64,000 nt of DNA from Gemmatimonadota bacterium. Its GTDB lineage: Bacteria > Gemmatimonadota > Gemmatimonadetes > Gemmatimonadales > GWC2-71-9. The DNA lies in the NCBI GenBank assembly GCA_016874005.1, contig VGVQ01000001.1, positions 310,001-374,000 of the forward strand, written 5' to 3'. A program made the translations under genes and the position numbers. Below, piece by piece: positions 1-64,000 of this stretch (the stretch's first letter is position 1; each line of letters opens with the position of its first letter). Under the pieces are notes generated by a model. It worked only from the letters and a program-made list of their open reading frames with translations, had not been told where the DNA came from and ran no database searches.

Positions 1-23
1 CAAGCCGGCTCGCTAACGGCCCC

Positions 24-143
24 TTAGAAACCGGCGGTGGAATCGCGCTCCCAGAAGGCCTCGAGGTACTTCTTGAGCTCGGCCAGCCCTTCACGCTCGG
101 CCCGGATGTCCCTATCCTCTTGATAATCAAAGACTTCCGGCAT
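24..143 (-). CDS. small hypothetical protein (39 aa)
   Basis: A short complete reading frame runs from ATG (143) to TAA (24). It would encode a 39-residue, highly charged, mostly helical peptide with many Glu/Arg/Lys and no membrane segment. Third codon positions are mostly G/C, as in neighbouring real genes. No Shine-Dalgarno sequence is obvious before the ATG, and an in-frame stop lies six codons upstream, so it is not the end of a longer protein. I recognise no family. It is divergent from the ECF sigma gene at 267. It could be a chance ORF. Confidence 0.35.
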   Translation of the reverse strand: MPEVFDYQEDRDIRAEREGLAELKKYLEAFWERDSTAGF

Positions 144-266
144 GGCATCGGACCAGAATCAACCGGGCTGCCCGGGGATTACCTTCCCGGGCGCGATTCG
201 AACCCCATCTGCAACCCTGATTTGGATTTGGGCATCTTTACGGTCGTGCCGACAGGAACCCTGACA

Positions 267-803
267 ATGGAAGCGTACCGGCTGGCGGACGCTGAGGTCG
301 TGCTGCCCCGGCTCCGAGCCGGCGACCCGGCGGCTCAGGAGGCGCTTTACCGGGCCTTCGAGTCTCCCGTCTATAACTTGGCCCGTCGCATCTGCCGAAC
401 CACCGAGGACGCCGAGGATGTCCTCCAAGAGACCTTCTTCGAGGTCTTCCGCAGCATCGGTCAGTTCCGCGGTGACGGCAGTCTCTGGGGTTGGGTTCGC
501 ACCGTGGCATCGAGCAAAGCCCTGATGCGGCTTCGCCGTAACAAGTACCGCGACACCGACGAGCTGCACGACGAGGTTGGACCGGCTCGAGGCGAGGACA
601 CCGCGCTCATCATGGACCTCGAAGCAGCCCTCGAGCGCCTCTCGGATACCTCGCGCGCCGTGGTCTGGCTCCACGACGTCGAGGGCTACACCCACGAAGA
701 AATCGCCGCGATGATGGATCGAACCGTCAGCTTTTCGAAATCGCAGTTGGCTCGGGCTCACGCCCGGCTGCGCCGCTGGCTGGGCGAAGGAGCGAGCGTA
801 TGA
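267..803 (+). CDS. ECF RNA polymerase sigma factor
   Basis: An extracytoplasmic-function sigma factor of 178 aa that would direct RNA polymerase to stress-type promoters. Region 2 is visible early (DAEDVLQETFFEVFRSI), and region 4 is the C-terminal helix-turn-helix (EGYTHEEIAAMMDRTVSFSK). The frame stays open upstream to 120, but ATG 267 is preceded by AGGAA at a suitable distance and gives a normal N-terminus, so I chose it. The stop overlaps the anti-sigma start by ATGA. With the next two genes it forms a sigma/anti-sigma/periplasmic PDZ operon, an arrangement used for envelope stress. Confidence 0.9.
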   Translation: MEAYRLADAEVVLPRLRAGDPAAQEALYRAFESPVYNLARRICRTTEDAEDVLQETFFEVFRSIGQFRGDGSLWGWVRTVASSKALMRLRRNKYRDTDELHDEVGPARGEDTALIMDLEAALERLSDTSRAVVWLHDVEGYTHEEIAAMMDRTVSFSKSQLARAHARLRRWLGEGASV

Positions 804-1411
804 CTCACTTGAGCATGGAGCAATTGCTGGCCGCCCGAGAGCCCGGGCTCGAGCCCGGTGTCCAGGCGGTTCGGGACCACTTGGCCGGCTGCGACCACTG
901 CCGTGCCGAGGCCGATCGCATCGATCAACGGATCGCTCGCCTCAAGGCGCTTCCGACCCTCCGTCCCGCCCGCGATCATTTCGGTGCCGTCCGGTTCCGG
1001 ACGGCCCGCGAGCGCCGGACTCGCCAAGCGAAACGTCTTGGCTCAGTCGGGTTGGCCCTCGCGGCGTCGGTCCTGCTGGCGGTCGCCTCGAGCCGGCCTT
1101 CCCAGCCCGCCGAACGCCAACTGATCGCCGCGGACCCCGAGTTGGCCGAGATGATGAGCCGCTCCCGGGAGCTGGAGCGGGCGCTGGAGCGATTCGATCC
1201 GGATCGGTCGGTGGTCAACGGCCGAATGGTTGGCATCACGGCCACGTTGGAGAGCAGGCTCGCGGACTTGGATCGGCAGATCGAGGTCGTCGACCTGATG
1301 GAGTCGTCGGTCCGGCAGCGACAGGCGGTGAGATTGTGGCGCGAGCGGGTCGGGCTGCTCGACGCATTGGTGGATGTCCACCTCACAGGTGCCCGTTACG
1401 TGGGGTTCTAA
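800..1411 (+). CDS. anti-sigma factor with zinc-binding motif
   Basis: Single-pass membrane protein of about 203 aa, expected to hold the preceding sigma factor inactive. The N-terminal cytoplasmic part carries the ZAS-type H-x3-C-x2-C motif (HLAGCDHC, about residues 27-34). One hydrophobic segment follows around residues 82-98, then a charged, coiled-coil-like extracytoplasmic part. It overlaps the sigma gene by 4 bp, the usual sign of translational coupling between a sigma factor and its regulator. The zinc motif and the gene pair make the call reliable; the inducing signal is unknown. Confidence 0.85.
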   Translation: MTHLSMEQLLAAREPGLEPGVQAVRDHLAGCDHCRAEADRIDQRIARLKALPTLRPARDHFGAVRFRTARERRTRQAKRLGSVGLALAASVLLAVASSRPSQPAERQLIAADPELAEMMSRSRELERALERFDPDRSVVNGRMVGITATLESRLADLDRQIEVVDLMESSVRQRQAVRLWRERVGLLDALVDVHLTGARYVGF

Positions 1412-1434
1412 CGACCCCAAGGAGTGATAGCAGG

Positions 1435-2358
1435 ATGTTCCGTACCATTCTTTTGGTGGCCAGCGGACTGGCCGTGGCGCTGCCGCTGGTGGCGCAGGAT
1501 CGGGAGCGGGTTCGGGTTCGATCCGCCGAACCTCAGGCCCGCGTCTGGATCAATGGCGAAGAGGTCGATCCGATGCAATGGGTCGCCAGTCGCCGGGCTC
1601 GGCTCGGAATCACCGTCGACATGCGAGCCTCGGAGAACGACTCGATCGGCGCCACGATCTCGTCGGTCACTCCGGGCGGGCCCGCCTCCAAGGCCGGTCT
1701 TCGCTCGGGCGACATCGTCACCAAGCTCGACGGCAAATCGATGGTCCGCGGCGAACGCGAGCAGGTCCGCCGCAATCGCGACGACGACGAGGACCTCGAC
1801 GACGAGTCGCTCCCGGCGCTTCGGCTGATCGAGACGGTATCGAAGCTCGAGCCCGGGGATACGGTTGCCGTAGAGTACCGCCGTGGTCGGGAGACCCGGA
1901 CCGCGTCGGTGGTCACTTCGTCCGAGCGCCAGCTGGCTGCCCGGAGCTTCGGCGACGGCAATTTTGTCTTCACCGTCCCGGAAATCGAAGGCCGGGTCTC
2001 GATGCCCCGAGTCAGGGCGCCGCGTCTTCTCGCCGGGCCGGGAGGACGCTCCGGTTTTGCTTTCAGCTTCGGCGGGCCGTTGGCTGACCTCGAATTGGCC
2101 CCGATGAACGAAAACCTCGGCAGCTACTTCGGAACGAACCAGGGTGTTCTGGTGATCGATGCCCCCGCCGAGAACAGCTTCGGGCTCAAGGGTGGCGACG
2201 TCATCATGAGCGTCGACGGCCGGCAGGCCCGCGGCCCCTCGAGTCTCCTTCGGATCCTGCAAACCTACGACGACGGCGACGTGGTCAAGCTCGAGATCAT
2301 GCGTAACAAGGCGCGCCAGACGATCAGCTCCAAGCTCGACAAGCGAGAGGACGAGTAG
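1435..2358 (+). CDS. periplasmic protein with two PDZ domains
   Basis: Secreted protein of 307 aa with an N-terminal signal peptide (LLVASGLAVALPLVAQ). The first PDZ domain is near residues 60-165 (PGGPASKAGLRSGDIVTKLDG) and a second near 220-300 (ENSFGLKGGDVIMSVDGRQA). A highly acidic/basic linker (RNRDDDEDLDD) is inserted in the first PDZ region. No protease catalytic triad is visible, so it is not a complete HtrA/DegP. ATG 1435 follows a clear AAGGAG. Third gene of the ECF operon, it probably senses or binds envelope proteins. A strong terminator follows at 2388. Confidence 0.8.
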   Translation: MFRTILLVASGLAVALPLVAQDRERVRVRSAEPQARVWINGEEVDPMQWVASRRARLGITVDMRASENDSIGATISSVTPGGPASKAGLRSGDIVTKLDGKSMVRGEREQVRRNRDDDEDLDDESLPALRLIETVSKLEPGDTVAVEYRRGRETRTASVVTSSERQLAARSFGDGNFVFTVPEIEGRVSMPRVRAPRLLAGPGGRSGFAFSFGGPLADLELAPMNENLGSYFGTNQGVLVIDAPAENSFGLKGGDVIMSVDGRQARGPSSLLRILQTYDDGDVVKLEIMRNKARQTISSKLDKREDE

Positions 2359-2387
2359 GTCCGACGCCTGATCGTCCCGTGCCGCTG

Positions 2388-2416
2388 CAGAGGGACCGGC
2401 CCATCCGGTCCCTCTG
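2388..2416 (+). terminator. Rho-independent-type terminator hairpin
   Basis: A perfect 12-bp stem (CAGAGGGACCGG against its complement) with a 5-base loop is followed by TCGTTT. It lies 30 bases after the PDZ gene stop and just before the methyltransferase start, so it should end the sigma operon. Confidence 0.85.
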
Positions 2417-2433
2417 TCGTTTAGATTGCCGCC

Positions 2434-3141
2434 GTGTACCGCACTGATCTGGCTCGCATTCACCACGAGGGGTTCGGGGGCTTCGCTCGACGGGCCGCGC
2501 CCGGCCTGCTCGCGATCCTGCGAACCAGCAACATCCGTCCCGGCTCGCTGGTCGTCGATCTCGGGTGCGGCTCGGGAATCTGGCCGGCACGCCTCGACCT
2601 AGCCGGCTACCGGGCCATCGGCATCGACCAGTCCCGTGCCTTCGTCCGTCTCGCCCGAACGGTGGCGCCTCGATGCCAACTGCGAGTCGGCTCGGTCCAT
2701 CGAGTGGCGCTGCCTCGCTGCCAAGCCGTGACTGCCCTGGGCGAGGTACTGAGCTACCTGCCCGCGCCGCTCTTTGGGGCGACCTTCCGGCGGGTCGCCC
2801 GCGCCCTCACACCCGGTGGCGTGTTCGTGTTCGACATCATGATCGGGCAGCCTCACCCCGCCAACTATCGCAATTGGATCGCCTCCGGGCGGTGGGCGGT
2901 GGGCGTCGCCGTTAGGGAGAACCCGGCCCGAACCAGACTGGTCCGCCAGATCGACACGTTCTGGCGAGAAGGGCGCGGATACCGGCGCCGCCGGGAGATC
3001 CACCGCTTGCGCTTGGCCAACCCCAGGGACGTGCGTGCCGGGTTGCGCGCGACCGGTTTCCGTTGCCGAACCGTCACCGGCTATGGCCGATACCCGCTGG
3101 CGCCCGGTCGTCTCGGCTTCGTCGCCATCAAGCGGGCCTGA
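2434..3141 (+). CDS. class I SAM-dependent methyltransferase
   Basis: Protein of 235 aa with the Rossmann-type methyltransferase core. Motif I is [11 protein letters not shown] at about residues 40-50, and the acidic end of strand 2 is [17 protein letters not shown] and the post-motif [17 protein letters not shown] match the small-molecule methyltransferase pattern. The substrate cannot be told. It starts with GTG just after the terminator, and only two bases separate its stop from the TetR start, so it is the first gene of a three-gene operon with TetR and a DUF3187 protein. Confidence 0.75.
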
Positions 3142-3143
3142 GG

Positions 3144-3794
3144 ATGACACCTGTCCCGGCGAAACCGCGCCGATCGTGGATTCGGCGAAGCGACGAACGG
3201 CCAGGAGAGCTCCGACTCGCCGCCCTCCGACTGTTCGCCAGCCGAGGTTTCGGGGCGACTCGAATCGAGGATCTGGCCAAGGCGGCGGGCGTGACCGTCG
3301 GTACCGTGTACCGCTATTTCCGAGACAAGGACGCCCTCCTCGCGAACATCGTCGACGAGCTCGCCGTTCCACTGGTCGCGGTCGGCCGGTACCAGACCGT
3401 TGCCGCCCTGGCCGAAGCGGTCTGGTCGGCATCGCGGACCGAACCGCATTGCTTTTTGCTGCGGTTGATGATTGCCGAGAGCCGAAACGTCCCGACGCTG
3501 CTGGCGCGGTACCGGACTCGGGCCATTGAACCCGTGGAGCGAGAGTTGGCCCAGCTCATTAGCGGCTCCGAACAGGCCGGCGATCCGTTGCTGGCGGCCC
3601 GGGCCCTCCTCGGCGGTCTTCTCGGCGCGAGCCTCCTCGCCGACCAGCGAGAACCCCTGGTCCCCCAGCTCAGCCCAACGACGGATACCATCCCGCTTCT
3701 GCTTGGCAGTTTTCGCCCGCTACCGCCACCGCGCCATCCGGCCGCACCGGAGCCCGCTCGGACCACCGGCCCCCTGCCACCGGACGCGTGGTGA
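3144..3794 (+). CDS. TetR/AcrR family transcriptional regulator
   Basis: Protein of 216 aa. The N-terminal TetR helix-turn-helix is clear ([36 protein letters not shown] in pattern, about residues 18-55). The C-terminal ligand domain is followed by a Pro-rich tail. ATG 3144, not the upstream end of the frame at 3063, is chosen because it follows the methyltransferase stop by two bases. Its stop overlaps the DUF3187 start (GTGA). It may control its own operon; the ligand is unknown. Confidence 0.85.
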
Positions 3795-4729
3795 TCCGAG
3801 TCATCCTGGCTCTGCTCGCGGCCTTCCCCTGTGCGCTCGCCGCCCAAGGATTGCCGCCTTACCTGCCCACGAATCCGCTCTTGCTGTCCCGGAGTCCCCT
3901 CTTCTTCCAGCCGTACGTCGATGCCACCAAGCGCTGGGAGCTTCGTGTCTTGACCGACTACGCCAGCCTGGTCGAATTCGCCGAGGTGGAACGGGCTTCG
4001 ATGGTGATCGATGCCGAGCTGCTTCGGGTCGAAACCACGATCACCGGCAACTTCGGCGACGCCTTTGTCGCGATATCCGGCAGCTTCAACGGCGCCTACG
4101 ACGGATTCATGGATGGCTTTCTCGATTGGTACCACCGGATCACCGGGCTCAGAGTCAAGGCCCGTGAGGTCTTGCCGAAGAACGAGTACGATTACACCAT
4201 CGCCCTGCCGACCGGCGACAGCGTCAGCCGACCGGCGTCATCCGGCTTTGTCGGTGACCTCCGGATGACCGCGGGACACCGCCACACCCGTCATTGGCAA
4301 ACCGCGCTTTCGGTGACCTTGCCCACCGGGCCTGCCGGATTCGGACGAGAAGCACCTTCGGTGAGCGCCGTCACGACGGTGCGGAGCACTCCCACCCGCC
4401 CGCTGGTGGCCGAGTTTTCGGCGGGGGTGGGGTACACCCCCGCCAAGGGCCGGCTCAGGCAGTTTCAGGAAACCGACTTTCATCACCTGAGCGGGGGGCT
4501 CAGATATCGTTTCTGGGGGAGACAGGCGGCGTTCGTGAACCTGTTCTACCAGTCGGCGAGCTACCAGGGCACCACGATGCGAACCATGGACCAGCGTGAA
4601 CTGACGCTGGACTATGGCTTCCTGCTGAAAGCGAAGAAGGGACCGGAGTGGTTCCTCGGGATGACCGAGGACCTCGAGCCCAAGGGCCCCGCCAGCGACC
4701 TCTCGCTCAGGATTGGGGCGCGCTGGTAG
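3791..4729 (+). CDS. DUF3187-like outer-membrane protein
   Basis: About 312 aa with a signal peptide ([16 protein letters not shown]) and a composition of alternating short strands typical of an outer-membrane barrel. The opening ([14 protein letters not shown]), the [11 protein letters not shown] segment and repeated GGLRYRFWG-type strands resemble DUF3187 proteins, whose role is unknown. The GTG at 3791 overlaps the TetR stop by four bases; GTG 3788 is one codon earlier and also possible. The gene overlaps the convergent gene at 4707 by 23 bp. Confidence 0.7.
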
Positions 4730-4949
4730 CCAGGAACTGGTCCAGCTGGGCGTACAACATGTCCTTTGCCCGTTGCTCCCGCAGGTTGAGCCCGTAGTGG
4801 TTGATCAGTTGTTGCTGGAGCTTGAGCCATTCCCCCCAGCAGATGTTGCAGACCTCGGCAAGGAGCCGGTCCCCTCGCTCGTTGGGGAACGGTTTGAAGG
4901 GAATTGGCGCGCGGGTCTGTTTGCAGCGAACGCAGGTGACATCGGCCAT
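4707..4949 (-). CDS. Fe(2+)-trafficking (YggX-like) protein with extra cysteines
   Basis: 80-aa protein resembling the YggX/iron-trafficking family, which protects iron-sulfur proteins from oxidation. The family core is visible: PIPFKPFPNERGDRL, then W-GEWLKLQQQLINHYGLNL and a C-terminal helix ending LDQFLA. Unlike E. coli YggX it has two CxxC pairs, C6-C9 and C34-C37, which could form a small metal ribbon. ATG 4949 is preferred over TTG 4955. It is convergent with, and overlaps, the DUF3187 gene. Confidence 0.75.
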   Translation of the reverse strand: MADVTCVRCKQTRAPIPFKPFPNERGDRLLAEVCNICWGEWLKLQQQLINHYGLNLREQRAKDMLYAQLDQFLATSAPQS

Positions 4950-4973
4950 ACCCAAAATGTAGCCGGGTCGCGG

Positions 4974-5243
4974 CTAGTCTCCGCTTCGGAGGGCCTTGAC
5001 CCCACTTGCCGTGCCAAGTCCGGCACCAAGCCCGAGCATGGCGGCGGTGAACCCGGTGATCAGCGGGAGAATGGTCAGCGGGAGGGCCACGATCGCGGTA
5101 CCGACGGCGGCGAGCACCGGTACGACCGGCGAGCGAATCGCGTCGACGAAGCGCAGCCGCCGCCTGACGAAGCCGCGGGCAAAGCCGAATGCGAAGACTG
5201 CCCCGGTCAGCGCGATCGCCCAGCGATAGCATCTCGAACACAA
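4974..5243 (-). CDS. small membrane protein, unknown
   Basis: I do not recognise this protein. The frame is open from 5393, but the residues before position 5243 look non-coding. TTG 5243 lies just behind AGGAGG and gives an 89-aa protein beginning with a Cys-x2-Cys and two or three hydrophobic segments (ALTGAVFAFGF; PVLAAVGTAIVALPLTILPLI; a Gly-rich C-terminus). GTG 5238 belongs to another frame. The sequence ahead of it looks like an ECF-type promoter (5284-5310), which supports the short form. The start remains uncertain. Confidence 0.45.
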   Translation of the reverse strand: MCSRCYRWAIALTGAVFAFGFARGFVRRRLRFVDAIRSPVVPVLAAVGTAIVALPLTILPLITGFTAAMLGLGAGLGTASGVKALRSGD

Positions 5244-5283
5244 CTCCTCCTGTCCTGGATTCCCAGGCGTTAGGGCTTCCCTG

Positions 5284-5310
5284 TACGACGCGAAAAAGTC
5301 GTCAGTTTCA
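5284..5310 (-). promoter_or_regulatory. possible ECF-type promoter
   Basis: On the minus strand TGAAACT is followed after exactly 16 bases by CGTA, the -35/-10 layout of many ECF sigma promoters. Transcription would begin about 30-35 bases before the proposed start of the small membrane protein. Assigned by eye only. Confidence 0.3.
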
Positions 5311-5449
5311 GTTAATCCGCGGGGCCTCCTGCCGATACTAGCTCTCACGGCGACGAGCCCGGTCGCCCGCTCGGGGCGTCCCCGCGAGCGCAAACTGCAA
5401 CCGTATGCCCCGAAAGAACTTACCGTTCGATCGGCAGGGAGCCAACCGG

Positions 5450-5881
5450 ATGCCGAAACACCCCACAGTCGAGATCCCGAACGTCGGAGCGATGGATCAC
5501 GCGTGGGACGTCCTGGGGCATTGGGAGGTCGAGTTCGAGCTTCCGTTTCATGAGGACTCGATCCCCGGCAAATTGAACGTGACCAGTTGGAAGGAGGCGG
5601 AACTCGACCTCGAGCCCTGGGGCGCGGCCGCGGCCGGACTGCCCGAACGGGTCACGCTCGAGCGAGCCAGTCGGGTCCACCTCACCGACGCCGGCGGGGG
5701 AGCGCTCCAATGGGTCTACGTCGCTGCCGAAGACGACTGGACCCTCCAGGCTACCCTGTGGCCCGGATCCCTTCACCTCTTCATTCAGCCGACCGCCGAG
5801 CCGGACGAACACCTCTTCCGGGCCGTCGCGACTCGGACCCGTGAGTACTACACCCGCAAGTACCCCCTCGTCGGTATTTGA
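5450..5881 (+). CDS. hypothetical protein, unknown
   Basis: Soluble protein of 143 aa without signal peptide or membrane segment. It contains many Trp and acidic residues (DHAWDVLGHWEVEFELPF; a later LEPWGAAAAGLPERV) and ends in a basic, Tyr-rich tail. I do not recognise the family. ATG 5450 is preferred over ATG 5405 because GGGAG lies about 10 bases before it; the longer form would add 15 residues. It is divergent from the small membrane gene and convergent with the FabH-like gene. Confidence 0.6.
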   Translation: MPKHPTVEIPNVGAMDHAWDVLGHWEVEFELPFHEDSIPGKLNVTSWKEAELDLEPWGAAAAGLPERVTLERASRVHLTDAGGGALQWVYVAAEDDWTLQATLWPGSLHLFIQPTAEPDEHLFRAVATRTREYYTRKYPLVGI

Positions 5882-5888
5882 GCCGCGC

Positions 5889-6884
5889 TCACCATCGCAG
5901 CGCTACAGTCCCCCAGGCGAATCCCGAGCCGAAGGCCGTGAGCACCACCAGGTCCCCCGGCTCGATTCGGCTGGCTCTGACGCATTCATCGAGCGCGATC
6001 GGAATCGTCGCCGCGGTGGTATTGCCGTACCGCTGAATATTGTTGTACACCTGGGCATCCGAGAGGCCGAGGCCCTTTTGCACCGCCTCGGAAATTCTCA
6101 AGTTGGCCTGGTGCGGAATCAGCAGGCTGATGTCCGCCGGAGTGAGGTTGAGCTTGCCCAAGCAGGTCTGGACTGATTCCGGCATCCGTTGGGTGGCGTG
6201 TCGGTACACTTCCTTGCCGTCCATCTCGAGAAAGTACCGCCCTTCCTGGTACCGACCTTGATCGATCGTGGGGATGCGGATCGCCCCAGGTTCATCGACC
6301 CAGAGTTTCTCCGCCAACCTTCCGTCGGTATGAAGATCGTAGCCGAGGATCCCGCGTTGGGGGTCGTCGCAGGGCCCCAACACCACGGCGCCGGCGCCGT
6401 CGGCGAACAGGACCGCGGTATGTCGCCCCCGGGTGCTTACGTCCATCCGGGTGGATTGGACTTCCTGTCCCACCACCAGCACCCGTCGATACACGCCCGC
6501 CTTGATGAAGCCATCGGCGATGGCCAGGGCGTACACGAACCCGCTGCACTGCTGGCGGATGTCGATCGCCGGTATCGAGTTGGCGCCCAGGGCCCGTTGA
6601 ACGAAGACGCCGTTGCCAGGAAGGAAGTGGTCGGGGGTGATCGTGGCGTAGACGATTGCGTCGAGGTCGGTTGCGCCGATTCCGGCCATTTCCAGGGCCG
6701 CAACCGCTGCCCTGCGACCGAGCTCCACTCCAGTTTCGCCGGGGCTGATCCAATGCCGCGACTCGATGCCGGTGCGGGTCCGAATCCACTCGTCGGTGGT
6801 GTCCATCACCGCTTCGAATTCGCGATTTGGCACCGAGCGCGCCGGCACCGAGCGACCCGTCCCCAAGACGATCGAGTTTGGCAT
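5889..6884 (-). CDS. 3-oxoacyl-ACP synthase III (FabH-like)
   Basis: 331-aa condensing enzyme of the KAS III family, which joins an acyl-CoA to malonyl-ACP to begin fatty-acid synthesis. The catalytic triad is intact: Cys113 in QQCSGF, His in LIPHQANLR and Asn in RYGNTTAATIP. Length matches FabH. It is the last gene of the sigma/efflux operon, and its ATG overlaps the stop of the DUF5916 gene (TAATG). Its place behind an efflux operon rather than with fab genes leaves open a secondary or repair role in envelope lipid synthesis. Confidence 0.9.
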   Translation of the reverse strand: MPNSIVLGTGRSVPARSVPNREFEAVMDTTDEWIRTRTGIESRHWISPGETGVELGRRAAVAALEMAGIGATDLDAIVYATITPDHFLPGNGVFVQRALGANSIPAIDIRQQCSGFVYALAIADGFIKAGVYRRVLVVGQEVQSTRMDVSTRGRHTAVLFADGAGAVVLGPCDDPQRGILGYDLHTDGRLAEKLWVDEPGAIRIPTIDQGRYQEGRYFLEMDGKEVYRHATQRMPESVQTCLGKLNLTPADISLLIPHQANLRISEAVQKGLGLSDAQVYNNIQRYGNTTAATIPIALDECVRASRIEPGDLVVLTAFGSGFAWGTVALRW

Positions 6885-9193
6885 TACGTCCTGATCTGAT
6901 AGGCGAGCTTGAGGAAGAACCCGTCTTCCCGACGCACCAACCGACGGAAGGTTAGCGTCCGATCGCCGTCGTAGCCAGCGCCATACCCGAGAAAGGCGAC
7001 CGTCCCCGGCGAGGGCTGAAACGACAAGAGCGCGTCGACCCGGAAATGGTTATCGGCCACGGCCCCGGACGGCGACCCGTCGAAATGGAGGATCTGGCCC
7101 GAAGTGGCGTCGCGGAGCGAGTCGCGGCGTTGGGAACGGTACTCGCCGATCACCCGGAAGAAGAAGGCCCGGTTCGGCTGGACTTCGAGCCGGAGTCGGG
7201 GGATGATCGTTCGCCCGAACTCGCTGCCGTCACGGAGTCTCGTTAGGCGGGAATAGGTCCCGGTCCCTTCGACTCGGATCCACGGGTGAGGCCGGATCTC
7301 CGCTCCGCCCGAAAGCGCCAGCTCCCGTCCCTCGGACGCCTCGGAGAACAAGGCGACCTCCCTCGTCGAGACTCGGAGGCTCCCACTGCCGCGGGACAGG
7401 TTCGGGGTGTTGACGTTGAACTGAAACTCGGTCGCGCCGCGGAGCCGATCCGGCCCGACGTAGTCCCGGAACGTCCCACCATCGAGGACCTGCGCTCCCT
7501 GGTAGAAATCCGGATTGAAGTCGACGAAGCCGATCCGGGCGCTGAAGCCGTAGCTCCACCCGCCCCGCAGTCGGCCGAAACCGCTGACGCTCTGCTCACC
7601 CTCGGTCGGTCGCTCGCTGCCGAACCCCCGGTAGTCCCAGAACCGATTGCCGCCCGCGAAGAGCGTGATCCCCTCGAACAGCCCACCGGTCTTCCCGAAG
7701 ATGCTCAGCCGTTGGAACACCCGCAGGTGGACGTCGCCGACCCGGGGGACGAAACCCAGGGCGGCGTCGAAGTCCTCGCTGCGGCCCTCGATGGCGTAGC
7801 TGAAGCCGTAGGACCGGCCGGTCCGGCCAAGATTGAGCGACCAGTTGGTGCCGGTCCGGTGGGTGGTGTCGTCGGTGATCGACCTGGCCACCGAGGCGCT
7901 CAGCGAATACAGCGACCGGATCACGAAACGCGAGTCGGCCCCGAGGACCCGGCTATAGCCTCTGCCGGACGAGCGATCGGTGAAGGTCGCGCCGGCGAGG
8001 GAATTCTGGCCGATGTCGGTGCGGACCCTGGTGATGTTGACCAGCGGCCGTTCCCGATGGCCCTCGTCGTCGGTGACGTCATCGACGGCCGTGAGGTGGG
8101 CCAGACCGAGCCGTCCGAACTTCCCGGTGATCTTCCCGCCGGCAATCGGATTCGCCACCCGCCTGGTGTACACCAGCGAACCCGGCGTCTGGAACAACTC
8201 GATCCCTTCGAGAAAAAACGGGCGACGCTCGGGGAAGAACAGCGCGAACCGTTCGTTGATGGTGACCTGGCCCGCGTCGGCCTCGATTTGACTGAAGTCG
8301 GGGTTGATGGTTGCGTCGATGGCGAGGCTCGTCAGGCCGAGCCGGAAGTTCGCGCCGACGTCGGTGGTCGCTCCGGCCCGCGAAAAAACCCCGAGCGTGT
8401 CGATTGCGCCGGGCGCGGACGCGGTCACGAACGGTTGCACTTCGGTCACGACGCCTCGACGGATCCCGGTCAGGCCAGTGATCAGGGCGCTTTGCGCCAG
8501 GAAGCTGGTGCTCCCGCGCTTGACGTTGGTCCAGGTGTCCTCGAACCCTGATCGCTGAGTCGTCCGGACGACGTTGATACCCCAGGTCAGCTCCTTGCCA
8601 CCGGGATACCGGAGACTCTTGAACGGGATCCGGACCTCGACGACGTAGCCGCTGTCGGAGATCCGGCCCTTCGAGGCGTAGAGGTAATCGGGGCTCCGGT
8701 CGAAGCTGGTTGCCTGCCCGAAGCCACCGCCACCGCCGCCACCACCGCCACCACCGCGGCCGCCGCCGCCGCCACCACCGCCGCTTCCTTCGGTCCGGAC
8801 CCCGTCTTCCTGGACTCCGAGCGGATTGACCCCGAACGCGAACGCCCGGCGCCGGTCGTTGAAGGTGTCGAGGTAGATGATGACCCGGTCGTCTTCGTCG
8901 ATCTTGTCCCGATCCGCCAGCGTCGCCCGAATCGCGCCGGGGTTCCGGTCGCGCGCCACGATCCCGAAGTGCAGCGCGCTCGGACTGTACCAGAGGAGCA
9001 CCTCGGTGGCCTGATCCGCCGGGCGCTGATCGACCGGTCGATACTGGTGGAAGCCCTCGAGCCTGACGGCCTTCTGCCAGACCGGTTCGTCGAGTCGGCC
9101 GTCCACGACGATCGCCGTGTCGATCCGAGGCGCCTGGACCGACGGACGCGCCGCGGCGGGATCGACCGCGATCTGGAGCAGGAAGAACAGCAC
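6884..9193 (-). CDS. DUF5916 outer-membrane protein with CBM9-like N-terminus
   Basis: 769 aa. The N-terminal third resembles a carbohydrate-binding family 9 / DOMON-like fold (VVDGRLDEPVWQKA and DRVIIYLDTFNDRRRAFAFGVNPLG). The rest is a long series of beta strands ending YQIRT, as expected for a DUF5916 outer-membrane barrel (DFSQIEADAGQVTINERFALFFPERRPFF in pattern). A short hydrophobic start (LFFLLQIA) serves as signal peptide. The function of the family is not established. A poly-glycine insert lies near residues 137-157. GTG 9193 lies seven bases beyond the permease stop, so the gene belongs to the efflux operon. Confidence 0.85.
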   Translation of the reverse strand: MLFFLLQIAVDPAAARPSVQAPRIDTAIVVDGRLDEPVWQKAVRLEGFHQYRPVDQRPADQATEVLLWYSPSALHFGIVARDRNPGAIRATLADRDKIDEDDRVIIYLDTFNDRRRAFAFGVNPLGVQEDGVRTEGSGGGGGGGGRGGGGGGGGGGGFGQATSFDRSPDYLYASKGRISDSGYVVEVRIPFKSLRYPGGKELTWGINVVRTTQRSGFEDTWTNVKRGSTSFLAQSALITGLTGIRRGVVTEVQPFVTASAPGAIDTLGVFSRAGATTDVGANFRLGLTSLAIDATINPDFSQIEADAGQVTINERFALFFPERRPFFLEGIELFQTPGSLVYTRRVANPIAGGKITGKFGRLGLAHLTAVDDVTDDEGHRERPLVNITRVRTDIGQNSLAGATFTDRSSGRGYSRVLGADSRFVIRSLYSLSASVARSITDDTTHRTGTNWSLNLGRTGRSYGFSYAIEGRSEDFDAALGFVPRVGDVHLRVFQRLSIFGKTGGLFEGITLFAGGNRFWDYRGFGSERPTEGEQSVSGFGRLRGGWSYGFSARIGFVDFNPDFYQGAQVLDGGTFRDYVGPDRLRGATEFQFNVNTPNLSRGSGSLRVSTREVALFSEASEGRELALSGGAEIRPHPWIRVEGTGTYSRLTRLRDGSEFGRTIIPRLRLEVQPNRAFFFRVIGEYRSQRRDSLRDATSGQILHFDGSPSGAVADNHFRVDALLSFQPSPGTVAFLGYGAGYDGDRTLTFRRLVRREDGFFLKLAYQIRT
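8722..8783 (-). repeat. GGN microsatellite encoding poly-glycine
   Basis: Sixty bases of near-uninterrupted GGN triplets (CCN on the plus strand) inside the DUF5916 gene. They encode about 20 glycines broken by one Arg, between the CBM9-like part and the next strand region. Such tracts are prone to slippage in steps of three and would change linker length without breaking the frame. Confidence 0.8.
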
Positions 9194-9200
9194 CTCGAGC

Positions 9201-10415
9201 CTACTCGTAACGCAAGGCGTCGATCGTGTTCAGATTCGCGGCGCGCCGGGCGGGCCACAACCCGAAGAACAAGCCGACCAACACGCTGAACGCGAAGGCG
9301 AGACCGATCGAGGTCGGCGAGATCAAGGTGTTCCACCCCGCGAACTTCGACATCGCCCGGGCACTGCCGGCACCGACCAGAATCCCGAACACGCCTCCCA
9401 TGAGACAGAGCACCACGGCCTCGACCAGGAACTGGCTCATGATGTTCAGTTTGGTCGCCCCCAAGGCCCGACGAACCCCGATTTCGCGAGTCCGTTCGGT
9501 GACCGAAACCAGCATGATGTTCATGATCCCGATCCCGCCGACGATCAGCGAAACCGCCGCGATGCTCGCCAGAAGCAGGCCGAAGATCTCGGTGGTTTGT
9601 TGCTGGGTCGCGAGGAATTCCTGTTGATTGCGGATCTGGAAGTCGTTGTCGCCACCGGGGCGGATCTTGTGCTCGCGGCGGAGGATCCGCTCGATCTCCA
9701 CCATGCCCTGCTCGAGGGGAACCTCTTCCTTCACCTTGAGGCTGATTTGCCGGAGCCGATCGGTTCCCATCAGCCGATACTGCGCGGTACCCAGCGGAAT
9801 CAGCACCTGCTCATCGGGGTTCATGAAGGCCATTGCCGCGCCCTTCTTGGCCAGCACCCCGATGACCTCGAACACCTGACCCCCGATGTTCACGGCCGTT
9901 CCGAGCAGCGCGGCGGCGTTGACGTCGAGCATATCGGGAATCGCATTCCCGAGGACCGCGAATCGCTGCCTCGCCGCGTCGTCGCCCGGTGTGAACATCC
10001 GCCCGTATTCGACGGTGAAATTCTTGACCGGCAGGAAGTTCGGCGTGGTACCCACGATACTGACGTTGAAATTCGAGGTGCCTCGTTCGAACGTCATGTT
10101 CCGTGACAGTTCCGGCACCACATCACTGATCAGGGTAAGATCTCGCCGGAGGGCATCGGCGTCGTCGACCGTGAGGCTGACCCGAACATCGCTCGATCGG
10201 CCACCGAACCAGGATTGGCCCGGGTAGACGCTGAGCACGTTGACGCCCAAGGCGGCGATCCGCTCTTCGACCGCCTTCTGGGCCCCGGCGCCGAGCGCAA
10301 CGACCGCGATCACCGCGCCCACGCCGATGATGATGCCCAGCATCGTGAGCGCGGCCCGAAGCTTGTTCGCCCGGATGCTGGCGAGCGCGACGTTGATCGT
10401 CTCGCCGATGATCAT
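9201..10415 (-). CDS. MacB-like ABC transporter permease
   Basis: 404-aa permease of the MacB/FtsX superfamily. One membrane segment lies at the N-terminus (LTMLGIIIGVGAVIAVVAL), then a large periplasmic MacB_PCD domain, then three C-terminal segments (LLLASIAAVSLIVGGIGIMN; AVVLCLMGGVFGILVGAG; AFSVLVGLFFGLWPARRAA). The ERTREIGVRRALGA motif of FtsX-type permeases is present. It has no ATPase domain; that is supplied by the gene at 12001. With adaptor and TolC it should form a tripartite efflux pump. Start overlaps the adaptor stop by 4 bp. Confidence 0.92.
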   Translation of the reverse strand: MIIGETINVALASIRANKLRAALTMLGIIIGVGAVIAVVALGAGAQKAVEERIAALGVNVLSVYPGQSWFGGRSSDVRVSLTVDDADALRRDLTLISDVVPELSRNMTFERGTSNFNVSIVGTTPNFLPVKNFTVEYGRMFTPGDDAARQRFAVLGNAIPDMLDVNAAALLGTAVNIGGQVFEVIGVLAKKGAAMAFMNPDEQVLIPLGTAQYRLMGTDRLRQISLKVKEEVPLEQGMVEIERILRREHKIRPGGDNDFQIRNQQEFLATQQQTTEIFGLLLASIAAVSLIVGGIGIMNIMLVSVTERTREIGVRRALGATKLNIMSQFLVEAVVLCLMGGVFGILVGAGSARAMSKFAGWNTLISPTSIGLAFAFSVLVGLFFGLWPARRAANLNTIDALRYE

Positions 10416-12004
10416 GGCCGGGTCGCGGGCCGCCCGCCCGCGCCTCCCGGGGTCGTGCTGGCGGCGCCGGTCGCGGTGTTGGACCGCATCCCGGGGAGGC
10501 CGCCCCCGCCCGTCATGTTTGTGATCCGGGTTCGGAACTCCTCCTGCTGTTGCACCAAGCTGGCGCTCGGAAGGACCAGTACCGAGTCGGTCTCCTCGAG
10601 ACCGGTGACGACCTCGCTGTAGTCGAGATCGGTCAAGCCGGTCCGGATCATCACCGGGGTCGGCTGGCCGTCTCGGTTGACGAACACGATGTAGTTACCG
10701 CCGAACTGGAAATCGCTGCCGCCGGCACCAGGCGGCCGGCCGCCCGGCCTGCCACCGCGCCCGCCGAAGTTCCGCATCAGCTGCTGCATGATCTGCTGTT
10801 CCTGGGCGGTCAGCGTGCCGCCCGAGAATCGCTTCCGGAAGATCTCCCGGACCTGGCTCTCGGTCACTCCCTCGGGGAGCTGAATGGTCCGGCCGTCCGG
10901 CGTGGTCATCGTGTTGCCGGCGGGCTTGGCGGCGGCCACCGCCGCCCCAGCCGCCTGGGAACCCCGGGCGGAGTCGCCGCCGCCGGCTCGCCGCGTCGCT
11001 TGCTCCCTGAGCGAATCGGCCCGGGATTGCGCGGCGGCAAGGAGAGTCTGCAGTTGATCGTCCGGGATGCCCAGGACCCGCGCCGCGGAACTCACGTCCC
11101 GCTGGGTTCGAAGGGCGGCATTCGGAATCGCCAGGACGCTGTCTCGCCGACCGATATGAAGCTCGACATCGGCGTTCATGCCCGGTTTGAGCAAACCGCC
11201 CCGGTTGTCGATTCGGACCAACACCGGGAACATGGTGACGTTCTGTTGCGTCTCCGCCTGGGGCTCGATCTTGAGCACCTCCCCCTCGAACGGCTGGTTG
11301 GGAAACGCATCCACCGTCACCGTGGCGCGAAGGCCCTGGCGGATCTTCCCGATATCGGTTTCGTCCACCAGGGTTCGGACCTGGACCAGGCTCAGATCGG
11401 CCATCTTGAGCAACACCGTGCCGCCACCCACGTCGCGAGTCGGCGAGGAGATCACCTGGCCGCGCTCGACGTTCTTGGCGATCACGGTTCCCGTGATCGG
11501 CGCGAGGACATCGGTGTCCTCCATCGCGATCCGGGCATTCTCCACCGACACTTGGGCCCGGACCACCTCGGCCTTCGCGTTCGCGAGCTGGAGCACCGCG
11601 TTCTCGTGCTCCTGCTCGGTGATCGACTGCGACTTGAAGAGCTCGTCGGAGCGGCGCCGCTGGGCGTCGGCGTTCTGAAGCCGTGCCTTGGCCACCTCGA
11701 GATCGGCCTCCGCTTGACTCAGGGTGTTCTGAGGCGTCCGTCGATCCACCCGAACGAGCAGGGTGCCGCGGTTCACCATCGATCCGGTCTCGACCTTCAT
11801 GTCGAGAATCTCGCCGGACGCCTTCGACTTCACTTCCACCACCGTATCGGGCTGAACGGTGCCGGTCGCCCGAGCGGCGACGACGATGTTCTTTCGCTCC
11901 ACCGGGACCGATTGATACACCACCGTTTGGGGAACTTCCTTGGAACAGGCGCCTGCCAACCCCGCTACCGCGCCGAGCCGCAGAAACCGAGCGTACCACG
12001 TCAT
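10412..12004 (-). CDS. MacA-like periplasmic adaptor (membrane fusion) lipoprotein
   Basis: 530 aa. It begins with a lipoprotein signal (lipobox LAGAC, Cys at about residue 20). The order is biotinyl-lipoyl half, coiled-coil hairpin ([22 protein letters not shown]), second lipoyl half ([20 protein letters not shown]) and beta-barrel domain ([20 protein letters not shown]). Beyond about residue 320 it carries an unusual Ala/Gly/Gln-rich insertion of roughly 130 residues, and the protein ends in a Gly/Thr-rich tail, so it is much longer than MacA (about 370 aa). It links the inner-membrane permease to TolC. Confidence 0.9.
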
Positions 12005-12756
12005 GTGGACTTCTCCGTCAGGAAGTCGCGCTCCACCCGGCCATCCCGCAGGTGAACCTGGCGATGGGCGTGCGCGGCAATGTCGAGTTCGTGGGTGACC
12101 AGAACGATGGTCTGTCCCTCTTCGTGGAGCCGGTCGAACAGGGCGAGAATCTCGGCGCTGGTCTTCGAGTCGAGGTTGCCGGTGGGCTCGTCCGCCAGGA
12201 TGATGCTCGGGTTGTTGACCAGCGCCCGCGCGATTGCGACCCGCTGGCGCTGACCGCCGGAGAGTTCGTTGGGGCGGTGATGCATCCGTTCACCAAGACC
12301 CACCCGACCGAGCGCCGCCTGCGCGGCGGCCCGGCGCTCCTTCGAGCCCGTGCCGGCGTAGACCATCGGCAGCTCGACATTCTGGAGCGCGGTGGCTCGG
12401 GGCAGCAGGTTGAAGGTCTGGAAAACGAACCCGATTTCCTTGTTCCGGATCCTGGCCAAGGCATCATCGCCGAGTTCGGAAACCCGGTAGCCGTTCAGCC
12501 AGTACTCCCCCGCCGTGGGGGTATCGAGGCAACCGATCATGTTCATCAGGGTCGACTTGCCGGACCCCGACGGCCCCATGATCGCGACGAACTCGTTCTT
12601 CCGGATGGTGAGGTCGACGCCCCTGAGCGCGTGGACGGTCTCGCTGCCCATTTCGTAGTCGCGCTCGAGATGCCGCACCAAGATCACCGCATCTCGGGGA
12701 ACTTCGGGCGGCAGCATCGCCATCCGTTCCGCGGTCGTGTCGATTCCCGCCGTCAT
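12001..12756 (-). CDS. ABC transporter ATP-binding protein (LolD/MacB type)
   Basis: 251 aa. Walker A (GPSGSGKST), signature ([15 protein letters not shown]), Walker B ([13 protein letters not shown]) and the switch His (LVTHE) are all present. The NLDS/TGNLD form is typical of MacB/LolD-type exporters. The open frame extends to 13113, but the ATG at 12756 overlaps the TolC stop (ATGA) and gives a normal N-terminus. Its own stop overlaps the adaptor start. It powers the permease at 9201. Confidence 0.93.
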
Positions 12757-14078
12757 AGTTGCCGTCCGATCAAGGCTTGGATCTGGGCTTTCGCCCGGAG
12801 ATAGTCGAACCGAGCGGTGACTTCGTCGACCTCGGCTTGGGCCAGCGCCTCCTGCGAGGTTACCACGTCGACGATCGTGGCGACGCCGAGCCGGTACCGC
12901 TCCTGTTGGACCCGGAGGTCCTCGGTCGCGGCGGCCAGGCTGGTTTGGGCGATGCCAATACGGGTCCGGGCGGCGTCGAGTTCCGCCAGCCGCGTGGTCA
13001 GGTTCGCGACCACCAGGCGCCGGGCCTCGCCGGCGTTGGCCTCGGCGGTTTCGGCGTTGGCCCGCTGATTGGAGATGTTCTGCTCTCGGGTGAACCGGTT
13101 GAAGATCGGCCACGACACCCGAATCGCGGCTTGCCGTTGCTGGTTGAACCGGAACGACGTGTCGGAGACCGTCGCCGAACGCCGGAGGATCTGGTCCGCG
13201 CCGGTCAGGGTATTCGAGGCGTCCAGCGTCAGGGTCGGCCAGTATCCCGCGCGGGCCACGCCGATGGCGGCCCGAGCCGCCCGGGCACTGGCGTCGGCCA
13301 CTCGCACCTGCGGTGCGCGGTTGAGGGCCTCGACCCGAAACGCCGCCGAGTCGACCGCGGTCACCAGGCGATAGAAGCTCGAGTCGTCGACCGCTCCGAC
13401 CGGGCCTTCCATGCCGACCAGACGACCCAGGTTGGCCTCGGCGGTGGCGAGCTGCGTCTGGGCGTTTATCAGCTGGACCCGGGCATTCCCCAGGGTCACG
13501 AGCGACCGGAGCGAGTCCGATCGGATCGCGGCACCGGCTCGCAGCCGGGCAATCGACGCCTTGAGTTGCTCATCGGCCCGCCGGACGCTCGTCTCTCGCA
13601 CCCGGACGAGCTGGGTGGCGGCGAGCACATCGAAGTAGAGATTGGTGGTCGCGAGCTGCTGCTGGTAGCGAGCGTCCTCGAAGCCCTCGGCCGCGGATTC
13701 GCGATTCGCGCGGGCCGCCCGTGACTCGGCGCCGCGCCGAAACCCGTCGAACAGTTCGATCGAGGTGTTGACCGAAGTGTTCAGGCTGGTGGTGCTCGAG
13801 TTGGCTGCCAGGATCTGACCGGTTGTCACGTCCGCCCGTTCGCCCTCGGTGTACGATTCGCGAGCCGAGGTCGAGAAGTTCAGGTCCGGCAGGTAGGCAC
13901 CCTTGGCCGAGCGGACTCGGGCATCGGCCGTCCGAACCTGGCCCGCCGCTTGGACCATGCGGGGTTGGATTCGTTCCGCCCGCTCGATCGCTTCGGCGAG
14001 CGTGAGGGTCGGCTTGGACTGGCCGGCAACGGCCTGCGGCGCCACCACGACCGCAACCAGAATGAGGAAAATTCGCAC
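12753..14078 (-). CDS. TolC family outer-membrane efflux protein
   Basis: 441 aa with a signal peptide ([17 protein letters not shown]) and two OEP repeats of long amphipathic helices, for example [17 protein letters not shown] and the second-half [19 protein letters not shown]. Length and heptad pattern match TolC-type channels. GTG 14078 is chosen because it lies one base after the upstream stop; the upstream part of the frame is antisense-like. It provides the outer-membrane duct for the MacAB-type pump encoded downstream. Confidence 0.9.
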
Positions 14079-14079
14079 C

Positions 14080-14493
14080 CTAGTCACGGGCCTCGTCGCG
14101 AGCTCGATGAAGGCTATCGCGCCTGGCGTTGAACGCATCGTACTTTCGCTGCTGGTCCGCCGACAGGCGAACCCGAATGTCGCGACGTACCGCCTCCCGT
14201 TCGGCATCGAACTGGGTGCGGACCGAGCGCCACAGCGAGTCCATGATCGGATCGTGGCGGTCGAGAACCTCGTTGACCGCCTGCTCATCGGCGGGCGACA
14301 GACCCACGTCGGTCCGGAGCCGCTCGATGTAGTCGAGCCGCATCTGGGCCTTGAAGGCCGCCCGGTTGGTCTTCCCGGGCCGCGGAGGACGGCTATCCTT
14401 GTCGGCCAGCATCGTGGCGGTACCGCCGACCAATCCGCCTAACGCAAACGCGAGGGAAAGCAGCCCGGTCGCGACCCACCGAGATTTGGTCAT
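14080..14493 (-). CDS. Spy/CpxP-like periplasmic protein
   Basis: 137-aa protein with an N-terminal hydrophobic segment (VATGLLSLAFALGGLVGG), then an all-helical, charged domain rich in Arg, Asp, Glu and Gln (RLRTDVGLSPADEQAVNEVL; RLSADQQRKYDAFNARRDSL). This resembles periplasmic heavy-metal sensor/Spy chaperone relatives that often accompany ECF sigma factors. It lacks a clear LTxxQ repeat pair, so the family call is moderate. It overlaps the preceding gene by 4 bp. Confidence 0.65.
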   Translation of the reverse strand: MTKSRWVATGLLSLAFALGGLVGGTATMLADKDSRPPRPGKTNRAAFKAQMRLDYIERLRTDVGLSPADEQAVNEVLDRHDPIMDSLWRSVRTQFDAEREAVRRDIRVRLSADQQRKYDAFNARRDSLHRARDEARD

Positions 14494-14825
14494 GGTCCCT
14501 CCTCCAGCACCGTGTGCATCACCGGGTTGACCTCTCCGGGTCGCGGCGCCTCCAGAATCGCGACCGAGATCGGCGACTGGGTCCGCTCCTCCTGCCCCCA
14601 ACCGCGCCAGAGCGCCAGGCCGAGCAGAACCGCCGCGGCCATCGCTGCCCCGAGCACCCGGGGACGGGCCCACGCCGCCAGGACGTCCCAACTGCTGTCT
14701 CGAACCGGAAGCCGGCCGAGAGCTACCTCGAGCCGTGACAGCATCGTGCCGGGATCCGGGCCGTCGAAATAGTGCCGAAGTCCCTCAGTGACCCGCGGAT
14801 CCGGTCCGCGAAACGGCGATGTCAT
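14490..14825 (-). CDS. probable membrane anti-sigma factor
   Basis: 111 aa with a soluble N-terminal half, one membrane segment (VLGAAMAAAVLLGLALW) and a short extracytoplasmic tail. It has no zinc-finger motif. It lies between, and overlaps by ATGA, the ECF sigma gene upstream and the Spy-like gene downstream. Size, topology and position are those of an anti-sigma factor, but there is no sequence signature that proves it. Confidence 0.6.
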   Translation of the reverse strand: MTSPFRGPDPRVTEGLRHYFDGPDPGTMLSRLEVALGRLPVRDSSWDVLAAWARPRVLGAAMAAAVLLGLALWRGWGQEERTQSPISVAILEAPRPGEVNPVMHTVLEEGP

Positions 14826-15382
14826 GCCGGTTCCTCCTTCAGTGTCCCCAGCGCGGCCCGAAGCGCGCGCCGGGCGTGAAATACATATGAACGTACGGTC
14901 CCCTCCGGGACCTCGAGAATCTGGGCGATCTCGAGATGGCTGTACCCCTCGAGGTCGAAGAGCAGGACGGCAACGCGCTGCCGCTCCGGAAGCGCCGAGA
15001 CCGCCTTTCCGATCCGTTCCCGCAACAACACCCGGTCGGTCCACCGATCCGGCCCCGCCTCCTGGGTCGCGACGGTCTCGGTCAGCGGCTCCGCCTCGCG
15101 TACCTTCCGGCGCCGCAGTTGGTCGAGGGCGGCGTTCGATACGATCCGAAGGAACCACGACCGAAACGGCCGAGTGCAATCGAACCGGGCAATCGCCTGC
15201 CAGGCGGCGAGGGTCGCGTCCTGCACCACATCCTCAGCCTCGTCCCAGCTCCCCACCACGGCGTACGCCACTTGGCGCGCGGGTACCGCGTGGCTCATCA
15301 CGAGACGGCCGAACGCGTCTGCGTCCCCTCGTTGAGCGGCTCGGGCCAGCCCCGGATCATTCACGCTGCTAGTACGCACCAC
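14822..15382 (-). CDS. ECF RNA polymerase sigma factor
   Basis: 186-aa ECF sigma factor. Region 2 is DEAEDVVQDATLAAWQAIARFD with RSWFLRIVSNAALDQLRRRK; region 4 is LLFDLEGYSHLEIAQILEVPEGTVRSYVFHAR. It heads the nine-gene efflux operon and is translationally coupled to the likely anti-sigma gene. GTG 15382 is the first start; a second GTG at 15364 would remove six residues and may be the real one, since no clear ribosome site precedes either. Likely role: switching on the pump in response to envelope-active compounds. Confidence 0.9.
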   Translation of the reverse strand: MVRTSSVNDPGLARAAQRGDADAFGRLVMSHAVPARQVAYAVVGSWDEAEDVVQDATLAAWQAIARFDCTRPFRSWFLRIVSNAALDQLRRRKVREAEPLTETVATQEAGPDRWTDRVLLRERIGKAVSALPERQRVAVLLFDLEGYSHLEIAQILEVPEGTVRSYVFHARRALRAALGTLKEEPA

Positions 15383-15473
15383 AGGAGGGTTCCGTTGAGT
15401 CGAGGTACCTGTCGGTCAACAGCTTGCAACGACATCACTTACGAAGCCGGCAAGGGGCGGCAGCGGGCCCCGT

Positions 15474-16880
15474 TCAATCCACCGGCCGGCGCCGAAGCGC
15501 CTCGGCCCCGCTTACCAATGCCAGCCAGACGCTCACGGTGCCAAACACGAGCGCCATGACGCCCGGCACGATGAAGAACAGGACACCCACCGCCGCGAGC
15601 AGCAGGGCCAGCGGGCCAAAGAGGGCCAGGCGGGCCCCGGCGACCAGCGTCCGCACCGCCAACATCGAACGACCTCGCCGTTCTCTGATACCGCGTCGGT
15701 GCCGAGCACCGGTACCCGGGCGGGCCTCGATCGCCAGCGCGGGCGGGAGCACCTTCCCGAGCGAGCGCGGCACCCGGACCGGTCTGGTGGCGACCTCGGC
15801 GCTCTGATCGAGGTCGCGCCGGTACTGCGCCTCCATCGCCGCGCCGAGCTCCGGGTCGTCGACCAACAGGTCCAATTCGTAGTTACCCAGGAGGCTCGAG
15901 TGATTGAGGTTGCTCGATCCCACCCGAACGTAGCGGGAGTCGGCCACCACGGTCTTGGCGTGGAGCATCGGGCCAGCCCACTCGAAGATCCGCACTCCCG
16001 CCCGGATCAAGTCGCGATAACCGAACCGGGTCAGATTGCGCACCAACACGAGATCGCTGGTCCCGGGTACCAGCAACCGGACGTCGACGCCCTCGGACGC
16101 GGCATCGACGAGGTAGCGATAGAGCCTTCGCGGTGCCACCAGGTAGGCATCGGTGATCCAGACCCTTTGAGCGGCGCCGGCCAGGAGTAGCTCGGACACC
16201 CGATAGGCCCGCTCCCGCGCCGGCTCTCCGCGCAGCACCCGGATCGACGCCTCTCCGCAGGCCGGAACGTCACCGGCCCGATGCTGCTCCGGAACCGCCG
16301 ATCCGACCGCCGCCCACGTCTCGGCGAACGCCTGATCGATGGCGACCGCCGCCGGTCCGTCGACCCGAATCGCGGTATCGCGCCAGGGCAGCCGGCCCTT
16401 CACGGGATCACCGGCCCATTCGTCGCCGACGCAAATCCCGCCGAGCACCGCGCGAGATCCGTCCGCGACGACGAGCTTGCGGTGATTGCGGCTAAACAGT
16501 GATCCGAGGTCGAACCAGCCAGGCCGGTTGAAGAGCCGCACCTCCACGCCCGCCGTTCGAAGTCGGTTCCAGTAGCGAGCCGAGGTTCCCAACGAGCCCA
16601 GCCAATCCGTCGAGACCCGCACGGCCACATCGGCACGGGCCATGTCGGCGAGCGCCTCGGAGAACCGGGCGCCGGTGCGATCGGATCGGATGATGTAGTT
16701 GTCGAAATGGACCCAGGTGCGGGCACTGGAGATGACCTCGATCATCGCGTCGAACGTCTCCGGCCCGTCGAAGAGCAGCCCAACGCGATTGCCGGGAATC
16801 GGGCGGCCGCCGGCGGCACGGTCAAAGGCCCGTTCCACGGTGTCCCGCGCGATCGGATGGGTCCGGCCGGGAATCGTCAC
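15474..16880 (-). CDS. cardiolipin synthase-like phospholipase D protein
   Basis: 468 aa with two HKD motifs. The first is NHRKLVVADGSRAVLGG (about residues 131-147), the second MLHAKTVVADSRYVRVGSSNLNHSS (about 300-325). Both carry the H-x-K-x4-D/S pattern, so the active site is complete. Unlike E. coli ClsA the membrane segments are at the C-terminus (ALFGPLALLLAAVGVLFFIVPG). It probably forms cardiolipin or transfers phosphatidyl groups at the inner membrane. It is transcribed alone and lies about 90 bases upstream of the ECF operon. Confidence 0.85.
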   Translation of the reverse strand: MTIPGRTHPIARDTVERAFDRAAGGRPIPGNRVGLLFDGPETFDAMIEVISSARTWVHFDNYIIRSDRTGARFSEALADMARADVAVRVSTDWLGSLGTSARYWNRLRTAGVEVRLFNRPGWFDLGSLFSRNHRKLVVADGSRAVLGGICVGDEWAGDPVKGRLPWRDTAIRVDGPAAVAIDQAFAETWAAVGSAVPEQHRAGDVPACGEASIRVLRGEPARERAYRVSELLLAGAAQRVWITDAYLVAPRRLYRYLVDAASEGVDVRLLVPGTSDLVLVRNLTRFGYRDLIRAGVRIFEWAGPMLHAKTVVADSRYVRVGSSNLNHSSLLGNYELDLLVDDPELGAAMEAQYRRDLDQSAEVATRPVRVPRSLGKVLPPALAIEARPGTGARHRRGIRERRGRSMLAVRTLVAGARLALFGPLALLLAAVGVLFFIVPGVMALVFGTVSVWLALVSGAEALRRRPVD

Positions 16881-16910
16881 CTCAGGATCGCATCCGCGAG
16901 CGGCGCCAGG

Positions 16911-17492
16911 CTACGCCGATCCTAACCCGAACATCCGCTCGTGAGGTCGGAGGGCGGCGAGCACGAACCCGATGTGCTCGTCGAGCGGGACCCCCAACTC
17001 GGCGATGCTGGTGTAGACGTCGTCCCGACTGACGCCGCGCGCGAACGCCTTGTCCTTGAGCTTCTTCTTCACGCTGGCTACCTCGAGGTCCGCCAAGGAG
17101 CGCGACGGGCGGACCAGGGCGCAGGCCACCAGGAACCCGGACAGCTCGTCGACGGCGAACAAAGCCTTGGCCAGCGGCGTCTCCCGCGGCACCCCGGTGT
17201 AGGCCGCGTGGCCGAGAATCGCCCGCTGCCCGTCCTCGGGGAACCCCAGGCTGGCGAGGAGGCGGACCCCCTCGCTCGGATGTTCGGCATCGGGCAGACG
17301 ATTGGGGTTGGGATAGCGTTCGTAGTCGAAATCGTGGAGCAGCCCGACCAGCCCCCAGTAGTCCGGATTGGCTCCCGCTCGCTCCGCCATCGCCCGCATC
17401 GCGACCTCGACCGCGTACATGTGCCTCCGAAGCGCTTCGGACGGGGTGTACTGGTGCATCAAGGCCAGCGCTTCGTCTCGTGTCATCATCAT
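16911..17492 (-). CDS. HD-domain hydrolase
   Basis: 193 aa with the HD metal-binding pattern: H in RRHMYAVEVAMRA, the paired HD in GLLHDFDYERY, then HAAYTG and the Asp in LFAVDELSGFLVA. Such small HD proteins are mostly putative phosphohydrolases; the substrate is unknown. Three successive ATGs (17492, 17489, 17486) are possible starts. The longer open frame to 18188 runs antisense over other genes and is ignored. Gene order suggests co-transcription with the DUF6941 and cyclophilin genes upstream. Confidence 0.8.
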   Translation of the reverse strand: MMMTRDEALALMHQYTPSEALRRHMYAVEVAMRAMAERAGANPDYWGLVGLLHDFDYERYPNPNRLPDAEHPSEGVRLLASLGFPEDGQRAILGHAAYTGVPRETPLAKALFAVDELSGFLVACALVRPSRSLADLEVASVKKKLKDKAFARGVSRDDVYTSIAELGVPLDEHIGFVLAALRPHERMFGLGSA

Positions 17493-17500
17493 CGCAGTCG

Positions 17501-17902
17501 TTAGGTCGAATGGACCGGAATCGGAGCCGCCGACAGCGGAACCCGCAGCGTGCTGTCGCTGAGGTTGATCTCGAAGGCGTAACTGCCCGGGCGTGGCAGC
17601 GGCACGTCGAACACCAGTACCGCGCCAGCCTCGACTTCCGTCACCCCAGCCGGCGGCTCGCCGAACTGGACGGTGCCCTCGCCCCCCATCAGTTCTTCGT
17701 CGCGGTCGTCGACGAACCGGATCCGAATCCGATGTTCGCCGATCTCGGTCCGGCGGCCACGGACCCGAAGCACCAGGTGGGTCCGTGGATGGACCGCCGG
17801 AAAGGAGGCCACCCAGACATGCTGAAAGATCCCCAACACCGAGAGCTTGCCCTGCTGATCGATCAGGGCATAGTCGGCCAACACCGCGAAATCGACCTGC
17901 AC
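17501..17902 (-). CDS. DUF6941-like protein
   Basis: 133 aa, all-beta in composition, no signal peptide. It opens MQVDFAVLADYALIDQQGKL followed by SVLGIFQHVW, the typical start of DUF6941 proteins, whose function is unknown. Strands alternate up to a Ser/Pro tail. GTG 17902 overlaps the cyclophilin stop by one base (TAGTG), so the two are translationally coupled. The family assignment is from memory of the opening motif. Confidence 0.6.
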   Translation of the reverse strand: MQVDFAVLADYALIDQQGKLSVLGIFQHVWVASFPAVHPRTHLVLRVRGRRTEIGEHRIRIRFVDDRDEELMGGEGTVQFGEPPAGVTEVEAGAVLVFDVPLPRPGSYAFEINLSDSTLRVPLSAAPIPVHST

Positions 17903-18348
17903 TAGGCGACTCGAATGGAATTGACCAGATCGTTCTTACGAATCTGCAACACGATATCGAGACCCGAGGAGACCTGGCCGAAGACGGTGTGCTTGCCATC
18001 CAGGTGCGGTTGGGGCGAATGACAGATGAAGAACTGGCTGCCACCGGTGTCTTTGCCCGCGTGGGCCATCGAGAGGCTCCCAGCCTGGTGCCGGTGGGTA
18101 TTGAGGTGGCACTCGCACTTGATCTTGTACCCCGGCCCCCCGGTTCCCACCTTGGGGTCGTTGGCGTTCTTCGACAACGGGTCGCCACCTTGAATCACGA
18201 AGTCGGCAATGACCCGGTGGAAACGAGTCCCGTCGTAGAAGCCCTGGTTCGCCAACTTCTCGAAGTTGGCCACCGTGTTCGGTGTCTCCGAGTCGAACAG
18301 CTCGGCCGTAATGATGCCTCGCTCGGTGTCGATGGTCGCTGTTTTCAC
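17902..18348 (-). CDS. cyclophilin-type peptidyl-prolyl isomerase
   Basis: 148-aa cytoplasmic cyclophilin that isomerises X-Pro bonds. The signature [15 protein letters not shown] and the active-site Phe/Gln region ([22 protein letters not shown]) are present. There is no signal peptide if GTG 18348 is used; the reading frame goes on to 18474, but that extension looks like intergenic DNA. It carries the Cys/His-containing insert [12 protein letters not shown] seen in bacterial single-domain cyclophilins. Divergent from the DUF1707 gene, with about 125 bases between for promoters. Confidence 0.9.
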
Positions 18349-18473
18349 GAGTCGGTTGTCCTGGTGAAGTTGGGGAGGGTCGCTCCCATGGAAAGTAAGG
18401 CTGGCTCCGGCAGCGCCCAAGCTCGCTGCCAGCCAAGGGTTGGCCGGCGGGGCCCGGCCGATATCTTTCCCCA

Positions 18474-19124
18474 ATGACCGATCTCGAGCACGCTCGCCAC
18501 GAGGCCATCCGGATGCTCTGCCTGGCCCAGGCCGAAGACCGGCTCACCGTCGAGGCGTTCGAAAGCCGGTTGACCCGGGTCAAGCAGGCCCCCAACGAAG
18601 CGACCTTGGCCGCCATCCTCGCCGACATCGAGCCAACCAGCTCGTTTCCGGCCCCGATCATCAGTGGGGGCCACCCGGTCGCTGTCGCCGATCACACCGG
18701 TATGGCCGCCCCGGTGGCCCCGGCCGATCTCCTCCGGGTCTCCAGTGTCTTCGCGTCGACCAAGCGGGCCGGCTCCTGGACCGTGCCACTACTGATCGAG
18801 GGCAAAGCCCTGTTGGGAGAGCTGACCCTCGATCTCCGCGACGCCGTCTTCGGATCCGATGTCGTGGACATCCAGGTCGACGTGATGCTCGGCTCGTTCA
18901 CGCTGATCGTTCCGGCCGGAACGCAGGTCGAGAACGAAGTGGACGAAACCCTGTCCTCCTCGACCCATTCGACTCGAGGCGCCCGGGGTGCCCGCCCCAA
19001 CGGACTGCTGGTACGACTGGCTGGCAGGGCCCTGCTCGCATCCATCGACGTCAAGGAGAAATTCCCGACCGCCGCCGGCAAGCCCCAGGGATTCTTGGGG
19101 CGCCTCCTCGGGTCCGGCGACTGA
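18474..19124 (+). CDS. DUF1707 / LiaF-like protein
   Basis: 216 aa. The N-terminus (residues 1-55) matches the DUF1707 SHOCT-like module ([25 protein letters not shown], then [12 protein letters not shown]). The C-terminal half resembles the cell-wall-active antibiotic response (LiaF C-terminal) fold: a repeated beta pattern with [20 protein letters not shown] and [12 protein letters not shown]. No membrane helix is obvious, so it would be cytoplasmic or peripheral. LiaF relatives act in cell-envelope stress signalling; a role here is inferred. Confidence 0.75.
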
Positions 19125-19154
19125 CCGGCCCTCCCGACAACCGGGGTGCCGGCC

Positions 19155-19814
19155 TCAGCCGCTCCGGCGCTTGGCCTTCCGAGCCGACGGACAAAGAGCC
19201 GCGAGCACACAGCGGTCGCATTGGGGCCGCCTCGCGATGCAGACCTGGCGGCCATGGTGGATCAGCCAATGCGAGACCACGGTCCAATCCCGTCGTGGCA
19301 CCAGGGGCATCAGGTCGCGCTCGATCTTCTCGGCATCGGTCTGCTTGGTGAGTCGCAGCAACCCGGCGAGCCGGGTCACATGGGTGTCCACTACGATCCC
19401 CTCGTTGATCCCGAAGGCATTGCCTAACACCACGTTGGCGGTCTTTCGGCCAACCCCCGGAAGGACCCGGAGCGCTTCCATGTCCGCCGGCACGAGCCCG
19501 CCGTGCCGGTCCACCAATTCCTTGGCCATCCCGATCAGGCTCTTGGTCTTGTTTCGATAGAACCCGGTCGACTTGATCATCGACTCGACCGTCTCGGCGT
19601 CCGCCGCGGCCAGATCGTGGGGGGTGGGATACTTCCGGAACAGCGCCGGAGTGACCATGTTGACCCGAGCATCGGTGCACTGCGCCGACAGGATCGTCGC
19701 GACCAAGAGTTCGTAGGGGGTCCGATGATCCAATGCGCAGTTGGCATCGGGGTAGGTCTTGCCGAGGGTGGCCCAGATCCGGTGGGCCCGCTTCACCGTG
19801 GCGGGATGGGCCAT
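19155..19814 (-). CDS. nth: endonuclease III
   Basis: 219-aa DNA glycosylase/AP lyase of base-excision repair that removes oxidised pyrimidines. The helix-hairpin-helix is LPGVGRKTANVV with the catalytic Lys, followed by the catalytic Asp in VVDTHVTRLA. Four Cys at the C-terminus (CIARRPQCDRCVLAALC) bind a 4Fe-4S cluster. ATG 19814 overlaps the PolX-like stop; the frame upstream of it is not used. It closes a long operon and is convergent with the DUF1707 gene. Confidence 0.95.
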   Translation of the reverse strand: MAHPATVKRAHRIWATLGKTYPDANCALDHRTPYELLVATILSAQCTDARVNMVTPALFRKYPTPHDLAAADAETVESMIKSTGFYRNKTKSLIGMAKELVDRHGGLVPADMEALRVLPGVGRKTANVVLGNAFGINEGIVVDTHVTRLAGLLRLTKQTDAEKIERDLMPLVPRRDWTVVSHWLIHHGRQVCIARRPQCDRCVLAALCPSARKAKRRSG

Positions 19815-21535
19815 CAACTGCCCCGCTTCCGGGCAAAAGCCAGGAACTCGCCAACCGGCCTGGCGTTGAGCACGTCGCCGGGCGTGAGCCATCCCTTCCG
19901 GGCCATCGCGACGCCGAAATCGACGTTCTCGAGGCCCGCCGGCGAATGGGCATCCGCCCCGACCGAGATCATCACGCCAGCGCGAGAGGCCTGGCGAACC
20001 AGCCGCCAGTCCAGGTCCAAACGTTGCGGATCCGCGTTGATCTCGATCGCGACGCCGCGCTCCGCCGCCCGTGCGAAAATCCGCTCGACGTCGAGCGGAT
20101 ACGGCTCTCGCGACAGCAAGAGCCGGCCGGTGAGATGGCCGAGGATCGTAACCGCCGGATGATCCATGGCGGCGAGGATCCGCTCCGTCATCTGCTCCCG
20201 GTTCATCTCGAACCGATTATGAACCGAGGCGATCACGAAATCGAAACCCGCCAACAGCTCGTCGGGATACCCCAGCCGACCGTCTGCCAGGATGTCGGCC
20301 TCGATGCCCTTGAGCACCCTGGCGCCGACGTCATGATCGTTGGTGGCGTCGATCTCCGCCCACTGAGCCCGAATGTCCGCCTCCGACAGACCGCCGACAT
20401 ACGCCGCGGTGCCGCTGTGATCGGTGACCCCGACATACTGGTAGCCTGCGGCTCGGCAGATCCGGGCGAGGTCTGCCACCGCGAAACTGCCGTCCGAATA
20501 ACTGGTATGACAGTGTACCAACCCTTGGAGATCCCCCCGTGTCAGCAGTCGCGGGATCCCCGTTTCGGCGACCTCGATCTCTCCGGTACCCTCCCGGAGC
20601 TCCGGGGGAACGAGGTCGAGTCCCAGGGCGCGATAAACCGCGGCTTCGTCCGGGGTGGCAACGAACTCGCTTCCCTTCCACAGCGCGGCGCCGCTCAAGG
20701 TGTATCCCCGAGAGGACGCCCTGGCCACCAGCTGGGCCAAGTGGGCGTCTCCCCCGGTGGCGTGGATCAGCACCGCACCGAGATTGGCCGGAGGGGTGAC
20801 CACCACCTGGCAGCTCTCCCCACCCGCGAATCGAACCGCGGCCCGACGCTCGTCCTGATACCCCACCTCCTCGACACCCGGGAACTCACCGAGAGACTTG
20901 AGAACCTCCTGGTGCGAATCGGCAACCAGCACCACGGCGAGGTCCCGGACCAGTTCGAGGCGACGACGAACCTCTCCGGCGACGATCGCCTCGGTCACCC
21001 CGGGGAGCCGGGCCAGAGTGCCCTTGAGTAACTCCGACTCCTCGATGGCGTGGTGGAGCAATCGAAAGGTCGCCGTCTGGCGGAGCCGCGCGATGCCCCG
21101 CAGCACGTTCTCCGCCGTCCTGGCGCCGAACCCGGGCAGCTGCGCCAGCCGGCCATCTCGGGCGGCGGCCTCCAGCTCCGGCACCGACTCGACATGAAGT
21201 CGCTCGTGAATCTGGCGAACCTTGGCCACCCCGAGCCCCGAAATTCTCAGCATTTCGACCAGACCGGGCGGGACCTGTTCCCGTAACTCGTCCAACGTGG
21301 TCGACCGCCCAGCGGTCACCAGATCTCGCACCACCCCTTGAATCGCCGGCCCGATGCCGTGGAGTTCGTTCAAGGTACCCCGGGCAACCCACTCCGACGG
21401 CTCCCCGCCAAGGGAACTGATCGTGCGAGCGCCCATCCGGAACGCCCGGATCTTGAAGCTGTTCTCGCCCTTGAGCTCGAGGTGGGCGGCAATCTGGTCG
21501 AGCACCCGCACCACGGCGGCACGGTCGACGGTCAT
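19814..21535 (-). CDS. polX: PolX-like protein with intact PHP but degenerate polymerase site
   Basis: 573 aa with the PolX order: 8-kDa helix-hairpin-helix region (GIGPAI about 60-65; GLGVAKV about 101), fingers/palm, then the PHP domain from about residue 335. PHP metal ligands look complete: HCH 341-343, TDHS, GIEAD, ASVHNRF, GHLTGR, GADAH. The polymerase part is altered. The GSxRR motif reads GEVRRR (187-192), the DxD pair is D198-L-A200, and the third Asp is replaced by Val near 245. So 3'-5' exonuclease or phosphoesterase activity is likely and DNA synthesis is not. Overlaps neighbours on both sides. Confidence 0.85.
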   Translation of the reverse strand: MTVDRAAVVRVLDQIAAHLELKGENSFKIRAFRMGARTISSLGGEPSEWVARGTLNELHGIGPAIQGVVRDLVTAGRSTTLDELREQVPPGLVEMLRISGLGVAKVRQIHERLHVESVPELEAAARDGRLAQLPGFGARTAENVLRGIARLRQTATFRLLHHAIEESELLKGTLARLPGVTEAIVAGEVRRRLELVRDLAVVLVADSHQEVLKSLGEFPGVEEVGYQDERRAAVRFAGGESCQVVVTPPANLGAVLIHATGGDAHLAQLVARASSRGYTLSGAALWKGSEFVATPDEAAVYRALGLDLVPPELREGTGEIEVAETGIPRLLTRGDLQGLVHCHTSYSDGSFAVADLARICRAAGYQYVGVTDHSGTAAYVGGLSEADIRAQWAEIDATNDHDVGARVLKGIEADILADGRLGYPDELLAGFDFVIASVHNRFEMNREQMTERILAAMDHPAVTILGHLTGRLLLSREPYPLDVERIFARAAERGVAIEINADPQRLDLDWRLVRQASRAGVMISVGADAHSPAGLENVDFGVAMARKGWLTPGDVLNARPVGEFLAFARKRGS

Positions 21536-22227
21536 GGCAGGCTCACCTGCTGCTCGCCAGGGACGGCCCCGGCGGGGCCGAGCAACTGATGCATTCGGTA
21601 CCCGAGTTCCATCAGTTCCTGCGATCCAGTGAGTTGAAAGAGCCCCGCTGCCGCGCCCCCTGGAAGTCGGGGCGAGAACAGCCCGCTTCCGTCGGACCGG
21701 GACAGCCTCGGTATTCGCTCGCCACTGGCATCCACGACCGTGAACCCATCCCGTTGGGCGTGGAGGCCGAACACGGCGACCAGATCGAGCCGGCCGTCAC
21801 GAGGAATGACGAAACAGCCATCGAGCGGCTCGACAGGGCAATCGAGGATCGGTTCGCCCCAGACCCGCTGGCTCGGCAACTCGAGATAGTAGCTCCGAGA
21901 TACCGACGGCGCGACGGGTGGCGTCCCCGACTCTGCGCCGAGGCAGCGATCGAGCACGGCGCGGTCGACCCGGACGCGGCAGCGGCCATCGGCCCAGTAC
22001 AGGTAGGCGGCGTGCAGGAAGGCCACCAGCTCGCTCACCGCCACCGACGACGCGGCCTCCGCCGGCGCCAGCTCACGGAGCAACTCGACCACTTCCCGGA
22101 CCAGGACGAACCCGTCTCGATGCCTCGGGTCGTAACCCGCGGCGGCGATCCCTTCGGCGATCGGCGCGAACCGATCGTCGAGATCGCCGCCGAATACCAG
22201 CTCCACGGGACCTGGCCGGCCGGTCAT
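21532..22227 (-). CDS. hypothetical protein, unknown
   Basis: 231 aa, cytoplasmic, mixed alpha/beta; I do not recognise it. It starts MTGRPGPVELVFGG and has a helical first half (FVLVREVVELLRELAP; ELVAFLHAAYLYWADG) and a strand-rich second half (SYYLELPSQRVWG; GRLDLVAVFGLHAQRDGF). ATG 22227 overlaps the alpha/beta hydrolase stop (ATGA), which decides the start; its stop overlaps the PolX start. Conservation of the operon would be the best clue to function. Confidence 0.65.
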   Translation of the reverse strand: MTGRPGPVELVFGGDLDDRFAPIAEGIAAAGYDPRHRDGFVLVREVVELLRELAPAEAASSVAVSELVAFLHAAYLYWADGRCRVRVDRAVLDRCLGAESGTPPVAPSVSRSYYLELPSQRVWGEPILDCPVEPLDGCFVIPRDGRLDLVAVFGLHAQRDGFTVVDASGERIPRLSRSDGSGLFSPRLPGGAAAGLFQLTGSQELMELGYRMHQLLGPAGAVPGEQQVSLP

Positions 22228-23069
22228 CGCGCCGCCGAGGGAAGAAAGCCATCGAGTGCCGCCACGAACCGCTCCGGCGCTTCGACGTAGGGGACGTGGC
22301 CGCACCGATCGAGTCGAATCAGCCGCCCCCCAACCGCTTCCGCGAGCACCTCCGCCGTCTCGATCGGGATCGGGTCGTCCTCGCCGTGGATGACCAAGCT
22401 CGAGACCCCGCGAATGGCCGGAAACCGGGGGCGCAAGTCGAAGTCGCCCAAGCTGTCCCATACCGCCTGCTGGGTTCGGCCGGTAAGCCGGAACGGGGTC
22501 AAGTCGCGAGCCATGCGCCAATCGAAGAAGTATCCCGCGACCGAGAACTCGAACATTCGGCGACGGTACGTTTCGGCGTCACGTTCCCTGAGCCCGCCTT
22601 CTTGCACGGCTTGCCTGGCGGCCATCACCTCGGGCGCTCGGTTGCGCTCCGCGAGCCGTCGTTCGAAGGCATCTCGAGCACCGCGCCACACCGGAGCCGG
22701 CGACACCAACGCCAGCGAAGCGACCCGACCGGGATGCTCCAAGGCGTACAGTACGGCCAGCAACCCGCCCCACGAGTACCCCGCCACGCTGAGGCGCTCG
22801 ATGCCCCAGAGGACCCGAAGCGCCTCCAGGTCGGCGACGTGCTCCTGCCATCCGCAGGGTACCTCGCGGTCCACTGGCGACCGTCCACCCCCACGTTGAT
22901 CGTAATAGATCAGCGTCCGACTCACGGCCAGCCGATCGAACCCCGGCAGGAGATAGTCGTGGTGAGCCCCGGGGCCGCCATGAAGCACCACGGTCGGCGG
23001 ACCTTCGCCGATCCGGCGCTCGAACAACACCGCCTCCCCGACGCGGCGCTCCGCGACGATCTCATCCAT
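22224..23069 (-). CDS. alpha/beta hydrolase (proline iminopeptidase-like)
   Basis: 281-aa alpha/beta hydrolase fold enzyme. The oxyanion motif HGGPG, nucleophile elbow GYSWGG, Asp in HGEDDPIP and His in CGHVPYVEAPERF are in order. HGGPG with YDQRGGGRS is typical of proline iminopeptidase-type S33 enzymes, so an aminopeptidase or esterase role is likely. It overlaps the deacetylase-like gene by 8 bp. Confidence 0.85.
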   Translation of the reverse strand: MDEIVAERRVGEAVLFERRIGEGPPTVVLHGGPGAHHDYLLPGFDRLAVSRTLIYYDQRGGGRSPVDREVPCGWQEHVADLEALRVLWGIERLSVAGYSWGGLLAVLYALEHPGRVASLALVSPAPVWRGARDAFERRLAERNRAPEVMAARQAVQEGGLRERDAETYRRRMFEFSVAGYFFDWRMARDLTPFRLTGRTQQAVWDSLGDFDLRPRFPAIRGVSSLVIHGEDDPIPIETAEVLAEAVGGRLIRLDRCGHVPYVEAPERFVAALDGFLPSAAR

Positions 23070-23961
23070 ACTGGTCGAGCAAGGCGGTCACCGTGTTGGC
23101 ATGAATGGTGACCACGTCCCCGAGATCGGCGGCGTAACCTCCTCCAAGAACCATCACGACCGGCAGCCGACGGCGCCAACACGCCGCGAACACGGTCCGG
23201 TCTCGTCGCGCCAACCCGTCGATCGACAGGCCGAGGCGGCCGAGGCGATCGGCGCGATACGGATCGGCACCGGCGATGTAGACCACGAGTTCCGGCCGGG
23301 CCCGCTCGAGGACCTCGTCGAGGTGGCGCTCGAGCAGGGCGAGGTAGGCCTGGTCCTCGGTGCCGTCGGGAAGCTCGAGGTCGAGGTCACTCCGCTCTCG
23401 CCGGAAGGGATAGTTCTTGGCGCCGTGCATCGAGAAGGTGAACACCGCTTCGTCGTTCTCGAAGATCCGAGCCGTCCCATTGCCCTGATGGACGTCGAGA
23501 TCGATGACGACGGCTCGGGCAAGCACCCCGTCTCGTTGCAGCGTTCGGACCGCGACGGCGACGTCGTTGAAGACGCAGTACCCTTCGCCATGGCCCGGAA
23601 AGGCATGGTGGGTACCGCCCGCCAGGTTGATTCCCGCTCCATTCGACAACGCGTCCCGGGCCGCCTCGAGGGTGCCTTGGACGGTTCGGAGGGACCGCTC
23701 CGGAAGGAGCGGATGCCACGGGAACCCGAGCCGGCGTATCGCGGCATCGCCTAACGTTCCCTCGATCACCGCCTCGACATAGTCGGGGTGGTGCACCAAG
23801 TGGAGCGCGTCTCGCGCGACCGGACCGGGCTCCTCGATCGCGTCGGCCCGCAAGACCCCGGCCGCCACCAGGCCGTCGCGAATGAGGCGGTACTTCCCCA
23901 TTGGAAACCGGTGCCCCTCGGGAAGGGGAAGAGACCACCGCGCGGTGGACCACGCCCGCAT
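23062..23961 (-). CDS. histone deacetylase / acetylpolyamine amidohydrolase family protein
   Basis: 299-aa zinc-dependent deacetylase of the arginase/deacetylase fold. Motifs are GGTHHAFPGHGEGYCVFND, the zinc ligands in DLDVHQGNGT, and a second Asp in YIAGADPY with the following GYA region. Bacterial members deacetylate polyamines, acetoin-pathway enzymes or other small substrates; which one applies here cannot be read. It lies 44 bases behind the GAF gene in the peptidase/repair operon. Confidence 0.85.
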   Translation of the reverse strand: MRAWSTARWSLPLPEGHRFPMGKYRLIRDGLVAAGVLRADAIEEPGPVARDALHLVHHPDYVEAVIEGTLGDAAIRRLGFPWHPLLPERSLRTVQGTLEAARDALSNGAGINLAGGTHHAFPGHGEGYCVFNDVAVAVRTLQRDGVLARAVVIDLDVHQGNGTARIFENDEAVFTFSMHGAKNYPFRRERSDLDLELPDGTEDQAYLALLERHLDEVLERARPELVVYIAGADPYRADRLGRLGLSIDGLARRDRTVFAACWRRRLPVVMVLGGGYAADLGDVVTIHANTVTALLDQYG

Positions 23962-24005
23962 CTAACGGTCGAACCGATCGGCCAGCGAGCCGACTCGCGC
24001 GTCGG

Positions 24006-24461
24006 TCATAGCAGGACCGCGAGTGCGTCAGCGACCTTGCGGACCTCGGCCTCTTCGTCCGGGGTGAACGGATTCGGCACGTCACTGTCGACGTCGATCT
24101 GGCCGAGGATCAGCGCGCCGCGGCGGATCAGGACGACGAGTTCCGACCGGGTCTCCAGGTTGCAGGCCAGGTAGTTGGTCAAGGTCGAGACGTCCCCGAC
24201 GTTCTGGTCGCGGCCCGTGGCGACCGCGGTCCCGCAAACCCCTTTACCCACCGGAATCCGGGTGTGGTCGGTCACCCGGCCGGCGAACGCCTCGAGGACG
24301 AGTTCCTCGCCGTGGAGCATGTACAGATAGACCGAGGTGTAGGGAGCGCCCGCCTCCTTGATCCGATCGGCGGCCAGCTGCAGGAGCCCGATCCGGCCCA
24401 CGTCACGGGCGAAAGCACCTCGCAGCGCGGCGACCAGCCGGTCCCCTTGGAGAATCGTCAC
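24006..24461 (-). CDS. GAF protein, free methionine-(R)-sulfoxide reductase-like
   Basis: 151-aa single GAF domain. The segment GKGVCGTAVATGRDQNV followed by LTNYLACNLETRSELVV closely follows the fRMsr pattern, including two conserved cysteines in GVCG and LACN. The later GQIDVDSDVPNPFTPDE also matches. It may reduce free methionine-R-sulfoxide. GTG 24461 is preferred over TTG 24485 because GGAGG, lying in the end of the M28 gene, precedes it at the right distance. Confidence 0.75.
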   Translation of the reverse strand: MTILQGDRLVAALRGAFARDVGRIGLLQLAADRIKEAGAPYTSVYLYMLHGEELVLEAFAGRVTDHTRIPVGKGVCGTAVATGRDQNVGDVSTLTNYLACNLETRSELVVLIRRGALILGQIDVDSDVPNPFTPDEEAEVRKVADALAVLL

Positions 24462-24465
24462 GGCG

Positions 24466-25785
24466 TCATCCTCCTCGGCGGCCAAGAACGACCCGGACCG
24501 AATCCACCGCCGCGCCGCGCCGATATCGAACCACGACGGTGTCGCCGGGACGATGCTGACGCAGGGCGTCGGTCATCGCCTGCAAGTCGCCAATCTCGTG
24601 ACGACCGATGCCCAGGAGCACGTCGCCGGCGATGAGCCCGGCCCGGGCCGCGGGGCTCTCCGGACGGGCCCCGGACAGCCGAACCCCTGGGCCGCCGACG
24701 CTCATGTCGGGAATCGAGCCGAGGTACGCCCCATAGCCACCGGTCGCCACGGGGCCCGCCACGGGAGGTGGCGGCGGAGGCTTGTTGACGAAGGTCAGCG
24801 GAACCGGCCGATCGGCGATGGCTCGGGTCAGCTCGGCCGCGAACTCCGCGACCCGAATCAGCCCGTCGACGTTGATCTTCTCGGCGTCGTCGCTGGGACG
24901 GTGATAGTCTTCGTGCAAGTCGGTGAACAAGTGCAGCACCGGCTTGCCTGCCAGGTAAAAGGACTGCTGGTCGCTTCGGCCATACCCGTCGCCGGAGTAG
25001 GCCAAGTCGAACGGGAATCGGCGCCTCAACGAGTCGAGCAACGCCGGGAACTCGACCGCCGTCTCGGATCCAAACGCCAGGAGCCGGTCGTTCCGAAGCC
25101 GACCAACCATGTCCAGGTTGATCATCGCGACGGTCCGCTCGAGCGGGAACGGCGGCGATTTCACGTAGGCCGACGATCCCAGCAGCCCCAACTCCTCGCC
25201 GGAGAAGGCCACCACCATCACGGTCCGCCGGGCCGGACGGGCCGCCAGTTGGCGGGCAATCTCGATCAGCGCCACGGAGCCGGAGGCGTTGTCGTCGGCG
25301 CCGTTATGAATCTCCCCTCGATTGCCTAGCGACATCGAGCTGGTCAGTCCCACGCCCAGATGGTCGTAGTGGGCACCCACCACCACCGCCTCGCTCCGGA
25401 GGACGGGGTCGCTCCCCGGAATCATCCCGATCACGTTGACGCCCGAGGCGGGCCGATCGGCCCCGGGCACCTCCCGGAGCGCCACCAGATCGGGGGCGAT
25501 CCCGAAAACCTGACGCCACCCCGCGGGGCCAGGCCGAACGCCCGTTTCGCCCAGCCGACCGATCAAATAGGACGCCGCCCGGTCGGACCCCGCGGTCCCG
25601 GTGAACCTCCCCGCCAGGCTGTCGTGGGCCAATACCCCGATGTCGCGCCGAACCGCGGCCGCCACCCGACCCTCGCCGGTCGAGACCGCGGCCGCTTGCG
25701 CCGATACTTCGGACGTCCATCCGACCGCCGCCAACCCCAACGCACCCCACCATCGGGCCTTCCACTCCCTCGTCGAGCGTCTCAT
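24466..25785 (-). CDS. secreted M28 peptidase with C-terminal PDZ domain
   Basis: 439 aa with a signal peptide (ALGLAAVGWTSEVSAQ). The M28 zinc site is complete: HYDHLG, GADDNASG, SGEELGLLG, NLDMVG and the distal His in HEDYHRPSD. A PDZ domain occupies the C-terminus (AGLIAGDVLLGIGRHEI). A Pro-rich linker separates the two. It probably acts as an aminopeptidase in the periplasm or outside the cell. ATG 25785 overlaps the M42 stop (ATGA). Confidence 0.9.
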   Translation of the reverse strand: MRRSTREWKARWWGALGLAAVGWTSEVSAQAAAVSTGEGRVAAAVRRDIGVLAHDSLAGRFTGTAGSDRAASYLIGRLGETGVRPGPAGWRQVFGIAPDLVALREVPGADRPASGVNVIGMIPGSDPVLRSEAVVVGAHYDHLGVGLTSSMSLGNRGEIHNGADDNASGSVALIEIARQLAARPARRTVMVVAFSGEELGLLGSSAYVKSPPFPLERTVAMINLDMVGRLRNDRLLAFGSETAVEFPALLDSLRRRFPFDLAYSGDGYGRSDQQSFYLAGKPVLHLFTDLHEDYHRPSDDAEKINVDGLIRVAEFAAELTRAIADRPVPLTFVNKPPPPPPVAGPVATGGYGAYLGSIPDMSVGGPGVRLSGARPESPAARAGLIAGDVLLGIGRHEIGDLQAMTDALRQHRPGDTVVVRYRRGAAVDSVRVVLGRRGG

Positions 25786-26852
25786 CGAGCCGTCCAATCG
25801 GTGTCTTTGCTGACCCGGCGCGCGAAGGCGGCCAGCAATTGGGCCGCTCGGTCGAGGTCGTCCAGCGCCACCATCTCGTTGGGGCTGTGCATGTAGCGAT
25901 TCGGGACCGACACCAGTCCGGTGGCGACTCCCCGGGTCGTGGTGAAAATGGCATCGGCATCGGTCGCGGTGAACCGCGGCGACGCCTGGAACGCGTACGG
26001 AATGTTCTCGGCCTCGGCGGCCTCGACCAGCAGCTCCACCACGACCGGGTGGGTCGCGGCCCCCCGCGCCAACACCGGTCCCCCGCCGAGGCGCACGTCA
26101 CCGTGGCGCTTCTTCTCGACCCCCGGCGTGTCGGTGGCGTGGGTGACGTCGACCACGATCGCCACCGTGGGAGCCAACGCCGTCGCGGAGGTGCGCGCTC
26201 CGCCGCCGGTGTAGGCGATCTCTTCCTGCGACGTCGCCACGGCGGTGACCGTTCCTTTGGGCCGATCCTTGGCCAACCGTCGCAGCGCCTCCAGCACGAC
26301 GAATGCCCCGATCCGATTGTCCAGGCTCCGACTGACGATCCGGCCGTTCGGCATGTCGAGAATCGCGGTGTCGATCACGCCGGCGTCGCCGACTCGAACC
26401 CGGGCGGCCGCTTCGGCCTTGCTGGTGGCTCCGATGTCGATCCAGAGGTCCTTGGCCTTGGTCGTCTTCTCCCGATCGTCTTTGTCCATCAGGTGGATCG
26501 CCTTCTTACCCAGCACCCCCCGGACCGGACCGTTCCGTCCGAGGAGCACCACTCGCTGGCCGACGAAGACTTGTTCGTCCCAGCCACCGATCGGATCGAA
26601 CCAGAGGTACCCCTCGTCGTCGATGTGCACCACCATCAGTCCGATCTCGTCGATATGGCCGGCGAACATGATCGCGGGCCCATCTCCAGAGCCCTTGACG
26701 GTGGCATAGGAGTTCCCACTGACGTCCTGTGACACGGAATCGGCGACGCGTTTTGCTTCATCGCGCCAGGTCCGGGCCGGACCCGTTTCGAAACCGGACG
26801 GTCCTGGAGCGTCGAGCAGCGAGCGGAGGAAGGCTAGGGACGTATCTTGCAT
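25782..26852 (-). CDS. M42 family aminopeptidase
   Basis: 356-aa co-catalytic metallopeptidase of the glutamyl aminopeptidase/endoglucanase-like M42 group. Seen are GHIDEIGLMV (metal ligand), the PDZ-like middle domain, SRSLDNRIGAF (bridging Asp), ATSQEEIAYTGGG (catalytic Glu pair) and VDVTHATDTP. No signal peptide, so it probably digests peptides in the cytoplasm. It heads the long minus-strand operon; a direct repeat lies just upstream at 26858. Confidence 0.9.
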   Translation of the reverse strand: MQDTSLAFLRSLLDAPGPSGFETGPARTWRDEAKRVADSVSQDVSGNSYATVKGSGDGPAIMFAGHIDEIGLMVVHIDDEGYLWFDPIGGWDEQVFVGQRVVLLGRNGPVRGVLGKKAIHLMDKDDREKTTKAKDLWIDIGATSKAEAAARVRVGDAGVIDTAILDMPNGRIVSRSLDNRIGAFVVLEALRRLAKDRPKGTVTAVATSQEEIAYTGGGARTSATALAPTVAIVVDVTHATDTPGVEKKRHGDVRLGGGPVLARGAATHPVVVELLVEAAEAENIPYAFQASPRFTATDADAIFTTTRGVATGLVSVPNRYMHSPNEMVALDDLDRAAQLLAAFARRVSKDTDWTAR

Positions 26853-26857
26853 CGGTA

Positions 26858-26883
26858 GTCGGGGTAATCGGTCGTCGGGGTAA
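26858..26883. repeat. 10-bp direct repeat in a divergent promoter region
   Basis: GTCGGGGTAA occurs twice (26858-26867 and 26874-26883), start to start 16 bases. It lies directly upstream of the M42 gene in the 130-base region it shares with the divergent lipoprotein gene. It could be a direct-repeat operator or chance. Confidence 0.4.
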
Positions 26884-26982
26884 CGGAGTCTTCAGGGTGT
26901 CGACTGCGGGCTCGGGCGCCTGACAGCGTTGCCCGGCTCAAAAGTAACCCCCGAGCCACCTTTCCGTTCAAGCGAGGTCCAC

Positions 26983-27657
26983 ATGAAGCGGTTGAGCAAC
27001 CTCATCGTGGCGGCCGTGCCCCTCGTCGCCGCGGCGTGCGGCGGCGGGGGAACGGTCTCGCCCCCGCCACCCCCACCGCCACCGGCAGCCCAGATCGCCA
27101 AGGCGGCCAACAGCGGCGACGAGCAGGTCGGCGCCGCCAACGCCACCCTGCCGCAGCCGCTGCGGGTCGCCGTCACCCAAAACGGCACCCCGGTCGCCAA
27201 CCGGGAGGTCAGTTGGCAGGTAACCAACGGGGGCAGCGTCTCACCGGGGACGAGCAACACCGGCGCCGACGGCATCGCGACGACCACGGTCACCTTGGGC
27301 ACCGCCCCCATCATGACCATCTCCGCGTCGAGTACCGGCACCAGCGGCGGGCCGATCTCCTTCACGGCGCTAGCCGCCGGGGCCAACGCCTCCGTCCAGG
27401 TCCTCAACAACCGGTACGAGCCCCAGACCATCGCGATCCGCGCCGGCGGCCGAGTGACCTTCGATTGGCCCACGGGGTCGAGCCAACACAACCTCATTCC
27501 CGACGACGGCAAGGACCGACCCAACGACCCGGTGATCCGAAACGGGCCGTTCTCGGTCGCGGTCACCTTCCCGACCGCCGGCGAGTATTTCTACCATTGC
27601 AGCGTGCATGGGAGCGCCAGATCGGGGATGTGGGGCAAGGTGGTTGTCGTTCCATGA
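26983..27657 (+). CDS. lipoprotein with Ig-like and plastocyanin-like copper domains
   Basis: 224 aa. A lipoprotein signal (VPLVAAACG) is followed by a Pro-rich linker. An Ig/Big-1-like domain (PLRVAVTQNGTPVANREVSW, then NTGADGIATTTVTLG) comes next, then a cupredoxin domain. The type-1 copper ligands are visible: His in SSQHNL, Cys-His in YHCSVHG, and Met in RSGMWGKV. It may carry electrons at the outer membrane or periplasm. The ATG at 26983 follows GAGG; the upstream frame is ignored. Its stop overlaps the barrel gene (ATGA). Confidence 0.8.
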   Translation: MKRLSNLIVAAVPLVAAACGGGGTVSPPPPPPPPAAQIAKAANSGDEQVGAANATLPQPLRVAVTQNGTPVANREVSWQVTNGGSVSPGTSNTGADGIATTTVTLGTAPIMTISASSTGTSGGPISFTALAAGANASVQVLNNRYEPQTIAIRAGGRVTFDWPTGSSQHNLIPDDGKDRPNDPVIRNGPFSVAVTFPTAGEYFYHCSVHGSARSGMWGKVVVVP

Positions 27658-28484
27658 TCCGCCCCGTCACGATCCTCGCCGCGTTGGGCTCGTTCACCTC
27701 GGTCCTCCAGGCCCAGGGCGATTGCTTTCCAGCCGGCAACTCCAACGAAGCAAAGACGTTCGCGATCTTCGCCGTGCCCTTGGCATTCGGCCCGATCGGA
27801 CCGGCCCGGTCGGAGGCAGGCCGGGTCGAGCTGGGCTTCGAGCTGTCCTACCTTCCCAACGTCGACCCCGCGACCGCGACACCCACCGTGTGCCGGCCCG
27901 GCAAGGGACCGGAGAACACCGACTTGCTCTTTGCGGTACCGCGGCCGCGAGTGTCGGTAGGCCTCGGGGCGGGTTTCGCGATCGAAGGCAGTTGGGTTCC
28001 GCCGGCGCGGTTGAACGATGTCGAGGCCAACCTGTTCGGTGTGGCGGTGAGCTACGGCACGGGGATCGGCGGGTCGGCGGGGATCGTCGTTCGGGCCCAC
28101 GCCACCTTGGGACGAATCAACGCTCCCATCACCTGTCCGGACCAGGAGCTTGCCAATCAGGTGAGCGAGTGTTTCCAGGGCACCCGCTCCGACGACCGGT
28201 ATCATCCCAACGTCGCCGGTCTCGAGGCCCTAGTACATTGGAGGGGTCGAGTCCAGCCGTACCTGGGAGCCGGTTACAACCGCCTGATGCCCCGGTTTCA
28301 GGTCCACTTCGTCAACTCGCAAGGAAGCCTCGATGACCGGAAAGTCGAGGTCGATCTCAACCGCCTGGCCGTGCTCGGGGGTGTTCGCTGGCAGGCCACC
28401 CCGGCCTGGAGCCTCGCGGGCGAACTCTACGCCACCCCCGGGGACGCCGTCACCGTCCGAACCGCGGTTCGCCTCGGGCTCTAG
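27654..28484 (+). CDS. outer-membrane beta-barrel protein, unknown
   Basis: 276 aa with a signal peptide (VTILAALGSFTSVLQAQG) and alternating strands ending in an aromatic/hydrophobic C-terminus (TVRTAVRLGL), as in outer-membrane barrels. Four Cys occur in putative loops (GDCFPAG; TVCRPGKG; ITCPDQ; SECFQG). It is translationally coupled to the copper lipoprotein, which suggests a joint envelope function. I cannot name a family. Confidence 0.65.
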   Translation: MIRPVTILAALGSFTSVLQAQGDCFPAGNSNEAKTFAIFAVPLAFGPIGPARSEAGRVELGFELSYLPNVDPATATPTVCRPGKGPENTDLLFAVPRPRVSVGLGAGFAIEGSWVPPARLNDVEANLFGVAVSYGTGIGGSAGIVVRAHATLGRINAPITCPDQELANQVSECFQGTRSDDRYHPNVAGLEALVHWRGRVQPYLGAGYNRLMPRFQVHFVNSQGSLDDRKVEVDLNRLAVLGGVRWQATPAWSLAGELYATPGDAVTVRTAVRLGL

Positions 28485-28511
28485 CCGCCGAGGTCGCATC
28501 GGCCGCACCTC

Positions 28512-29219
28512 GTGACCGAATCGTACCGCAGGCTCGACTCGGATCGGATCGCCGAAACCGCCCGGCGATTGGCCCGGCGGATCGCCGAACGTTTCCCGGA
28601 GTCGGGACTGGCTCGAGTGAGCCGAGATCTCGTCTTGGTCGTCGAAAAGGCGGGTCGCGACCAGGACTGGATCCAGCGGCCGATTTGGCCGCTTCGCGCC
28701 GTCGTCATCCTGGCGGTCACGGCGCTGATGGCGGTTGGCGTCGCGACGTCGGTGATCTTGATCCAACTCCCGGCGCAAGCGAGCCTCACCGACATGCTCC
28801 AGGCCATCGACGCCGGGGTCAACGACGTGGTCTTCCTCGGCATCGCGATCTACTTCGTGTCGACGCTGGAAACCCGTCGCAAGCGCCGGCGCGCTCTCGA
28901 GGCGCTCCACGCGTTGCGATCCATGGCCCACATCATCGACATGCACCAGCTCACCAAGGATCCCGAGCGAGTCAATCGGCCGGACGCAATCGACACCGCC
29001 TCGTCGCCGATCCGCGAACTCACCGTGTTCGAGCTGTCTCGCTACCTGGACTACTGCAGCGAGATGCTCTCGCTGCTGGGCAAATCCGCGGCGCTCTACG
29101 TCCAATCGTTCAGTGACCCGGTGACCCTGGCCGCGGTGAACGAGGTCGAGGACCTGACCAACGGATTGTCGCGCAAGATCTGGCAGAAGATCATGATCAT
29201 CGACCGCGGGGAGGCCTAA
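28512..29219 (+). CDS. membrane protein, unknown
   Basis: 235 aa. A soluble Arg-rich N-terminus is followed by two membrane segments (AVVILAVTALMAVGVATSVILIQL; GVNDVVFLGIAIYFV) and a helical C-terminal domain (RRALEALHALRSMAHIIDMHQLTK). The latter contains SRYLDYCSEMLSLLGK. I do not recognise a named domain. It starts with GTG 28512, 27 bases after the barrel gene. Confidence 0.65.
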   Translation: MTESYRRLDSDRIAETARRLARRIAERFPESGLARVSRDLVLVVEKAGRDQDWIQRPIWPLRAVVILAVTALMAVGVATSVILIQLPAQASLTDMLQAIDAGVNDVVFLGIAIYFVSTLETRRKRRRALEALHALRSMAHIIDMHQLTKDPERVNRPDAIDTASSPIRELTVFELSRYLDYCSEMLSLLGKSAALYVQSFSDPVTLAAVNEVEDLTNGLSRKIWQKIMIIDRGEA

Positions 29220-29258
29220 CGCCTTCCCGAGTCGGCGTCCCACCGCTACCTTGGTCCC

Positions 29259-30056
29259 ATGATCACCGTCACCGCGCTGCATCTCTACCCGTTGAAGGGT
29301 GCCCGGGGCATCTCGGTCGACTCGATCGCCCTCGATCGATTCGGCCCCCAGGGCGATCGGCGGTGGCTCTTGGTCGACGCCGACGGCTGCCAGATCACCC
29401 AGCGCGATGTGCCTCGGTTGTGCCTGATCGAGGCCACGCCCTCGGCCAAGGGCATCCGATTGTCGGCCCCCAACCTCCAGTCGATCGAGGTGGCGCCGCC
29501 GGAGGGCGCCGCCAGGCGCCCAGTCCGAGTTTGGGACGACATCATACCCGCCGCGCCCACCTCCGCCGAGGCTGACGCCTGGGCCTCCGAAGCGTTGGGA
29601 CGATCGTGTCATCTGGTCCACTGCCCTGACGACTCCCCGCGGCGGACCAGCCCGGAGTACGACCCGATCGGCAGCCCCGTCAGCTTCGCCGACGGCTATC
29701 CGATCCTGGTGATCGGGGAGGCCTCGCTCGCCGACCTGAACCGCAGACTGGCGGCGCCCTTGCCCATGAACCGGTTCCGGCCGAACGTCGTCGTCCGTGG
29801 TGCCGAGCCGTTCGCGGAGGACGGCTGGCGTCGTTTCCGAATGGGCCCGATCGTCTTCGACGCGGTCAAGCCGTGCGCTCGATGCACGGTTCCAACCACC
29901 AATCAAGCCACCGCGGAGCGCGGGCCAGAACCGCTCCGGACCTTGGCCACCTTCCGAAAACGGGGCTCCGCGGTGCTGTTCGGGATGAACGTGGTCCACC
30001 GAGCCGCCGGAACGCTGCGGGTGGGCGATACCGTGGAGATCCCGCCCACGGCCTGA
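29259..30056 (+). CDS. MOSC-domain protein (mARC/YcbX-like)
   Basis: 265 aa with the MOSC N-terminal beta-barrel (LHLYPLKGARGISVDS, GPQGDRRWLLVD) and the MOSC domain. RFRPNVVVRG and KPCARCTVPTTN contain the conserved Cys expected to ligate a molybdenum cofactor. Relatives reduce N-hydroxylated compounds. Length is that of the ferredoxin-free YcbX/mARC form. The ATG lies about 40 bases after the upstream stop. Confidence 0.88.
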   Translation: MITVTALHLYPLKGARGISVDSIALDRFGPQGDRRWLLVDADGCQITQRDVPRLCLIEATPSAKGIRLSAPNLQSIEVAPPEGAARRPVRVWDDIIPAAPTSAEADAWASEALGRSCHLVHCPDDSPRRTSPEYDPIGSPVSFADGYPILVIGEASLADLNRRLAAPLPMNRFRPNVVVRGAEPFAEDGWRRFRMGPIVFDAVKPCARCTVPTTNQATAERGPEPLRTLATFRKRGSAVLFGMNVVHRAAGTLRVGDTVEIPPTA

Positions 30057-30062
30057 TCGGTG

Positions 30063-30263
30063 TCAGGGCTCGGCGCGTGGCAGCGTGCGCGACTCGGGCC
30101 GAAGCGACAACGTCCGCTCGGCGAAATCGAGCCGCTCGTGGAGTTCGTTGACCTCGGTCCTCAGGGCGTAGATCTCGTCGAGCAGCTCCTGCGGAACGCC
30201 GGCGGGCAGATCGGGCAGACCTTCATCCGCGACCGCCGCAGCGGACCGGGGAACTACATCACC
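30063..30263 (-). pseudogene. 5'-truncated coiled-coil protein remnant
   Basis: The minus-strand frame ending at 30063 has clear coding character near its end: a coiled coil (ELLDEIYALRTEVNELHERL, then DFAERTLSL) with G/C at almost every third position. Upstream it runs into antisense of the HEAT gene, and no ATG, GTG or TTG lies at a plausible place. Small membrane-anchored coiled-coil proteins usually carry an N-terminal hydrophobic segment, which is missing here. I read it as the 3' part of a gene whose start was lost. Confidence 0.5.
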
Positions 30264-30857
30264 ATGAATAATTGGAGCGGATCGAGGCGGTGGCGGGAAC
30301 GCGAGTGCCTCGACGGGCCAGTCCGGGTGGCCTTGCGGGTCCGCGGCGGACGCGTCAGTTCCGCGAGAACCTATGTCGGCGGTGACTGGCCCGACCGGGG
30401 TCGGCCGGGTACCGACCTGGGGACGGTTGGCGCCGCCCAAGCGGCGGAATTGCTCCTCCGCTTGGCCAAGGACGGGGGCGACGACGACCTGATCTTCCCC
30501 ACCACCCTGGCCGACAGTATCACGATCTGGCCAGCGTTGCTTCGGCTCGCCAAGGACCGGGAAGCCCACCGATCGGTTCGAAAACAGGCCGTGTTCTGGG
30601 TCAGCCAAGCCGCAGGCGATCGAGCCGCCCTTGGGCTCGAAGAGATCGTCGGGGACGACGACGAGGATCGCGAGCTGAGGGAGCAGGCGGTGTTCGCTTT
30701 GTCTCAACTCCCCAGGGACGAGGGGGTCCCGATTCTGGTTCGCCAGGCCCGGTCCAATCGAGATCCGGCGATTCGGAGGAAGGCGATGTTCTGGCTTGGC
30801 CAATCGGACGACCCTCGGGCCCTCGCTCTGTTCGAGGAGATCCTCTCGAGGCCGTAG
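30264..30857 (+). CDS. HEAT-repeat protein, probably 5'-truncated
   Basis: 197 aa from ATG 30264. It contains the segment CLDGPVRVALRVRGGRV, then LGTVGAAQAAELLLRLA, then HEAT-like repeats (VRKQAVFWVSQAAGD; LREQAVFALSQLPRDEG; IRRKAMFWLGQSDDPRA). The open frame goes on to 30060, but that part is antisense to the coiled-coil remnant. Related proteins that I recall are longer at the N-terminus and begin with a signal peptide, so the 5' end is probably missing. A likely scaffold for protein contacts. Confidence 0.6.
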   Translation: MNNWSGSRRWRERECLDGPVRVALRVRGGRVSSARTYVGGDWPDRGRPGTDLGTVGAAQAAELLLRLAKDGGDDDLIFPTTLADSITIWPALLRLAKDREAHRSVRKQAVFWVSQAAGDRAALGLEEIVGDDDEDRELREQAVFALSQLPRDEGVPILVRQARSNRDPAIRRKAMFWLGQSDDPRALALFEEILSRP

Positions 30858-30894
30858 TCCGGAACCCGCAACGGTCCGGGTTCGTAGGGCATCC

Positions 30895-30931
30895 CGAGCG
30901 GGGGCTGGCAGCGGTGGCCGGCCCCCGCTCG
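30895..30931 (+). terminator. terminator hairpin after the HEAT gene
   Basis: A 15-bp stem with one T-G wobble (arms 30895-30909 and 30917-30931), a 7-base loop and following TTGTTC. A smaller hairpin (GAACCCG / CGGGTTC) precedes it, close to the HEAT stop. Confidence 0.7.
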
Positions 30932-31074
30932 TTGTTCGCCAACTCGTTGTCCCGGGCCAAGATTGGCGAATCTTCGCTGCTCGCGTTAGATATTCGGTGG
31001 GGGACTGTAGGGGTGGCCTGATCCCTGCTCAGTCTCCAGGGGGCGCCGTAGGGTACCGGAATCGGAGTGTTCGC

Positions 31075-32664
31075 ATGGCGCGTCGTCGTTTCCTAGCCAG
31101 TTCGATCGTGATCGGCCTGCCCCTGTTGCTCGGGGCGTTCCTCCTCCAGGCCAAGCCATCCGGCGACGGAGCCAGGCTCTTTTCTCAGGTCTTGCAGCGG
31201 ATCGAGGAAAGCGCCGTCGACTCGCTCGCCCGGGCGGCCATCTACGAACGGGCGGCCCGCGGCCTGCTCAAGAATCTCAACGACCCATACGCCGACCTCT
31301 ACTCGCCCGAGGAACTGGCATCCTTTCAGCGAAACACGTTGCGGAACAATTATGGCGGCGTCGGGATGCAGATCGAGAACCAGGAGGGCGCCATCATCGT
31401 GGCCCGGGTCTTTCCGCACACGCCGGGAGAGCAGGGCGGGGTGCTGGCGGGTGACCGGATTCTCTTTGTCGACTCGGCGGCGGTTACCGGTCTCAGGCTC
31501 GACGAAGTGTCCTCCAAGCTGCTGGGAACGCCTGGCACCGAGGTGAAGGTCACCTTCCAACGACCCGGGGTCACTGAACCGATCAAGACCACTTTCAAGC
31601 GGGCGGTGATTCGGGTTCCCGCGGTCCCTTACGCGCTGATGCTCGACGGTAGCGTCGGCTACATCCCGCTCCAGAGCTTCAACGAGTCGGCCTCCGGCGA
31701 CGTCGAGCAGTCCCTCGCGGCACTCAAGGCCAAGGGTGCCAAAGCTTTCGTCCTCGACGTCCGCGGCAACGGCGGCGGCAGCCTCGATCAGGCCCTCGAA
31801 ATCAGTAACCTGTTCTTCCGGCCTGGGCATGAGTTGGCAAGTGTTCGTCATCGAGGCCGCAACCCGGAGGTCTACCGGGCAACTCGCCAGTCGGTCGTCG
31901 ACTCGATGCCCATCGTCGTCCTGGTGGACGGCGCGAGCGCGTCGGCGTCGGAGATCGTAGCGGGGAGCCTCCAGGATCACGATCGGGCCCTGGTGATCGG
32001 CACCACCTCGTTCGGCAAAGGGCTGGTCCAAACCCTGTTCCCGCTGGAGGGGGGCTGGGCGATGAAGATCACGACCGGGAAGTGGTATACCCCGAGCGGG
32101 CGGTCGATCCAGGCGGAGCACGATCGGCTCGGCGATGAGCGCTTCGTCGAGTTTGCGGAAGACGAGCGAGCCGCCGATTCCGGCAGCCGGAAGCGACCGA
32201 TCTTCAAGTCGGATGCCGGGCGGACCATCCTGGGAGGCGGCGGCGTCACGCCGGATGTCGTGATCACGCCGGACACGTTGAGCACGCCCGAACGGGAGTT
32301 GTTCCGCGCCTACTCGCCCCAGGGCTCGCAGTGGTACGTCGCGCTGTACGGCACCGCGCTCGAGTACAAGAGCAAGGTCAAGAGCGATTTCGCGGTGCAG
32401 CCGGAGTGGCGGGAGGCCTTCTGGAAACGGCTCCAGGCGGCGAAGGTCACCGTGACCCGGTCCCAGTTCGACGCGGGGTCCACGTTGGTAACCCGCAGCC
32501 TCGAGCAATTCACCGCGAGGCTGGCTTTCGGCGATTCGGCTTCGTTCCGGCGGGCGATGCCGAACGATCGGCAACTGAGGACCGCGCTGGACTACCTCAA
32601 GCGCGGTGGGACCCAGCGCCAGCTCCTCGCCCTGGCCGCTGAGGCCGGAACCAAAGGGAACTAG
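31075..32664 (+). CDS. S41 carboxyl-terminal processing protease
   Basis: 529 aa with an N-terminal membrane/signal segment (SSIVIGLPLLLGAFLL). Next come a cap region, a PDZ domain (YGGVGMQIENQEGAIIVARV) and the S41 catalytic domain. The nucleophile Ser is in GASASASEIVAG and the Lys in TTSFGKGLVQ; VLDVRGNGGG is the oxyanion-region motif. The C-terminal 130 residues are an extra helical domain. It degrades or trims periplasmic proteins. ATG 31075 is chosen; the frame upstream is non-coding. It overlaps the convergent dehydrogenase by 4 bp. Confidence 0.92.
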   Translation: MARRRFLASSIVIGLPLLLGAFLLQAKPSGDGARLFSQVLQRIEESAVDSLARAAIYERAARGLLKNLNDPYADLYSPEELASFQRNTLRNNYGGVGMQIENQEGAIIVARVFPHTPGEQGGVLAGDRILFVDSAAVTGLRLDEVSSKLLGTPGTEVKVTFQRPGVTEPIKTTFKRAVIRVPAVPYALMLDGSVGYIPLQSFNESASGDVEQSLAALKAKGAKAFVLDVRGNGGGSLDQALEISNLFFRPGHELASVRHRGRNPEVYRATRQSVVDSMPIVVLVDGASASASEIVAGSLQDHDRALVIGTTSFGKGLVQTLFPLEGGWAMKITTGKWYTPSGRSIQAEHDRLGDERFVEFAEDERAADSGSRKRPIFKSDAGRTILGGGGVTPDVVITPDTLSTPERELFRAYSPQGSQWYVALYGTALEYKSKVKSDFAVQPEWREAFWKRLQAAKVTVTRSQFDAGSTLVTRSLEQFTARLAFGDSASFRRAMPNDRQLRTALDYLKRGGTQRQLLALAAEAGTKGN

Positions 32665-33701
32665 CGACTCGCTCGGGCGATTCGGTCGATCGCGATCCGG
32701 TCGGCCGCGTCGGAGGGCGGGATTTTTTCCTGGGCGGCGCGGTCGAGAACCATGATCGTCGTCTCGAAGATCCGGTCCACCCGGGCGAGGGCTTCCTCCG
32801 GTTTCAGCGCCAACACCTCGATCGATCCGCCGTAGCTGACCCCGCCGGCATTGGCGACGTAGTCGGGCACATAAGTGACCCCCCGAGCGGCAAGTTCGCG
32901 TCCGTGGCGTGGCTCCGAGAGCTGGTTGTTGGCGCCGCCGACGATGAGCTGGGCGCGGAGTTCGGGAATGGTGTCGTCGTTGAGCACCGCGCCAAGGGCG
33001 CAGGGCGCGTAGATCTCGGCTTCGACGGCGTGGATCCGTTCCGGCTCCGCCTCGGTCGCATCGAGTTCTCGAACCGCCCTTTCGACCTTGGCCCGGTCGA
33101 TATCGCTGACTACCAGCCGCGCCCCGGCGGCCGCGAGCAACTTGGCCAGGTTCATTCCGACGTTGCCGAGTCCCTGCACCGCGACCCGCCGACCCCGAAG
33201 GTCACTGGAACCCCAGCGATGCCTCGCGGCGGCTTCCATTGCCCGGAGAACCCCGCGGGCGGTGTGGGGCGACGGGTCGCCGGACACGCCGGCGAGTCCC
33301 GCCACGAAGCGGGTCGTTTCAGCGATGAACTCCATGTCCGCCGGTGAGGTACCGACATCCTCGGCCGTGATGTAGCTGCCGCCAAGCCGATCGACGAACC
33401 GACCGTGGGCGCGGAGAATGGCCGCCCGATCGACCGCCTCCGGGCCCCCGAGAATGACCGACTTGCCCCCGCCGAGCGGCAGTTCGGCGAGGGCGTTCTT
33501 GAACGACATCCCGCGCGAGAGTCGTAGCGCATCGACAATCGCGGCCTCGTCCGACGGGTAGTGCCACCACCTCGTGCCGCCGACCGCGGGCCCGAGCGCC
33601 GTCGAATGGACCGCGATGATGCCGCGATAGCCGCAGGTCGGATCGGAACAAAGAACCAGCTGCTCGTGGCCCAAAGCGGCGAGGGTGCGGAAGGGCTCCA
33701 T
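32661..33701 (-). CDS. Leu/Phe/Val-type amino-acid dehydrogenase
   Basis: 346 aa, NAD-dependent oxidative deaminase of branched-chain or aromatic amino acids. The substrate Lys pair is in LPLGGGKSVILGG and RGMSFKNALAELP. The Rossmann motif is VQGLGNVGMNLAKLL followed by VVSDID, and the late GGANNQL/YVPDYVANAGGVSYG region matches Leu/Phe dehydrogenases. Which amino acid is used cannot be decided. It is convergent with the S41 protease. Confidence 0.9.
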   Translation of the reverse strand: MEPFRTLAALGHEQLVLCSDPTCGYRGIIAVHSTALGPAVGGTRWWHYPSDEAAIVDALRLSRGMSFKNALAELPLGGGKSVILGGPEAVDRAAILRAHGRFVDRLGGSYITAEDVGTSPADMEFIAETTRFVAGLAGVSGDPSPHTARGVLRAMEAAARHRWGSSDLRGRRVAVQGLGNVGMNLAKLLAAAGARLVVSDIDRAKVERAVRELDATEAEPERIHAVEAEIYAPCALGAVLNDDTIPELRAQLIVGGANNQLSEPRHGRELAARGVTYVPDYVANAGGVSYGGSIEVLALKPEEALARVDRIFETTIMVLDRAAQEKIPPSDAADRIAIDRIARASR

Positions 33702-33778
33702 CGATGGCTCCGTGGCGGGGAACGAGATTGGCGCCGAACCAGGTCCAATCTAGCCCGTCGATCGCCGATGATCCGATC

Positions 33779-34399
33779 CTAACGTCGAGGGTTGTCCAAA
33801 GGGAGCGAAAGGAGCACCGGAACAGTCAACGTGGTGCCGGGCAGCCGGCGACCGCTGTCGTCGTACTTCTCCCACTGTGAGTTCGCCACGTAGACGAACC
33901 GCCCAGCCGCGATCGTGCCGATGGTCGGCTCGTCGGCGAGCGGCAGGTGTCGATCGAGAACCGCGACGGTACCGATCGCCCCCGTTCGGTCGAACTCGAT
34001 CCGGATCACTCGAGGCGGCGCGACCCCGTTCTGGATCCCGATCAGGGCGCCCTGATGCCAGCTCAAGCCGTCGACGCCGAGCGTGGTGGTCCCCGGCGGG
34101 CTAGGCAGGTGGCGGACCTGGCGATCGACCAACCCGACCGACAGGATGCCGTGGGCGTAGTCTGCGAGGTAGAGCCTCTGGGCCGCTGGGTCGATCGCGA
34201 GGCCCTGCAGGGATCGGAAGTACCGGTGGCGAACGAATTCGTCGATGACGATGCGATCATTGCGAAGAGCAGCCCGGAAAACCACCGGGCTTTCGCTGTC
34301 CGAAAGAAACACCTCGCCCGCTGGCCCGATGGTCAGGTCGCCGAGCCAATGGGGCTGGCCGTCGCTCGATACCGGCGTGGTTGCGATGTGGTCGGCCAT
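33779..34399 (-). pseudogene. SMP-30/gluconolactonase-like gene lacking its 5' half
   Basis: Up to 206 residues with beta-propeller repeats: LGDLTIGPAGEVFLSDS, SLQGLAIDPAAQRLYLADY, LGVDGLSWHQGALIG, and TIAAGRFVYVANSQW. Family members are about 300 aa with a signal peptide, so roughly the first two blades and the signal are missing. The would-be 5' end overlaps the start of the divergent NTF2-like gene, leaving no space for a promoter. Probably a deletion remnant; a misassembly is the alternative. Confidence 0.55.
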
Positions 34400-34727
34400 C
34401 GAGCGGGGCGACTCCGCGGCCTACGCGGCCTTCGTCCATCCCGATTTCACTCAGTTCGGGGAGAACGACCTCTATCTGGCCCGCGGGCGCGATCTCGAGC
34501 TTCGGGCGATGGGTGCCTATCTGCGGCGTGCCAAGGAGGTGCACACCGACATGCACCAACCGGACGTCACGGTCAGGGGGAACGTCGCGTGGATCACCTA
34601 CTACTGGACCGACAGCGGGTACAGCGACGGCAGGCGGTTCTCCAGCCGCGGCAAGTCGACCAGGATCTTCGTCAAGGAGGCAGGCCGCTGGCTGTGCATT
34701 CACGGTCATTACACCGCGGTGCCCTGA
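34386..34727 (+). CDS. NTF2/SnoaL-like protein, probably short at the N-terminus
   Basis: 113 aa from ATG 34386 (GTG 34377 would add three residues). The cone-shaped NTF2 fold is recognisable: MWSAIERGDSAAYAAFVHPD, then RRFSSRGKSTRIFVKEAGRW, and CIHGHYTAVP at the end. The first helix of such proteins normally begins some 12-20 residues earlier. It lies head to head with, and overlaps, the truncated SMP-30 remnant. Function unknown; relatives include small ketosteroid-isomerase-like enzymes. Confidence 0.6.
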   Translation: MWSAIERGDSAAYAAFVHPDFTQFGENDLYLARGRDLELRAMGAYLRRAKEVHTDMHQPDVTVRGNVAWITYYWTDSGYSDGRRFSSRGKSTRIFVKEAGRWLCIHGHYTAVP

Positions 34728-34733
34728 GCGCGT

Positions 34734-35996
34734 TCAGGTCTTCCCGAATCCCAACCGATTCACCGCCACTCGGCCGTTGCTTATGACGTAGAGCACGTCC
34801 TGCAGGGTCCCGATCCGCTCGAGCGGGTTGTGCTCCACCACGATCAGGTCCGCCTCCAGACCGGGTTCGACCGCGCCGGTGCGGTCGGCGATCCGAAACA
34901 GTTCAGCCGCGGTGACCGTGGCGGATCGGAGCGCGTCGGCGGGCGTCATCCCGAGCGCCGCGAAGTTGGCGACTTCGTGGGCCACCCGGGTCACGCTCTG
35001 TGAGGTGTAGCCGACATCGGCACCGGTCACGATCGGAATCCCGAGCTGGTGGGCCTTGCGGAGGGTCTCCTGCATCCGCGGCAGCATGTGCATTCCCCGG
35101 ACTTTGGTGACCGGATCGTCGTAGTCGCCGCCAGGCTCGATCAGGTCGAGGAGGGTGGAATAGGTCGGCACCAGGTAGGTGCCCCTGGCCTTCATCAGCG
35201 CCAGGGTCGAATCGGAGAGATAGGTGCCATGCTCGATGCTCCGAACGCCGGCCTTGACCGCGGCGTAGGCTCCCTCGTCTCCGTGAGCGTGCGCCAGGAT
35301 CGGGACGTTCTTGGTCGCCGCCTCGTCGACGATGGCCTTGAGCTCGACTTCGGAGTAGGTCTGCTGGCGGGGATCGGTCTCGGGCCGGCCGGCGCGCTCG
35401 GTTCCCCTGGTCTTGATCACGTCGACGCCGTGGGCCAAGTTGACCCTGACCAATTGTCGGAGTCGGTCGATGGTCGTCACTCCGACGATGAGCTGGGCGA
35501 GCGCGGGATCAGCGAGAATGGCATCGTCGAGCTGGGGGGTCACGAACAACCCGGCGGCGAGAACGTCCGGCCCGGCGAGAAACCCGCCCCGAACCATCTC
35601 GCGCAGGGCAACGTCGCGGAACGACCCGACGCTGGCGCTCCGCACCGTCGTCACCCCGGTCTCGAGTGCCCTGCGGGCGGCCGCCAGGTTGTCGAGGTGG
35701 GTGTGGGCGTCCATCAACCCTGGCGCGAGGTACTTGCCCTTGAGGTCGATGATGGTCGCGCCTGACGGCGAGGGGTCGGTGGACACGGCCGCAATCCGCC
35801 CGCCCCGCACCACCACTGTAGCGTTTCGCTTGATGGTCCCCGCCCGGACGTCGACCACGTTCGCGTTGATGAACGCGACGTGCGGTTGCGGCAAGGTCCC
35901 GTCCGGCTGTCGGGACTGGGCCAGGACCGGGAGCGCCGCCGAGGCGGCGATGATCCCACCCACCAGCCAATGTCTCCTCATCGGGGACGCTCCCAT
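34734..35996 (-). CDS. secreted metal-dependent amidohydrolase
   Basis: About 420 aa with a signal peptide (HWLVGGIIAASAALPVLAQ). Amidohydrolase motifs: DAHTH (HxH) at the start of the barrel, VIKTRG with the carbamylated-Lys position, HAHGDEG, IEHGTYL and TGADVG. It resembles secreted prolidase/imidazolonepropionase-like enzymes. ATG 35996 has GGGAG upstream; GTG 36020 and ATG 35981 are alternatives. It directly follows the beta-lactamase-family gene. Confidence 0.88.
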   Translation of the reverse strand: MGASPMRRHWLVGGIIAASAALPVLAQSRQPDGTLPQPHVAFINANVVDVRAGTIKRNATVVVRGGRIAAVSTDPSPSGATIIDLKGKYLAPGLMDAHTHLDNLAAARRALETGVTTVRSASVGSFRDVALREMVRGGFLAGPDVLAAGLFVTPQLDDAILADPALAQLIVGVTTIDRLRQLVRVNLAHGVDVIKTRGTERAGRPETDPRQQTYSEVELKAIVDEAATKNVPILAHAHGDEGAYAAVKAGVRSIEHGTYLSDSTLALMKARGTYLVPTYSTLLDLIEPGGDYDDPVTKVRGMHMLPRMQETLRKAHQLGIPIVTGADVGYTSQSVTRVAHEVANFAALGMTPADALRSATVTAAELFRIADRTGAVEPGLEADLIVVEHNPLERIGTLQDVLYVISNGRVAVNRLGFGKT

Positions 35997-36020
35997 CGCA
36001 TCGCTCCCGTGGTTCCTCAC

Positions 36021-37415
36021 TCAGCGGCGGGCCAGCTTGTTGCTGGCGTAGCCGGCGTCGATTCGGACGCCGGTGACCTTGCCGCCAGCCTCCGCGAAGA
36101 TGTACCGGGTGTACTCCCTCGCGAAGGTGTTGTTGCCCAGGTAGGTCAACGTCCGAGCGGAGTCGGCCGCCGGCCCGCCACCGCCTTTGACGGTGAGGAC
36201 GTTGCCGGCCACCGCGAAGGTCAGTTCGGTCGCCTGGCCGCGACCCTTGCCCGCGTAGCTACCCCCGAACCGCGCCAAATCGCCGTCCACGGGTTTCGAG
36301 ATGTCTGGCGCCTTACCGAGAACGGCCTCCGCGATCGCCTCGGCCGCGTCGTCCGGTCCCGCGGGCCCCGCGGTGTTGAACAGCACGACGACGCTCAGGC
36401 TATCGTCGGGGAAGTAGGTGTTCTGCGACAGAAAGCCGTTGATCCCACCACCGTGGTGGAGGGCGCGTCGCCCGAGCCGATCGTAGACGGCGATACCCTT
36501 CGCGTAGCCGATCGTAGTACCGTCGTTGAGTTTGCTCGGCGTGATGAACTCACGATAGGCCTCGGCACCCAGAATCAGCCCCTTCTGGTGAAGCGCCTCG
36601 TTCCAGGCCACCAAGTCGAGCGCCGAGGCGCACAACGAACCGGCCGCGTAGGGCCAGACGTGACTCAACGGCCCCTTGAGAACCGGACCGGCCGAATCGG
36701 AGTCGTAGCCGGTCGCTTTGCCCTTGTGGATCTTCACTTCGCTGCAGTAATGGGCCTCCCTCATCCCAGCCTTGTCGAACAGATTCTTCTGGACATACTC
36801 CTCGTAGCTCTGACCGCTCACCTTCTCGATCACCAGCCCCGCGAGGAAGAAGGCCGTGTTGTTGTAGATCTCCTCTTCACCCGGCTCGAAGTCGAACGGC
36901 TTCTTGGAGACGATCTTGAGCAGGGTGTCGGCGGCGAGCCGGAACGGTCCCAACTGCCGGAACTCCGCGATCTCCGTGTACCCCTTCATGCCGGAGGTGT
37001 GATCGAGCAGCTGCCGAACGGTGACCTTACGGCCCTGGGTGTTGTACGGCACGTACTTGGTGAAGTCGTCATCCAATGACAGCTTGCCCTGTTCAACCAG
37101 CTGCATGATCGCGGCGCCGGTGAACTGCTTGGTGACCGAGCCGATCTCGTAGCTCGCCCGAGGCGGGGTCGGGACATCCAGCTCGACGTTCGCCTTGCCG
37201 AAGCCCCGAACGGCGATGGTATCGCGGCCCTTCACCACCGCGATCGAGGCGCCAACGACCTTGCCCGCCGCAATCGGCGCGCTCACGATGGAATCGATCT
37301 TGGCAACCAGGGCCTGGCGAGCGGCGTCGCCGCCACCTCCTGGGACAGCCTCGGTGCCGCACGAGGTCAACCACACCAACGCCGAGAGACTGAACCAACG
37401 GGAGAACGGATTCAT
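36021..37415 (-). CDS. beta-lactamase/PBP4*-family serine hydrolase, lipoprotein
   Basis: 464 aa. The lipobox LTSCG lies after a short hydrophobic segment. The class C-like catalytic site is SVTK (Ser-x-x-Lys), Tyr-x-Asn in IYNNT and HHGGG as the third motif. A C-terminal beta domain follows (FGGSYAGKGRGQ), as in DUF3471-type extensions. It probably cleaves peptides or esters in the periplasm and is not necessarily a resistance enzyme. The frame is open to 37526, but ATG 37415 starts the signal. Confidence 0.88.
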   Translation of the reverse strand: MNPFSRWFSLSALVWLTSCGTEAVPGGGGDAARQALVAKIDSIVSAPIAAGKVVGASIAVVKGRDTIAVRGFGKANVELDVPTPPRASYEIGSVTKQFTGAAIMQLVEQGKLSLDDDFTKYVPYNTQGRKVTVRQLLDHTSGMKGYTEIAEFRQLGPFRLAADTLLKIVSKKPFDFEPGEEEIYNNTAFFLAGLVIEKVSGQSYEEYVQKNLFDKAGMREAHYCSEVKIHKGKATGYDSDSAGPVLKGPLSHVWPYAAGSLCASALDLVAWNEALHQKGLILGAEAYREFITPSKLNDGTTIGYAKGIAVYDRLGRRALHHGGGINGFLSQNTYFPDDSLSVVVLFNTAGPAGPDDAAEAIAEAVLGKAPDISKPVDGDLARFGGSYAGKGRGQATELTFAVAGNVLTVKGGGGPAADSARTLTYLGNNTFAREYTRYIFAEAGGKVTGVRIDAGYASNKLARR

Positions 37416-37522
37416 GACGCGGAATGCCTCGCTGAGATGTCGATCCGAGGAGCCCGACCGAGCCCCTCGATCAGTGGCCCGAAGCCGACAAGAGTGGCGC
37501 CGATTTCGGGGAGGTGCAAACT

Positions 37523-38032
37523 TCACCCGGGCCGCTCCTGGCCGGCTCCAATCCGATACGACATTGCCGGGTGCCCGAAGAACCGGCGGAGGAGGGCGAG
37601 CTGCCCGAGGTGGTAGGCCTCATGGTGCACGAGAAAACCAAACCCGCCCAACCGCGTCTCGGCAACTCCGGGGAACCGTTGCGACGACCGAGCGCTCCAA
37701 TCCTCCGATCCCATCGTCCCCCGCCGCGCTTCGATCGCCTCGGTAACCCGGTCCCACGCCGACTCGATCGCGGCGAGCGACGGGATGGTGGTGACCTGCT
37801 CGATCGACGTCGCGTGCTCGAGGACGCCGTCGAATGGCGACGCGCAGATACCGCCCAGGTATCGAACCGTCCAGGCCCGAGACTCGACCAAGTGGCCGGC
37901 GACAAAGGCGACGCTGTTGGTCGACCCGTTCGGGCGGGTCCGGGCCTGCTCCTCGGTCAGCCCCACGAGACAGTTCCGAAACAGGGCGCTGTTCAGGCCA
38001 ACCAGGCCCCACAAGGTCTCCGCCCCAGTCAT
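37523..38032 (-). CDS. DinB family protein
   Basis: 169-aa four-helix DinB/YfiT-like protein. The putative metal His triad is in AGHLVESRAW and HHEAYHLGQL. Members are often metal-dependent transferases acting with small thiols; substrate unknown. The ATG at 38032 overlaps the CocE-type stop (ATGA), which fixes the start. Confidence 0.85.
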   Translation of the reverse strand: MTGAETLWGLVGLNSALFRNCLVGLTEEQARTRPNGSTNSVAFVAGHLVESRAWTVRYLGGICASPFDGVLEHATSIEQVTTIPSLAAIESAWDRVTEAIEARRGTMGSEDWSARSSQRFPGVAETRLGGFGFLVHHEAYHLGQLALLRRFFGHPAMSYRIGAGQERPG

Positions 38033-39834
38033 TTCGGAACGACGGGAAGCAGCAACGCCGAGGGCCGCGCCGGGCCGAAGTGGATCGTGGTCCTGGTTGG
38101 CAGGTACTCCGTCTCGTCGTAGATGTTGCCGCCGGTGTGGGAGTTGAGTTCCCACTGCGGGAAGTTGCTGCCGGCAAGGTGGAGTCGAATTCGATGCCCA
38201 GCTTTGAACTGGTGGGCGATCGATTTCAGATTGACCTCGATCTCGTAAACGCGGCCCGGTTCGACCAGCTCTGGCTTGTCGGCGCCGTTGCGGAGTCGCA
38301 GCCGGGCGATCCCGTCCACCACGTTCCACGACTTCCCATCCGGGGTGACGTCGATCAGTTTGGCGGCGATGTCGGCATCCCGGGTTTCCGTCGAGACGAA
38401 CAACTTCGCCCGTACCGGCCCGGCGACGGTCACCGGCGCCCCGAGCGGGGGGGTCGTGTAGACCAACAGGTCGGTGCGTTGTTCCAGATCGGCCTGGTCG
38501 AAGACGCCGGGTTGGTCGGCGGGGTTGCCAGTGCAGCAGATGGTACCACCCCGGGACGGGAACGGATTGGCTGGATCGACCGAGACCGTATCCTTCCCAG
38601 CCCGAGTTCCCGCGGCCAAGCTCAGCCGCCCGTCGCCGGAGCCGCCGTTGGCCGCTTTGCCGCTCGCCAGGTAGTACGATACCGGCTTCATCTCGGGCAC
38701 GGGCCACACGTTGGAGGACCGCCAGGCGTTGAGGCCAGTAACGTAGTATTGCACCTTAGGCATCGCCTCGACGCCATCGCCGATGCCCTTGAGCCAGTAG
38801 TCGAACCAGGCGAGGTAGATGGACCAGTACCCCAAACGGGCATCGCCCATGTCACGCTCGCCGACGACCGTATGCTCGGTAGCCCGCTCGGAGGCGCAAT
38901 GGGACGTGGGCGAGATGATGACGTACTGGTTGTCGCGGGCCTTGGGCGAGACCGCGTTTCGCTTGAACAGGTTGAACAGCGCCAGGGTTTGCTCGGCCCC
39001 GTAGTCCAGCCACGAATTGACGTGGATCGCCGGGACGTCGAAGCGGGTGCTATCGGTCGCGTACCCTTGGGTCGCCCAATACCGGTCGCCCGGGCGATGG
39101 CGAAGGAAGTCCTCGAAGTCGCTTCGGGGCCCACCGACCCGTTTGACCATCTCGATCGAGGGACGGGATCGAAGCACGGTGGCGAACTCGAAGCGATCGG
39201 GCGGCGCTGGGTTCTTGTCTTTGGCGCCCGCGCCAAGGAACCAACCGAAGGCCGAACTGAGGCTGAACACCCCGTTCTCGTACGCCCCGAATCCCGACCA
39301 ATAGCCCCCGGCGGACCCAAGGCCACCGGCGGCGGCCTGTGGTACGGCCGCCGCGTGATTCGGATGCCGAGCCCCCGCGAGGAGGATCTGGACCTCACCG
39401 AGATAGGAGCAGCCGTAGGTGCCAACCTTGCCGTTCGACCACGGTTGCCGCGCGATCCACTCCATCGTGTCGTAGCCGTCGTCGCGGTCGTGCGACTGGA
39501 CCTGGTACTCGCCATCGGACGACCACTTTCCGCGCACGTCCTGCGACACTACCGCGAACCCACGGGCCGCGAAGAACTCGGCCGGACCGGTCGAGCCACG
39601 ATAGCTGTCTTTGTTGTACGGCGTCCGTAACAGGATGACGGGGAAACGCCCGGCGGCGCTCTTCGGCAGATAGAGGTCGGCCGCGAGGGTGACGCCGTCG
39701 CGCATCGGAACGGGCACGTTGTTCTCCATCCCGTACTCGTTCTGCGGTGCCGGCGGAGCGAACCGATCTTGCGCCCGGGCCGGCCCCGCGACGAGCACCG
39801 CCACAACCGACCCAGCTGCCAGACGACCCTTCAT
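38029..39834 (-). CDS. secreted CocE/NonD hydrolase (X-Pro dipeptidyl-peptidase-like)
   Basis: 601 aa with a signal peptide (GSVVAVLVAGPARAQ). The alpha/beta hydrolase part has the nucleophile in GTYGCSYLGE, the Asp region SWLDYGAEQ and a His in SPTSHCA. The C-terminal jelly-roll (PLGAPVTVAGPVRAKLF onward) is the typical X-Pro DPP domain. It probably hydrolyses esters or amides in the periplasm. The frame extends to 40164 but the signal peptide starts at 39834. Confidence 0.9.
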   Translation of the reverse strand: MKGRLAAGSVVAVLVAGPARAQDRFAPPAPQNEYGMENNVPVPMRDGVTLAADLYLPKSAAGRFPVILLRTPYNKDSYRGSTGPAEFFAARGFAVVSQDVRGKWSSDGEYQVQSHDRDDGYDTMEWIARQPWSNGKVGTYGCSYLGEVQILLAGARHPNHAAAVPQAAAGGLGSAGGYWSGFGAYENGVFSLSSAFGWFLGAGAKDKNPAPPDRFEFATVLRSRPSIEMVKRVGGPRSDFEDFLRHRPGDRYWATQGYATDSTRFDVPAIHVNSWLDYGAEQTLALFNLFKRNAVSPKARDNQYVIISPTSHCASERATEHTVVGERDMGDARLGYWSIYLAWFDYWLKGIGDGVEAMPKVQYYVTGLNAWRSSNVWPVPEMKPVSYYLASGKAANGGSGDGRLSLAAGTRAGKDTVSVDPANPFPSRGGTICCTGNPADQPGVFDQADLEQRTDLLVYTTPPLGAPVTVAGPVRAKLFVSTETRDADIAAKLIDVTPDGKSWNVVDGIARLRLRNGADKPELVEPGRVYEIEVNLKSIAHQFKAGHRIRLHLAGSNFPQWELNSHTGGNIYDETEYLPTRTTIHFGPARPSALLLPVVPK

Positions 39835-39932
39835 CGAACCTCCACTGCGGACGGGGGGGCAACCACCGCCACTGGGTGGTGCCGTCCCCTGACAGTAGCG
39901 CCCGCCTCGGATCGCGGCAATCGCCGGCAGCC

Positions 39933-41066
39933 CTAATAGCGCGGGATCGACGGATCGATCTCCGCACTCCAGGCCAGAATCCCCCCCTCGAGGTTCTCGA
40001 CCCGCCCGAATCCGGCCTCGAGCAACGCCTCGACCGCCTGGCGGCTTCGTACCCCGCCCTTGCAGTACACCACGACATCGCGATCGGCCGGGATCTCGGC
40101 CAAGCGGCGCGGCAGCGCTCCCAGCGGAATCAACACCGCGCCATCGATTCGCCCAATCGTCCATTCGTGCGGCTCACGGACATCGAGCAGGTACGGATTC
40201 CAGCCCGACCGCCGCCGCTCGGCCAGCGCGGCGACGCTCAGGTCCCGACCCGGCGCGCCCTCGGGCGGCGGTAGCTCGCAGACGGCGTCGATCTCCTCCA
40301 GCGACTGAATGGTCCGGGTCCCGCACGCGGGGCAGCCTGGATCCTTGCGGACTTTCACCCTGCGGAACCGCATCTCGAGGGCATCCACCAGAAGCAGCTC
40401 GCCCACCAGCGGACGACCGATACCGAGCAGGAGCTTGATCGCTTCGGTGGCCTGGATCGTCCCTACCAATCCCGGCAGGACGCCCAGCACGCCGCCCTCG
40501 GCGCAATTGGGCACCGCCCCGGCCGGGGGCGGTTGACGGAAGAGACAGCGGTAACACGGGCCTCCGTCCGCCGCGAACACCGAGGCCTGGCCTTCGAATC
40601 GGTAGATGCTGCCATAGGCGTTCGGAACGCCGAGCAGGACGCAGGCGTCGTTGACGAGATACCGGGTCGCGAAATTGTCGGTTCCGTCGACCACCACGTC
40701 GTAACCCCGAATGATCTCGAGCGCGTTTTGGGCCGATAGACGAGTCTCGTACCGCTCGAACCGGACGTACGGGTTCAGATTCAGGAGCCGCGCCTCGGCC
40801 GATTCCAGCTTGCTGCGACCAATGGTGCTGGTGCCATGGAGAATCTGGCGTTGGAGGTTCGAGGCATCGACCTGGTCGAAGTCCACCAGTCCCAGGTGGC
40901 CGACGCCGGCGGCCGCCAGGTACAGCGCCACTGGCGACCCGAGGCCACCGCAGCCGACGATGAGGACCCGGGATTGTTTGAGGCGCTCCTGCCCGGCCAG
41001 CCCGACCTCGGGCAGGATGATATGGCGGTCGTAGCGAGCCAACTCGGGGCCGGAAAGCAGTGACAT
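39933..41066 (-). CDS. moeB: MoeB/ThiF-type adenylyltransferase with rhodanese domain
   Basis: 377 aa. The E1-like ATP-binding domain shows VLIVGCGGLGSPVALYLAAAG and VVDGTDNFATRYLVND. Zinc Cys pairs are CYRC and CPAC. A C-terminal rhodanese domain (from about residue 285) has the sulfur-carrying Cys in VVYCKGGVRS. It should adenylate the C-terminal Gly-Gly of a sulfur carrier and pass sulfur to it. It follows moaD and thrC; the target pathway may be molybdopterin, thiamine or amino-acid sulfur. Confidence 0.92.
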   Translation of the reverse strand: MSLLSGPELARYDRHIILPEVGLAGQERLKQSRVLIVGCGGLGSPVALYLAAAGVGHLGLVDFDQVDASNLQRQILHGTSTIGRSKLESAEARLLNLNPYVRFERYETRLSAQNALEIIRGYDVVVDGTDNFATRYLVNDACVLLGVPNAYGSIYRFEGQASVFAADGGPCYRCLFRQPPPAGAVPNCAEGGVLGVLPGLVGTIQATEAIKLLLGIGRPLVGELLLVDALEMRFRRVKVRKDPGCPACGTRTIQSLEEIDAVCELPPPEGAPGRDLSVAALAERRRSGWNPYLLDVREPHEWTIGRIDGAVLIPLGALPRRLAEIPADRDVVVYCKGGVRSRQAVEALLEAGFGRVENLEGGILAWSAEIDPSIPRY

Positions 41067-41071
41067 TGGCT

Positions 41072-41347
41072 TCAGCCCCCCGCGATGGCCGACACGATGG
41101 TGACCTCGTCGCCGTCGGCGGCATAGGTCTCGAACCCGCCGCTGAAGCGGGTGTCTTCATCGTTGAGGTATACGGTGACGAATTCGTTGCCGTCCCGGGT
41201 AGCGTCAGCGAGTCGCTTGCCCAGTTCGGGATAGGGTTGGGCCACCCGAGCAAGGACCTCCTCGATCGTGCCGGCGGGCGAGGCGTGGGTTCGCTGTCCA
41301 CCGGCGAAGCGGGCGAGGACCGAGGGGAGGACGACGGTGACGGCCAT
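41072..41347 (-). CDS. MoaD/ThiS-like ubiquitin-fold sulfur carrier
   Basis: 91 aa, beta-grasp fold, ending in Gly-Gly (VSAIAGG), the site of adenylation and thiocarboxylation. EFVTVYLNDEDTRF and ADGDEVTIVSAIAGG are family strands. It lies between thrC and the E1-like gene, five bases from the latter, so the pair is functional. By context it could be a CysO/MoaD-type carrier for cysteine or methionine synthesis as well as for molybdopterin. Confidence 0.9.
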   Translation of the reverse strand: MAVTVVLPSVLARFAGGQRTHASPAGTIEEVLARVAQPYPELGKRLADATRDGNEFVTVYLNDEDTRFSGGFETYAADGDEVTIVSAIAGG

Positions 41348-41368
41348 GAGAAAGCTCCAGACTGAGTG

Positions 41369-42616
41369 TTAGGCGGATTCGATGTGCCGAGCGACCTCGC
41401 TCAGCCGACTCGAGAGAAGGGGTAGCTCGAACGCGTCGAGGGGAACCGCGTCCGGTGTCTTGAGTCCGTGGGCGGTGACGACGAGGACTACCTCGTCGTC
41501 AGGGCGGAACCATCCGGTCTTGGCCAGCGCGAGCGCGGCGGCGCAGGTCACCCCGCCGGCGGTTTCGGCGAAGACCCCGGTGGTTTCGGCGAGGGTCCGA
41601 ATCCCCGCGATCAGATCGGCGTCGGCGACCCGGGCCCCGAAGCCGCCGGACGACCGTATTGCTTCGATCGCTCGGCCGCCGTCGGCCGGAGCCCCGATCG
41701 CCAGTGAGCGGGCAATCGTATTGGGTGTCGTCGGGGTCACCCGGTCTTCGCCGGACTCGAGCGCCCGGACGATCGGGGCGCACCCGGACGCTTGAGCGCC
41801 GAACAGCCGGGGCCGATCGCCTTCGACCAGTCCCGCGTCGATCGCCTCGCCAAACCCCTTGGCGATTTTCGAGATCAGCGAGCCGCCGGCCATCGGCGTG
41901 ACCACCGCGGAGGGCAGCCGCCAGCCCAGCTGCTCGGCGATCTCGAACGCGACCGTTTTCGAGCCTTCCCCGTAGTAGGGCCGCAAGTTGACGTTGACGA
42001 TGCCCCAGGCAAACCGGTCGGCCAGTTGGGCACAGAGCCGGTTGACGTCATCGTATCTGCCGCGAATCCTGACCAGCCGCGCCCCGTGCACCGCGGCCGC
42101 GAGCAGCTTGGCAGGCTCGAGGTCTTCGGGCACCAGCACCCACGCCGGGATCCCCGCCCGCGCCGCGTGGGCCGCCACCGCGATCGCGAGATTCCCCGTC
42201 GAGGCGCACGCCACCGTGCCGAGCCCCAGGCCATGCGCGGCATTGATCGCGGTCGCGACCACCCGATCCTTGAACGAGAGCGTCGGATGAGAGACGGTGT
42301 CGTTCTTGATGAAGGCCCGGGCAACGCCCAGCCGCGTCGCCAAGCGGGGAGCCTCGAGGAGCGGCGTGAACCCAGTGTCGAGCGAGTGGACCGGCTCGCC
42401 ATCGAACGGGAGCCATTCCCGATAACGCCACAGCGACGGCGGTCGCCTGGCGATCTCGGCCTGGGTCGGCAATCGGCGCCCTGGTCGATACACCGGCTCG
42501 AGCGGGCCGAAGCAATCGGGACAGATGGCCGAGGGAAGGGGCTCGTGGAGGCTGGCGCAGTGCCCGCACTTGAGCGGTACCGGCCTAACGGATGAATCGA
42601 TCGCTGCCAGAGTCAC
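41369..42616 (-). CDS. thrC: threonine synthase
   Basis: 415-aa PLP enzyme converting O-phosphohomoserine to threonine. An N-terminal zinc ribbon has Cys17, Cys20, Cys32 and Cys35. The PLP Lys is in LSFKDRVVA, and the phosphate loop is ACASTGNLAIAVAAH. Length fits the zinc-ribbon threonine synthases. GTG 42616 is preferred to GTG 42691. The gene leads a thrC-moaD-moeB set and follows lysJ by about 160 bases. Confidence 0.88.
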   Translation of the reverse strand: MTLAAIDSSVRPVPLKCGHCASLHEPLPSAICPDCFGPLEPVYRPGRRLPTQAEIARRPPSLWRYREWLPFDGEPVHSLDTGFTPLLEAPRLATRLGVARAFIKNDTVSHPTLSFKDRVVATAINAAHGLGLGTVACASTGNLAIAVAAHAARAGIPAWVLVPEDLEPAKLLAAAVHGARLVRIRGRYDDVNRLCAQLADRFAWGIVNVNLRPYYGEGSKTVAFEIAEQLGWRLPSAVVTPMAGGSLISKIAKGFGEAIDAGLVEGDRPRLFGAQASGCAPIVRALESGEDRVTPTTPNTIARSLAIGAPADGGRAIEAIRSSGGFGARVADADLIAGIRTLAETTGVFAETAGGVTCAAALALAKTGWFRPDDEVVLVVTAHGLKTPDAVPLDAFELPLLSSRLSEVARHIESA

Positions 42617-42688
42617 TGCGGTTGTCTCCCGCCCCACCCCGAGCGACTCGTTGGGACCGGAAACGACGAACGCCCGGTGCCAAAGAGA

Positions 42689-42702
42689 CACGCGAGCGCG
42701 TG
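42689..42702 (-). terminator. possible weak terminator between lysJ and thrC
   Basis: CACGCGAGCGCGTG forms a short self-complementary hairpin in the lysJ-thrC gap. On the minus strand it is followed by TCTCTTT; on the plus strand it is followed by a run of five T. It may separate the two operons; the stem is short. Confidence 0.3.
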
Positions 42703-42773
42703 GCTTTTTAGCTGTGGATTAACGTGGCCAGCAATACGCCGCAAAGCGCCACGACTACGGTTGTCCGGTAACT

Positions 42774-43922
42774 CTACCGCTCGTTTCGCGACCGCGCAAG
42801 CCCCCACGCCTCGACGGCCGTGGCCAACTGCTCCGCGGTGACCGACAGTGGAGGCAGGAACCGAACCACATCCGTCCCGGCCGGAATGGCCAGGACGAGC
42901 CGTTCTTGGAGCGCCTTGAGCACTCGGTCACGCGAAGGGCCCACGGCGGCGCCGATCATCAGGCCTCTTCCCCGCACCTCGTCCCCGGACATCGCGGCCA
43001 GCCGGTCGGCGAACCAGGCGCCGAGCACCGCCACTCGGGCGAGCAGGTCGGCTTCGAGTGTCGCCAGGGTAGCGAGCACGGCGGCCGCCACCAGCGGATT
43101 CCCCCCGAACGTCGAGGTATGAAGCCCGTTCGTTAGGCGATCCGCGACGGCCGCACTCATCGCCGCGACCCCGACCGGCAGCCCGCCGGCGAGCCCTTTA
43201 CCCAGGCAGAGCAGGTCGGGCGCGATTCCCTCCCGCTCGGCGACCGTGAAGGTGCCGGTCCGGCCGCAGCCGGTCTGGATTTCGTCGAGGATCACCAACA
43301 CGCCCCGCGCTCGGCAGAGCTCGAGCACGGTGCGCAGGTATCCGGCCGGCGGTACCACCACGCCGCCTTCGCCTTGAATCGGCTCCAGCACCACCGCGGC
43401 CACGCTGTCGTCGATGGCCTCGGCGAGGGCGTCGAGCGAGCCGTAGAGTACGTGGCGAACCGGCAGCAGCATCCGATCGAACAGCGCCCGGTACTTCCCG
43501 GCCTCGGTCAGCGCCAGCGCGCCAATGGTCTTGCCGTGGAACCCACCGGTCGCCGCGATGAAGGTTGGCCGCTGACGGGTAGCCGCCGCGAACTTGATGG
43601 CGGCCTCGATGGCCTCCGCCCCCGAATTGCCCCAGTACAAAGCGGCGCCCTCGGCGAACATCGGGAGGCGGCGCAGCACGGCCGTCGATGCCCGGAGCCG
43701 CACCTCGCTGGTGAAGCTCCCGTGGAGACCGATCAGCGCCCGCGACTGGCTCGCGATCGCCTCGAGAATCGCCGGATTGCCGTGCCCCAGGAGATTCGCG
43801 CCGTAGTTGGTCATCAGATCGAGGTAGCGGGTCCCATCCTTCGCGAAGAGGTAGGCCCCCTCCCCGCGAACGATGCTGAGGCCGCGACTCGGATAGAGAT
43901 CGGCCAGGGGGCCCCTAGCCAT
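42774..43922 (-). CDS. lysJ: LysW-aminoadipate semialdehyde aminotransferase
   Basis: 382-aa class III PLP aminotransferase. LDEIQTGCGRTG and CLGKGLAGGLP (PLP Lys) are present, with THTSTFGGNPL-type phosphate-binding region (LHTSTFGGNPL here). ArgD/LysJ enzymes transaminate N-acetylglutamate or LysW-aminoadipate semialdehyde. Membership in a lysW-led operon makes LysJ the likely role; dual use in arginine synthesis is possible. Its start overlaps the lysZ stop by 8 bp. Last gene of the lysine operon. Confidence 0.88.
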   Translation of the reverse strand: MARGPLADLYPSRGLSIVRGEGAYLFAKDGTRYLDLMTNYGANLLGHGNPAILEAIASQSRALIGLHGSFTSEVRLRASTAVLRRLPMFAEGAALYWGNSGAEAIEAAIKFAAATRQRPTFIAATGGFHGKTIGALALTEAGKYRALFDRMLLPVRHVLYGSLDALAEAIDDSVAAVVLEPIQGEGGVVVPPAGYLRTVLELCRARGVLVILDEIQTGCGRTGTFTVAEREGIAPDLLCLGKGLAGGLPVGVAAMSAAVADRLTNGLHTSTFGGNPLVAAAVLATLATLEADLLARVAVLGAWFADRLAAMSGDEVRGRGLMIGAAVGPSRDRVLKALQERLVLAIPAGTDVVRFLPPLSVTAEQLATAVEAWGLARSRNER

Positions 43923-44724
43923 CGGCGATCACCGTGCCCACCCCGGCGAGGGCGTCAGTCACCGGATGGTCGCGGCGACCGTCCGCCAGCACCACCCAAG
44001 GCGAGGCCCCGCGGAACAACCGGCGCAGGGCGTAGAGCTTCCGCTTGAAGCGCCCCGTCGCCTGGGTCTCGAGGCGCTCCAGCTCGGCCGAGCTGAGATG
44101 GGCGAAGGCCGAATCGGGGCGATCCGGGTCGCGGAGCAGGCCGGCGGCCTCGACCAATTGGACCACCCGAGGGATGTTCATCGCCTCGCGAATCAACGCG
44201 ACGACATCATCGTTTTCCGCGTTGACCGGGTAACCGAGCTCGTCGATCAGCGGCACCGTCAACACGGGTGTGTACCCGGCCGTGAGGAGAAGCTCCAGCA
44301 AGGCCGCGTTGACGCCCGCCGGCTTACCCGAGCGATCGCGAATCAGGATCGTCTTCTCGCCTTGGCGGGTTCGGATCCCGACGTTGCGCCGAGCCGTCAC
44401 CACCCGCCCGTCCAGGCCGGTGAGACCAATGGCGTTGCGCCCGAACCGCTGGAGCGCCGACACCAAGCTGGTGTTGGCCAGCCCAGCGTAGGCCATCGAG
44501 AGGAGATCGATCGCCTCGTCGTCCGAGAAGACGCTGCTGTAGCCGGACACCGAGGTGATCACCCGTTTTTCGACCCCGAGGCGTATCGCCAGGGCGTCGC
44601 GGACCGCGTTGGCTCCTTGCACGACGATCACCGGGTTCGCCAAGGACCCGAGATCCCGGGCCACTCCCAGGAGGTTGATGGATGCGCCGCCGCCGACCTT
44701 GATCAAGATGAGATCGGCGATCAT
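43915..44724 (-). CDS. lysZ: LysW-aminoadipate kinase
   Basis: 269-aa amino-acid kinase fold enzyme. LILIKVGGGASIN and VIVVQGANAVRDALA match the N-acetylglutamate kinase/LysZ pattern, as does VPLIDELGYPVNAENDDVVA. It phosphorylates the side-chain carboxyl of carrier-bound aminoadipate. The frame continues far upstream across the GATase gene, but ATG 44724 overlaps the GATase stop (ATGA) and gives the normal N-terminus. Arg-type activity on other carriers cannot be excluded. Confidence 0.9.
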   Translation of the reverse strand: MIADLILIKVGGGASINLLGVARDLGSLANPVIVVQGANAVRDALAIRLGVEKRVITSVSGYSSVFSDDEAIDLLSMAYAGLANTSLVSALQRFGRNAIGLTGLDGRVVTARRNVGIRTRQGEKTILIRDRSGKPAGVNAALLELLLTAGYTPVLTVPLIDELGYPVNAENDDVVALIREAMNIPRVVQLVEAAGLLRDPDRPDSAFAHLSSAELERLETQATGRFKRKLYALRRLFRGASPWVVLADGRRDHPVTDALAGVGTVIADG

Positions 44725-45401
44725 GGGAGGGCCAGCTCGAGGATGGTTCCGTTGGGGATCGGCTCCCAGCGTGGCGCCGGCGCCATCCGGTGAAGGCCGG
44801 CGGACTCGGCGGGCCACGGCTCCGAGCTGACGATCACCCGATCGTCGACGGTCGCCCGGTGCATCGTGAAGTATTCGTGGTCTACACCGAACCGGGTGAC
44901 CACCCTGAAGATCGCCGAGGAGGCCAGGACCAGGTTCATCGCGCGGAGATATCGCGTCCGTCGGGCGACGACCTCCACCGCCCTGGCCAAGGCGGCGTGA
45001 TCGCGATCGCCCCCGAGTCGGCGGATGAACCGGAAGAGCCGTTCCGCTCCAATCCGCCCGGCGACCGAGAGTCGGACCCCGCGCAACTCGCCGTTGAAGG
45101 CGAACGCCCACCCGCCGTCGCAGAACGGCATGTTGTTCTCGACGGCGATCCCCTCGTTGCCGAAGGCGCTCCGAGCGTGGGCCACGAACCGGCGGGTCGC
45201 CGGTAGTGGAGGCGGAGTGTCCTCCCACAACGGCACGATCGAGTGGTGACAGTCCCATCGGGCCTGGGCGTCGTTCCACCAGGCACAGCCCCACCCGTCT
45301 CCCTGATATTCCTTGCTCCTCTTCGCCACGACCGCCAGGGCGGCGATGGCGTCGGCCGGATCTCGAGGGCTGGCGGAGGCGACGGCGACCAGGCGACACA
45401 T
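44721..45401 (-). CDS. stand-alone class II glutamine amidotransferase in the lysine operon
   Basis: 226-aa Ntn-hydrolase of the YafJ/GATase_4 type with no synthetase domain. The nucleophile is Cys2, and GDGWGCAWW, HARSA and FAFNGEL (oxyanion Asn103-Gly104) are family motifs. Glutamine-pocket residues differ. The usual TDSE segment, whose Asp binds the free alpha-amino group, reads IGAE (117-120). The NTHPF loop reads NNMPF. So the enzyme may act on a Gln whose amino group is in a peptide bond. It lies four bases after lysY and overlaps lysZ. With LysW ending in Gln, deamidation of LysW is the favoured hypothesis. Confidence 0.85.
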   Translation of the reverse strand: MCRLVAVASASPRDPADAIAALAVVAKRSKEYQGDGWGCAWWNDAQARWDCHHSIVPLWEDTPPPLPATRRFVAHARSAFGNEGIAVENNMPFCDGGWAFAFNGELRGVRLSVAGRIGAERLFRFIRRLGGDRDHAALARAVEVVARRTRYLRAMNLVLASSAIFRVVTRFGVDHEYFTMHRATVDDRVIVSSEPWPAESAGLHRMAPAPRWEPIPNGTILELALP

Positions 45402-45405
45402 CGGG

Positions 45406-46446
45406 TTAGATCGGGTGGAGCCCGGGGAAGCCGAGCCCCGTGGTTTCGTCGAAGCCGTGCATCAGATTGAAGGCCTGGACGGCCTGGCCGGCAGCCCCTT
45501 TCATGAGGTTGTCGATCGCGGCGACGACGACGAGTCGGCGACTGTGCGGGTCGCGGTCGAACCCGATGTCGCAGTAGTTGGTTCCGGTGACCAGCTTCGG
45601 TTCCGGCAGCCGGTGGATGCCGTCCCGCGCCTTGACCAGCCGGATGAACGGCTCCGTGCCGTAGGCGGCGCGGTAGGTCCGCCAGATCTCGCGCTCGTCG
45701 AGGTCGTCGCGGAGGAAGGCGTGACAGGTTACCAGGACCCCTCGGACCATTTCCACGGCGGTCGCGGAGAAGTGGATCGAGATCGGCTGGCCGTTCGAAA
45801 GCTCCTGGATCATCTCGCCGACGTGTCGGTGACCGGTCGGCTGGTACGACCGCACGCATCCGGCGCGCTCCGGATGGTGGGTCGCCTCCGAGAATTCGGC
45901 GCCGCCTTCGCTCGAACCGACCTTGGCCTCGACCACGGTGGCCTGGGGCTCCACCAAACCGGCGTCGTAGAGCGGGGCCAGCGCCAGAATGGTGGCGGTG
46001 GCATTGCACCCGGCGCTCGAGACCCAGGTGGCAGACCGCATCGCTTCGCGATGCCGTTCGGGAATCCCGTAGACGAAGCGTCCCAGGAGGTCGGGCCGGG
46101 AGTGTTCTCGGCCGTACCAGCGCGGGTATCCAGCCGGGTCCTCGAGCCGGAAGTCGGCCGAAAGATCGATGAGACGCGGCGCGAGCGCGGCAAAGCGGTC
46201 GATCTGCTCGATGGCCTGGCCGTGCGGCAGGCAAAGGAACAGCACGTCGGCCGGTTCCAGCCGAGCGGCAGAGACGAAATCGAGCTGGCAGACTTTTCGG
46301 AGATTGGGATGGCGGGAGGATACCGGTTTGCCGGCGTGGCGCCCCGAGGTGACTTGGGTCACCCGGACACCGGGATGCTGGAGCAAGAGCCGGGTGAGCT
46401 CCCCACCGGTGTACCCCGAGCCGCCGACGATCCCAACCCGGATCAT
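45406..46446 (-). CDS. lysY: LysW-aminoadipyl-phosphate reductase
   Basis: 346-aa NADPH-dependent semialdehyde dehydrogenase of the ArgC/LysY family. The Rossmann motif is [19 protein letters not shown], the catalytic Cys is in [16 protein letters not shown], and [10 protein letters not shown] contains the conserved His region. It reduces carrier-bound aminoadipyl phosphate. ATG 46446 overlaps the lysX stop (ATGA); the longer frame upstream is not used. Confidence 0.92.
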
Positions 46447-47297
46447 CGGCGGGCCCGGGCCAGGACGTAGTCGGCGATCCGGCCGGGAATGTTGACCCCG
46501 GTGGGCGCGATGCTGTTGCGATACTCCATCGTGTAGTTGATTTCGTTGACGACGAGGCCATCCGGGGTTTCGAAGATGTCCAGCGCCACGACCGCCCCCT
46601 TTGGCCCCCCCACCGCCCGCGCTCCCGCCGCCGCCAAGTGAGCCAGCTCGGGGGTGATTGGGCAGACGCTGGCCCTGCCTCCTCGGGCGGTGTTGGTGAT
46701 CCAGTGCGGGGAGTCGCGATAGATGGCGGCGATGCACTCGTCGCCGATGACGAACGCTCGGATATCGCGGCCGGGTTTATCGACGTATCGCTGGATGTAG
46801 AAGATCGAGTGGTGGTAGCTGCCCAGCACGGTCTTGTGCTCGAGCAGGGCCTCGGCGGCATCGCGGTCGTTGACCTTGGCGAGCAACCGCCCCCAGGACC
46901 CGACGGCCGGCTTGAGCACCACGGGGTAGCCCATGGCTTCGATAGCCACCAGGGCGGACTCCGGGGTGAATGCCACCCTCACCTCGGGCTGCGGCACGCC
47001 ATGCTCCGCCAGCGCCACCGAGGTCATCAGCTTGTCGCCGCAGGTCGCGGCGACGGCGGCGGAGTTCACACAGGGGATCCCTTGGCTCTCGAACAGGCGG
47101 AGGGCGTGAAGGGCCCGCGAGTGGTTGAGGCAGCGTTCGACGATGACGTCGACCTGGGCGGCCGGTTCACCGAGGGTGAACTGGACGGCGCGGTCGTCGA
47201 TCATCTCCACCGTGGCTTTCCGCTGCGCGAACTCCGCGAGCAGGAGCTTCTCCTCGGGGCGAATCAGCGAATGGAGGAACCCCACCCGAACAGTCAC
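46443..47297 (-). CDS. lysX: LysW-aminoadipate ligase
   Basis: 284-aa ATP-grasp ligase of the RimK/LysX family that joins the amino group of alpha-aminoadipate to the C-terminal side-chain carboxyl of LysW. Seen: [27 protein letters not shown] and the late [18 protein letters not shown]. The EYRNS region is of the LysX rather than the glutamate (ArgX) kind, as far as I can judge. GTG 47297 overlaps the lysW stop (GTGA). The ligase needs a free carboxyl, which LysW as encoded (terminal Gln) lacks. Confidence 0.92.
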
Positions 47298-47467
47298 TGA
47301 CCCCAGTCCTCCTCCTCCATCGGGGCTTCCCGAACCACTGGGGGGGCGACCGTGACCACCTCGAGTTCGCTGCCGCATTCGCGGCACCGGACGAGTTCCG
47401 ACGGCATGGCGTCGGGGGTGAGGGGGACGGTCGCGTCACAGACGGGACAGACGGCATTGGCGGACAT
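47294..47467 (-). CDS. lysW: amino-group carrier protein LysW with C-terminal Gln
   Basis: 57-aa acidic carrier protein that protects the amino group during lysine synthesis. A zinc knuckle is formed by Cys7, Cys10, Cys28 and Cys31. The tail reads EEEDWGQ, whereas the usual LysW tail is EDWGE with the final Glu as attachment site. The last codon is CAG directly before TGA, so the change is in the gene and needs one base difference from GAG. First gene of the operon, coupled to lysX. Confidence 0.93.
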
Positions 47468-47551
47468 CGCGGCGGCTCGCTGGCAGGACGGCCGCCCAAC
47501 TTGCCGTGCCTCGCGCCGGCTCGCCACCGTTTGCCGAGGATATTTCAAAAA

Positions 47552-47566
47552 AACTCACAAAGTGTT
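47552..47566. promoter_or_regulatory. dyad operator/promoter between lysW and the ACT regulator
   Basis: AACTCACAAAGTGTT is an imperfect inverted repeat (AACTC / GTGTT arms, CAC-3-GTG core) in an A/T-rich stretch of 47541-47573 that stands out in this G+C-rich window. On the minus strand TTAACA and AAATAT with a 17-base gap could serve as a weak promoter for lysW. It is a natural site for control of both divergent genes. Confidence 0.45.
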
Positions 47567-47577
47567 AAAATTTGCCA

Positions 47578-48228
47578 ATGACCAGAATCGCCGACGTCGT
47601 GGAGCGGGAGGTTCGTCGACTGCCGTTCGTCGAAGCGGCCCTGGGAGACGGGTTGTTCAACATGTCCGCCCTCGCCCGCCAGCTGCAGCCCCGCATCCGT
47701 CGGGTCATCGGCCGGCCGGTCAGCGACTCCGCGATCATGATGGCCCTCCGCCGGCTCGAGCCCAGGGTCACCCGCCGCCTGGTCGGCCCACGCCACGCGG
47801 CGGCACCCGTCACCGAACTCACGGTCCGGTCTGACCTGATGGAGTTCGCCTTCCTCTCGAGCCCGACCATCCGCACCAAGCAGGGGCGGCTCCTCGCTCG
47901 GCTCGGCCGATTTCAGGATGCCTTCGTCACCTTCACCCAAGGCGTTTCGCAGGCCATGCTGATCGTCAACGACCGCTTCGAGCGGCAAGTGGAGGAGTGT
48001 TTCGACGGGGAACACCGGGTCGCGACGGTCAAGGGCCTCTCGGCGATCGTGCTCCGGCTCGCGCCAAGCGTCGTCCGGACACCGGGGGCGTACTACCGAA
48101 TCCTCAAGCAACTGGCGTGGGATCACGTCAACGTGATCGACGTGGTCTCCACCTACACCGAGTTCACCATCGTCATCGAAGACCGCCAGGTCGACGTCGC
48201 CTTCGCGGCTCTCCGGGCGATTGCCTGA
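47578..48228 (+). CDS. ACT-domain regulatory protein, divergent from the lysine operon
   Basis: 216 aa, no signal peptide. The N-terminal part (about 1-75) looks like a winged helix (FNMSALARQLQPRIRRVIGRPVSDSAIMMALRRL in pattern). The C-terminus resembles an aspartate-kinase-type ACT domain (DHVNVIDVVSTYTEFTIVI), which binds amino acids. ATG 47578 or TTG 47572 can be the start. Its position opposite lysW with a shared dyad suggests an amino-acid-responsive (lysine?) regulator of the operon. This role is inferred. Confidence 0.65.
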   Translation: MTRIADVVEREVRRLPFVEAALGDGLFNMSALARQLQPRIRRVIGRPVSDSAIMMALRRLEPRVTRRLVGPRHAAAPVTELTVRSDLMEFAFLSSPTIRTKQGRLLARLGRFQDAFVTFTQGVSQAMLIVNDRFERQVEECFDGEHRVATVKGLSAIVLRLAPSVVRTPGAYYRILKQLAWDHVNVIDVVSTYTEFTIVIEDRQVDVAFAALRAIA

Positions 48229-48241
48229 GCGGCGAGGATCG

Positions 48242-48754
48242 TCAGAGCCGGGTCTTCTCCTCGACCCCGGTCCGGATCCGTTCCTCCAAGGCGCCTTGGG
48301 AGTAACACCAGATCCGCCCACTGGCGGCTCCGCTGTTGTCGAGTCCAACACCCAGGACAAACGTGAAGAGCGACGTCGTCCCGGACGAGTTGGGGCGCAC
48401 GGTCGTCAGCACGGTCAACGCCACCTCGTATTGGTCGGCGTTGGGAACCGATCTGGTCGAGCCGCAGTCCACGAATGCCGACAAGCGCTCCTTGCCGAGG
48501 CGGGTCCGGACCCGCTGGTAGCAGGAGCCGAGACGGAAGTTGCCGGCCTCCCGAAAGTTGACCTCGAGGCCCAGGTCGGTGTAGACCGCGGCCAGGATCT
48601 TCCAGACCTGATTCGGCGGGACCGGCACGACCGCCTCGGCCCCCAAGGTATCGATTGCCCGAGGATGCAGCCGATCCCTGGCGACCGGCACCTGTTGACT
48701 CATCGGCGTTCCGCCACAGCCCATCACCGCCAGCGCCACCAAGACCTCGTTCAT
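48242..48754 (-). CDS. hypothetical lipoprotein
   Basis: 170 aa with a lipoprotein-type start (VLVALAVMGCGG, Cys at about residue 14). The mature part has mixed alpha/beta character (VWKILAAVYTDLGLEVNF; NADQYEVALTVLTTV) and three further Cys. I do not recognise the family. ATG 48754 begins the signal; the frame goes eleven codons further. It ends 13 bases from the convergent ACT regulator. Confidence 0.65.
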   Translation of the reverse strand: MNEVLVALAVMGCGGTPMSQQVPVARDRLHPRAIDTLGAEAVVPVPPNQVWKILAAVYTDLGLEVNFREAGNFRLGSCYQRVRTRLGKERLSAFVDCGSTRSVPNADQYEVALTVLTTVRPNSSGTTSLFTFVLGVGLDNSGAASGRIWCYSQGALEERIRTGVEEKTRL

Positions 48755-48894
48755 CGCGACTCCTTGACCGGACCGGGAATCGAGCACGGTGCTCGCGCGC
48801 GCCGGGGCCGCTGGGATACTAGAGAAGCGGATCGGAGCGCGCTAGACTGGCCGAAGGGTTTTCGACCATTTCACCGGTCTGGAGGTGGCTTTCG

Positions 48895-50256
48895 ATGTCC
48901 ATCGCTCCCTTGCTTGCGGCCTTGGCGGCCCCGGCACTGGTTCTGACCCAAGCCGGGCAGCCAGATCCCCTGGTGATCAAGCATCGGCCCACGACCGAGC
49001 GGTTGATCGCCGCGGCCCTGGCCGACAGCGCCGGATGGGATCGGATCGCCGAATTGACCGATCGCTTCGGACATCGGCTGTCCGGCTCCGCCGCCCTCGA
49101 ACACGCCATCGATTGGGTCATCGATCGGATGAAAGCCGATGGGTTGGAACAAGTCCGCGGGGAGCCCGTGATGGTGCCCCGATGGGTCCGCGGCCGGGAG
49201 TCGGCGGAGATGGTCCAACCACGCTACGGCAAGCTTCCGATGCTGGGACTGGGCGGTTCGATCGGTACCCCGCCTGGTGGGATCACCGCGGAGGTCCTGG
49301 TGGTATCGAGCTTCGCGGATCTCGAAGCCAACGCGGCCAAGGCCCGGGGCCGGATCGTTCTGTCCGACGTTCCGTTCACGACCTATGGCGCCACCGTTCA
49401 GTACCGCGGCCGCGGGGCGATCGCCGCCGCCAAGGTTGGCGCGGTGGCGAGCATGATCCGCTCGGTCGGACCCTTTGGGATGCGAACCCCGCACACCGGT
49501 GGAATGGGCTACGATAGCGCGACGGCCAAGATCCCCGGGTTGGCGATCACCGCGGAAGACGCGGCGATGATGCATCGAATGCAACGTCGCGGCGAACGGA
49601 TCGTCGTGCACCTCGAGATGGGTGCCCACACGCTCCCGGATGCTCCGTCCCGCAATGTGGTCGGGGAGATCGTGGGGAGAGAGTACCCCGACCAGATCGT
49701 GGTGATGGGCGGGCATATCGATTCCTGGGACGTGGGAACGGGCGCGATGGACGACGCCGGCGGTGTGGTCATCGCGTGGGAGGCGGTTCGACTGATGCAC
49801 CGGCTCGGGATCCGACCGAGACGAACCATCCGGGTCGTGGGCTGGACCAATGAGGAAAACGGCCTTCGGGGGGGCACCGGGTATCGCGATACCCACCGCG
49901 ACGAGCTGGCCAAGCACGTCCTGGCCATCGAATCCGACGGCGGGGTCTTCCGCCCGACCGGCTTCGGCTTCACCGGCTCCGACGCCGCCCGGGCATTGCT
50001 GCGCCGGATCGCGCCGCTCCTCGCGCCGGTCGGGGCCGATTCGATCGGACCCCAAGGAGGCGGTGCGGACATCGGCCCGATCATGCAACTCGGGGTGCCG
50101 GGAATGTCCCACAACGTCGATGGCACCCGATACTTCTGGTATCACCACAGCGAGGCCGACAACGTCGACAAGCTCGATCCGAGGGAGGTCGCCATGAACG
50201 TCGCCGCCATGGCCGTGATGGGGTATCTGGTGGCCGAGGAGGGACTGCCTCGCTAG
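48895..50256 (+). CDS. secreted M28 peptidase (carboxypeptidase Q-like)
   Basis: 453 aa with a signal peptide (PLLAALAAPALVLTQAG). The M28 zinc ligands are in MGGHIDSWDVGTGAMDDAGG, TNEENGLRGG, ESDGG and the distal His in YHHSEADNVD. A PA-like insertion occupies the middle (FTTYGATVQYRGRGA). Overall order fits carboxypeptidase Q-like dipeptidases. GGAGG precedes ATG 48895 by nine bases. It overlaps the convergent activator gene by 4 bp. Confidence 0.92.
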   Translation: MSIAPLLAALAAPALVLTQAGQPDPLVIKHRPTTERLIAAALADSAGWDRIAELTDRFGHRLSGSAALEHAIDWVIDRMKADGLEQVRGEPVMVPRWVRGRESAEMVQPRYGKLPMLGLGGSIGTPPGGITAEVLVVSSFADLEANAAKARGRIVLSDVPFTTYGATVQYRGRGAIAAAKVGAVASMIRSVGPFGMRTPHTGGMGYDSATAKIPGLAITAEDAAMMHRMQRRGERIVVHLEMGAHTLPDAPSRNVVGEIVGREYPDQIVVMGGHIDSWDVGTGAMDDAGGVVIAWEAVRLMHRLGIRPRRTIRVVGWTNEENGLRGGTGYRDTHRDELAKHVLAIESDGGVFRPTGFGFTGSDAARALLRRIAPLLAPVGADSIGPQGGGADIGPIMQLGVPGMSHNVDGTRYFWYHHSEADNVDKLDPREVAMNVAAMAVMGYLVAEEGLPR

Positions 50257-51671
50257 CGGGGCCGGGCGATCCCGAGCTTCTTCATCCTGGCCTCCAGCGT
50301 GGTCGGCTTGAGGTTCAGAACCTCCGCGGCGCCGCCCGGCCCGCTCACCTTCCAGCCGGTCCGTTCCAGGGTTCGAGCGATGTGATCCCGCTCGAGGTCC
50401 TCGAGCGTCTTCGATCCGGCCAGCGCCACGGGCGGCGCCACCGGGTTGTACTGACCGGTGGCCCACTCGCCCAGCTGAAGGCTCGTCCCCGCGGTGATGA
50501 TCACCGACCGTTCGATCAGATTGGCCAACTCCCGAATGTTGCCCGGCCAGCTGTGGGCGCTCAACGCCTCGAGGACTCGAGGCGGGATCGCCTCGATCCG
50601 CTTGCCAAGGCGATTCGCGTACTCGGCGGTGAAATGACTCACCAGGATCGGGATGTCCTCGCGACGTTCCCGAAGCGGGGGATTGCGAATCGGAAAGACG
50701 TTCAACCGGTAGTACAGGTCCTGGCGGAACACCCCAGCGGCGACGGCAGCCGGGAGATCCCGGTGGGTCGCGGCGATCACCCGGACATCGACCTTGATGG
50801 TCTCCGTTCCGCCGACGCGGATGAATTCCCCCTCTTGGAGAACCCGGAGGAGCTTCACCTGAAGGTCGAGGGGGAGATCGCCGATCTCGTCGAGGAACAG
50901 CGTCCCACCATCGGCCAGCTCGAAACGGCCGACCTTGCGGGCCACCGCGCCGGTAAAGGCGCCCTTCTCGTGCCCGAACAGCTCGCTTTCGACCAGGCTC
51001 GACGCGAAGGCGCCGCAGTTGACCGCCACCAGCGGCCTGGTGGCCCGAAGGCTTCGCTGATGGATGGCTCGGGCGATGAGTTCCTTGCCGGTGCCGGTTT
51101 CGCCGGTGATGAGCACGGTGGTGTCGGTGGCGGCGACTTGCCCGATCTTGTCGAGGACGCGGCGAATCCCGGGACTCGACCCGACGATCTCGCCGGTCTC
51201 GCGCTCCTGGACCTCGACCCGCCGGGCGAGATCTCGCTCGGCCGAAACGTCGTTGACCGCCAGCCAGATTCCGGTCACCAGGTCGGCTTCGACCACACCG
51301 ATCACCGTCGCCCGCAGGTAACGGGGAGCACCGGGATTGGCGACCCTGACCTCGGCTTGGTCGAGCCGAAATCCGTCCCGCACGAACCGTTCGGCGGACT
51401 CGCTTCGGGCCAGAACCCCGCCGGTGACGAGCTGGCCGAGTCGGCGGCCCAAGAGGGCCCCGGCGGTGGCGCCTTGCAGCTGGTCGAAAGCGGGGTTGGA
51501 ATACACCAGATGGCCCTTGCCCAGGAGTTCTTCCGCGATGATGGCGGGAGGGGCCGACCTGGGGAGCCGGGTCTCGAGGCTGAGCCTGGCAATGGCGATC
51601 GGCAATACATCGAGGAACCGCTCGACCTGCGCTAGGTCCGTTGGCGACAGCGAACTGACCAAACCGATCAT
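50253..51671 (-). CDS. sigma-54-dependent transcriptional activator
   Basis: 472-aa enhancer-binding protein. A PAS-like sensory domain lies at residues 15-155 ([19 protein letters not shown]). The AAA+ domain has Walker A (GETGTGKE), the sigma-54 loop GAFTGA, Walker B ([10 protein letters not shown]) and arginine fingers in [10 protein letters not shown] Fis-type HTH closes the protein ([22 protein letters not shown]). No receiver domain, so it is probably triggered by a ligand bound to the PAS part. ATG 51671 is chosen. Tandem palindromes 1 kb upstream (52650) could be its sites. Confidence 0.92.
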
Positions 51672-51816
51672 CGGATCTCGCTTCGAGCGCCCGGGCCAGA
51701 CCCGGGGATCATGAGATCGCTCCGGAAGCAACAACACCATCGACCGGACCCTGCTGGGGTACGGTCGATGCAACCCCGCATTCGTGAAAATGGTTCCCGG
51801 TCCGCCATCGAACAAG

Positions 51817-51847
51817 GCGCCCCCCGGTCGGCACACTCGAGGGGCGC
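51817..51847 (-). terminator. possible terminator after the ECF sigma gene
   Basis: GCGCCCC and GGGGCGC arms enclose a 17-base loop that can pair further (TCG/CGA). On the minus strand CTTGTT follows. It lies about 25 bases after the sigma stop and before the sigma-54 activator gene. The rest of the 200-base gap shows nothing further. Confidence 0.5.
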
Positions 51848-51871
51848 GAAGTGGCATGGTTCGGCGCGGTG

Positions 51872-52474
51872 TCAGGCCACCCCGGCGACCCCCGCCAGCG
51901 CCCGCCCGAAGCCCCGCTCCTCGGCCAGGTGCCGGAGCGAGCGCTTGAGGTGCTCCCGGCTCCGGTGCAGTCTGGACCGTACGGTGCCCACCGGGCAACC
52001 GACCGCCGCCGCGATGTCCTGATAGGACATGTCGTCGACGAAGTAGAGCATCGCCACGGTACGGTATTCGACCGGTAGTCTGTCCAGCGCCGCGAGAATC
52101 TCGTCGGTTTCGATGTTGCTCACGAAGCGTGTCAGGGGATCGGGTTCCGGCTCGCCGAACGCGCTGGCGGCGAGGTCGAGATCATCGGGTCGCTCGAGTT
52201 CGTCGATCGACATCGTGGCGTTGCTCCGGCTTCGCCGGCGATAGCGGGAGATGAACGCGTTGGTGACGATCCTGAGGAACCAGGCTTTGAAGTTGGTGCC
52301 GGCCTCGAAACCACCGAATCCGCGGCAGGCGTTGAGGGCTGCCTCCTGGACGACGTCTTCGGCCTCGTGAGGGTCGCGGGTCAGATTGAGAGCAACCCGA
52401 TAGGCAACCGGCAGGACCGGGGCGATCAGTTCGTTGAGGTCCAGCGTCTCGGCTCGGGCGGCTTGGGAGGTCAT
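51872..52474 (-). CDS. ECF RNA polymerase sigma factor
   Basis: 200-aa ECF sigma factor. Region 2: DPHEAEDVVQEAALNACRGF with FKAWFLRIVTNAFISRYRRR. Region 4: MLYFVDDMSYQDIAAAVGCPVGTVRSRLHRSREHL. An acidic linker (ELERPDDLDLAASAFGEPEPD) joins them. No anti-sigma gene adjoins it, unlike the other two ECF genes in the window. Its 236-base upstream region holds two tandem palindromes (52650-52685). Confidence 0.92.
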   Translation of the reverse strand: MTSQAARAETLDLNELIAPVLPVAYRVALNLTRDPHEAEDVVQEAALNACRGFGGFEAGTNFKAWFLRIVTNAFISRYRRRSRSNATMSIDELERPDDLDLAASAFGEPEPDPLTRFVSNIETDEILAALDRLPVEYRTVAMLYFVDDMSYQDIAAAVGCPVGTVRSRLHRSREHLKRSLRHLAEERGFGRALAGVAGVA

Positions 52475-52649
52475 TGTCGGCTCGCGTTCCTGTCCGGGGT
52501 TGAATCGGCCATCTCTTTCTGGCCAGTCCCTAAGACAGGTCGCGTGCCGAAAGCCTTCGGTTTCGCCGATAGGTCATCCAAGACTTTGCTGTCGATCGAT
52601 TTACGTTGATTCGAGTCGGCCGACACCAGGCCAGTGAAAGGCCCCAGTG

Positions 52650-52685
52650 CCCAACATGTTGGGAACTGGATCCCAACATATTGGG
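52650..52685. promoter_or_regulatory. two tandem 14-bp palindromes
   Basis: CCCAACATGTTGGG (52650-52663, perfect) and CCCAACATATTGGG (52672-52685, one pair off) have centres 22 bases apart, two helical turns. They lie about 180-210 bases upstream of the ECF sigma start. This has the form of a cooperative operator or an enhancer for a dimeric HTH protein such as the neighbouring sigma-54 activator. Confidence 0.7.
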
Positions 52686-52710
52686 AGGTCGGAACGAGAG
52701 GCGGGTGAGG

Positions 52711-54044
52711 CTATTTGGCGGCGTATCCTTCCAGCCGGCGATCGATCTCGACCTTCGACAGCCAGCGTCCACCGATCATGACGCCGGCGATCCTGCCGAC
52801 GTTGGCGACCGAGGCGAGTGGATTTCCGTCGAGCAAGAGCAGGTCGGCCCGCTTGCCCTCCGCCACCGTGCCCGCGGTGGCGGATGTCCCGAAGTGCGCC
52901 GCGACGTTACGGGTGCCCGTTTCGAGCGCCTGGAACGGCGTCAGCCCGGCGTCGACGAGGTAGGCCAGCTCGCGGCGGATCGAGAAGCCGGGAACGTTCC
53001 AGACCTGGGGGGCATCCGACCCGAGCAGGAAACCGACCCCGCCCGCGTGAAGTCCCTTGATGAGTTTCTTGCGGAGGTCGAGGTAGCGTGCTCGTTGTTC
53101 CGCCGACGCCCCCCGCTTCGCATCCCATTGGTTTGCTGCGCCCAGGCATCGATCCCGGCCTTGGACCAATACCGCATCTCGGGCCATTGCCGCATCTCCT
53201 CGACGTTGAAGTCGCCGACGACGTGACGCATCAGGGTTTCGGTCGGGACCATCCACACCCCAGAAGCCTTGGCCTTCGCGGCCAGCATCGCGATTCGGCT
53301 TTCGTCGGCCTGCATCACCCGTCCCAGCCCGAAGAAGCCGGCCTCCTCGCCACTGAAGCGCCGACCGCTCGAAGCCGGGTCGAGGCCCTCCATGAACCCA
53401 TCGAGATGATCGATCGACCAGAACTTGGCCTCGAGCGCCCGTTCGATCCCCACGTCGAGCGGCACGTGTCCCGCAAACCGGATCCCGACCTGCTCCGCCA
53501 CGGTGACGATCGAATCGAAGACGCTCCGTCGGATCCCCGGGTGGACCTTCATGAAGTCGTAGCCGACCTGACGGTACTTGCGAACCGAGTCGACGGCCTT
53601 GGCGCCATTGGTCATGGAGTTGCCGTTCAGCGACGGGCTCGAGGTGTAGATCAACGGGCTCAGGATTTCCCCGCGGGCGGCCCGCTCCCGATACGGCAGG
53701 TGGCGCGGATCGCCGAGCATCCCGCGCACCGTCGTCACCCCGTTCAGGACGAAGAGGCCGAGCACCCGTTCGATCACCGAATCGGGGACCTGCGGCCCGG
53801 GGGGAATGTGGGCGTGCATCTCGGCCAGGCCGGGCATCAGGAACTTGCCGGTGCCGTTGACCACCGTGGCGCCAGCCGGCGCCTTGACCCGGTCGCTCCC
53901 GCCGAGCTGGACGATCTTGCCACCGCGAATCACGACGGTTTGGTCCGAGAGGACGCGATCTCGGTCCATTGGAACGACGTTGACGTTCACGAATGCCGTC
54001 GTGGGCTCCTCCAGGAGGCTCACGGCTAGCAGCAGCATGTTCAT
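52711..54044 (-). pseudogene. frameshifted secreted amidohydrolase
   Basis: The first part (54044 to about 53115) encodes a signal-like start, GLAEMHAHIPPG (HxH), FMKVHPG and the HVPLD/IDHLDG metal motifs. The last part, in another frame (about 53110 to 52711), encodes GVGFLLGSDAPQVW and AYLVDAGLTPFQALETGTRN, then GKRADLLLLDGNPL. The break lies at a run of six C (53109-53114); one more base would restore a single frame of about 440 codons. It is therefore one amidohydrolase with a homopolymer indel, either a true mutation or a sequencing error. Confidence 0.8.
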
Positions 54045-54081
54045 GGCGTATCCCCTAGTTGGAATGGCGAGCCATTACGAC

Positions 54082-54861
54082 TTACGCGCGAGATCCGAAC
54101 CCCGTTTCCGGGGGGCGGACCCGTGCCACCCGAAGCGACAACGGCCAGCGAACCAGCCGAACGCGGCCGGTGGAACCCCACAGCGCGGCCAGCTCCCCGC
54201 TGAAGTCGACCACTGGGTCGACGCCGGTGGCCTGGCGGCACCGGGCGACCGCCGACCAGGTGCGAAGGTAGCCGATCAGGTGGGCCAAGGACCACTCGGC
54301 TTCCATCGCAAACGCGGGCGCGGCGATCGCGGGAAAGGGAATCGGAATCGTCCGATACTCGGTGTCGACATACCGTCGATCGCCAGGCCAATAGGGCCCC
54401 ACGGTGCCGGAATAGAAGCGCCGGAGGGCCTGGTCGATCGGGGGATCGGTTTCGAGCATGTTGTACATCCAGGCCGCGAGCACCCCGCCCGGTTTAGTCA
54501 CCCGACCGACCTCGGCGAAGAACCGGGGGTGGTCGAGCCAATGGAGCGCCTGGGCCACGGTCACCAGGTCGACCGAGCCATCCTCGAGGCCGCACTCCTC
54601 GGCCCGAGCAATCCGGTAGTCGACGTTAGGGAGCCGAGGGGCGTGGCGCAGCTGATCCGGACTCGCGTCGGTGGCGATGACGAGCGAGAACCGGTGGGCC
54701 AGCCCCGGGACGGCCTGACCGCTCCCGGTCGCGCAATCCCAGGCGCACCCTCGCGAAGGCACCAGGCCGGCCAGCCATTCGAACAGCGAGTCGGGGTAGC
54801 CGGGCCGATACTTGGCGTAGCCGTCGGCCCGATCGGAGAAGTGATCCTGAAAACCACTCAC
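54082..54861 (-). CDS. class I SAM-dependent methyltransferase
   Basis: 259 aa with motif I WDCATGSGQAVPGLA, an acidic strand-2 end (ATDASP), DLVTVAQALHWLDHPRFF and GRVTKPGGVLAAWMYN. The layout (YAKYRPGYPDSLFEWLAG at the start) is typical of the methyltransferases annotated as trans-aconitate- or ubiquinone-type; substrate unknown. It starts with GTG 54861 and lies 37 bases upstream of the frameshifted amidohydrolase. Confidence 0.85.
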   Translation of the reverse strand: MSGFQDHFSDRADGYAKYRPGYPDSLFEWLAGLVPSRGCAWDCATGSGQAVPGLAHRFSLVIATDASPDQLRHAPRLPNVDYRIARAEECGLEDGSVDLVTVAQALHWLDHPRFFAEVGRVTKPGGVLAAWMYNMLETDPPIDQALRRFYSGTVGPYWPGDRRYVDTEYRTIPIPFPAIAAPAFAMEAEWSLAHLIGYLRTWSAVARCRQATGVDPVVDFSGELAALWGSTGRVRLVRWPLSLRVARVRPPETGFGSRA

Positions 54862-54949
54862 CTGGGCGAGTATCCGTTGGGGAAGGAGTCGCCCGCTTCG
54901 GGGCCGATTTCTCCGGCAACGAGGGTCGCGCGGCTGGCCGCCAAGTCGG

Positions 54950-55123
54950 TCATATCAGCACCGCCCAGATCCCGAGCAGGGACAACAGGGCAAGGCCGAC
55001 CGCCAGGAGAATACCGCGGATTCGGGCCCGCTGCCGAATCCCATCCCTGAGGGCGCTCACCGACGCCGCCAACAGCACGACGAAGCCGCCGAGGATGACC
55101 AGGTACAGGAGCATCGCGAGCAT
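54950..55123 (-). CDS. small two-helix membrane protein (57 aa)
   Basis: ATG 55123 to TGA 54950. Two hydrophobic helices (LLYLVILGGFVVLLAASV and ILLAVGLALLSLLGIWAVLI) are joined by a basic loop (RDGIRQRARIRG). Third codon positions are G/C rich. It lies seven bases behind the TauE gene, so it is likely translated from the same message. No family recognised. Confidence 0.6.
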   Translation of the reverse strand: MLAMLLYLVILGGFVVLLAASVSALRDGIRQRARIRGILLAVGLALLSLLGIWAVLI

Positions 55124-55130
55124 GGCGCGA

Positions 55131-55871
55131 TTACCAGCCGAGGAGGAGTTTGCCGCCGAGGATCAGCCCGGCCGAGAGAAAGAGGCCCCGGACCACTCTC
55201 CCGCCGACCCGCACCCCGAGTCGGGAGCCCAGGTGGCCGCCGAGAACCGCGCCCAGGGTGGCCGGGACGGCCAGGGCCGGGACCAAGGCGCCCGCCAGCC
55301 AGTAGCCGAGGGCCGCGAAGGCGCACCACGGCGCGGCGATGAGGTAGTAATGGCCCAGCGCTCGAAGAAAGCCATGACCGCGGGTCATCGCGAACAGCAA
55401 GGTAGTGGCGACCGAGTTTCCGGATCCCAGAAGCCCTTCGTAGCAGCCCAGCGGCAGCGCCACGCCCGCGGTGCAGGGCACCGGCCACCGTGGCGGGCGT
55501 TCCGTCGCCCCGATGGCGGGACGCCACCACGCCAAGGCGACCGCCGCGACGATGAAACCGCCGACGAGCGGGCGGACCCGAGCGGGATCGAGGCCGATCG
55601 TCAACCGCACCCCGACCCAGGCGCCCGCCATGCCGATGACCATCATGGCACCCACCAAGGGCCATTCGACGAGGCGCCCCTTGAGGTAGTTCCGGGCGCC
55701 GGCGACGGTCCACAGCGCGCCGGCGACTTTGTCGCACCCGACCGCGGTGGGAAGCGGGTAGCCGAGGGCGATCCAGGCGGGAGTGGTGAGCAGGGAGGAG
55801 CTTCCCCCGCTCAGCGAACCCAGCAGGGTGGCGACGAAGGCGAGCGAGAACACGATCGCGACGTTAGGCAC
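55131..55871 (-). CDS. TauE/SafE-family membrane exporter
   Basis: 246-aa polytopic membrane protein with two repeats of about four helices, as in the sulfite exporter TauE/SafE family. The N-terminal repeat has GSLSGGSSSLLTTPAWIALG and the second GCYEGLLGSGNSVATTLLF. It probably exports a small anion; the substrate cannot be read. It overlaps the dehydratase gene by 8 bp. Confidence 0.85.
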   Translation of the reverse strand: MPNVAIVFSLAFVATLLGSLSGGSSSLLTTPAWIALGYPLPTAVGCDKVAGALWTVAGARNYLKGRLVEWPLVGAMMVIGMAGAWVGVRLTIGLDPARVRPLVGGFIVAAVALAWWRPAIGATERPPRWPVPCTAGVALPLGCYEGLLGSGNSVATTLLFAMTRGHGFLRALGHYYLIAAPWCAFAALGYWLAGALVPALAVPATLGAVLGGHLGSRLGVRVGGRVVRGLFLSAGLILGGKLLLGW

Positions 55872-56868
55872 TCTGCCCCGCCAGCAGCCGGCCTCGCTCG
55901 AGATATTCGGAGAAGCGGGTCGCGTCGATGTTCGCGCCGCAGACCACCAGTCCGACCCGCTTGCCCCCGAGTCGGCTGGCCAGCGGCCCGAGCAGACCGG
56001 CCGTCGTGGCGGCCCCGGCCGGCTCGACCGCGAGTTTCGTCCGCTCGAACAGCCAAAAGGCCGCCTGGAGCATCGCGTCGTCGCTGATCAGCACGATGTC
56101 GTCGACGAAGCGGGTGATCAGCGAAAGGCTGTACGGCATCGCGAACGGGGGGCTCAAGCTGTCGGCGATCGTTCGAATGGTCCCGGCCGCTTCCGGACGT
56201 CCCGAGGCCACGCTCCGCTTGATGACGTCGTTCCCTTCGGGTTCGATCCCGTACACCGCGCAGCCCGGCCGGAGCTGTTTGACCGCGGCCGCCACTCCAG
56301 CGATCAAGCCACCGCCGCCAACCGGAACCAGGACGGCGTCGAGGTCCTCGACGTCGCGCATCAGCTCCAGTCCGAGGGTCGCGGTCCCCGTGGCGGTGTA
56401 GAACCCCTCGAAGGGATGGACCAACGCGCGGCCTTCGGCCTGCTCGATGTGTTTGACCAGGGAAAAGGCCTCGTGGACATCCTCCGCCAGAACGACCTCG
56501 GCGCCAAAGCGCCGGCACAGCGCCACTCGGGCCGAACTGGCCGACTTGGGCATCACCACCTTGGCGCTGGTGCCGAGCGCCCGAGCGGCGTAGCTGACGG
56601 CGGCGGCGTGGTTTCCGGCGCTGACCGCGGTCACGCCCCGTTTCAGCGCCGCCGGATCGAGGGACAGCATGTTCATGACCGCCCCTCGGGCCTTGAAGGT
56701 GCCCGATTGCTGAAACAGCTCTAGTTTGAGGTGAACCTCGGTGCCGGGACCGAGGCGATCGCCGAGGAGATCGTCTCGCCACTCCCAGACCGGCGTTCGC
56801 CGGACGAAGGGAGCCAATCGAGATGTCGCGGCGTTGATGTGTTGGAGGGTCGGGGGCGTGTCAGTCAC
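55864..56868 (-). CDS. threonine/serine dehydratase, PLP-dependent (copy 1)
   Basis: 334-aa fold-type II PLP enzyme. The PLP Lys is in SGTFKARGA, the Asn loop in VSAGNHAAAVSYAA and the phosphate Gly loop in VPVGGGGLIAGVAA. There is no C-terminal ACT domain, so no isoleucine-type feedback. It could deaminate threonine/serine or racemise serine. It is only 35% or so alike by eye to the second copy at 57299, so not a recent duplicate. Confidence 0.85.
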   Translation of the reverse strand: MTDTPPTLQHINAATSRLAPFVRRTPVWEWRDDLLGDRLGPGTEVHLKLELFQQSGTFKARGAVMNMLSLDPAALKRGVTAVSAGNHAAAVSYAARALGTSAKVVMPKSASSARVALCRRFGAEVVLAEDVHEAFSLVKHIEQAEGRALVHPFEGFYTATGTATLGLELMRDVEDLDAVLVPVGGGGLIAGVAAAVKQLRPGCAVYGIEPEGNDVIKRSVASGRPEAAGTIRTIADSLSPPFAMPYSLSLITRFVDDIVLISDDAMLQAAFWLFERTKLAVEPAGAATTAGLLGPLASRLGGKRVGLVVCGANIDATRFSEYLERGRLLAGQSA

Positions 56869-56970
56869 TGAGCCCTCGTCGGGTCGGTCGCCGTCCTATC
56901 GGGGGAAGGTGCCGGACTCGGTGTCAAAAAGTTGGAGTCGCGTCGGAGCGACCAAGATAAGGAGGCCGTC

Positions 56971-57324
56971 ATGTCGTCGCTGGTTCGGGTGTTATCGTTC
57001 GCGTTGGCCGCCGCCGTCACACTCGGGTGCGGCCGCAATCGGGTCGAGACCGCCGTCGATCCGGATGCCCCGACGGTGCTGGTCGTGGACAACCAGGCCT
57101 TTCCGGACATGACCATCTACGTCGTCGAAGGGGCTCGCCGGGTTCGGCTCGGGCTGGCCGGTGGCCTTAGCCAGACCAAATTCACCCTCCCGAAGTACCT
57201 GGTGCGAAGCCTGACCAGCGTTCGATTCCAGGCCGACCCGATCGGCAGCGCCCGCGCCCCGATCTCGGACGAGATCACCGTCAGCCCGGGCGACGAGGTC
57301 ACTCTTCGGATCCCGCCTTCCTAA
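56971..57324 (+). CDS. small lipoprotein, unknown
   Basis: 117 aa with a lipobox (AAAVTLGCG). The mature part is short and strand-rich (PTVLVVDNQAFPDMTIYVV; RVRLGLAGGLSQTKFTLP), compatible with one immunoglobulin-like or carboxypeptidase-regulatory fold. AAGGAGG lies at the ideal distance before ATG 56971, which fixes the start. It overlaps the convergent dehydratase gene by 26 bp. Confidence 0.75.
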   Translation: MSSLVRVLSFALAAAVTLGCGRNRVETAVDPDAPTVLVVDNQAFPDMTIYVVEGARRVRLGLAGGLSQTKFTLPKYLVRSLTSVRFQADPIGSARAPISDEITVSPGDEVTLRIPPS

Positions 57325-58315
57325 CCTTCGCTTGGGGGGGGCCGCCAGGGCGGTCCCCTCGCATCACCTGGCACCAGGTTTCCGCGTCGACGTTCCCTCC
57401 ACACAATACGATCGCGAGATCTCGCACCCGTCCGGCGAACCGATCGCGCTGGCGGATCGCGGTCGCGACCGCGACCGCCGCGGCACCTTCGCAGATCAGC
57501 CGTTCCTCGTCGAACAACAACCGCATCGCCGCCGCGATCTCTTCTTCCGATGGCAGATCGTAGTCGTCGACCAAGTCCCGGCAGAGCGGGTAGGTGATCG
57601 TTCCGGCCTCGACTCCTCCCGCGGTTCCGTCCGACAGCGTCGGCAGCGAGGGCAGGTCGAGCACCCGCCCCGCCCTCACCGATTCCACCATGACGCAGGA
57701 ATTCGCCGGGGACGAGCCTATGACGACCAGCTCGGGGCGAACGGCCTTGAGGTAGCTCGCGATCCCGCCGATCAGCCCGCCGCCGCCGACCGAAATGACC
57801 GCCCCGCCGAGGTCGGGGCATTGGGCCAGGAGCTCGATCCCGATGGTGCCTTGACCGGCGACGACATCCCAATCGTTGTACGGTGAGAGGTACACCTGAC
57901 CGGCCCGCTCGGCCACGGCTCGGGCGTGAACCTCCGTCACCCCGGAATCGTCGCCCGCGAATTCGACCCGGGCCCCGAGTTGTTCGATCTTCCTGATCTT
58001 GATCGGCGCGGCGGTGGTCGGGAGGAACACGGTCGGCACCACCCCGGCATGGCGGCCCGCGTTCGCGACCGCGGCGCCGTGGTTGCCGCTCGACGCGGTC
58101 ACCACCCCACGGTGTCGCTCCGCCTCGGTCAGTCCGAGGACCTTGTTGAGCGCCCCGCGGGCTTTGAACGACCCGGTGACCTGGAGATTCTCCAGCTTGA
58201 GCCACACCGAGGTGCCGATCCGCTCGCTCAAAGCCGCGGAGTGGAGCAGTGGCGTCTCCCGCAGGTAGGGCCGGATCCGGTCGGCGGCCTCGAGAATTTC
58301 GGGGAACAGCTTCAT
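57299..58315 (-). CDS. threonine dehydratase-like PLP enzyme (copy 2)
   Basis: 338 aa. The PLP Lys is in TGSFKARGALNKVLG, followed by TASSGNHGAAVANAGR and SVGGGGLIGGIASYL. No regulatory ACT domain. ATG 58315 overlaps the D-aminoacylase stop (ATGA), so it is the last gene of the methylthioadenosine-salvage operon. Possible products are 2-oxobutyrate or pyruvate. Threonine, serine or another hydroxy-amino acid released upstream may be its substrate. Confidence 0.85.
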   Translation of the reverse strand: MKLFPEILEAADRIRPYLRETPLLHSAALSERIGTSVWLKLENLQVTGSFKARGALNKVLGLTEAERHRGVVTASSGNHGAAVANAGRHAGVVPTVFLPTTAAPIKIRKIEQLGARVEFAGDDSGVTEVHARAVAERAGQVYLSPYNDWDVVAGQGTIGIELLAQCPDLGGAVISVGGGGLIGGIASYLKAVRPELVVIGSSPANSCVMVESVRAGRVLDLPSLPTLSDGTAGGVEAGTITYPLCRDLVDDYDLPSEEEIAAAMRLLFDEERLICEGAAAVAVATAIRQRDRFAGRVRDLAIVLCGGNVDAETWCQVMRGDRPGGPPQAKVRKAGSEE

Positions 58316-59865
58316 TGGGCCTGGCGTCGGAGCACTCGTCCCGGGCGGGCCGGCGTCGTCCGACCGCCCTGATAGACGATTTGGCCGTTGACCCACACCC
58401 GAGCGATGCCGGTCGATGTCAGCCGCGGCTCCTTGGGCGTGGCCCGGTCGGCGACGGTGGCCGGGTCGAACAGCACCAAGTCGGCGAAGAAGCCCGGTGC
58501 GATGGTCCCCCGTTTCGAGAGACCGACGTGGGCCGCCGCCAGGCTCGTCATCCGCCTGATCGCTCCCTCGAGAGGAAGCACCTTGCCCTCCCGAACGTAC
58601 TTGCCAAGCACCCGCGGGAAGGCGCCGAAACCGCGGGGGTGGGCTCCGTCGAGTTCGCCGTCGGAGCAGACGTTGGTGTGCTCCCAGGCCAGCAATCGGG
58701 CGATGTCGCTCTCGATCATGCTGGTCGCGACCACGCTCTCGACCGATTCGGGGTAGTCAGGGTTGGCCCGTTCGAAGGCGAGGGCCTCGCGGATCAACCC
58801 CATCAGGGTGCTGGCCGGATCCTGGTTCCTCAGCGCCGCGATCTCCGCGACCGTCCGACCGACGTAGCTCGAGTTGGCGGCGAAAGCCCCGAGCAGGAGC
58901 CCCTCCGGTTTGGCGATCTCCCGGAGGATCTTCTCGGCTTCGGCACGATTGTCGAAATCTCGTTTCGGGAACAGTACCGTCAGCGTCGACTGCCAGTACG
59001 GGTAGGGATACAGATCGGCGGTGATCTCGACGCCGCCGGCCCGAGCCGCGTCGAGGACGCGGATCAGGCTGTCGGCCATGCCGTTGATCGGCACCATGGC
59101 GAGTTTGAGATGGCTGATCTGCACCGGCAGTTTCGCTTCCCGCCCGATCGCGATGATCTCGTCGATCGCCTCCCAGAACCAACGATCCTCGCTTCGAATG
59201 TGCGAGATGTATCGTCCCCCGACCCCGGCAGCCACCTTGGCGAGCGCCACGACCTCGCTCGGATCGGAATTGATCCCGGGATCGTACTCCAACCCGGTCG
59301 AGAGGCCTAACGCTCCCGCCGCGAGTTCCCGCGTGAGCAGTCTCGTCATCGAGTCGACCTCGGCCGGCGTGGCCGCGCGGCGGAAGTCGTCGCCCATGAC
59401 CGCCCGCCGGATGGTACCGTGGCCGGCGTAGGCCGCCACGTTGACCGCGGGCGGCGACCGCTCCAGGCTGTCGAACGTGGCGGCCAGCGGCATCCGATGG
59501 CCGCCGTCGTTGCCGGCGACGATGGTCGTGATTCCCTGGCTCACCGCGCCAAGAGCGTCCGGAAGGCGCTGCAGCTCCCAATCGTGGTGGCTGTGGGTGT
59601 CGATGAAGCCCGGGGCCAGGGTCAGGTTCTGTCCGTCGACGATCTGATCGCCGGGAGCCGGGGTCAAGTCGCCGACGGCCGCGATCGAGTCTCCGACGAG
59701 TCGCACCGCGCCGGAACGGGCCGGGTCGCCGGACCCGTCGAGGATCTGGACGTTGGTGATCGTCGTCCCAGCGGGGCCATCCGGCGCGGCACATCCGACC
59801 ACCCCGGCCAGAAGCCACGAGCGGCGCCACACGGTCCGGCCAGCACGGAGAGCGAAAATCGGCAT
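58312..59865 (-). CDS. N-acyl-D-amino-acid deacylase-like lipoprotein
   Basis: 517 aa. A lipoprotein-type signal (LLAGVVGCAAP) is followed by an amidohydrolase of the D-aminoacylase group: GFIDTHSHHDWEL (HxH), TTIVAGNDGG, GLSTGLEYDPG, PVQISHLK and CSDGELDGAHPRGFG. It would release D-amino acids from N-acyl forms in the periplasm. Thirteen bases separate it from the aldolase gene. Confidence 0.88.
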   Translation of the reverse strand: MPIFALRAGRTVWRRSWLLAGVVGCAAPDGPAGTTITNVQILDGSGDPARSGAVRLVGDSIAAVGDLTPAPGDQIVDGQNLTLAPGFIDTHSHHDWELQRLPDALGAVSQGITTIVAGNDGGHRMPLAATFDSLERSPPAVNVAAYAGHGTIRRAVMGDDFRRAATPAEVDSMTRLLTRELAAGALGLSTGLEYDPGINSDPSEVVALAKVAAGVGGRYISHIRSEDRWFWEAIDEIIAIGREAKLPVQISHLKLAMVPINGMADSLIRVLDAARAGGVEITADLYPYPYWQSTLTVLFPKRDFDNRAEAEKILREIAKPEGLLLGAFAANSSYVGRTVAEIAALRNQDPASTLMGLIREALAFERANPDYPESVESVVATSMIESDIARLLAWEHTNVCSDGELDGAHPRGFGAFPRVLGKYVREGKVLPLEGAIRRMTSLAAAHVGLSKRGTIAPGFFADLVLFDPATVADRATPKEPRLTSTGIARVWVNGQIVYQGGRTTPARPGRVLRRQAQ

Positions 59866-59878
59866 CGCGGCGAACTCC

Positions 59879-60522
59879 CTAGTGTTGTTGACCGTAGGTC
59901 CGAAACCGGTCGAGGACCTCGCGCATTTGACCCGCCGAGAGGTTCTTCGGGGTGGCGACCGCGGTTGCCGCGAGGTAGACCCGAGCGAGGAACTCGACCT
60001 CCTCCGCCACCACCAACGCCCGGTCCAAGTCGGCGCCGATCGCGACGAGTCCGTGATGGGCCAAGAGGCAGGCCGAACGGCCGTCCAGCGCCTTGACTGC
60101 CGTTGCGGCGATGGCGTCGGAGCCAAAGACGGCGTAGGGAGCGCACCGCACCGAGTCGCCGCCCGCCACCGCCACCATGTAGTGAAAGGCGGGGATATCT
60201 CGACCGAGGCAGGACACCGCCGTGGCGGAGGTCGCGTGGCCGTGGATGACCGCCGCGATCTCGGGCCGGGCGCGGTAGATCGCCGCATGCATCCGCCACT
60301 CGCTCGACGGGTCGCGGCGCTCGCCGGCCGCGACGGTTCCGTCGAGCGCCATCACCACGACGTCGTCCGGCTCGAGCTCCCCGTACGGCAAGCCGGTCGG
60401 CGTGATCGCCATCCCCCCAGCGACCCGAACGCTCACGTTGCCGGACGATTCGTGGGTCACGCCACGCTCCACCGTTCGACGGGCGGCGGCGATCACGGCT
60501 CGCCGCTCTTCGGCTCGCCAGG

Positions 60523-60526
<4 letters not shown>
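59879..60526 (-). CDS. class II aldolase, FucA-like (methylthioribulose-1-P aldolase candidate)
   Basis: 215 aa. It follows E. coli FucA closely in pattern: SSGNVSVR (Asn30), ITPTGLPY, PSSEWRMH with catalytic Glu76, zinc His95/His97 in IHGHATS, HYMVAVAGGDSV and the third zinc His157 in LLAHHGL. Next to mtnA and mtnP, it is more likely to split 5-methylthioribulose-1-phosphate into DHAP and methylthioacetaldehyde than to cleave fuculose phosphate. MtnB dehydratase is in the same superfamily but no mtnW/X/D-type genes follow. Start overlaps the mtnA stop. Confidence 0.85.
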
Positions 60527-61566
<1,040 letters not shown>

Positions 61567-62097
61567 CTAGTGGCCCTCGTAGCTGATCAGGGTGTGGACC
61601 GGACAGCCCGCGTCCTGCAGTCGGCGGCGGCCGCCCAACTCCGGGAGTTCGATGATGAAGCAGGCTTCCAGGACTTGGGCGCCGAGCTTTCGGAGCAGGG
61701 TGAGGCCGGCGACCGCCGTGCCGCCGGTGGCGATCAGATCGTCCACCAGCAGCACCCGTTGCCCGGCACTCACCGCGTCACGGTGGATTTCCACCCGATC
61801 GGTTCCGTATTCCAACTCGTAGTCGTGGCCGATGGTCTCGAAGGGCAACTTCCCCTTCTTCCGAATCGGGAGGAACCCCGCCCCCAGCCGCTCGGCCATC
61901 GCGCCGCCCAGAATGAAACCTCGGGCCTCGATGCCCGCGACCATGGCCACTTCCTGCTCGCGGTATCGGTCCACCAGATCCGCCACCGCCGCCCGGAAAC
62001 CGACTGGGTCACCCAGCAAGGTCGTGATGTCGCGAAACAGGATTCCCGGCTTGGGATGGTCAGGAATCGTTCGGATCAGCCGTTTGTAGTCGATCAC
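61567..62097 (-). CDS. apt: adenine phosphoribosyltransferase
   Basis: 176 aa. IPDHPKPGILFRDITTLL is the classic Apt start, and the PRPP loop is VLLVDDLIATGGTAVAG. It recovers the adenine released by the MTA phosphorylase encoded just upstream, whose stop overlaps its ATG by four bases. Confidence 0.95.
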   Translation of the reverse strand: MIDYKRLIRTIPDHPKPGILFRDITTLLGDPVGFRAAVADLVDRYREQEVAMVAGIEARGFILGGAMAERLGAGFLPIRKKGKLPFETIGHDYELEYGTDRVEIHRDAVSAGQRVLLVDDLIATGGTAVAGLTLLRKLGAQVLEACFIIELPELGGRRRLQDAGCPVHTLISYEGH

Positions 62098-62951
62098 AGC
62101 ACTCTTCCGGCAATGCTCCGGACTCGCGCAACCACCGCGGGATCGCGGGCTTCGGGAGCGGTCATGATGGCGGCATCGAGGGCCCGGTCGCAGCCATGCC
62201 CACAGGCCGCGGGCCGATTCGAGAGGCGAGGCGCCAGCGCTCGGACCAGACGGCGGGCGGACTCGGCGTTGTGGTGAAGCACCCGGACCACCTCATCGAG
62301 GGTGACATGGCCATGGGTCGGATGCCAACAGTCGTAGTCGGTGACCATGGCGACGGTGGCATAGCACAGTTCGGCTTCGCGGGCGAGCTTCGCTTCCGGC
62401 ATGTTGGTCATCCCGATGACGCTCATGCCCCACGAACGGTAGAGAGCGGACTCCGCCTTGGTCGAGAATTGGGGCCCCTCCATCACCAGGTAGGCTCCCC
62501 CCCGGACGAACGGCAGCTGGAGGGAACGGGCCTCCGCCTCGATCGCATCGCCGAGCCGGGCGCAAACCGGGTCCGCGACCGAAACGTGGGCGACCAGACC
62601 GGTGGCGAAGAAGCTCTTGACCCGGGCGAAGGTCCGGTCGACGAACTGATCGACGATCACGAAGGTACCCGGGGGGAGATCCTCCCGGAGCGAGCCGACG
62701 GCGGACAGCGAGACGATGTCGGTGACTCCAAGTTGCTTCAACGCCGCGATGTTGGCTCGAAAGTTCAGCTCGGTTGGAGGGATCCGGTGGCCCCGGCCAT
62801 GCCGGGGCAAGAAGGCGACCTGCGCCCCAGCGAGGACCCCGACCAGGATCGCATCCGACGGACTGCCCCACGGCGTCGACACCTCGCGCCATTCGGCCCG
62901 TTCGAGTCCATCGACCTGATAGATCCCGCTTCCACCGATGATTCCCAGCAC
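62094..62951 (-). CDS. mtnP: S-methyl-5'-thioadenosine phosphorylase
   Basis: 285 aa, PNP/MTAP family. IIGGSGIYQVDGLE and FLPRHGRGHRIPPTELNFRAN-type residues, VMEGPQFSTKAE and the substrate-side MTNMPEAKLAREAELCYA with VTDYDCWH are visible. It splits methylthioadenosine with phosphate to adenine and methylthioribose-1-P, so no MtnK kinase is needed. GTG 62951 heads the operon, divergent from the cyclase gene. Confidence 0.93.
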   Translation of the reverse strand: MLGIIGGSGIYQVDGLERAEWREVSTPWGSPSDAILVGVLAGAQVAFLPRHGRGHRIPPTELNFRANIAALKQLGVTDIVSLSAVGSLREDLPPGTFVIVDQFVDRTFARVKSFFATGLVAHVSVADPVCARLGDAIEAEARSLQLPFVRGGAYLVMEGPQFSTKAESALYRSWGMSVIGMTNMPEAKLAREAELCYATVAMVTDYDCWHPTHGHVTLDEVVRVLHHNAESARRLVRALAPRLSNRPAACGHGCDRALDAAIMTAPEARDPAVVARVRSIAGRVL

Positions 62952-63030
62952 GACGGTCTCCGATGGCTTGACAAGGGTTGGCTCGACCGGACAATTCTAA
63001 CGTTCAATCCCTCGAACTCGGAGCCCTCCC

Positions 63031-64000
63031 GTGCGACTGACCGTGGCCGCCCTCGTTCTCGTGGTCTGCGCTTGCCCCGTCGCTGGCCAGACTCGCCAGC
63101 AAGGCCCCTGGTGGCCTCACCCGATCTGGGGTGCCTCGGACCAGGCCGGCGGATCGAACTGGATCACCCCGGAGAAGATCCTCCAGGCGCTCCAACTGGT
63201 GAAGACCGGCCGGGTCATCGAACTCGGCCAGGTCTACGAGGCCGGGATGCCGTTGTTCGGGCAGCGGACCTTCAGCCTGACCATCCCCACCGCCGATTCC
63301 GGCGCCTTCGGCAGCAACCGGCTGGTCGGCAACGACGAATTCATCGTCGGCGAACTGGGCCAGGTAGGGACTCAATTCGACGGTCCGGGCCACATCGGCA
63401 CTCGGCTGACGATGGCTGACGGCACCACCCAGGACATCTACTACAACGGGGTGCCGTGGAGCGAGATGGCCGGCCGGTACGGCCTGGCCAAACTGGGGGT
63501 CGAGCACATCAAGCCCATCATCACCCGAGGCGTTCTCATCGACATCGCCGGGTACAAGGGTGTCCCGACACTGCCGGGCAACTACGAGGTCACTGTCGCC
63601 GACGTCCGCGGGGCTCTGGCGCGTCAGGGGCAAAGCGAGGCCGACCTCCGTCCCGGCGACGCGCTGTTCTTCAACTACGGGTGGTCCGCCCTGTGGCGGC
63701 GGCCCCGGGAATACGCCGCCTCTCAGCCCGGGATCGGCCTCGAAGTGGCTCGCTGGATCGTCGAACGGAAACCCGCGATGGTCGGGTCCGACTCGCCCGG
63801 GTTGGAGGTGACTCCCAATCCGAACCGGACGCTGGCCTACCCCGTTCACCAGGAGCTGATTACCAAGAACGGGATCTGGAATCAGGAGAACCTCCAATTC
63901 GAGGAACTCCTCGCGGAGCGCGCCTACCAGTTCCTCTTCGTGTTCACCCCGATCCGATTCAAAGGCGCGACCGGATCGCCCGGACGGCCGATCGCGATCC
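63031..64000 (+). CDS. cyclase family protein, 3' end outside the window
   Basis: Partial gene read directly from the sequence; 323 codons to the window edge without a stop. GTG 63031 starts a signal peptide (LTVAALVLVVCACPVAGQ). The cyclase/kynurenine-formamidase-like domain shows IELGQVYEAGMPLFG, the metal motif VGTQFDGPGHIG (a Gln in place of one usual His), GVLIDIAGYKG, ALFFNYGWSALW and VGSDSPGLE. It is probably a secreted metal-dependent hydrolase. The antisense frame 63004-63897 is a shadow. Confidence 0.85.
   Translation, partial: MRLTVAALVLVVCACPVAGQTRQQGPWWPHPIWGASDQAGGSNWITPEKILQALQLVKTGRVIELGQVYEAGMPLFGQRTFSLTIPTADSGAFGSNRLVGNDEFIVGELGQVGTQFDGPGHIGTRLTMADGTTQDIYYNGVPWSEMAGRYGLAKLGVEHIKPIITRGVLIDIAGYKGVPTLPGNYEVTVADVRGALARQGQSEADLRPGDALFFNYGWSALWRRPREYAASQPGIGLEVARWIVERKPAMVGSDSPGLEVTPNPNRTLAYPVHQELITKNGIWNQENLQFEELLAERAYQFLFVFTPIRFKGATGSPGRPIAI

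What the first reader, a model, noticed from the sequence alone, without database searches (positions are those of the whole stretch)
44721..45401. Class II amidotransferase in the lysine operon with a rebuilt glutamine pocket: candidate LysW deamidase
The GATase keeps Cys2 and the oxyanion Asn103-Gly104 but has no synthetase partner domain. The conserved TDSE segment, whose Asp binds the free alpha-amino group of glutamine, is IGAE, and the NTHPF loop is NNMPF. Losing that Asp is what one would expect if the substrate Gln is in a peptide chain with its amino group blocked, such as the C-terminal Gln of LysW. It is translationally coupled to lysZ. The proposal: this enzyme converts LysW-Gln to LysW-Glu, a maturation step that could be a control point. 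I cannot tell from here whether this has been described.
Basis: partly seen in the sequence, partly recalled or inferred. Interest (0 to 1): 0.9.

Follow-up and report, generated by a model that had tools for sequence, protein, structure and literature searches.

The report
Likely replacement for lysine-release enzyme LysK

Summary
The sequence observation is right, but the gene is on the minus strand: a 226-aa stand-alone class II GATase between lysY and lysZ. It keeps Cys2, Arg77 and Asn103-Gly104, has TDSE changed to IGAE and NTHPF to NNMPF, and overlaps lysZ by ATGA. The Gln-tail interpretation fails in its strict form. The same altered GATase sits in 40 sampled loci from three phyla, and 34 of those genomes have an ordinary Glu-tailed LysW. 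What it tracks is the absence of LysK, the known [LysW]-lysine/ornithine hydrolase. In 200 genomes of the phylum, all 29 with LysW have exactly one of the two: GATase 27, LysK 2. No LysW-less genome has either. In closed Melioribacter roseus the operon is lysW-hcs-lysX-lysY-GATase-lysZ-lysJ, with no LysK and no DAP decarboxylase detected. The predicted fold is closest to EgtC, which cuts gamma-glutamyl amides. I propose that the GATase hydrolyses the gamma-glutamyl isopeptide LysW-Lys/Orn, and that the same site can also deamidate Gln-tailed LysW. Gln tails arose three times, all within the GATase clade. This is not proven biochemically, and the GATase/LysK split rests on few evolutionary events. 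What this operon makes in the window's own genome is unresolved.

The parts
47294..47467 (-). lysW, amino-group carrier protein, 57 aa, C-terminus EEEDWGQ (Gln tail)
   Evidence: TIGR01206 55.9 bits (cut-off 53.2), PF21344 55.6 bits; sequence read
46443..47297 (-). lysX, ATP-grasp ligase that charges LysW; GTG start overlaps the lysW stop (GTGA)
   Evidence: TIGR02144 328 bits (cut-off 275.6); closest solved chain 3vpd, LysX type with [10 protein letters not shown] motif
45406..46446 (-). lysY (argC-like reductase); ATG overlaps the lysX stop
   Evidence: TIGR01850 393 bits; gap of 4 nt to the GATase start
44721..45401 (-). GATase-like Ntn hydrolase, 226 aa, proposed [LysW]-lysine/ornithine gamma-glutamyl isopeptidase: Cys2 nucleophile, Arg77 for the free alpha-carboxylate, N103-G104 oxyanion hole, Gly118 in place of the alpha-amino-binding Asp
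43915..44724 (-). lysZ ([LysW]-aminoadipate/glutamate kinase-like); start overlaps the GATase stop as ATGA
   Evidence: NF010659 196 bits (below its 223 cut-off); overlap read
42774..43922 (-). lysJ/argD-like aminotransferase; in LysK-type operons lysK follows here, but not in this window
   Evidence: PF00202 299.6 bits; TIGR00707 332 bits

Best explanation
The GATase is a non-homologous replacement of LysK. It is an EgtC-like Ntn hydrolase whose Cys2 attacks the gamma-carbonyl of LysW's C-terminal Glu where that is joined to the alpha-amino group of the finished amino acid (lysine or ornithine), releasing the amino acid and regenerating LysW-Glu. Arg77 would bind the free C-terminal alpha-carboxylate. 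The Asp that normally binds a free alpha-amino group is gone because in LysW that amine is in a peptide bond. The same pocket could hydrolyse the gamma-amide of a genetically encoded C-terminal Gln, so Gln-tailed LysW can be activated to LysW-Glu by the same enzyme. Shown here: operon position, residue changes, predicted fold, strict complementarity with LysK, and absence of LysK from GATase genomes. Inferred: substrate, reaction, and the Gln side activity.
For: (1) Of 200 genomes of the phylum, 29 have LysW with an EDWG(E/Q) tail. 27 of these have the GATase and 2 have LysK; none has both or neither, and 0 of 171 other genomes have either. The two LysK genomes have no GATase, and their lysK follows lysJ in the operon. 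(2) In three phyla LysK is over cut-off in 13 of 13 LysK-type genomes and 0 of 25 GATase-type genomes, one of which (G555) is GATase-type by clade only. (3) The GATase loci from the Bacteroidota/Ignavibacteria group all carry homocitrate synthase inside the operon, so lysine is the expected product there. The closed 3,300,414-bp genome G680 matches Melioribacter roseus (PMC3534657). It has no LysA at E<=1e-20, no M20 hit over 31 bits to the LysK family, and no LysK-like peptidase beside the operon. (4) The predicted fold (pLDDT 90.9) is nearest EgtC, a gamma-glutamyl amide hydrolase: Z 26.3, rmsd 1.9 over 202 residues, against 21.8 for GlmS. (5) Catalytic Cys, Arg and Asn-Gly are kept, and the alpha-amino-binding Asp is replaced. 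(6) Deinococcus and Streptomyces carrier-protein loci use an M20 hydrolase and have Glu-tailed LysW.
Against: No biochemical evidence. GATase and LysK operon types need only two changes on the LysX+LysY tree, so the complementarity reflects few independent events. GATase genomes in the window's own family carry other M20 enzymes, such as the argE-like gene at 104 bits in the window genome, which could in principle release the product. Genome-wide absence of the GATase was tested only for the two LysK genomes of this phylum, not for the Planctomycetota ones. The product of the operon in the window's own genome is unknown.
Confidence: 0.74

Rival explanations
1. One reading: a dedicated maturation enzyme that deamidates the encoded C-terminal Gln of LysW to Glu, with no role in product release.
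For: LysW here ends in Gln. All Gln-tailed LysW whose release enzyme could be identified are in GATase genomes: window, L009, L020, L023, L024, L025, and G120. Something must make Glu before LysX can charge it.
Against: 34 of 40 GATase loci have Glu-tailed LysW with the same residue changes, where no deamidation is needed. GATase tracks LysK absence, not the tail. Three E-to-Q changes, all within the GATase clade, are too few for significance.
Confidence: 0.08
2. An editing hydrolase that strips wrongly charged or stalled LysW adducts, while an unlinked M20 enzyme does the normal release.
For: Same chemistry and same substrate end. Other M20 enzymes exist in most GATase genomes.
Against: LysK operons would need editing too, yet the two LysK genomes tested lack the GATase entirely. 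Melioribacter roseus and G716 have almost no LysK-family M20 signal (31 and 22 bits).
Confidence: 0.09
3. An ordinary glutaminase domain supplying ammonia, or a regulator sensing free glutamine.
For: Class II GATase fold with catalytic Cys, Arg and Asn-Gly intact.
Against: The Asp that holds glutamine's amino group is lost in all loci examined, there is no synthase partner, and no step of this pathway uses ammonia.
Confidence: 0.04
4. A transamidase: the Cys2 acyl-enzyme of LysW-Gln is captured by an incoming amino acid, charging LysW without ATP.
For: Gln-tailed LysW plus an Ntn acyl-enzyme mechanism make this chemically possible.
Against: LysX is retained in the GATase operons, and most have Glu tails.
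Confidence: 0.03

Closest known systems
EgtC, ergothioneine-pathway gamma-glutamyl Ntn hydrolase (PDB 4zfj/4zfk/4zfl)
   Same: Stand-alone class II GATase fold used as a gamma-glutamyl amide hydrolase, N-terminal Cys, best structural match
   Different: 27% identity over the structural alignment; TIGR03442 45 bits against a 218.65 cut-off; EgtC keeps an Asp-Ser in its sequence and its substrate is a small molecule; no egt genes were seen in this operon
LysK, M20 [LysW]-lysine/[LysW]-ornithine hydrolase (TIGR01902)
   Same: Proposed same reaction and same place in the pathway; gene in the same operon type
   Different: Unrelated fold (metallopeptidase against Ntn hydrolase); mutually exclusive in the genomes examined
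YafJ and class II GATase domains of GlmS/PurF
   Same: Fold, Cys2, Arg, Asn-Gly
   Different: YafJ and GlmS keep the alpha-amino-binding Asp (TDSE/TDTE) and NTHPF/NAHPH; GlmS and PurF have synthase domains
LysW-dependent lysine/arginine pathway of Thermus, Deinococcus and archaea
   Same: LysW, X, Y, Z, J set, as in the Deinococcus locus
   Different: Release enzyme replaced, and Gln-tailed LysW in some members

Membership tests
Class II GATase / Ntn GATase_4 (PF13230) | Family profile match and N-terminal catalytic Cys | tested here: met
   PF13230 24.4 bits against 23; Cys2 in all homologues
Class II GATase / Ntn GATase_4 (PF13230) | Asn-Gly oxyanion hole and alpha-carboxylate Arg | tested here: met
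   N103-G104 and R77 invariant, aligned with GlmS and YafJ
Class II GATase acting on free glutamine | Asp that binds the alpha-amino group | tested here: not met
   Gly118-Ala119 in place of Asp-Ser/Thr in all homologues; TDSE in YafJ and Ensifer, TDTE in GlmS
EgtC (TIGR03442) | Score above the equivalog cut-off | tested here: not met
   45.2 bits against 218.65
EgtC-like gamma-glutamyl Ntn hydrolase fold | Structural similarity above other class II GATases | tested here: met
   Z 26.3 against 21.8 for the next family
LysK (TIGR01902, M20) | M20 metallopeptidase homology | tested here: not met
   The GATase matches only GATase_4 in Pfam and only EgtC in NCBIfam
[LysW]-lysine/ornithine hydrolase, as a function | Releases Lys or Orn from LysW | not testable with these tools
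   needs an assay; indirect support
LysW carrier (TIGR01206) | Profile match over cut-off and acidic EDWG tail | tested here: met
   55.9 bits against 53.2; tail read
LysW carrier (TIGR01206) | C-terminal Glu | tested here: not met
   ends in Gln

The most novel reading that the evidence does not exclude
A previously unrecognised Ntn-hydrolase family does both jobs at the carrier protein's C-terminus: it deamidates an encoded Gln to create the attachment site, and after each cycle it cuts the gamma-glutamyl isopeptide to release lysine or ornithine. The carrier's attachment residue is thus made and recycled by one enzyme, and this relaxes selection on Glu so that Gln tails arise repeatedly.
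Probability: 0.45. Interest if true: 0.78.

Novelty: new variant of a known kind. Interest (0 to 1): 0.64.

Why it matters
It would fill the missing last step of LysW-dependent lysine/ornithine synthesis in Ignavibacteria, many Gemmatimonadota and some Planctomycetota. Pathway annotation that relies on LysK sees a gap there, so these organisms risk being scored as auxotrophs. It would be a non-homologous replacement (metallopeptidase by Ntn hydrolase) acting on a protein-bound substrate, with a simple active-site explanation: loss of one Asp. It also explains why a carrier protein can carry the 'wrong' C-terminal residue. It can be tested directly with small proteins from a cultured bacterium.

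Tried and rejected
Gln-tail-specific deamidase: rejected in its strict form because of Glu-tailed GATase operons. Sign test for tail against GATase: only 3 independent pairs, no power. LysX motif as a guide to the product: the window reads [10 protein letters not shown] as in Thermus LysX and the 5k2m chain, unlike Sulfolobus 3vpb, so it does not settle lysine against ornithine. Neighbouring genes as a guide to the product in Gemmatimonadota: uninformative. GATase relatives on plasmids: no match. Literature: no held paper has both LysW and glutamine amidotransferase; searches on LysK, class II GATase and the lysine pathway gave nothing on this enzyme. The library holds only openly licensed papers, so prior description elsewhere cannot be excluded.

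Full report
What is there. The ORF at 44721-45401 is on the minus strand and codes for 226 aa. It is the fourth gene of a tight run lysW-lysX-lysY-GATase-lysZ-lysJ (47467 down to 42774). The lysW stop and lysX start overlap, lysY and the GATase are 4 nt apart, and the GATase stop overlaps the lysZ start as ATGA. Family scans name LysW, LysX, an ArgC-type reductase, an amino-acid kinase closest to the LysZ models, and an ArgD/LysJ-type aminotransferase. The GATase scores just over Pfam GATase_4 and weakly to EgtC.

The residue claims hold. Aligned with E. coli YafJ and GlmS, Cys2, Arg77 and Asn103-Gly104 are kept. YafJ GETDSEKAF is GRIGAERLF here, and NTHPF is NNMPF. In 29 aligned homologues these positions are invariant or nearly so, and in 40 loci the Asp is always replaced. 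The roles of Arg (alpha-carboxylate) and Asp (alpha-amine) in glutamine binding are taken from established knowledge of GlmS and PurF.

The Gln-tail idea. LysW loci from the same phylum, Planctomycetota and the Bacteroidota/Ignavibacteria group were collected. The GATase occurs with Glu-tailed LysW in 34 of 40 loci and with Gln-tailed LysW in 6. G120 makes a further Gln case whose GATase lies on another contig.

What it does track. A search for LysK (TIGR01902) in 200 genomes of the phylum found only two over the cut-off, G013 and G198. These are exactly the two LysW operons without a GATase, and lysK follows lysJ in both. A profile of the GATase found it in 27 genomes: the 29 LysW genomes minus those two. 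G013 and G198 have no GATase anywhere. G160 looked like an exception, but has its GATase elsewhere in the genome. Across three phyla LysK is over cut-off in 13 of 13 LysK-type genomes and 0 of 25 genomes of the GATase clade, of which G555 was not itself confirmed for GATase because its contig ends. Deinococcus and Streptomyces plasmid loci follow the LysK/M20 pattern with Glu tails.

A clean pathway hole. The GATase loci from the Bacteroidota/Ignavibacteria group all carry homocitrate synthase between lysW and lysX, and L023 has a separate classical arg operon beside it. There the LysW route should make lysine. G680 is a single contig of 3,300,414 bases, the published size of Melioribacter roseus (PMC3534657). 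It has no LysA at E<=1e-20, only about 31 bits as its best LysK-family hit, and no LysK-like peptidase next to the operon. The operon-encoded GATase is the obvious release enzyme. Consistently, the published Caldithrix abyssi locus lists LysWXZYJ and Hcs but no LysK (PMC5317091), and another paper calls Ignavibacterium album unable to make lysine (PMC6338057). I did not examine these two genomes.

Structure. The AlphaFold2 model from the 29-sequence alignment has mean pLDDT 90.9 and pTM 0.89. The best solved relatives are all EgtC (Foldseek E 2e-13; Z 26.3, rmsd 1.9 over 202 residues), clearly above GlmS, PurF and YafJ-type enzymes. EgtC hydrolyses a gamma-glutamyl amide. LysW carries its cargo as exactly such a bond on its C-terminal Glu, whose alpha-carboxylate is free and alpha-amine blocked (AmCP chemistry summarised in PMC9303977). 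Keeping Arg77 while losing the Asp is what that substrate predicts.

Mechanism proposed. Cys2 attacks the gamma-carbonyl, lysine or ornithine leaves, and water frees LysW-Glu. On Gln-tailed LysW the same steps release ammonia and create the Glu needed by LysX. The Gln tail is one base away from Glu (CAG/GAG) and arose three times on the LysX+LysY tree, all within the GATase clade. This fits relaxed selection, but three events are too few to prove it.

Limits. The GATase and LysK states need only two changes on that tree, so counts of genomes overstate independence. Other M20 enzymes exist in many GATase genomes, including one in the window genome's arg cluster. The product in the window's own genome is open: LysA and a classical arg cluster are present, ArgJ is not found, and no homocitrate synthase was found at E<=1e-60. 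In other Gemmatimonadota an ornithine role is likely: argG and neighbours are present without ArgJ or classical argBCD nearby. A LysW-glutamate route to ornithine has been reported for Gaopeijiales of this phylum (PMC11651109).

Verdict.

Noticed in passing
window 39933-42691 (minus strand): Directly downstream of lysJ lie a threonine-synthase-like PLP enzyme, a SAMP1/MoaD-type ubiquitin-like protein and an E1/MoeB-like protein with a rhodanese domain; the set resembles a protein-thiocarboxylate sulfur-transfer module.
   Followed up: no
window genome G000, L110 6463-14065: The genome also has a classical arg cluster (argG and argC/argD/argB/argE-like genes) and LysA, but no homocitrate synthase at E<=1e-60, so the product of its LysW operon is unexplained.
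   Followed up: partly
L018:883-2979 (minus strand): One 699-aa ORF joins LysZ-like and LysJ-like domains, an apparent natural fusion in a divergent GATase operon.
   Followed up: partly
L064, L023, L009, L020, L019, L024, L025: Further LysW proteins ending in DWGQ; three independent Glu-to-Gln changes on the LysX+LysY tree, none in LysK-type operons.
   Followed up: yes
L066 and L006 (genome G160): The GATase gene lies away from lysW-lysX-lysY in this genome (on another contig), showing that linkage is not essential.
   Followed up: partly
L015:6460-7233 (minus strand): This GATase homologue carries a Gly-rich insert of about 40 residues not seen in its relatives.
   Followed up: no
L117 (Thermomicrobium roseum plasmid): A lysX gene without annotated lysY, lysZ or lysJ beside it.
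   Followed up: no
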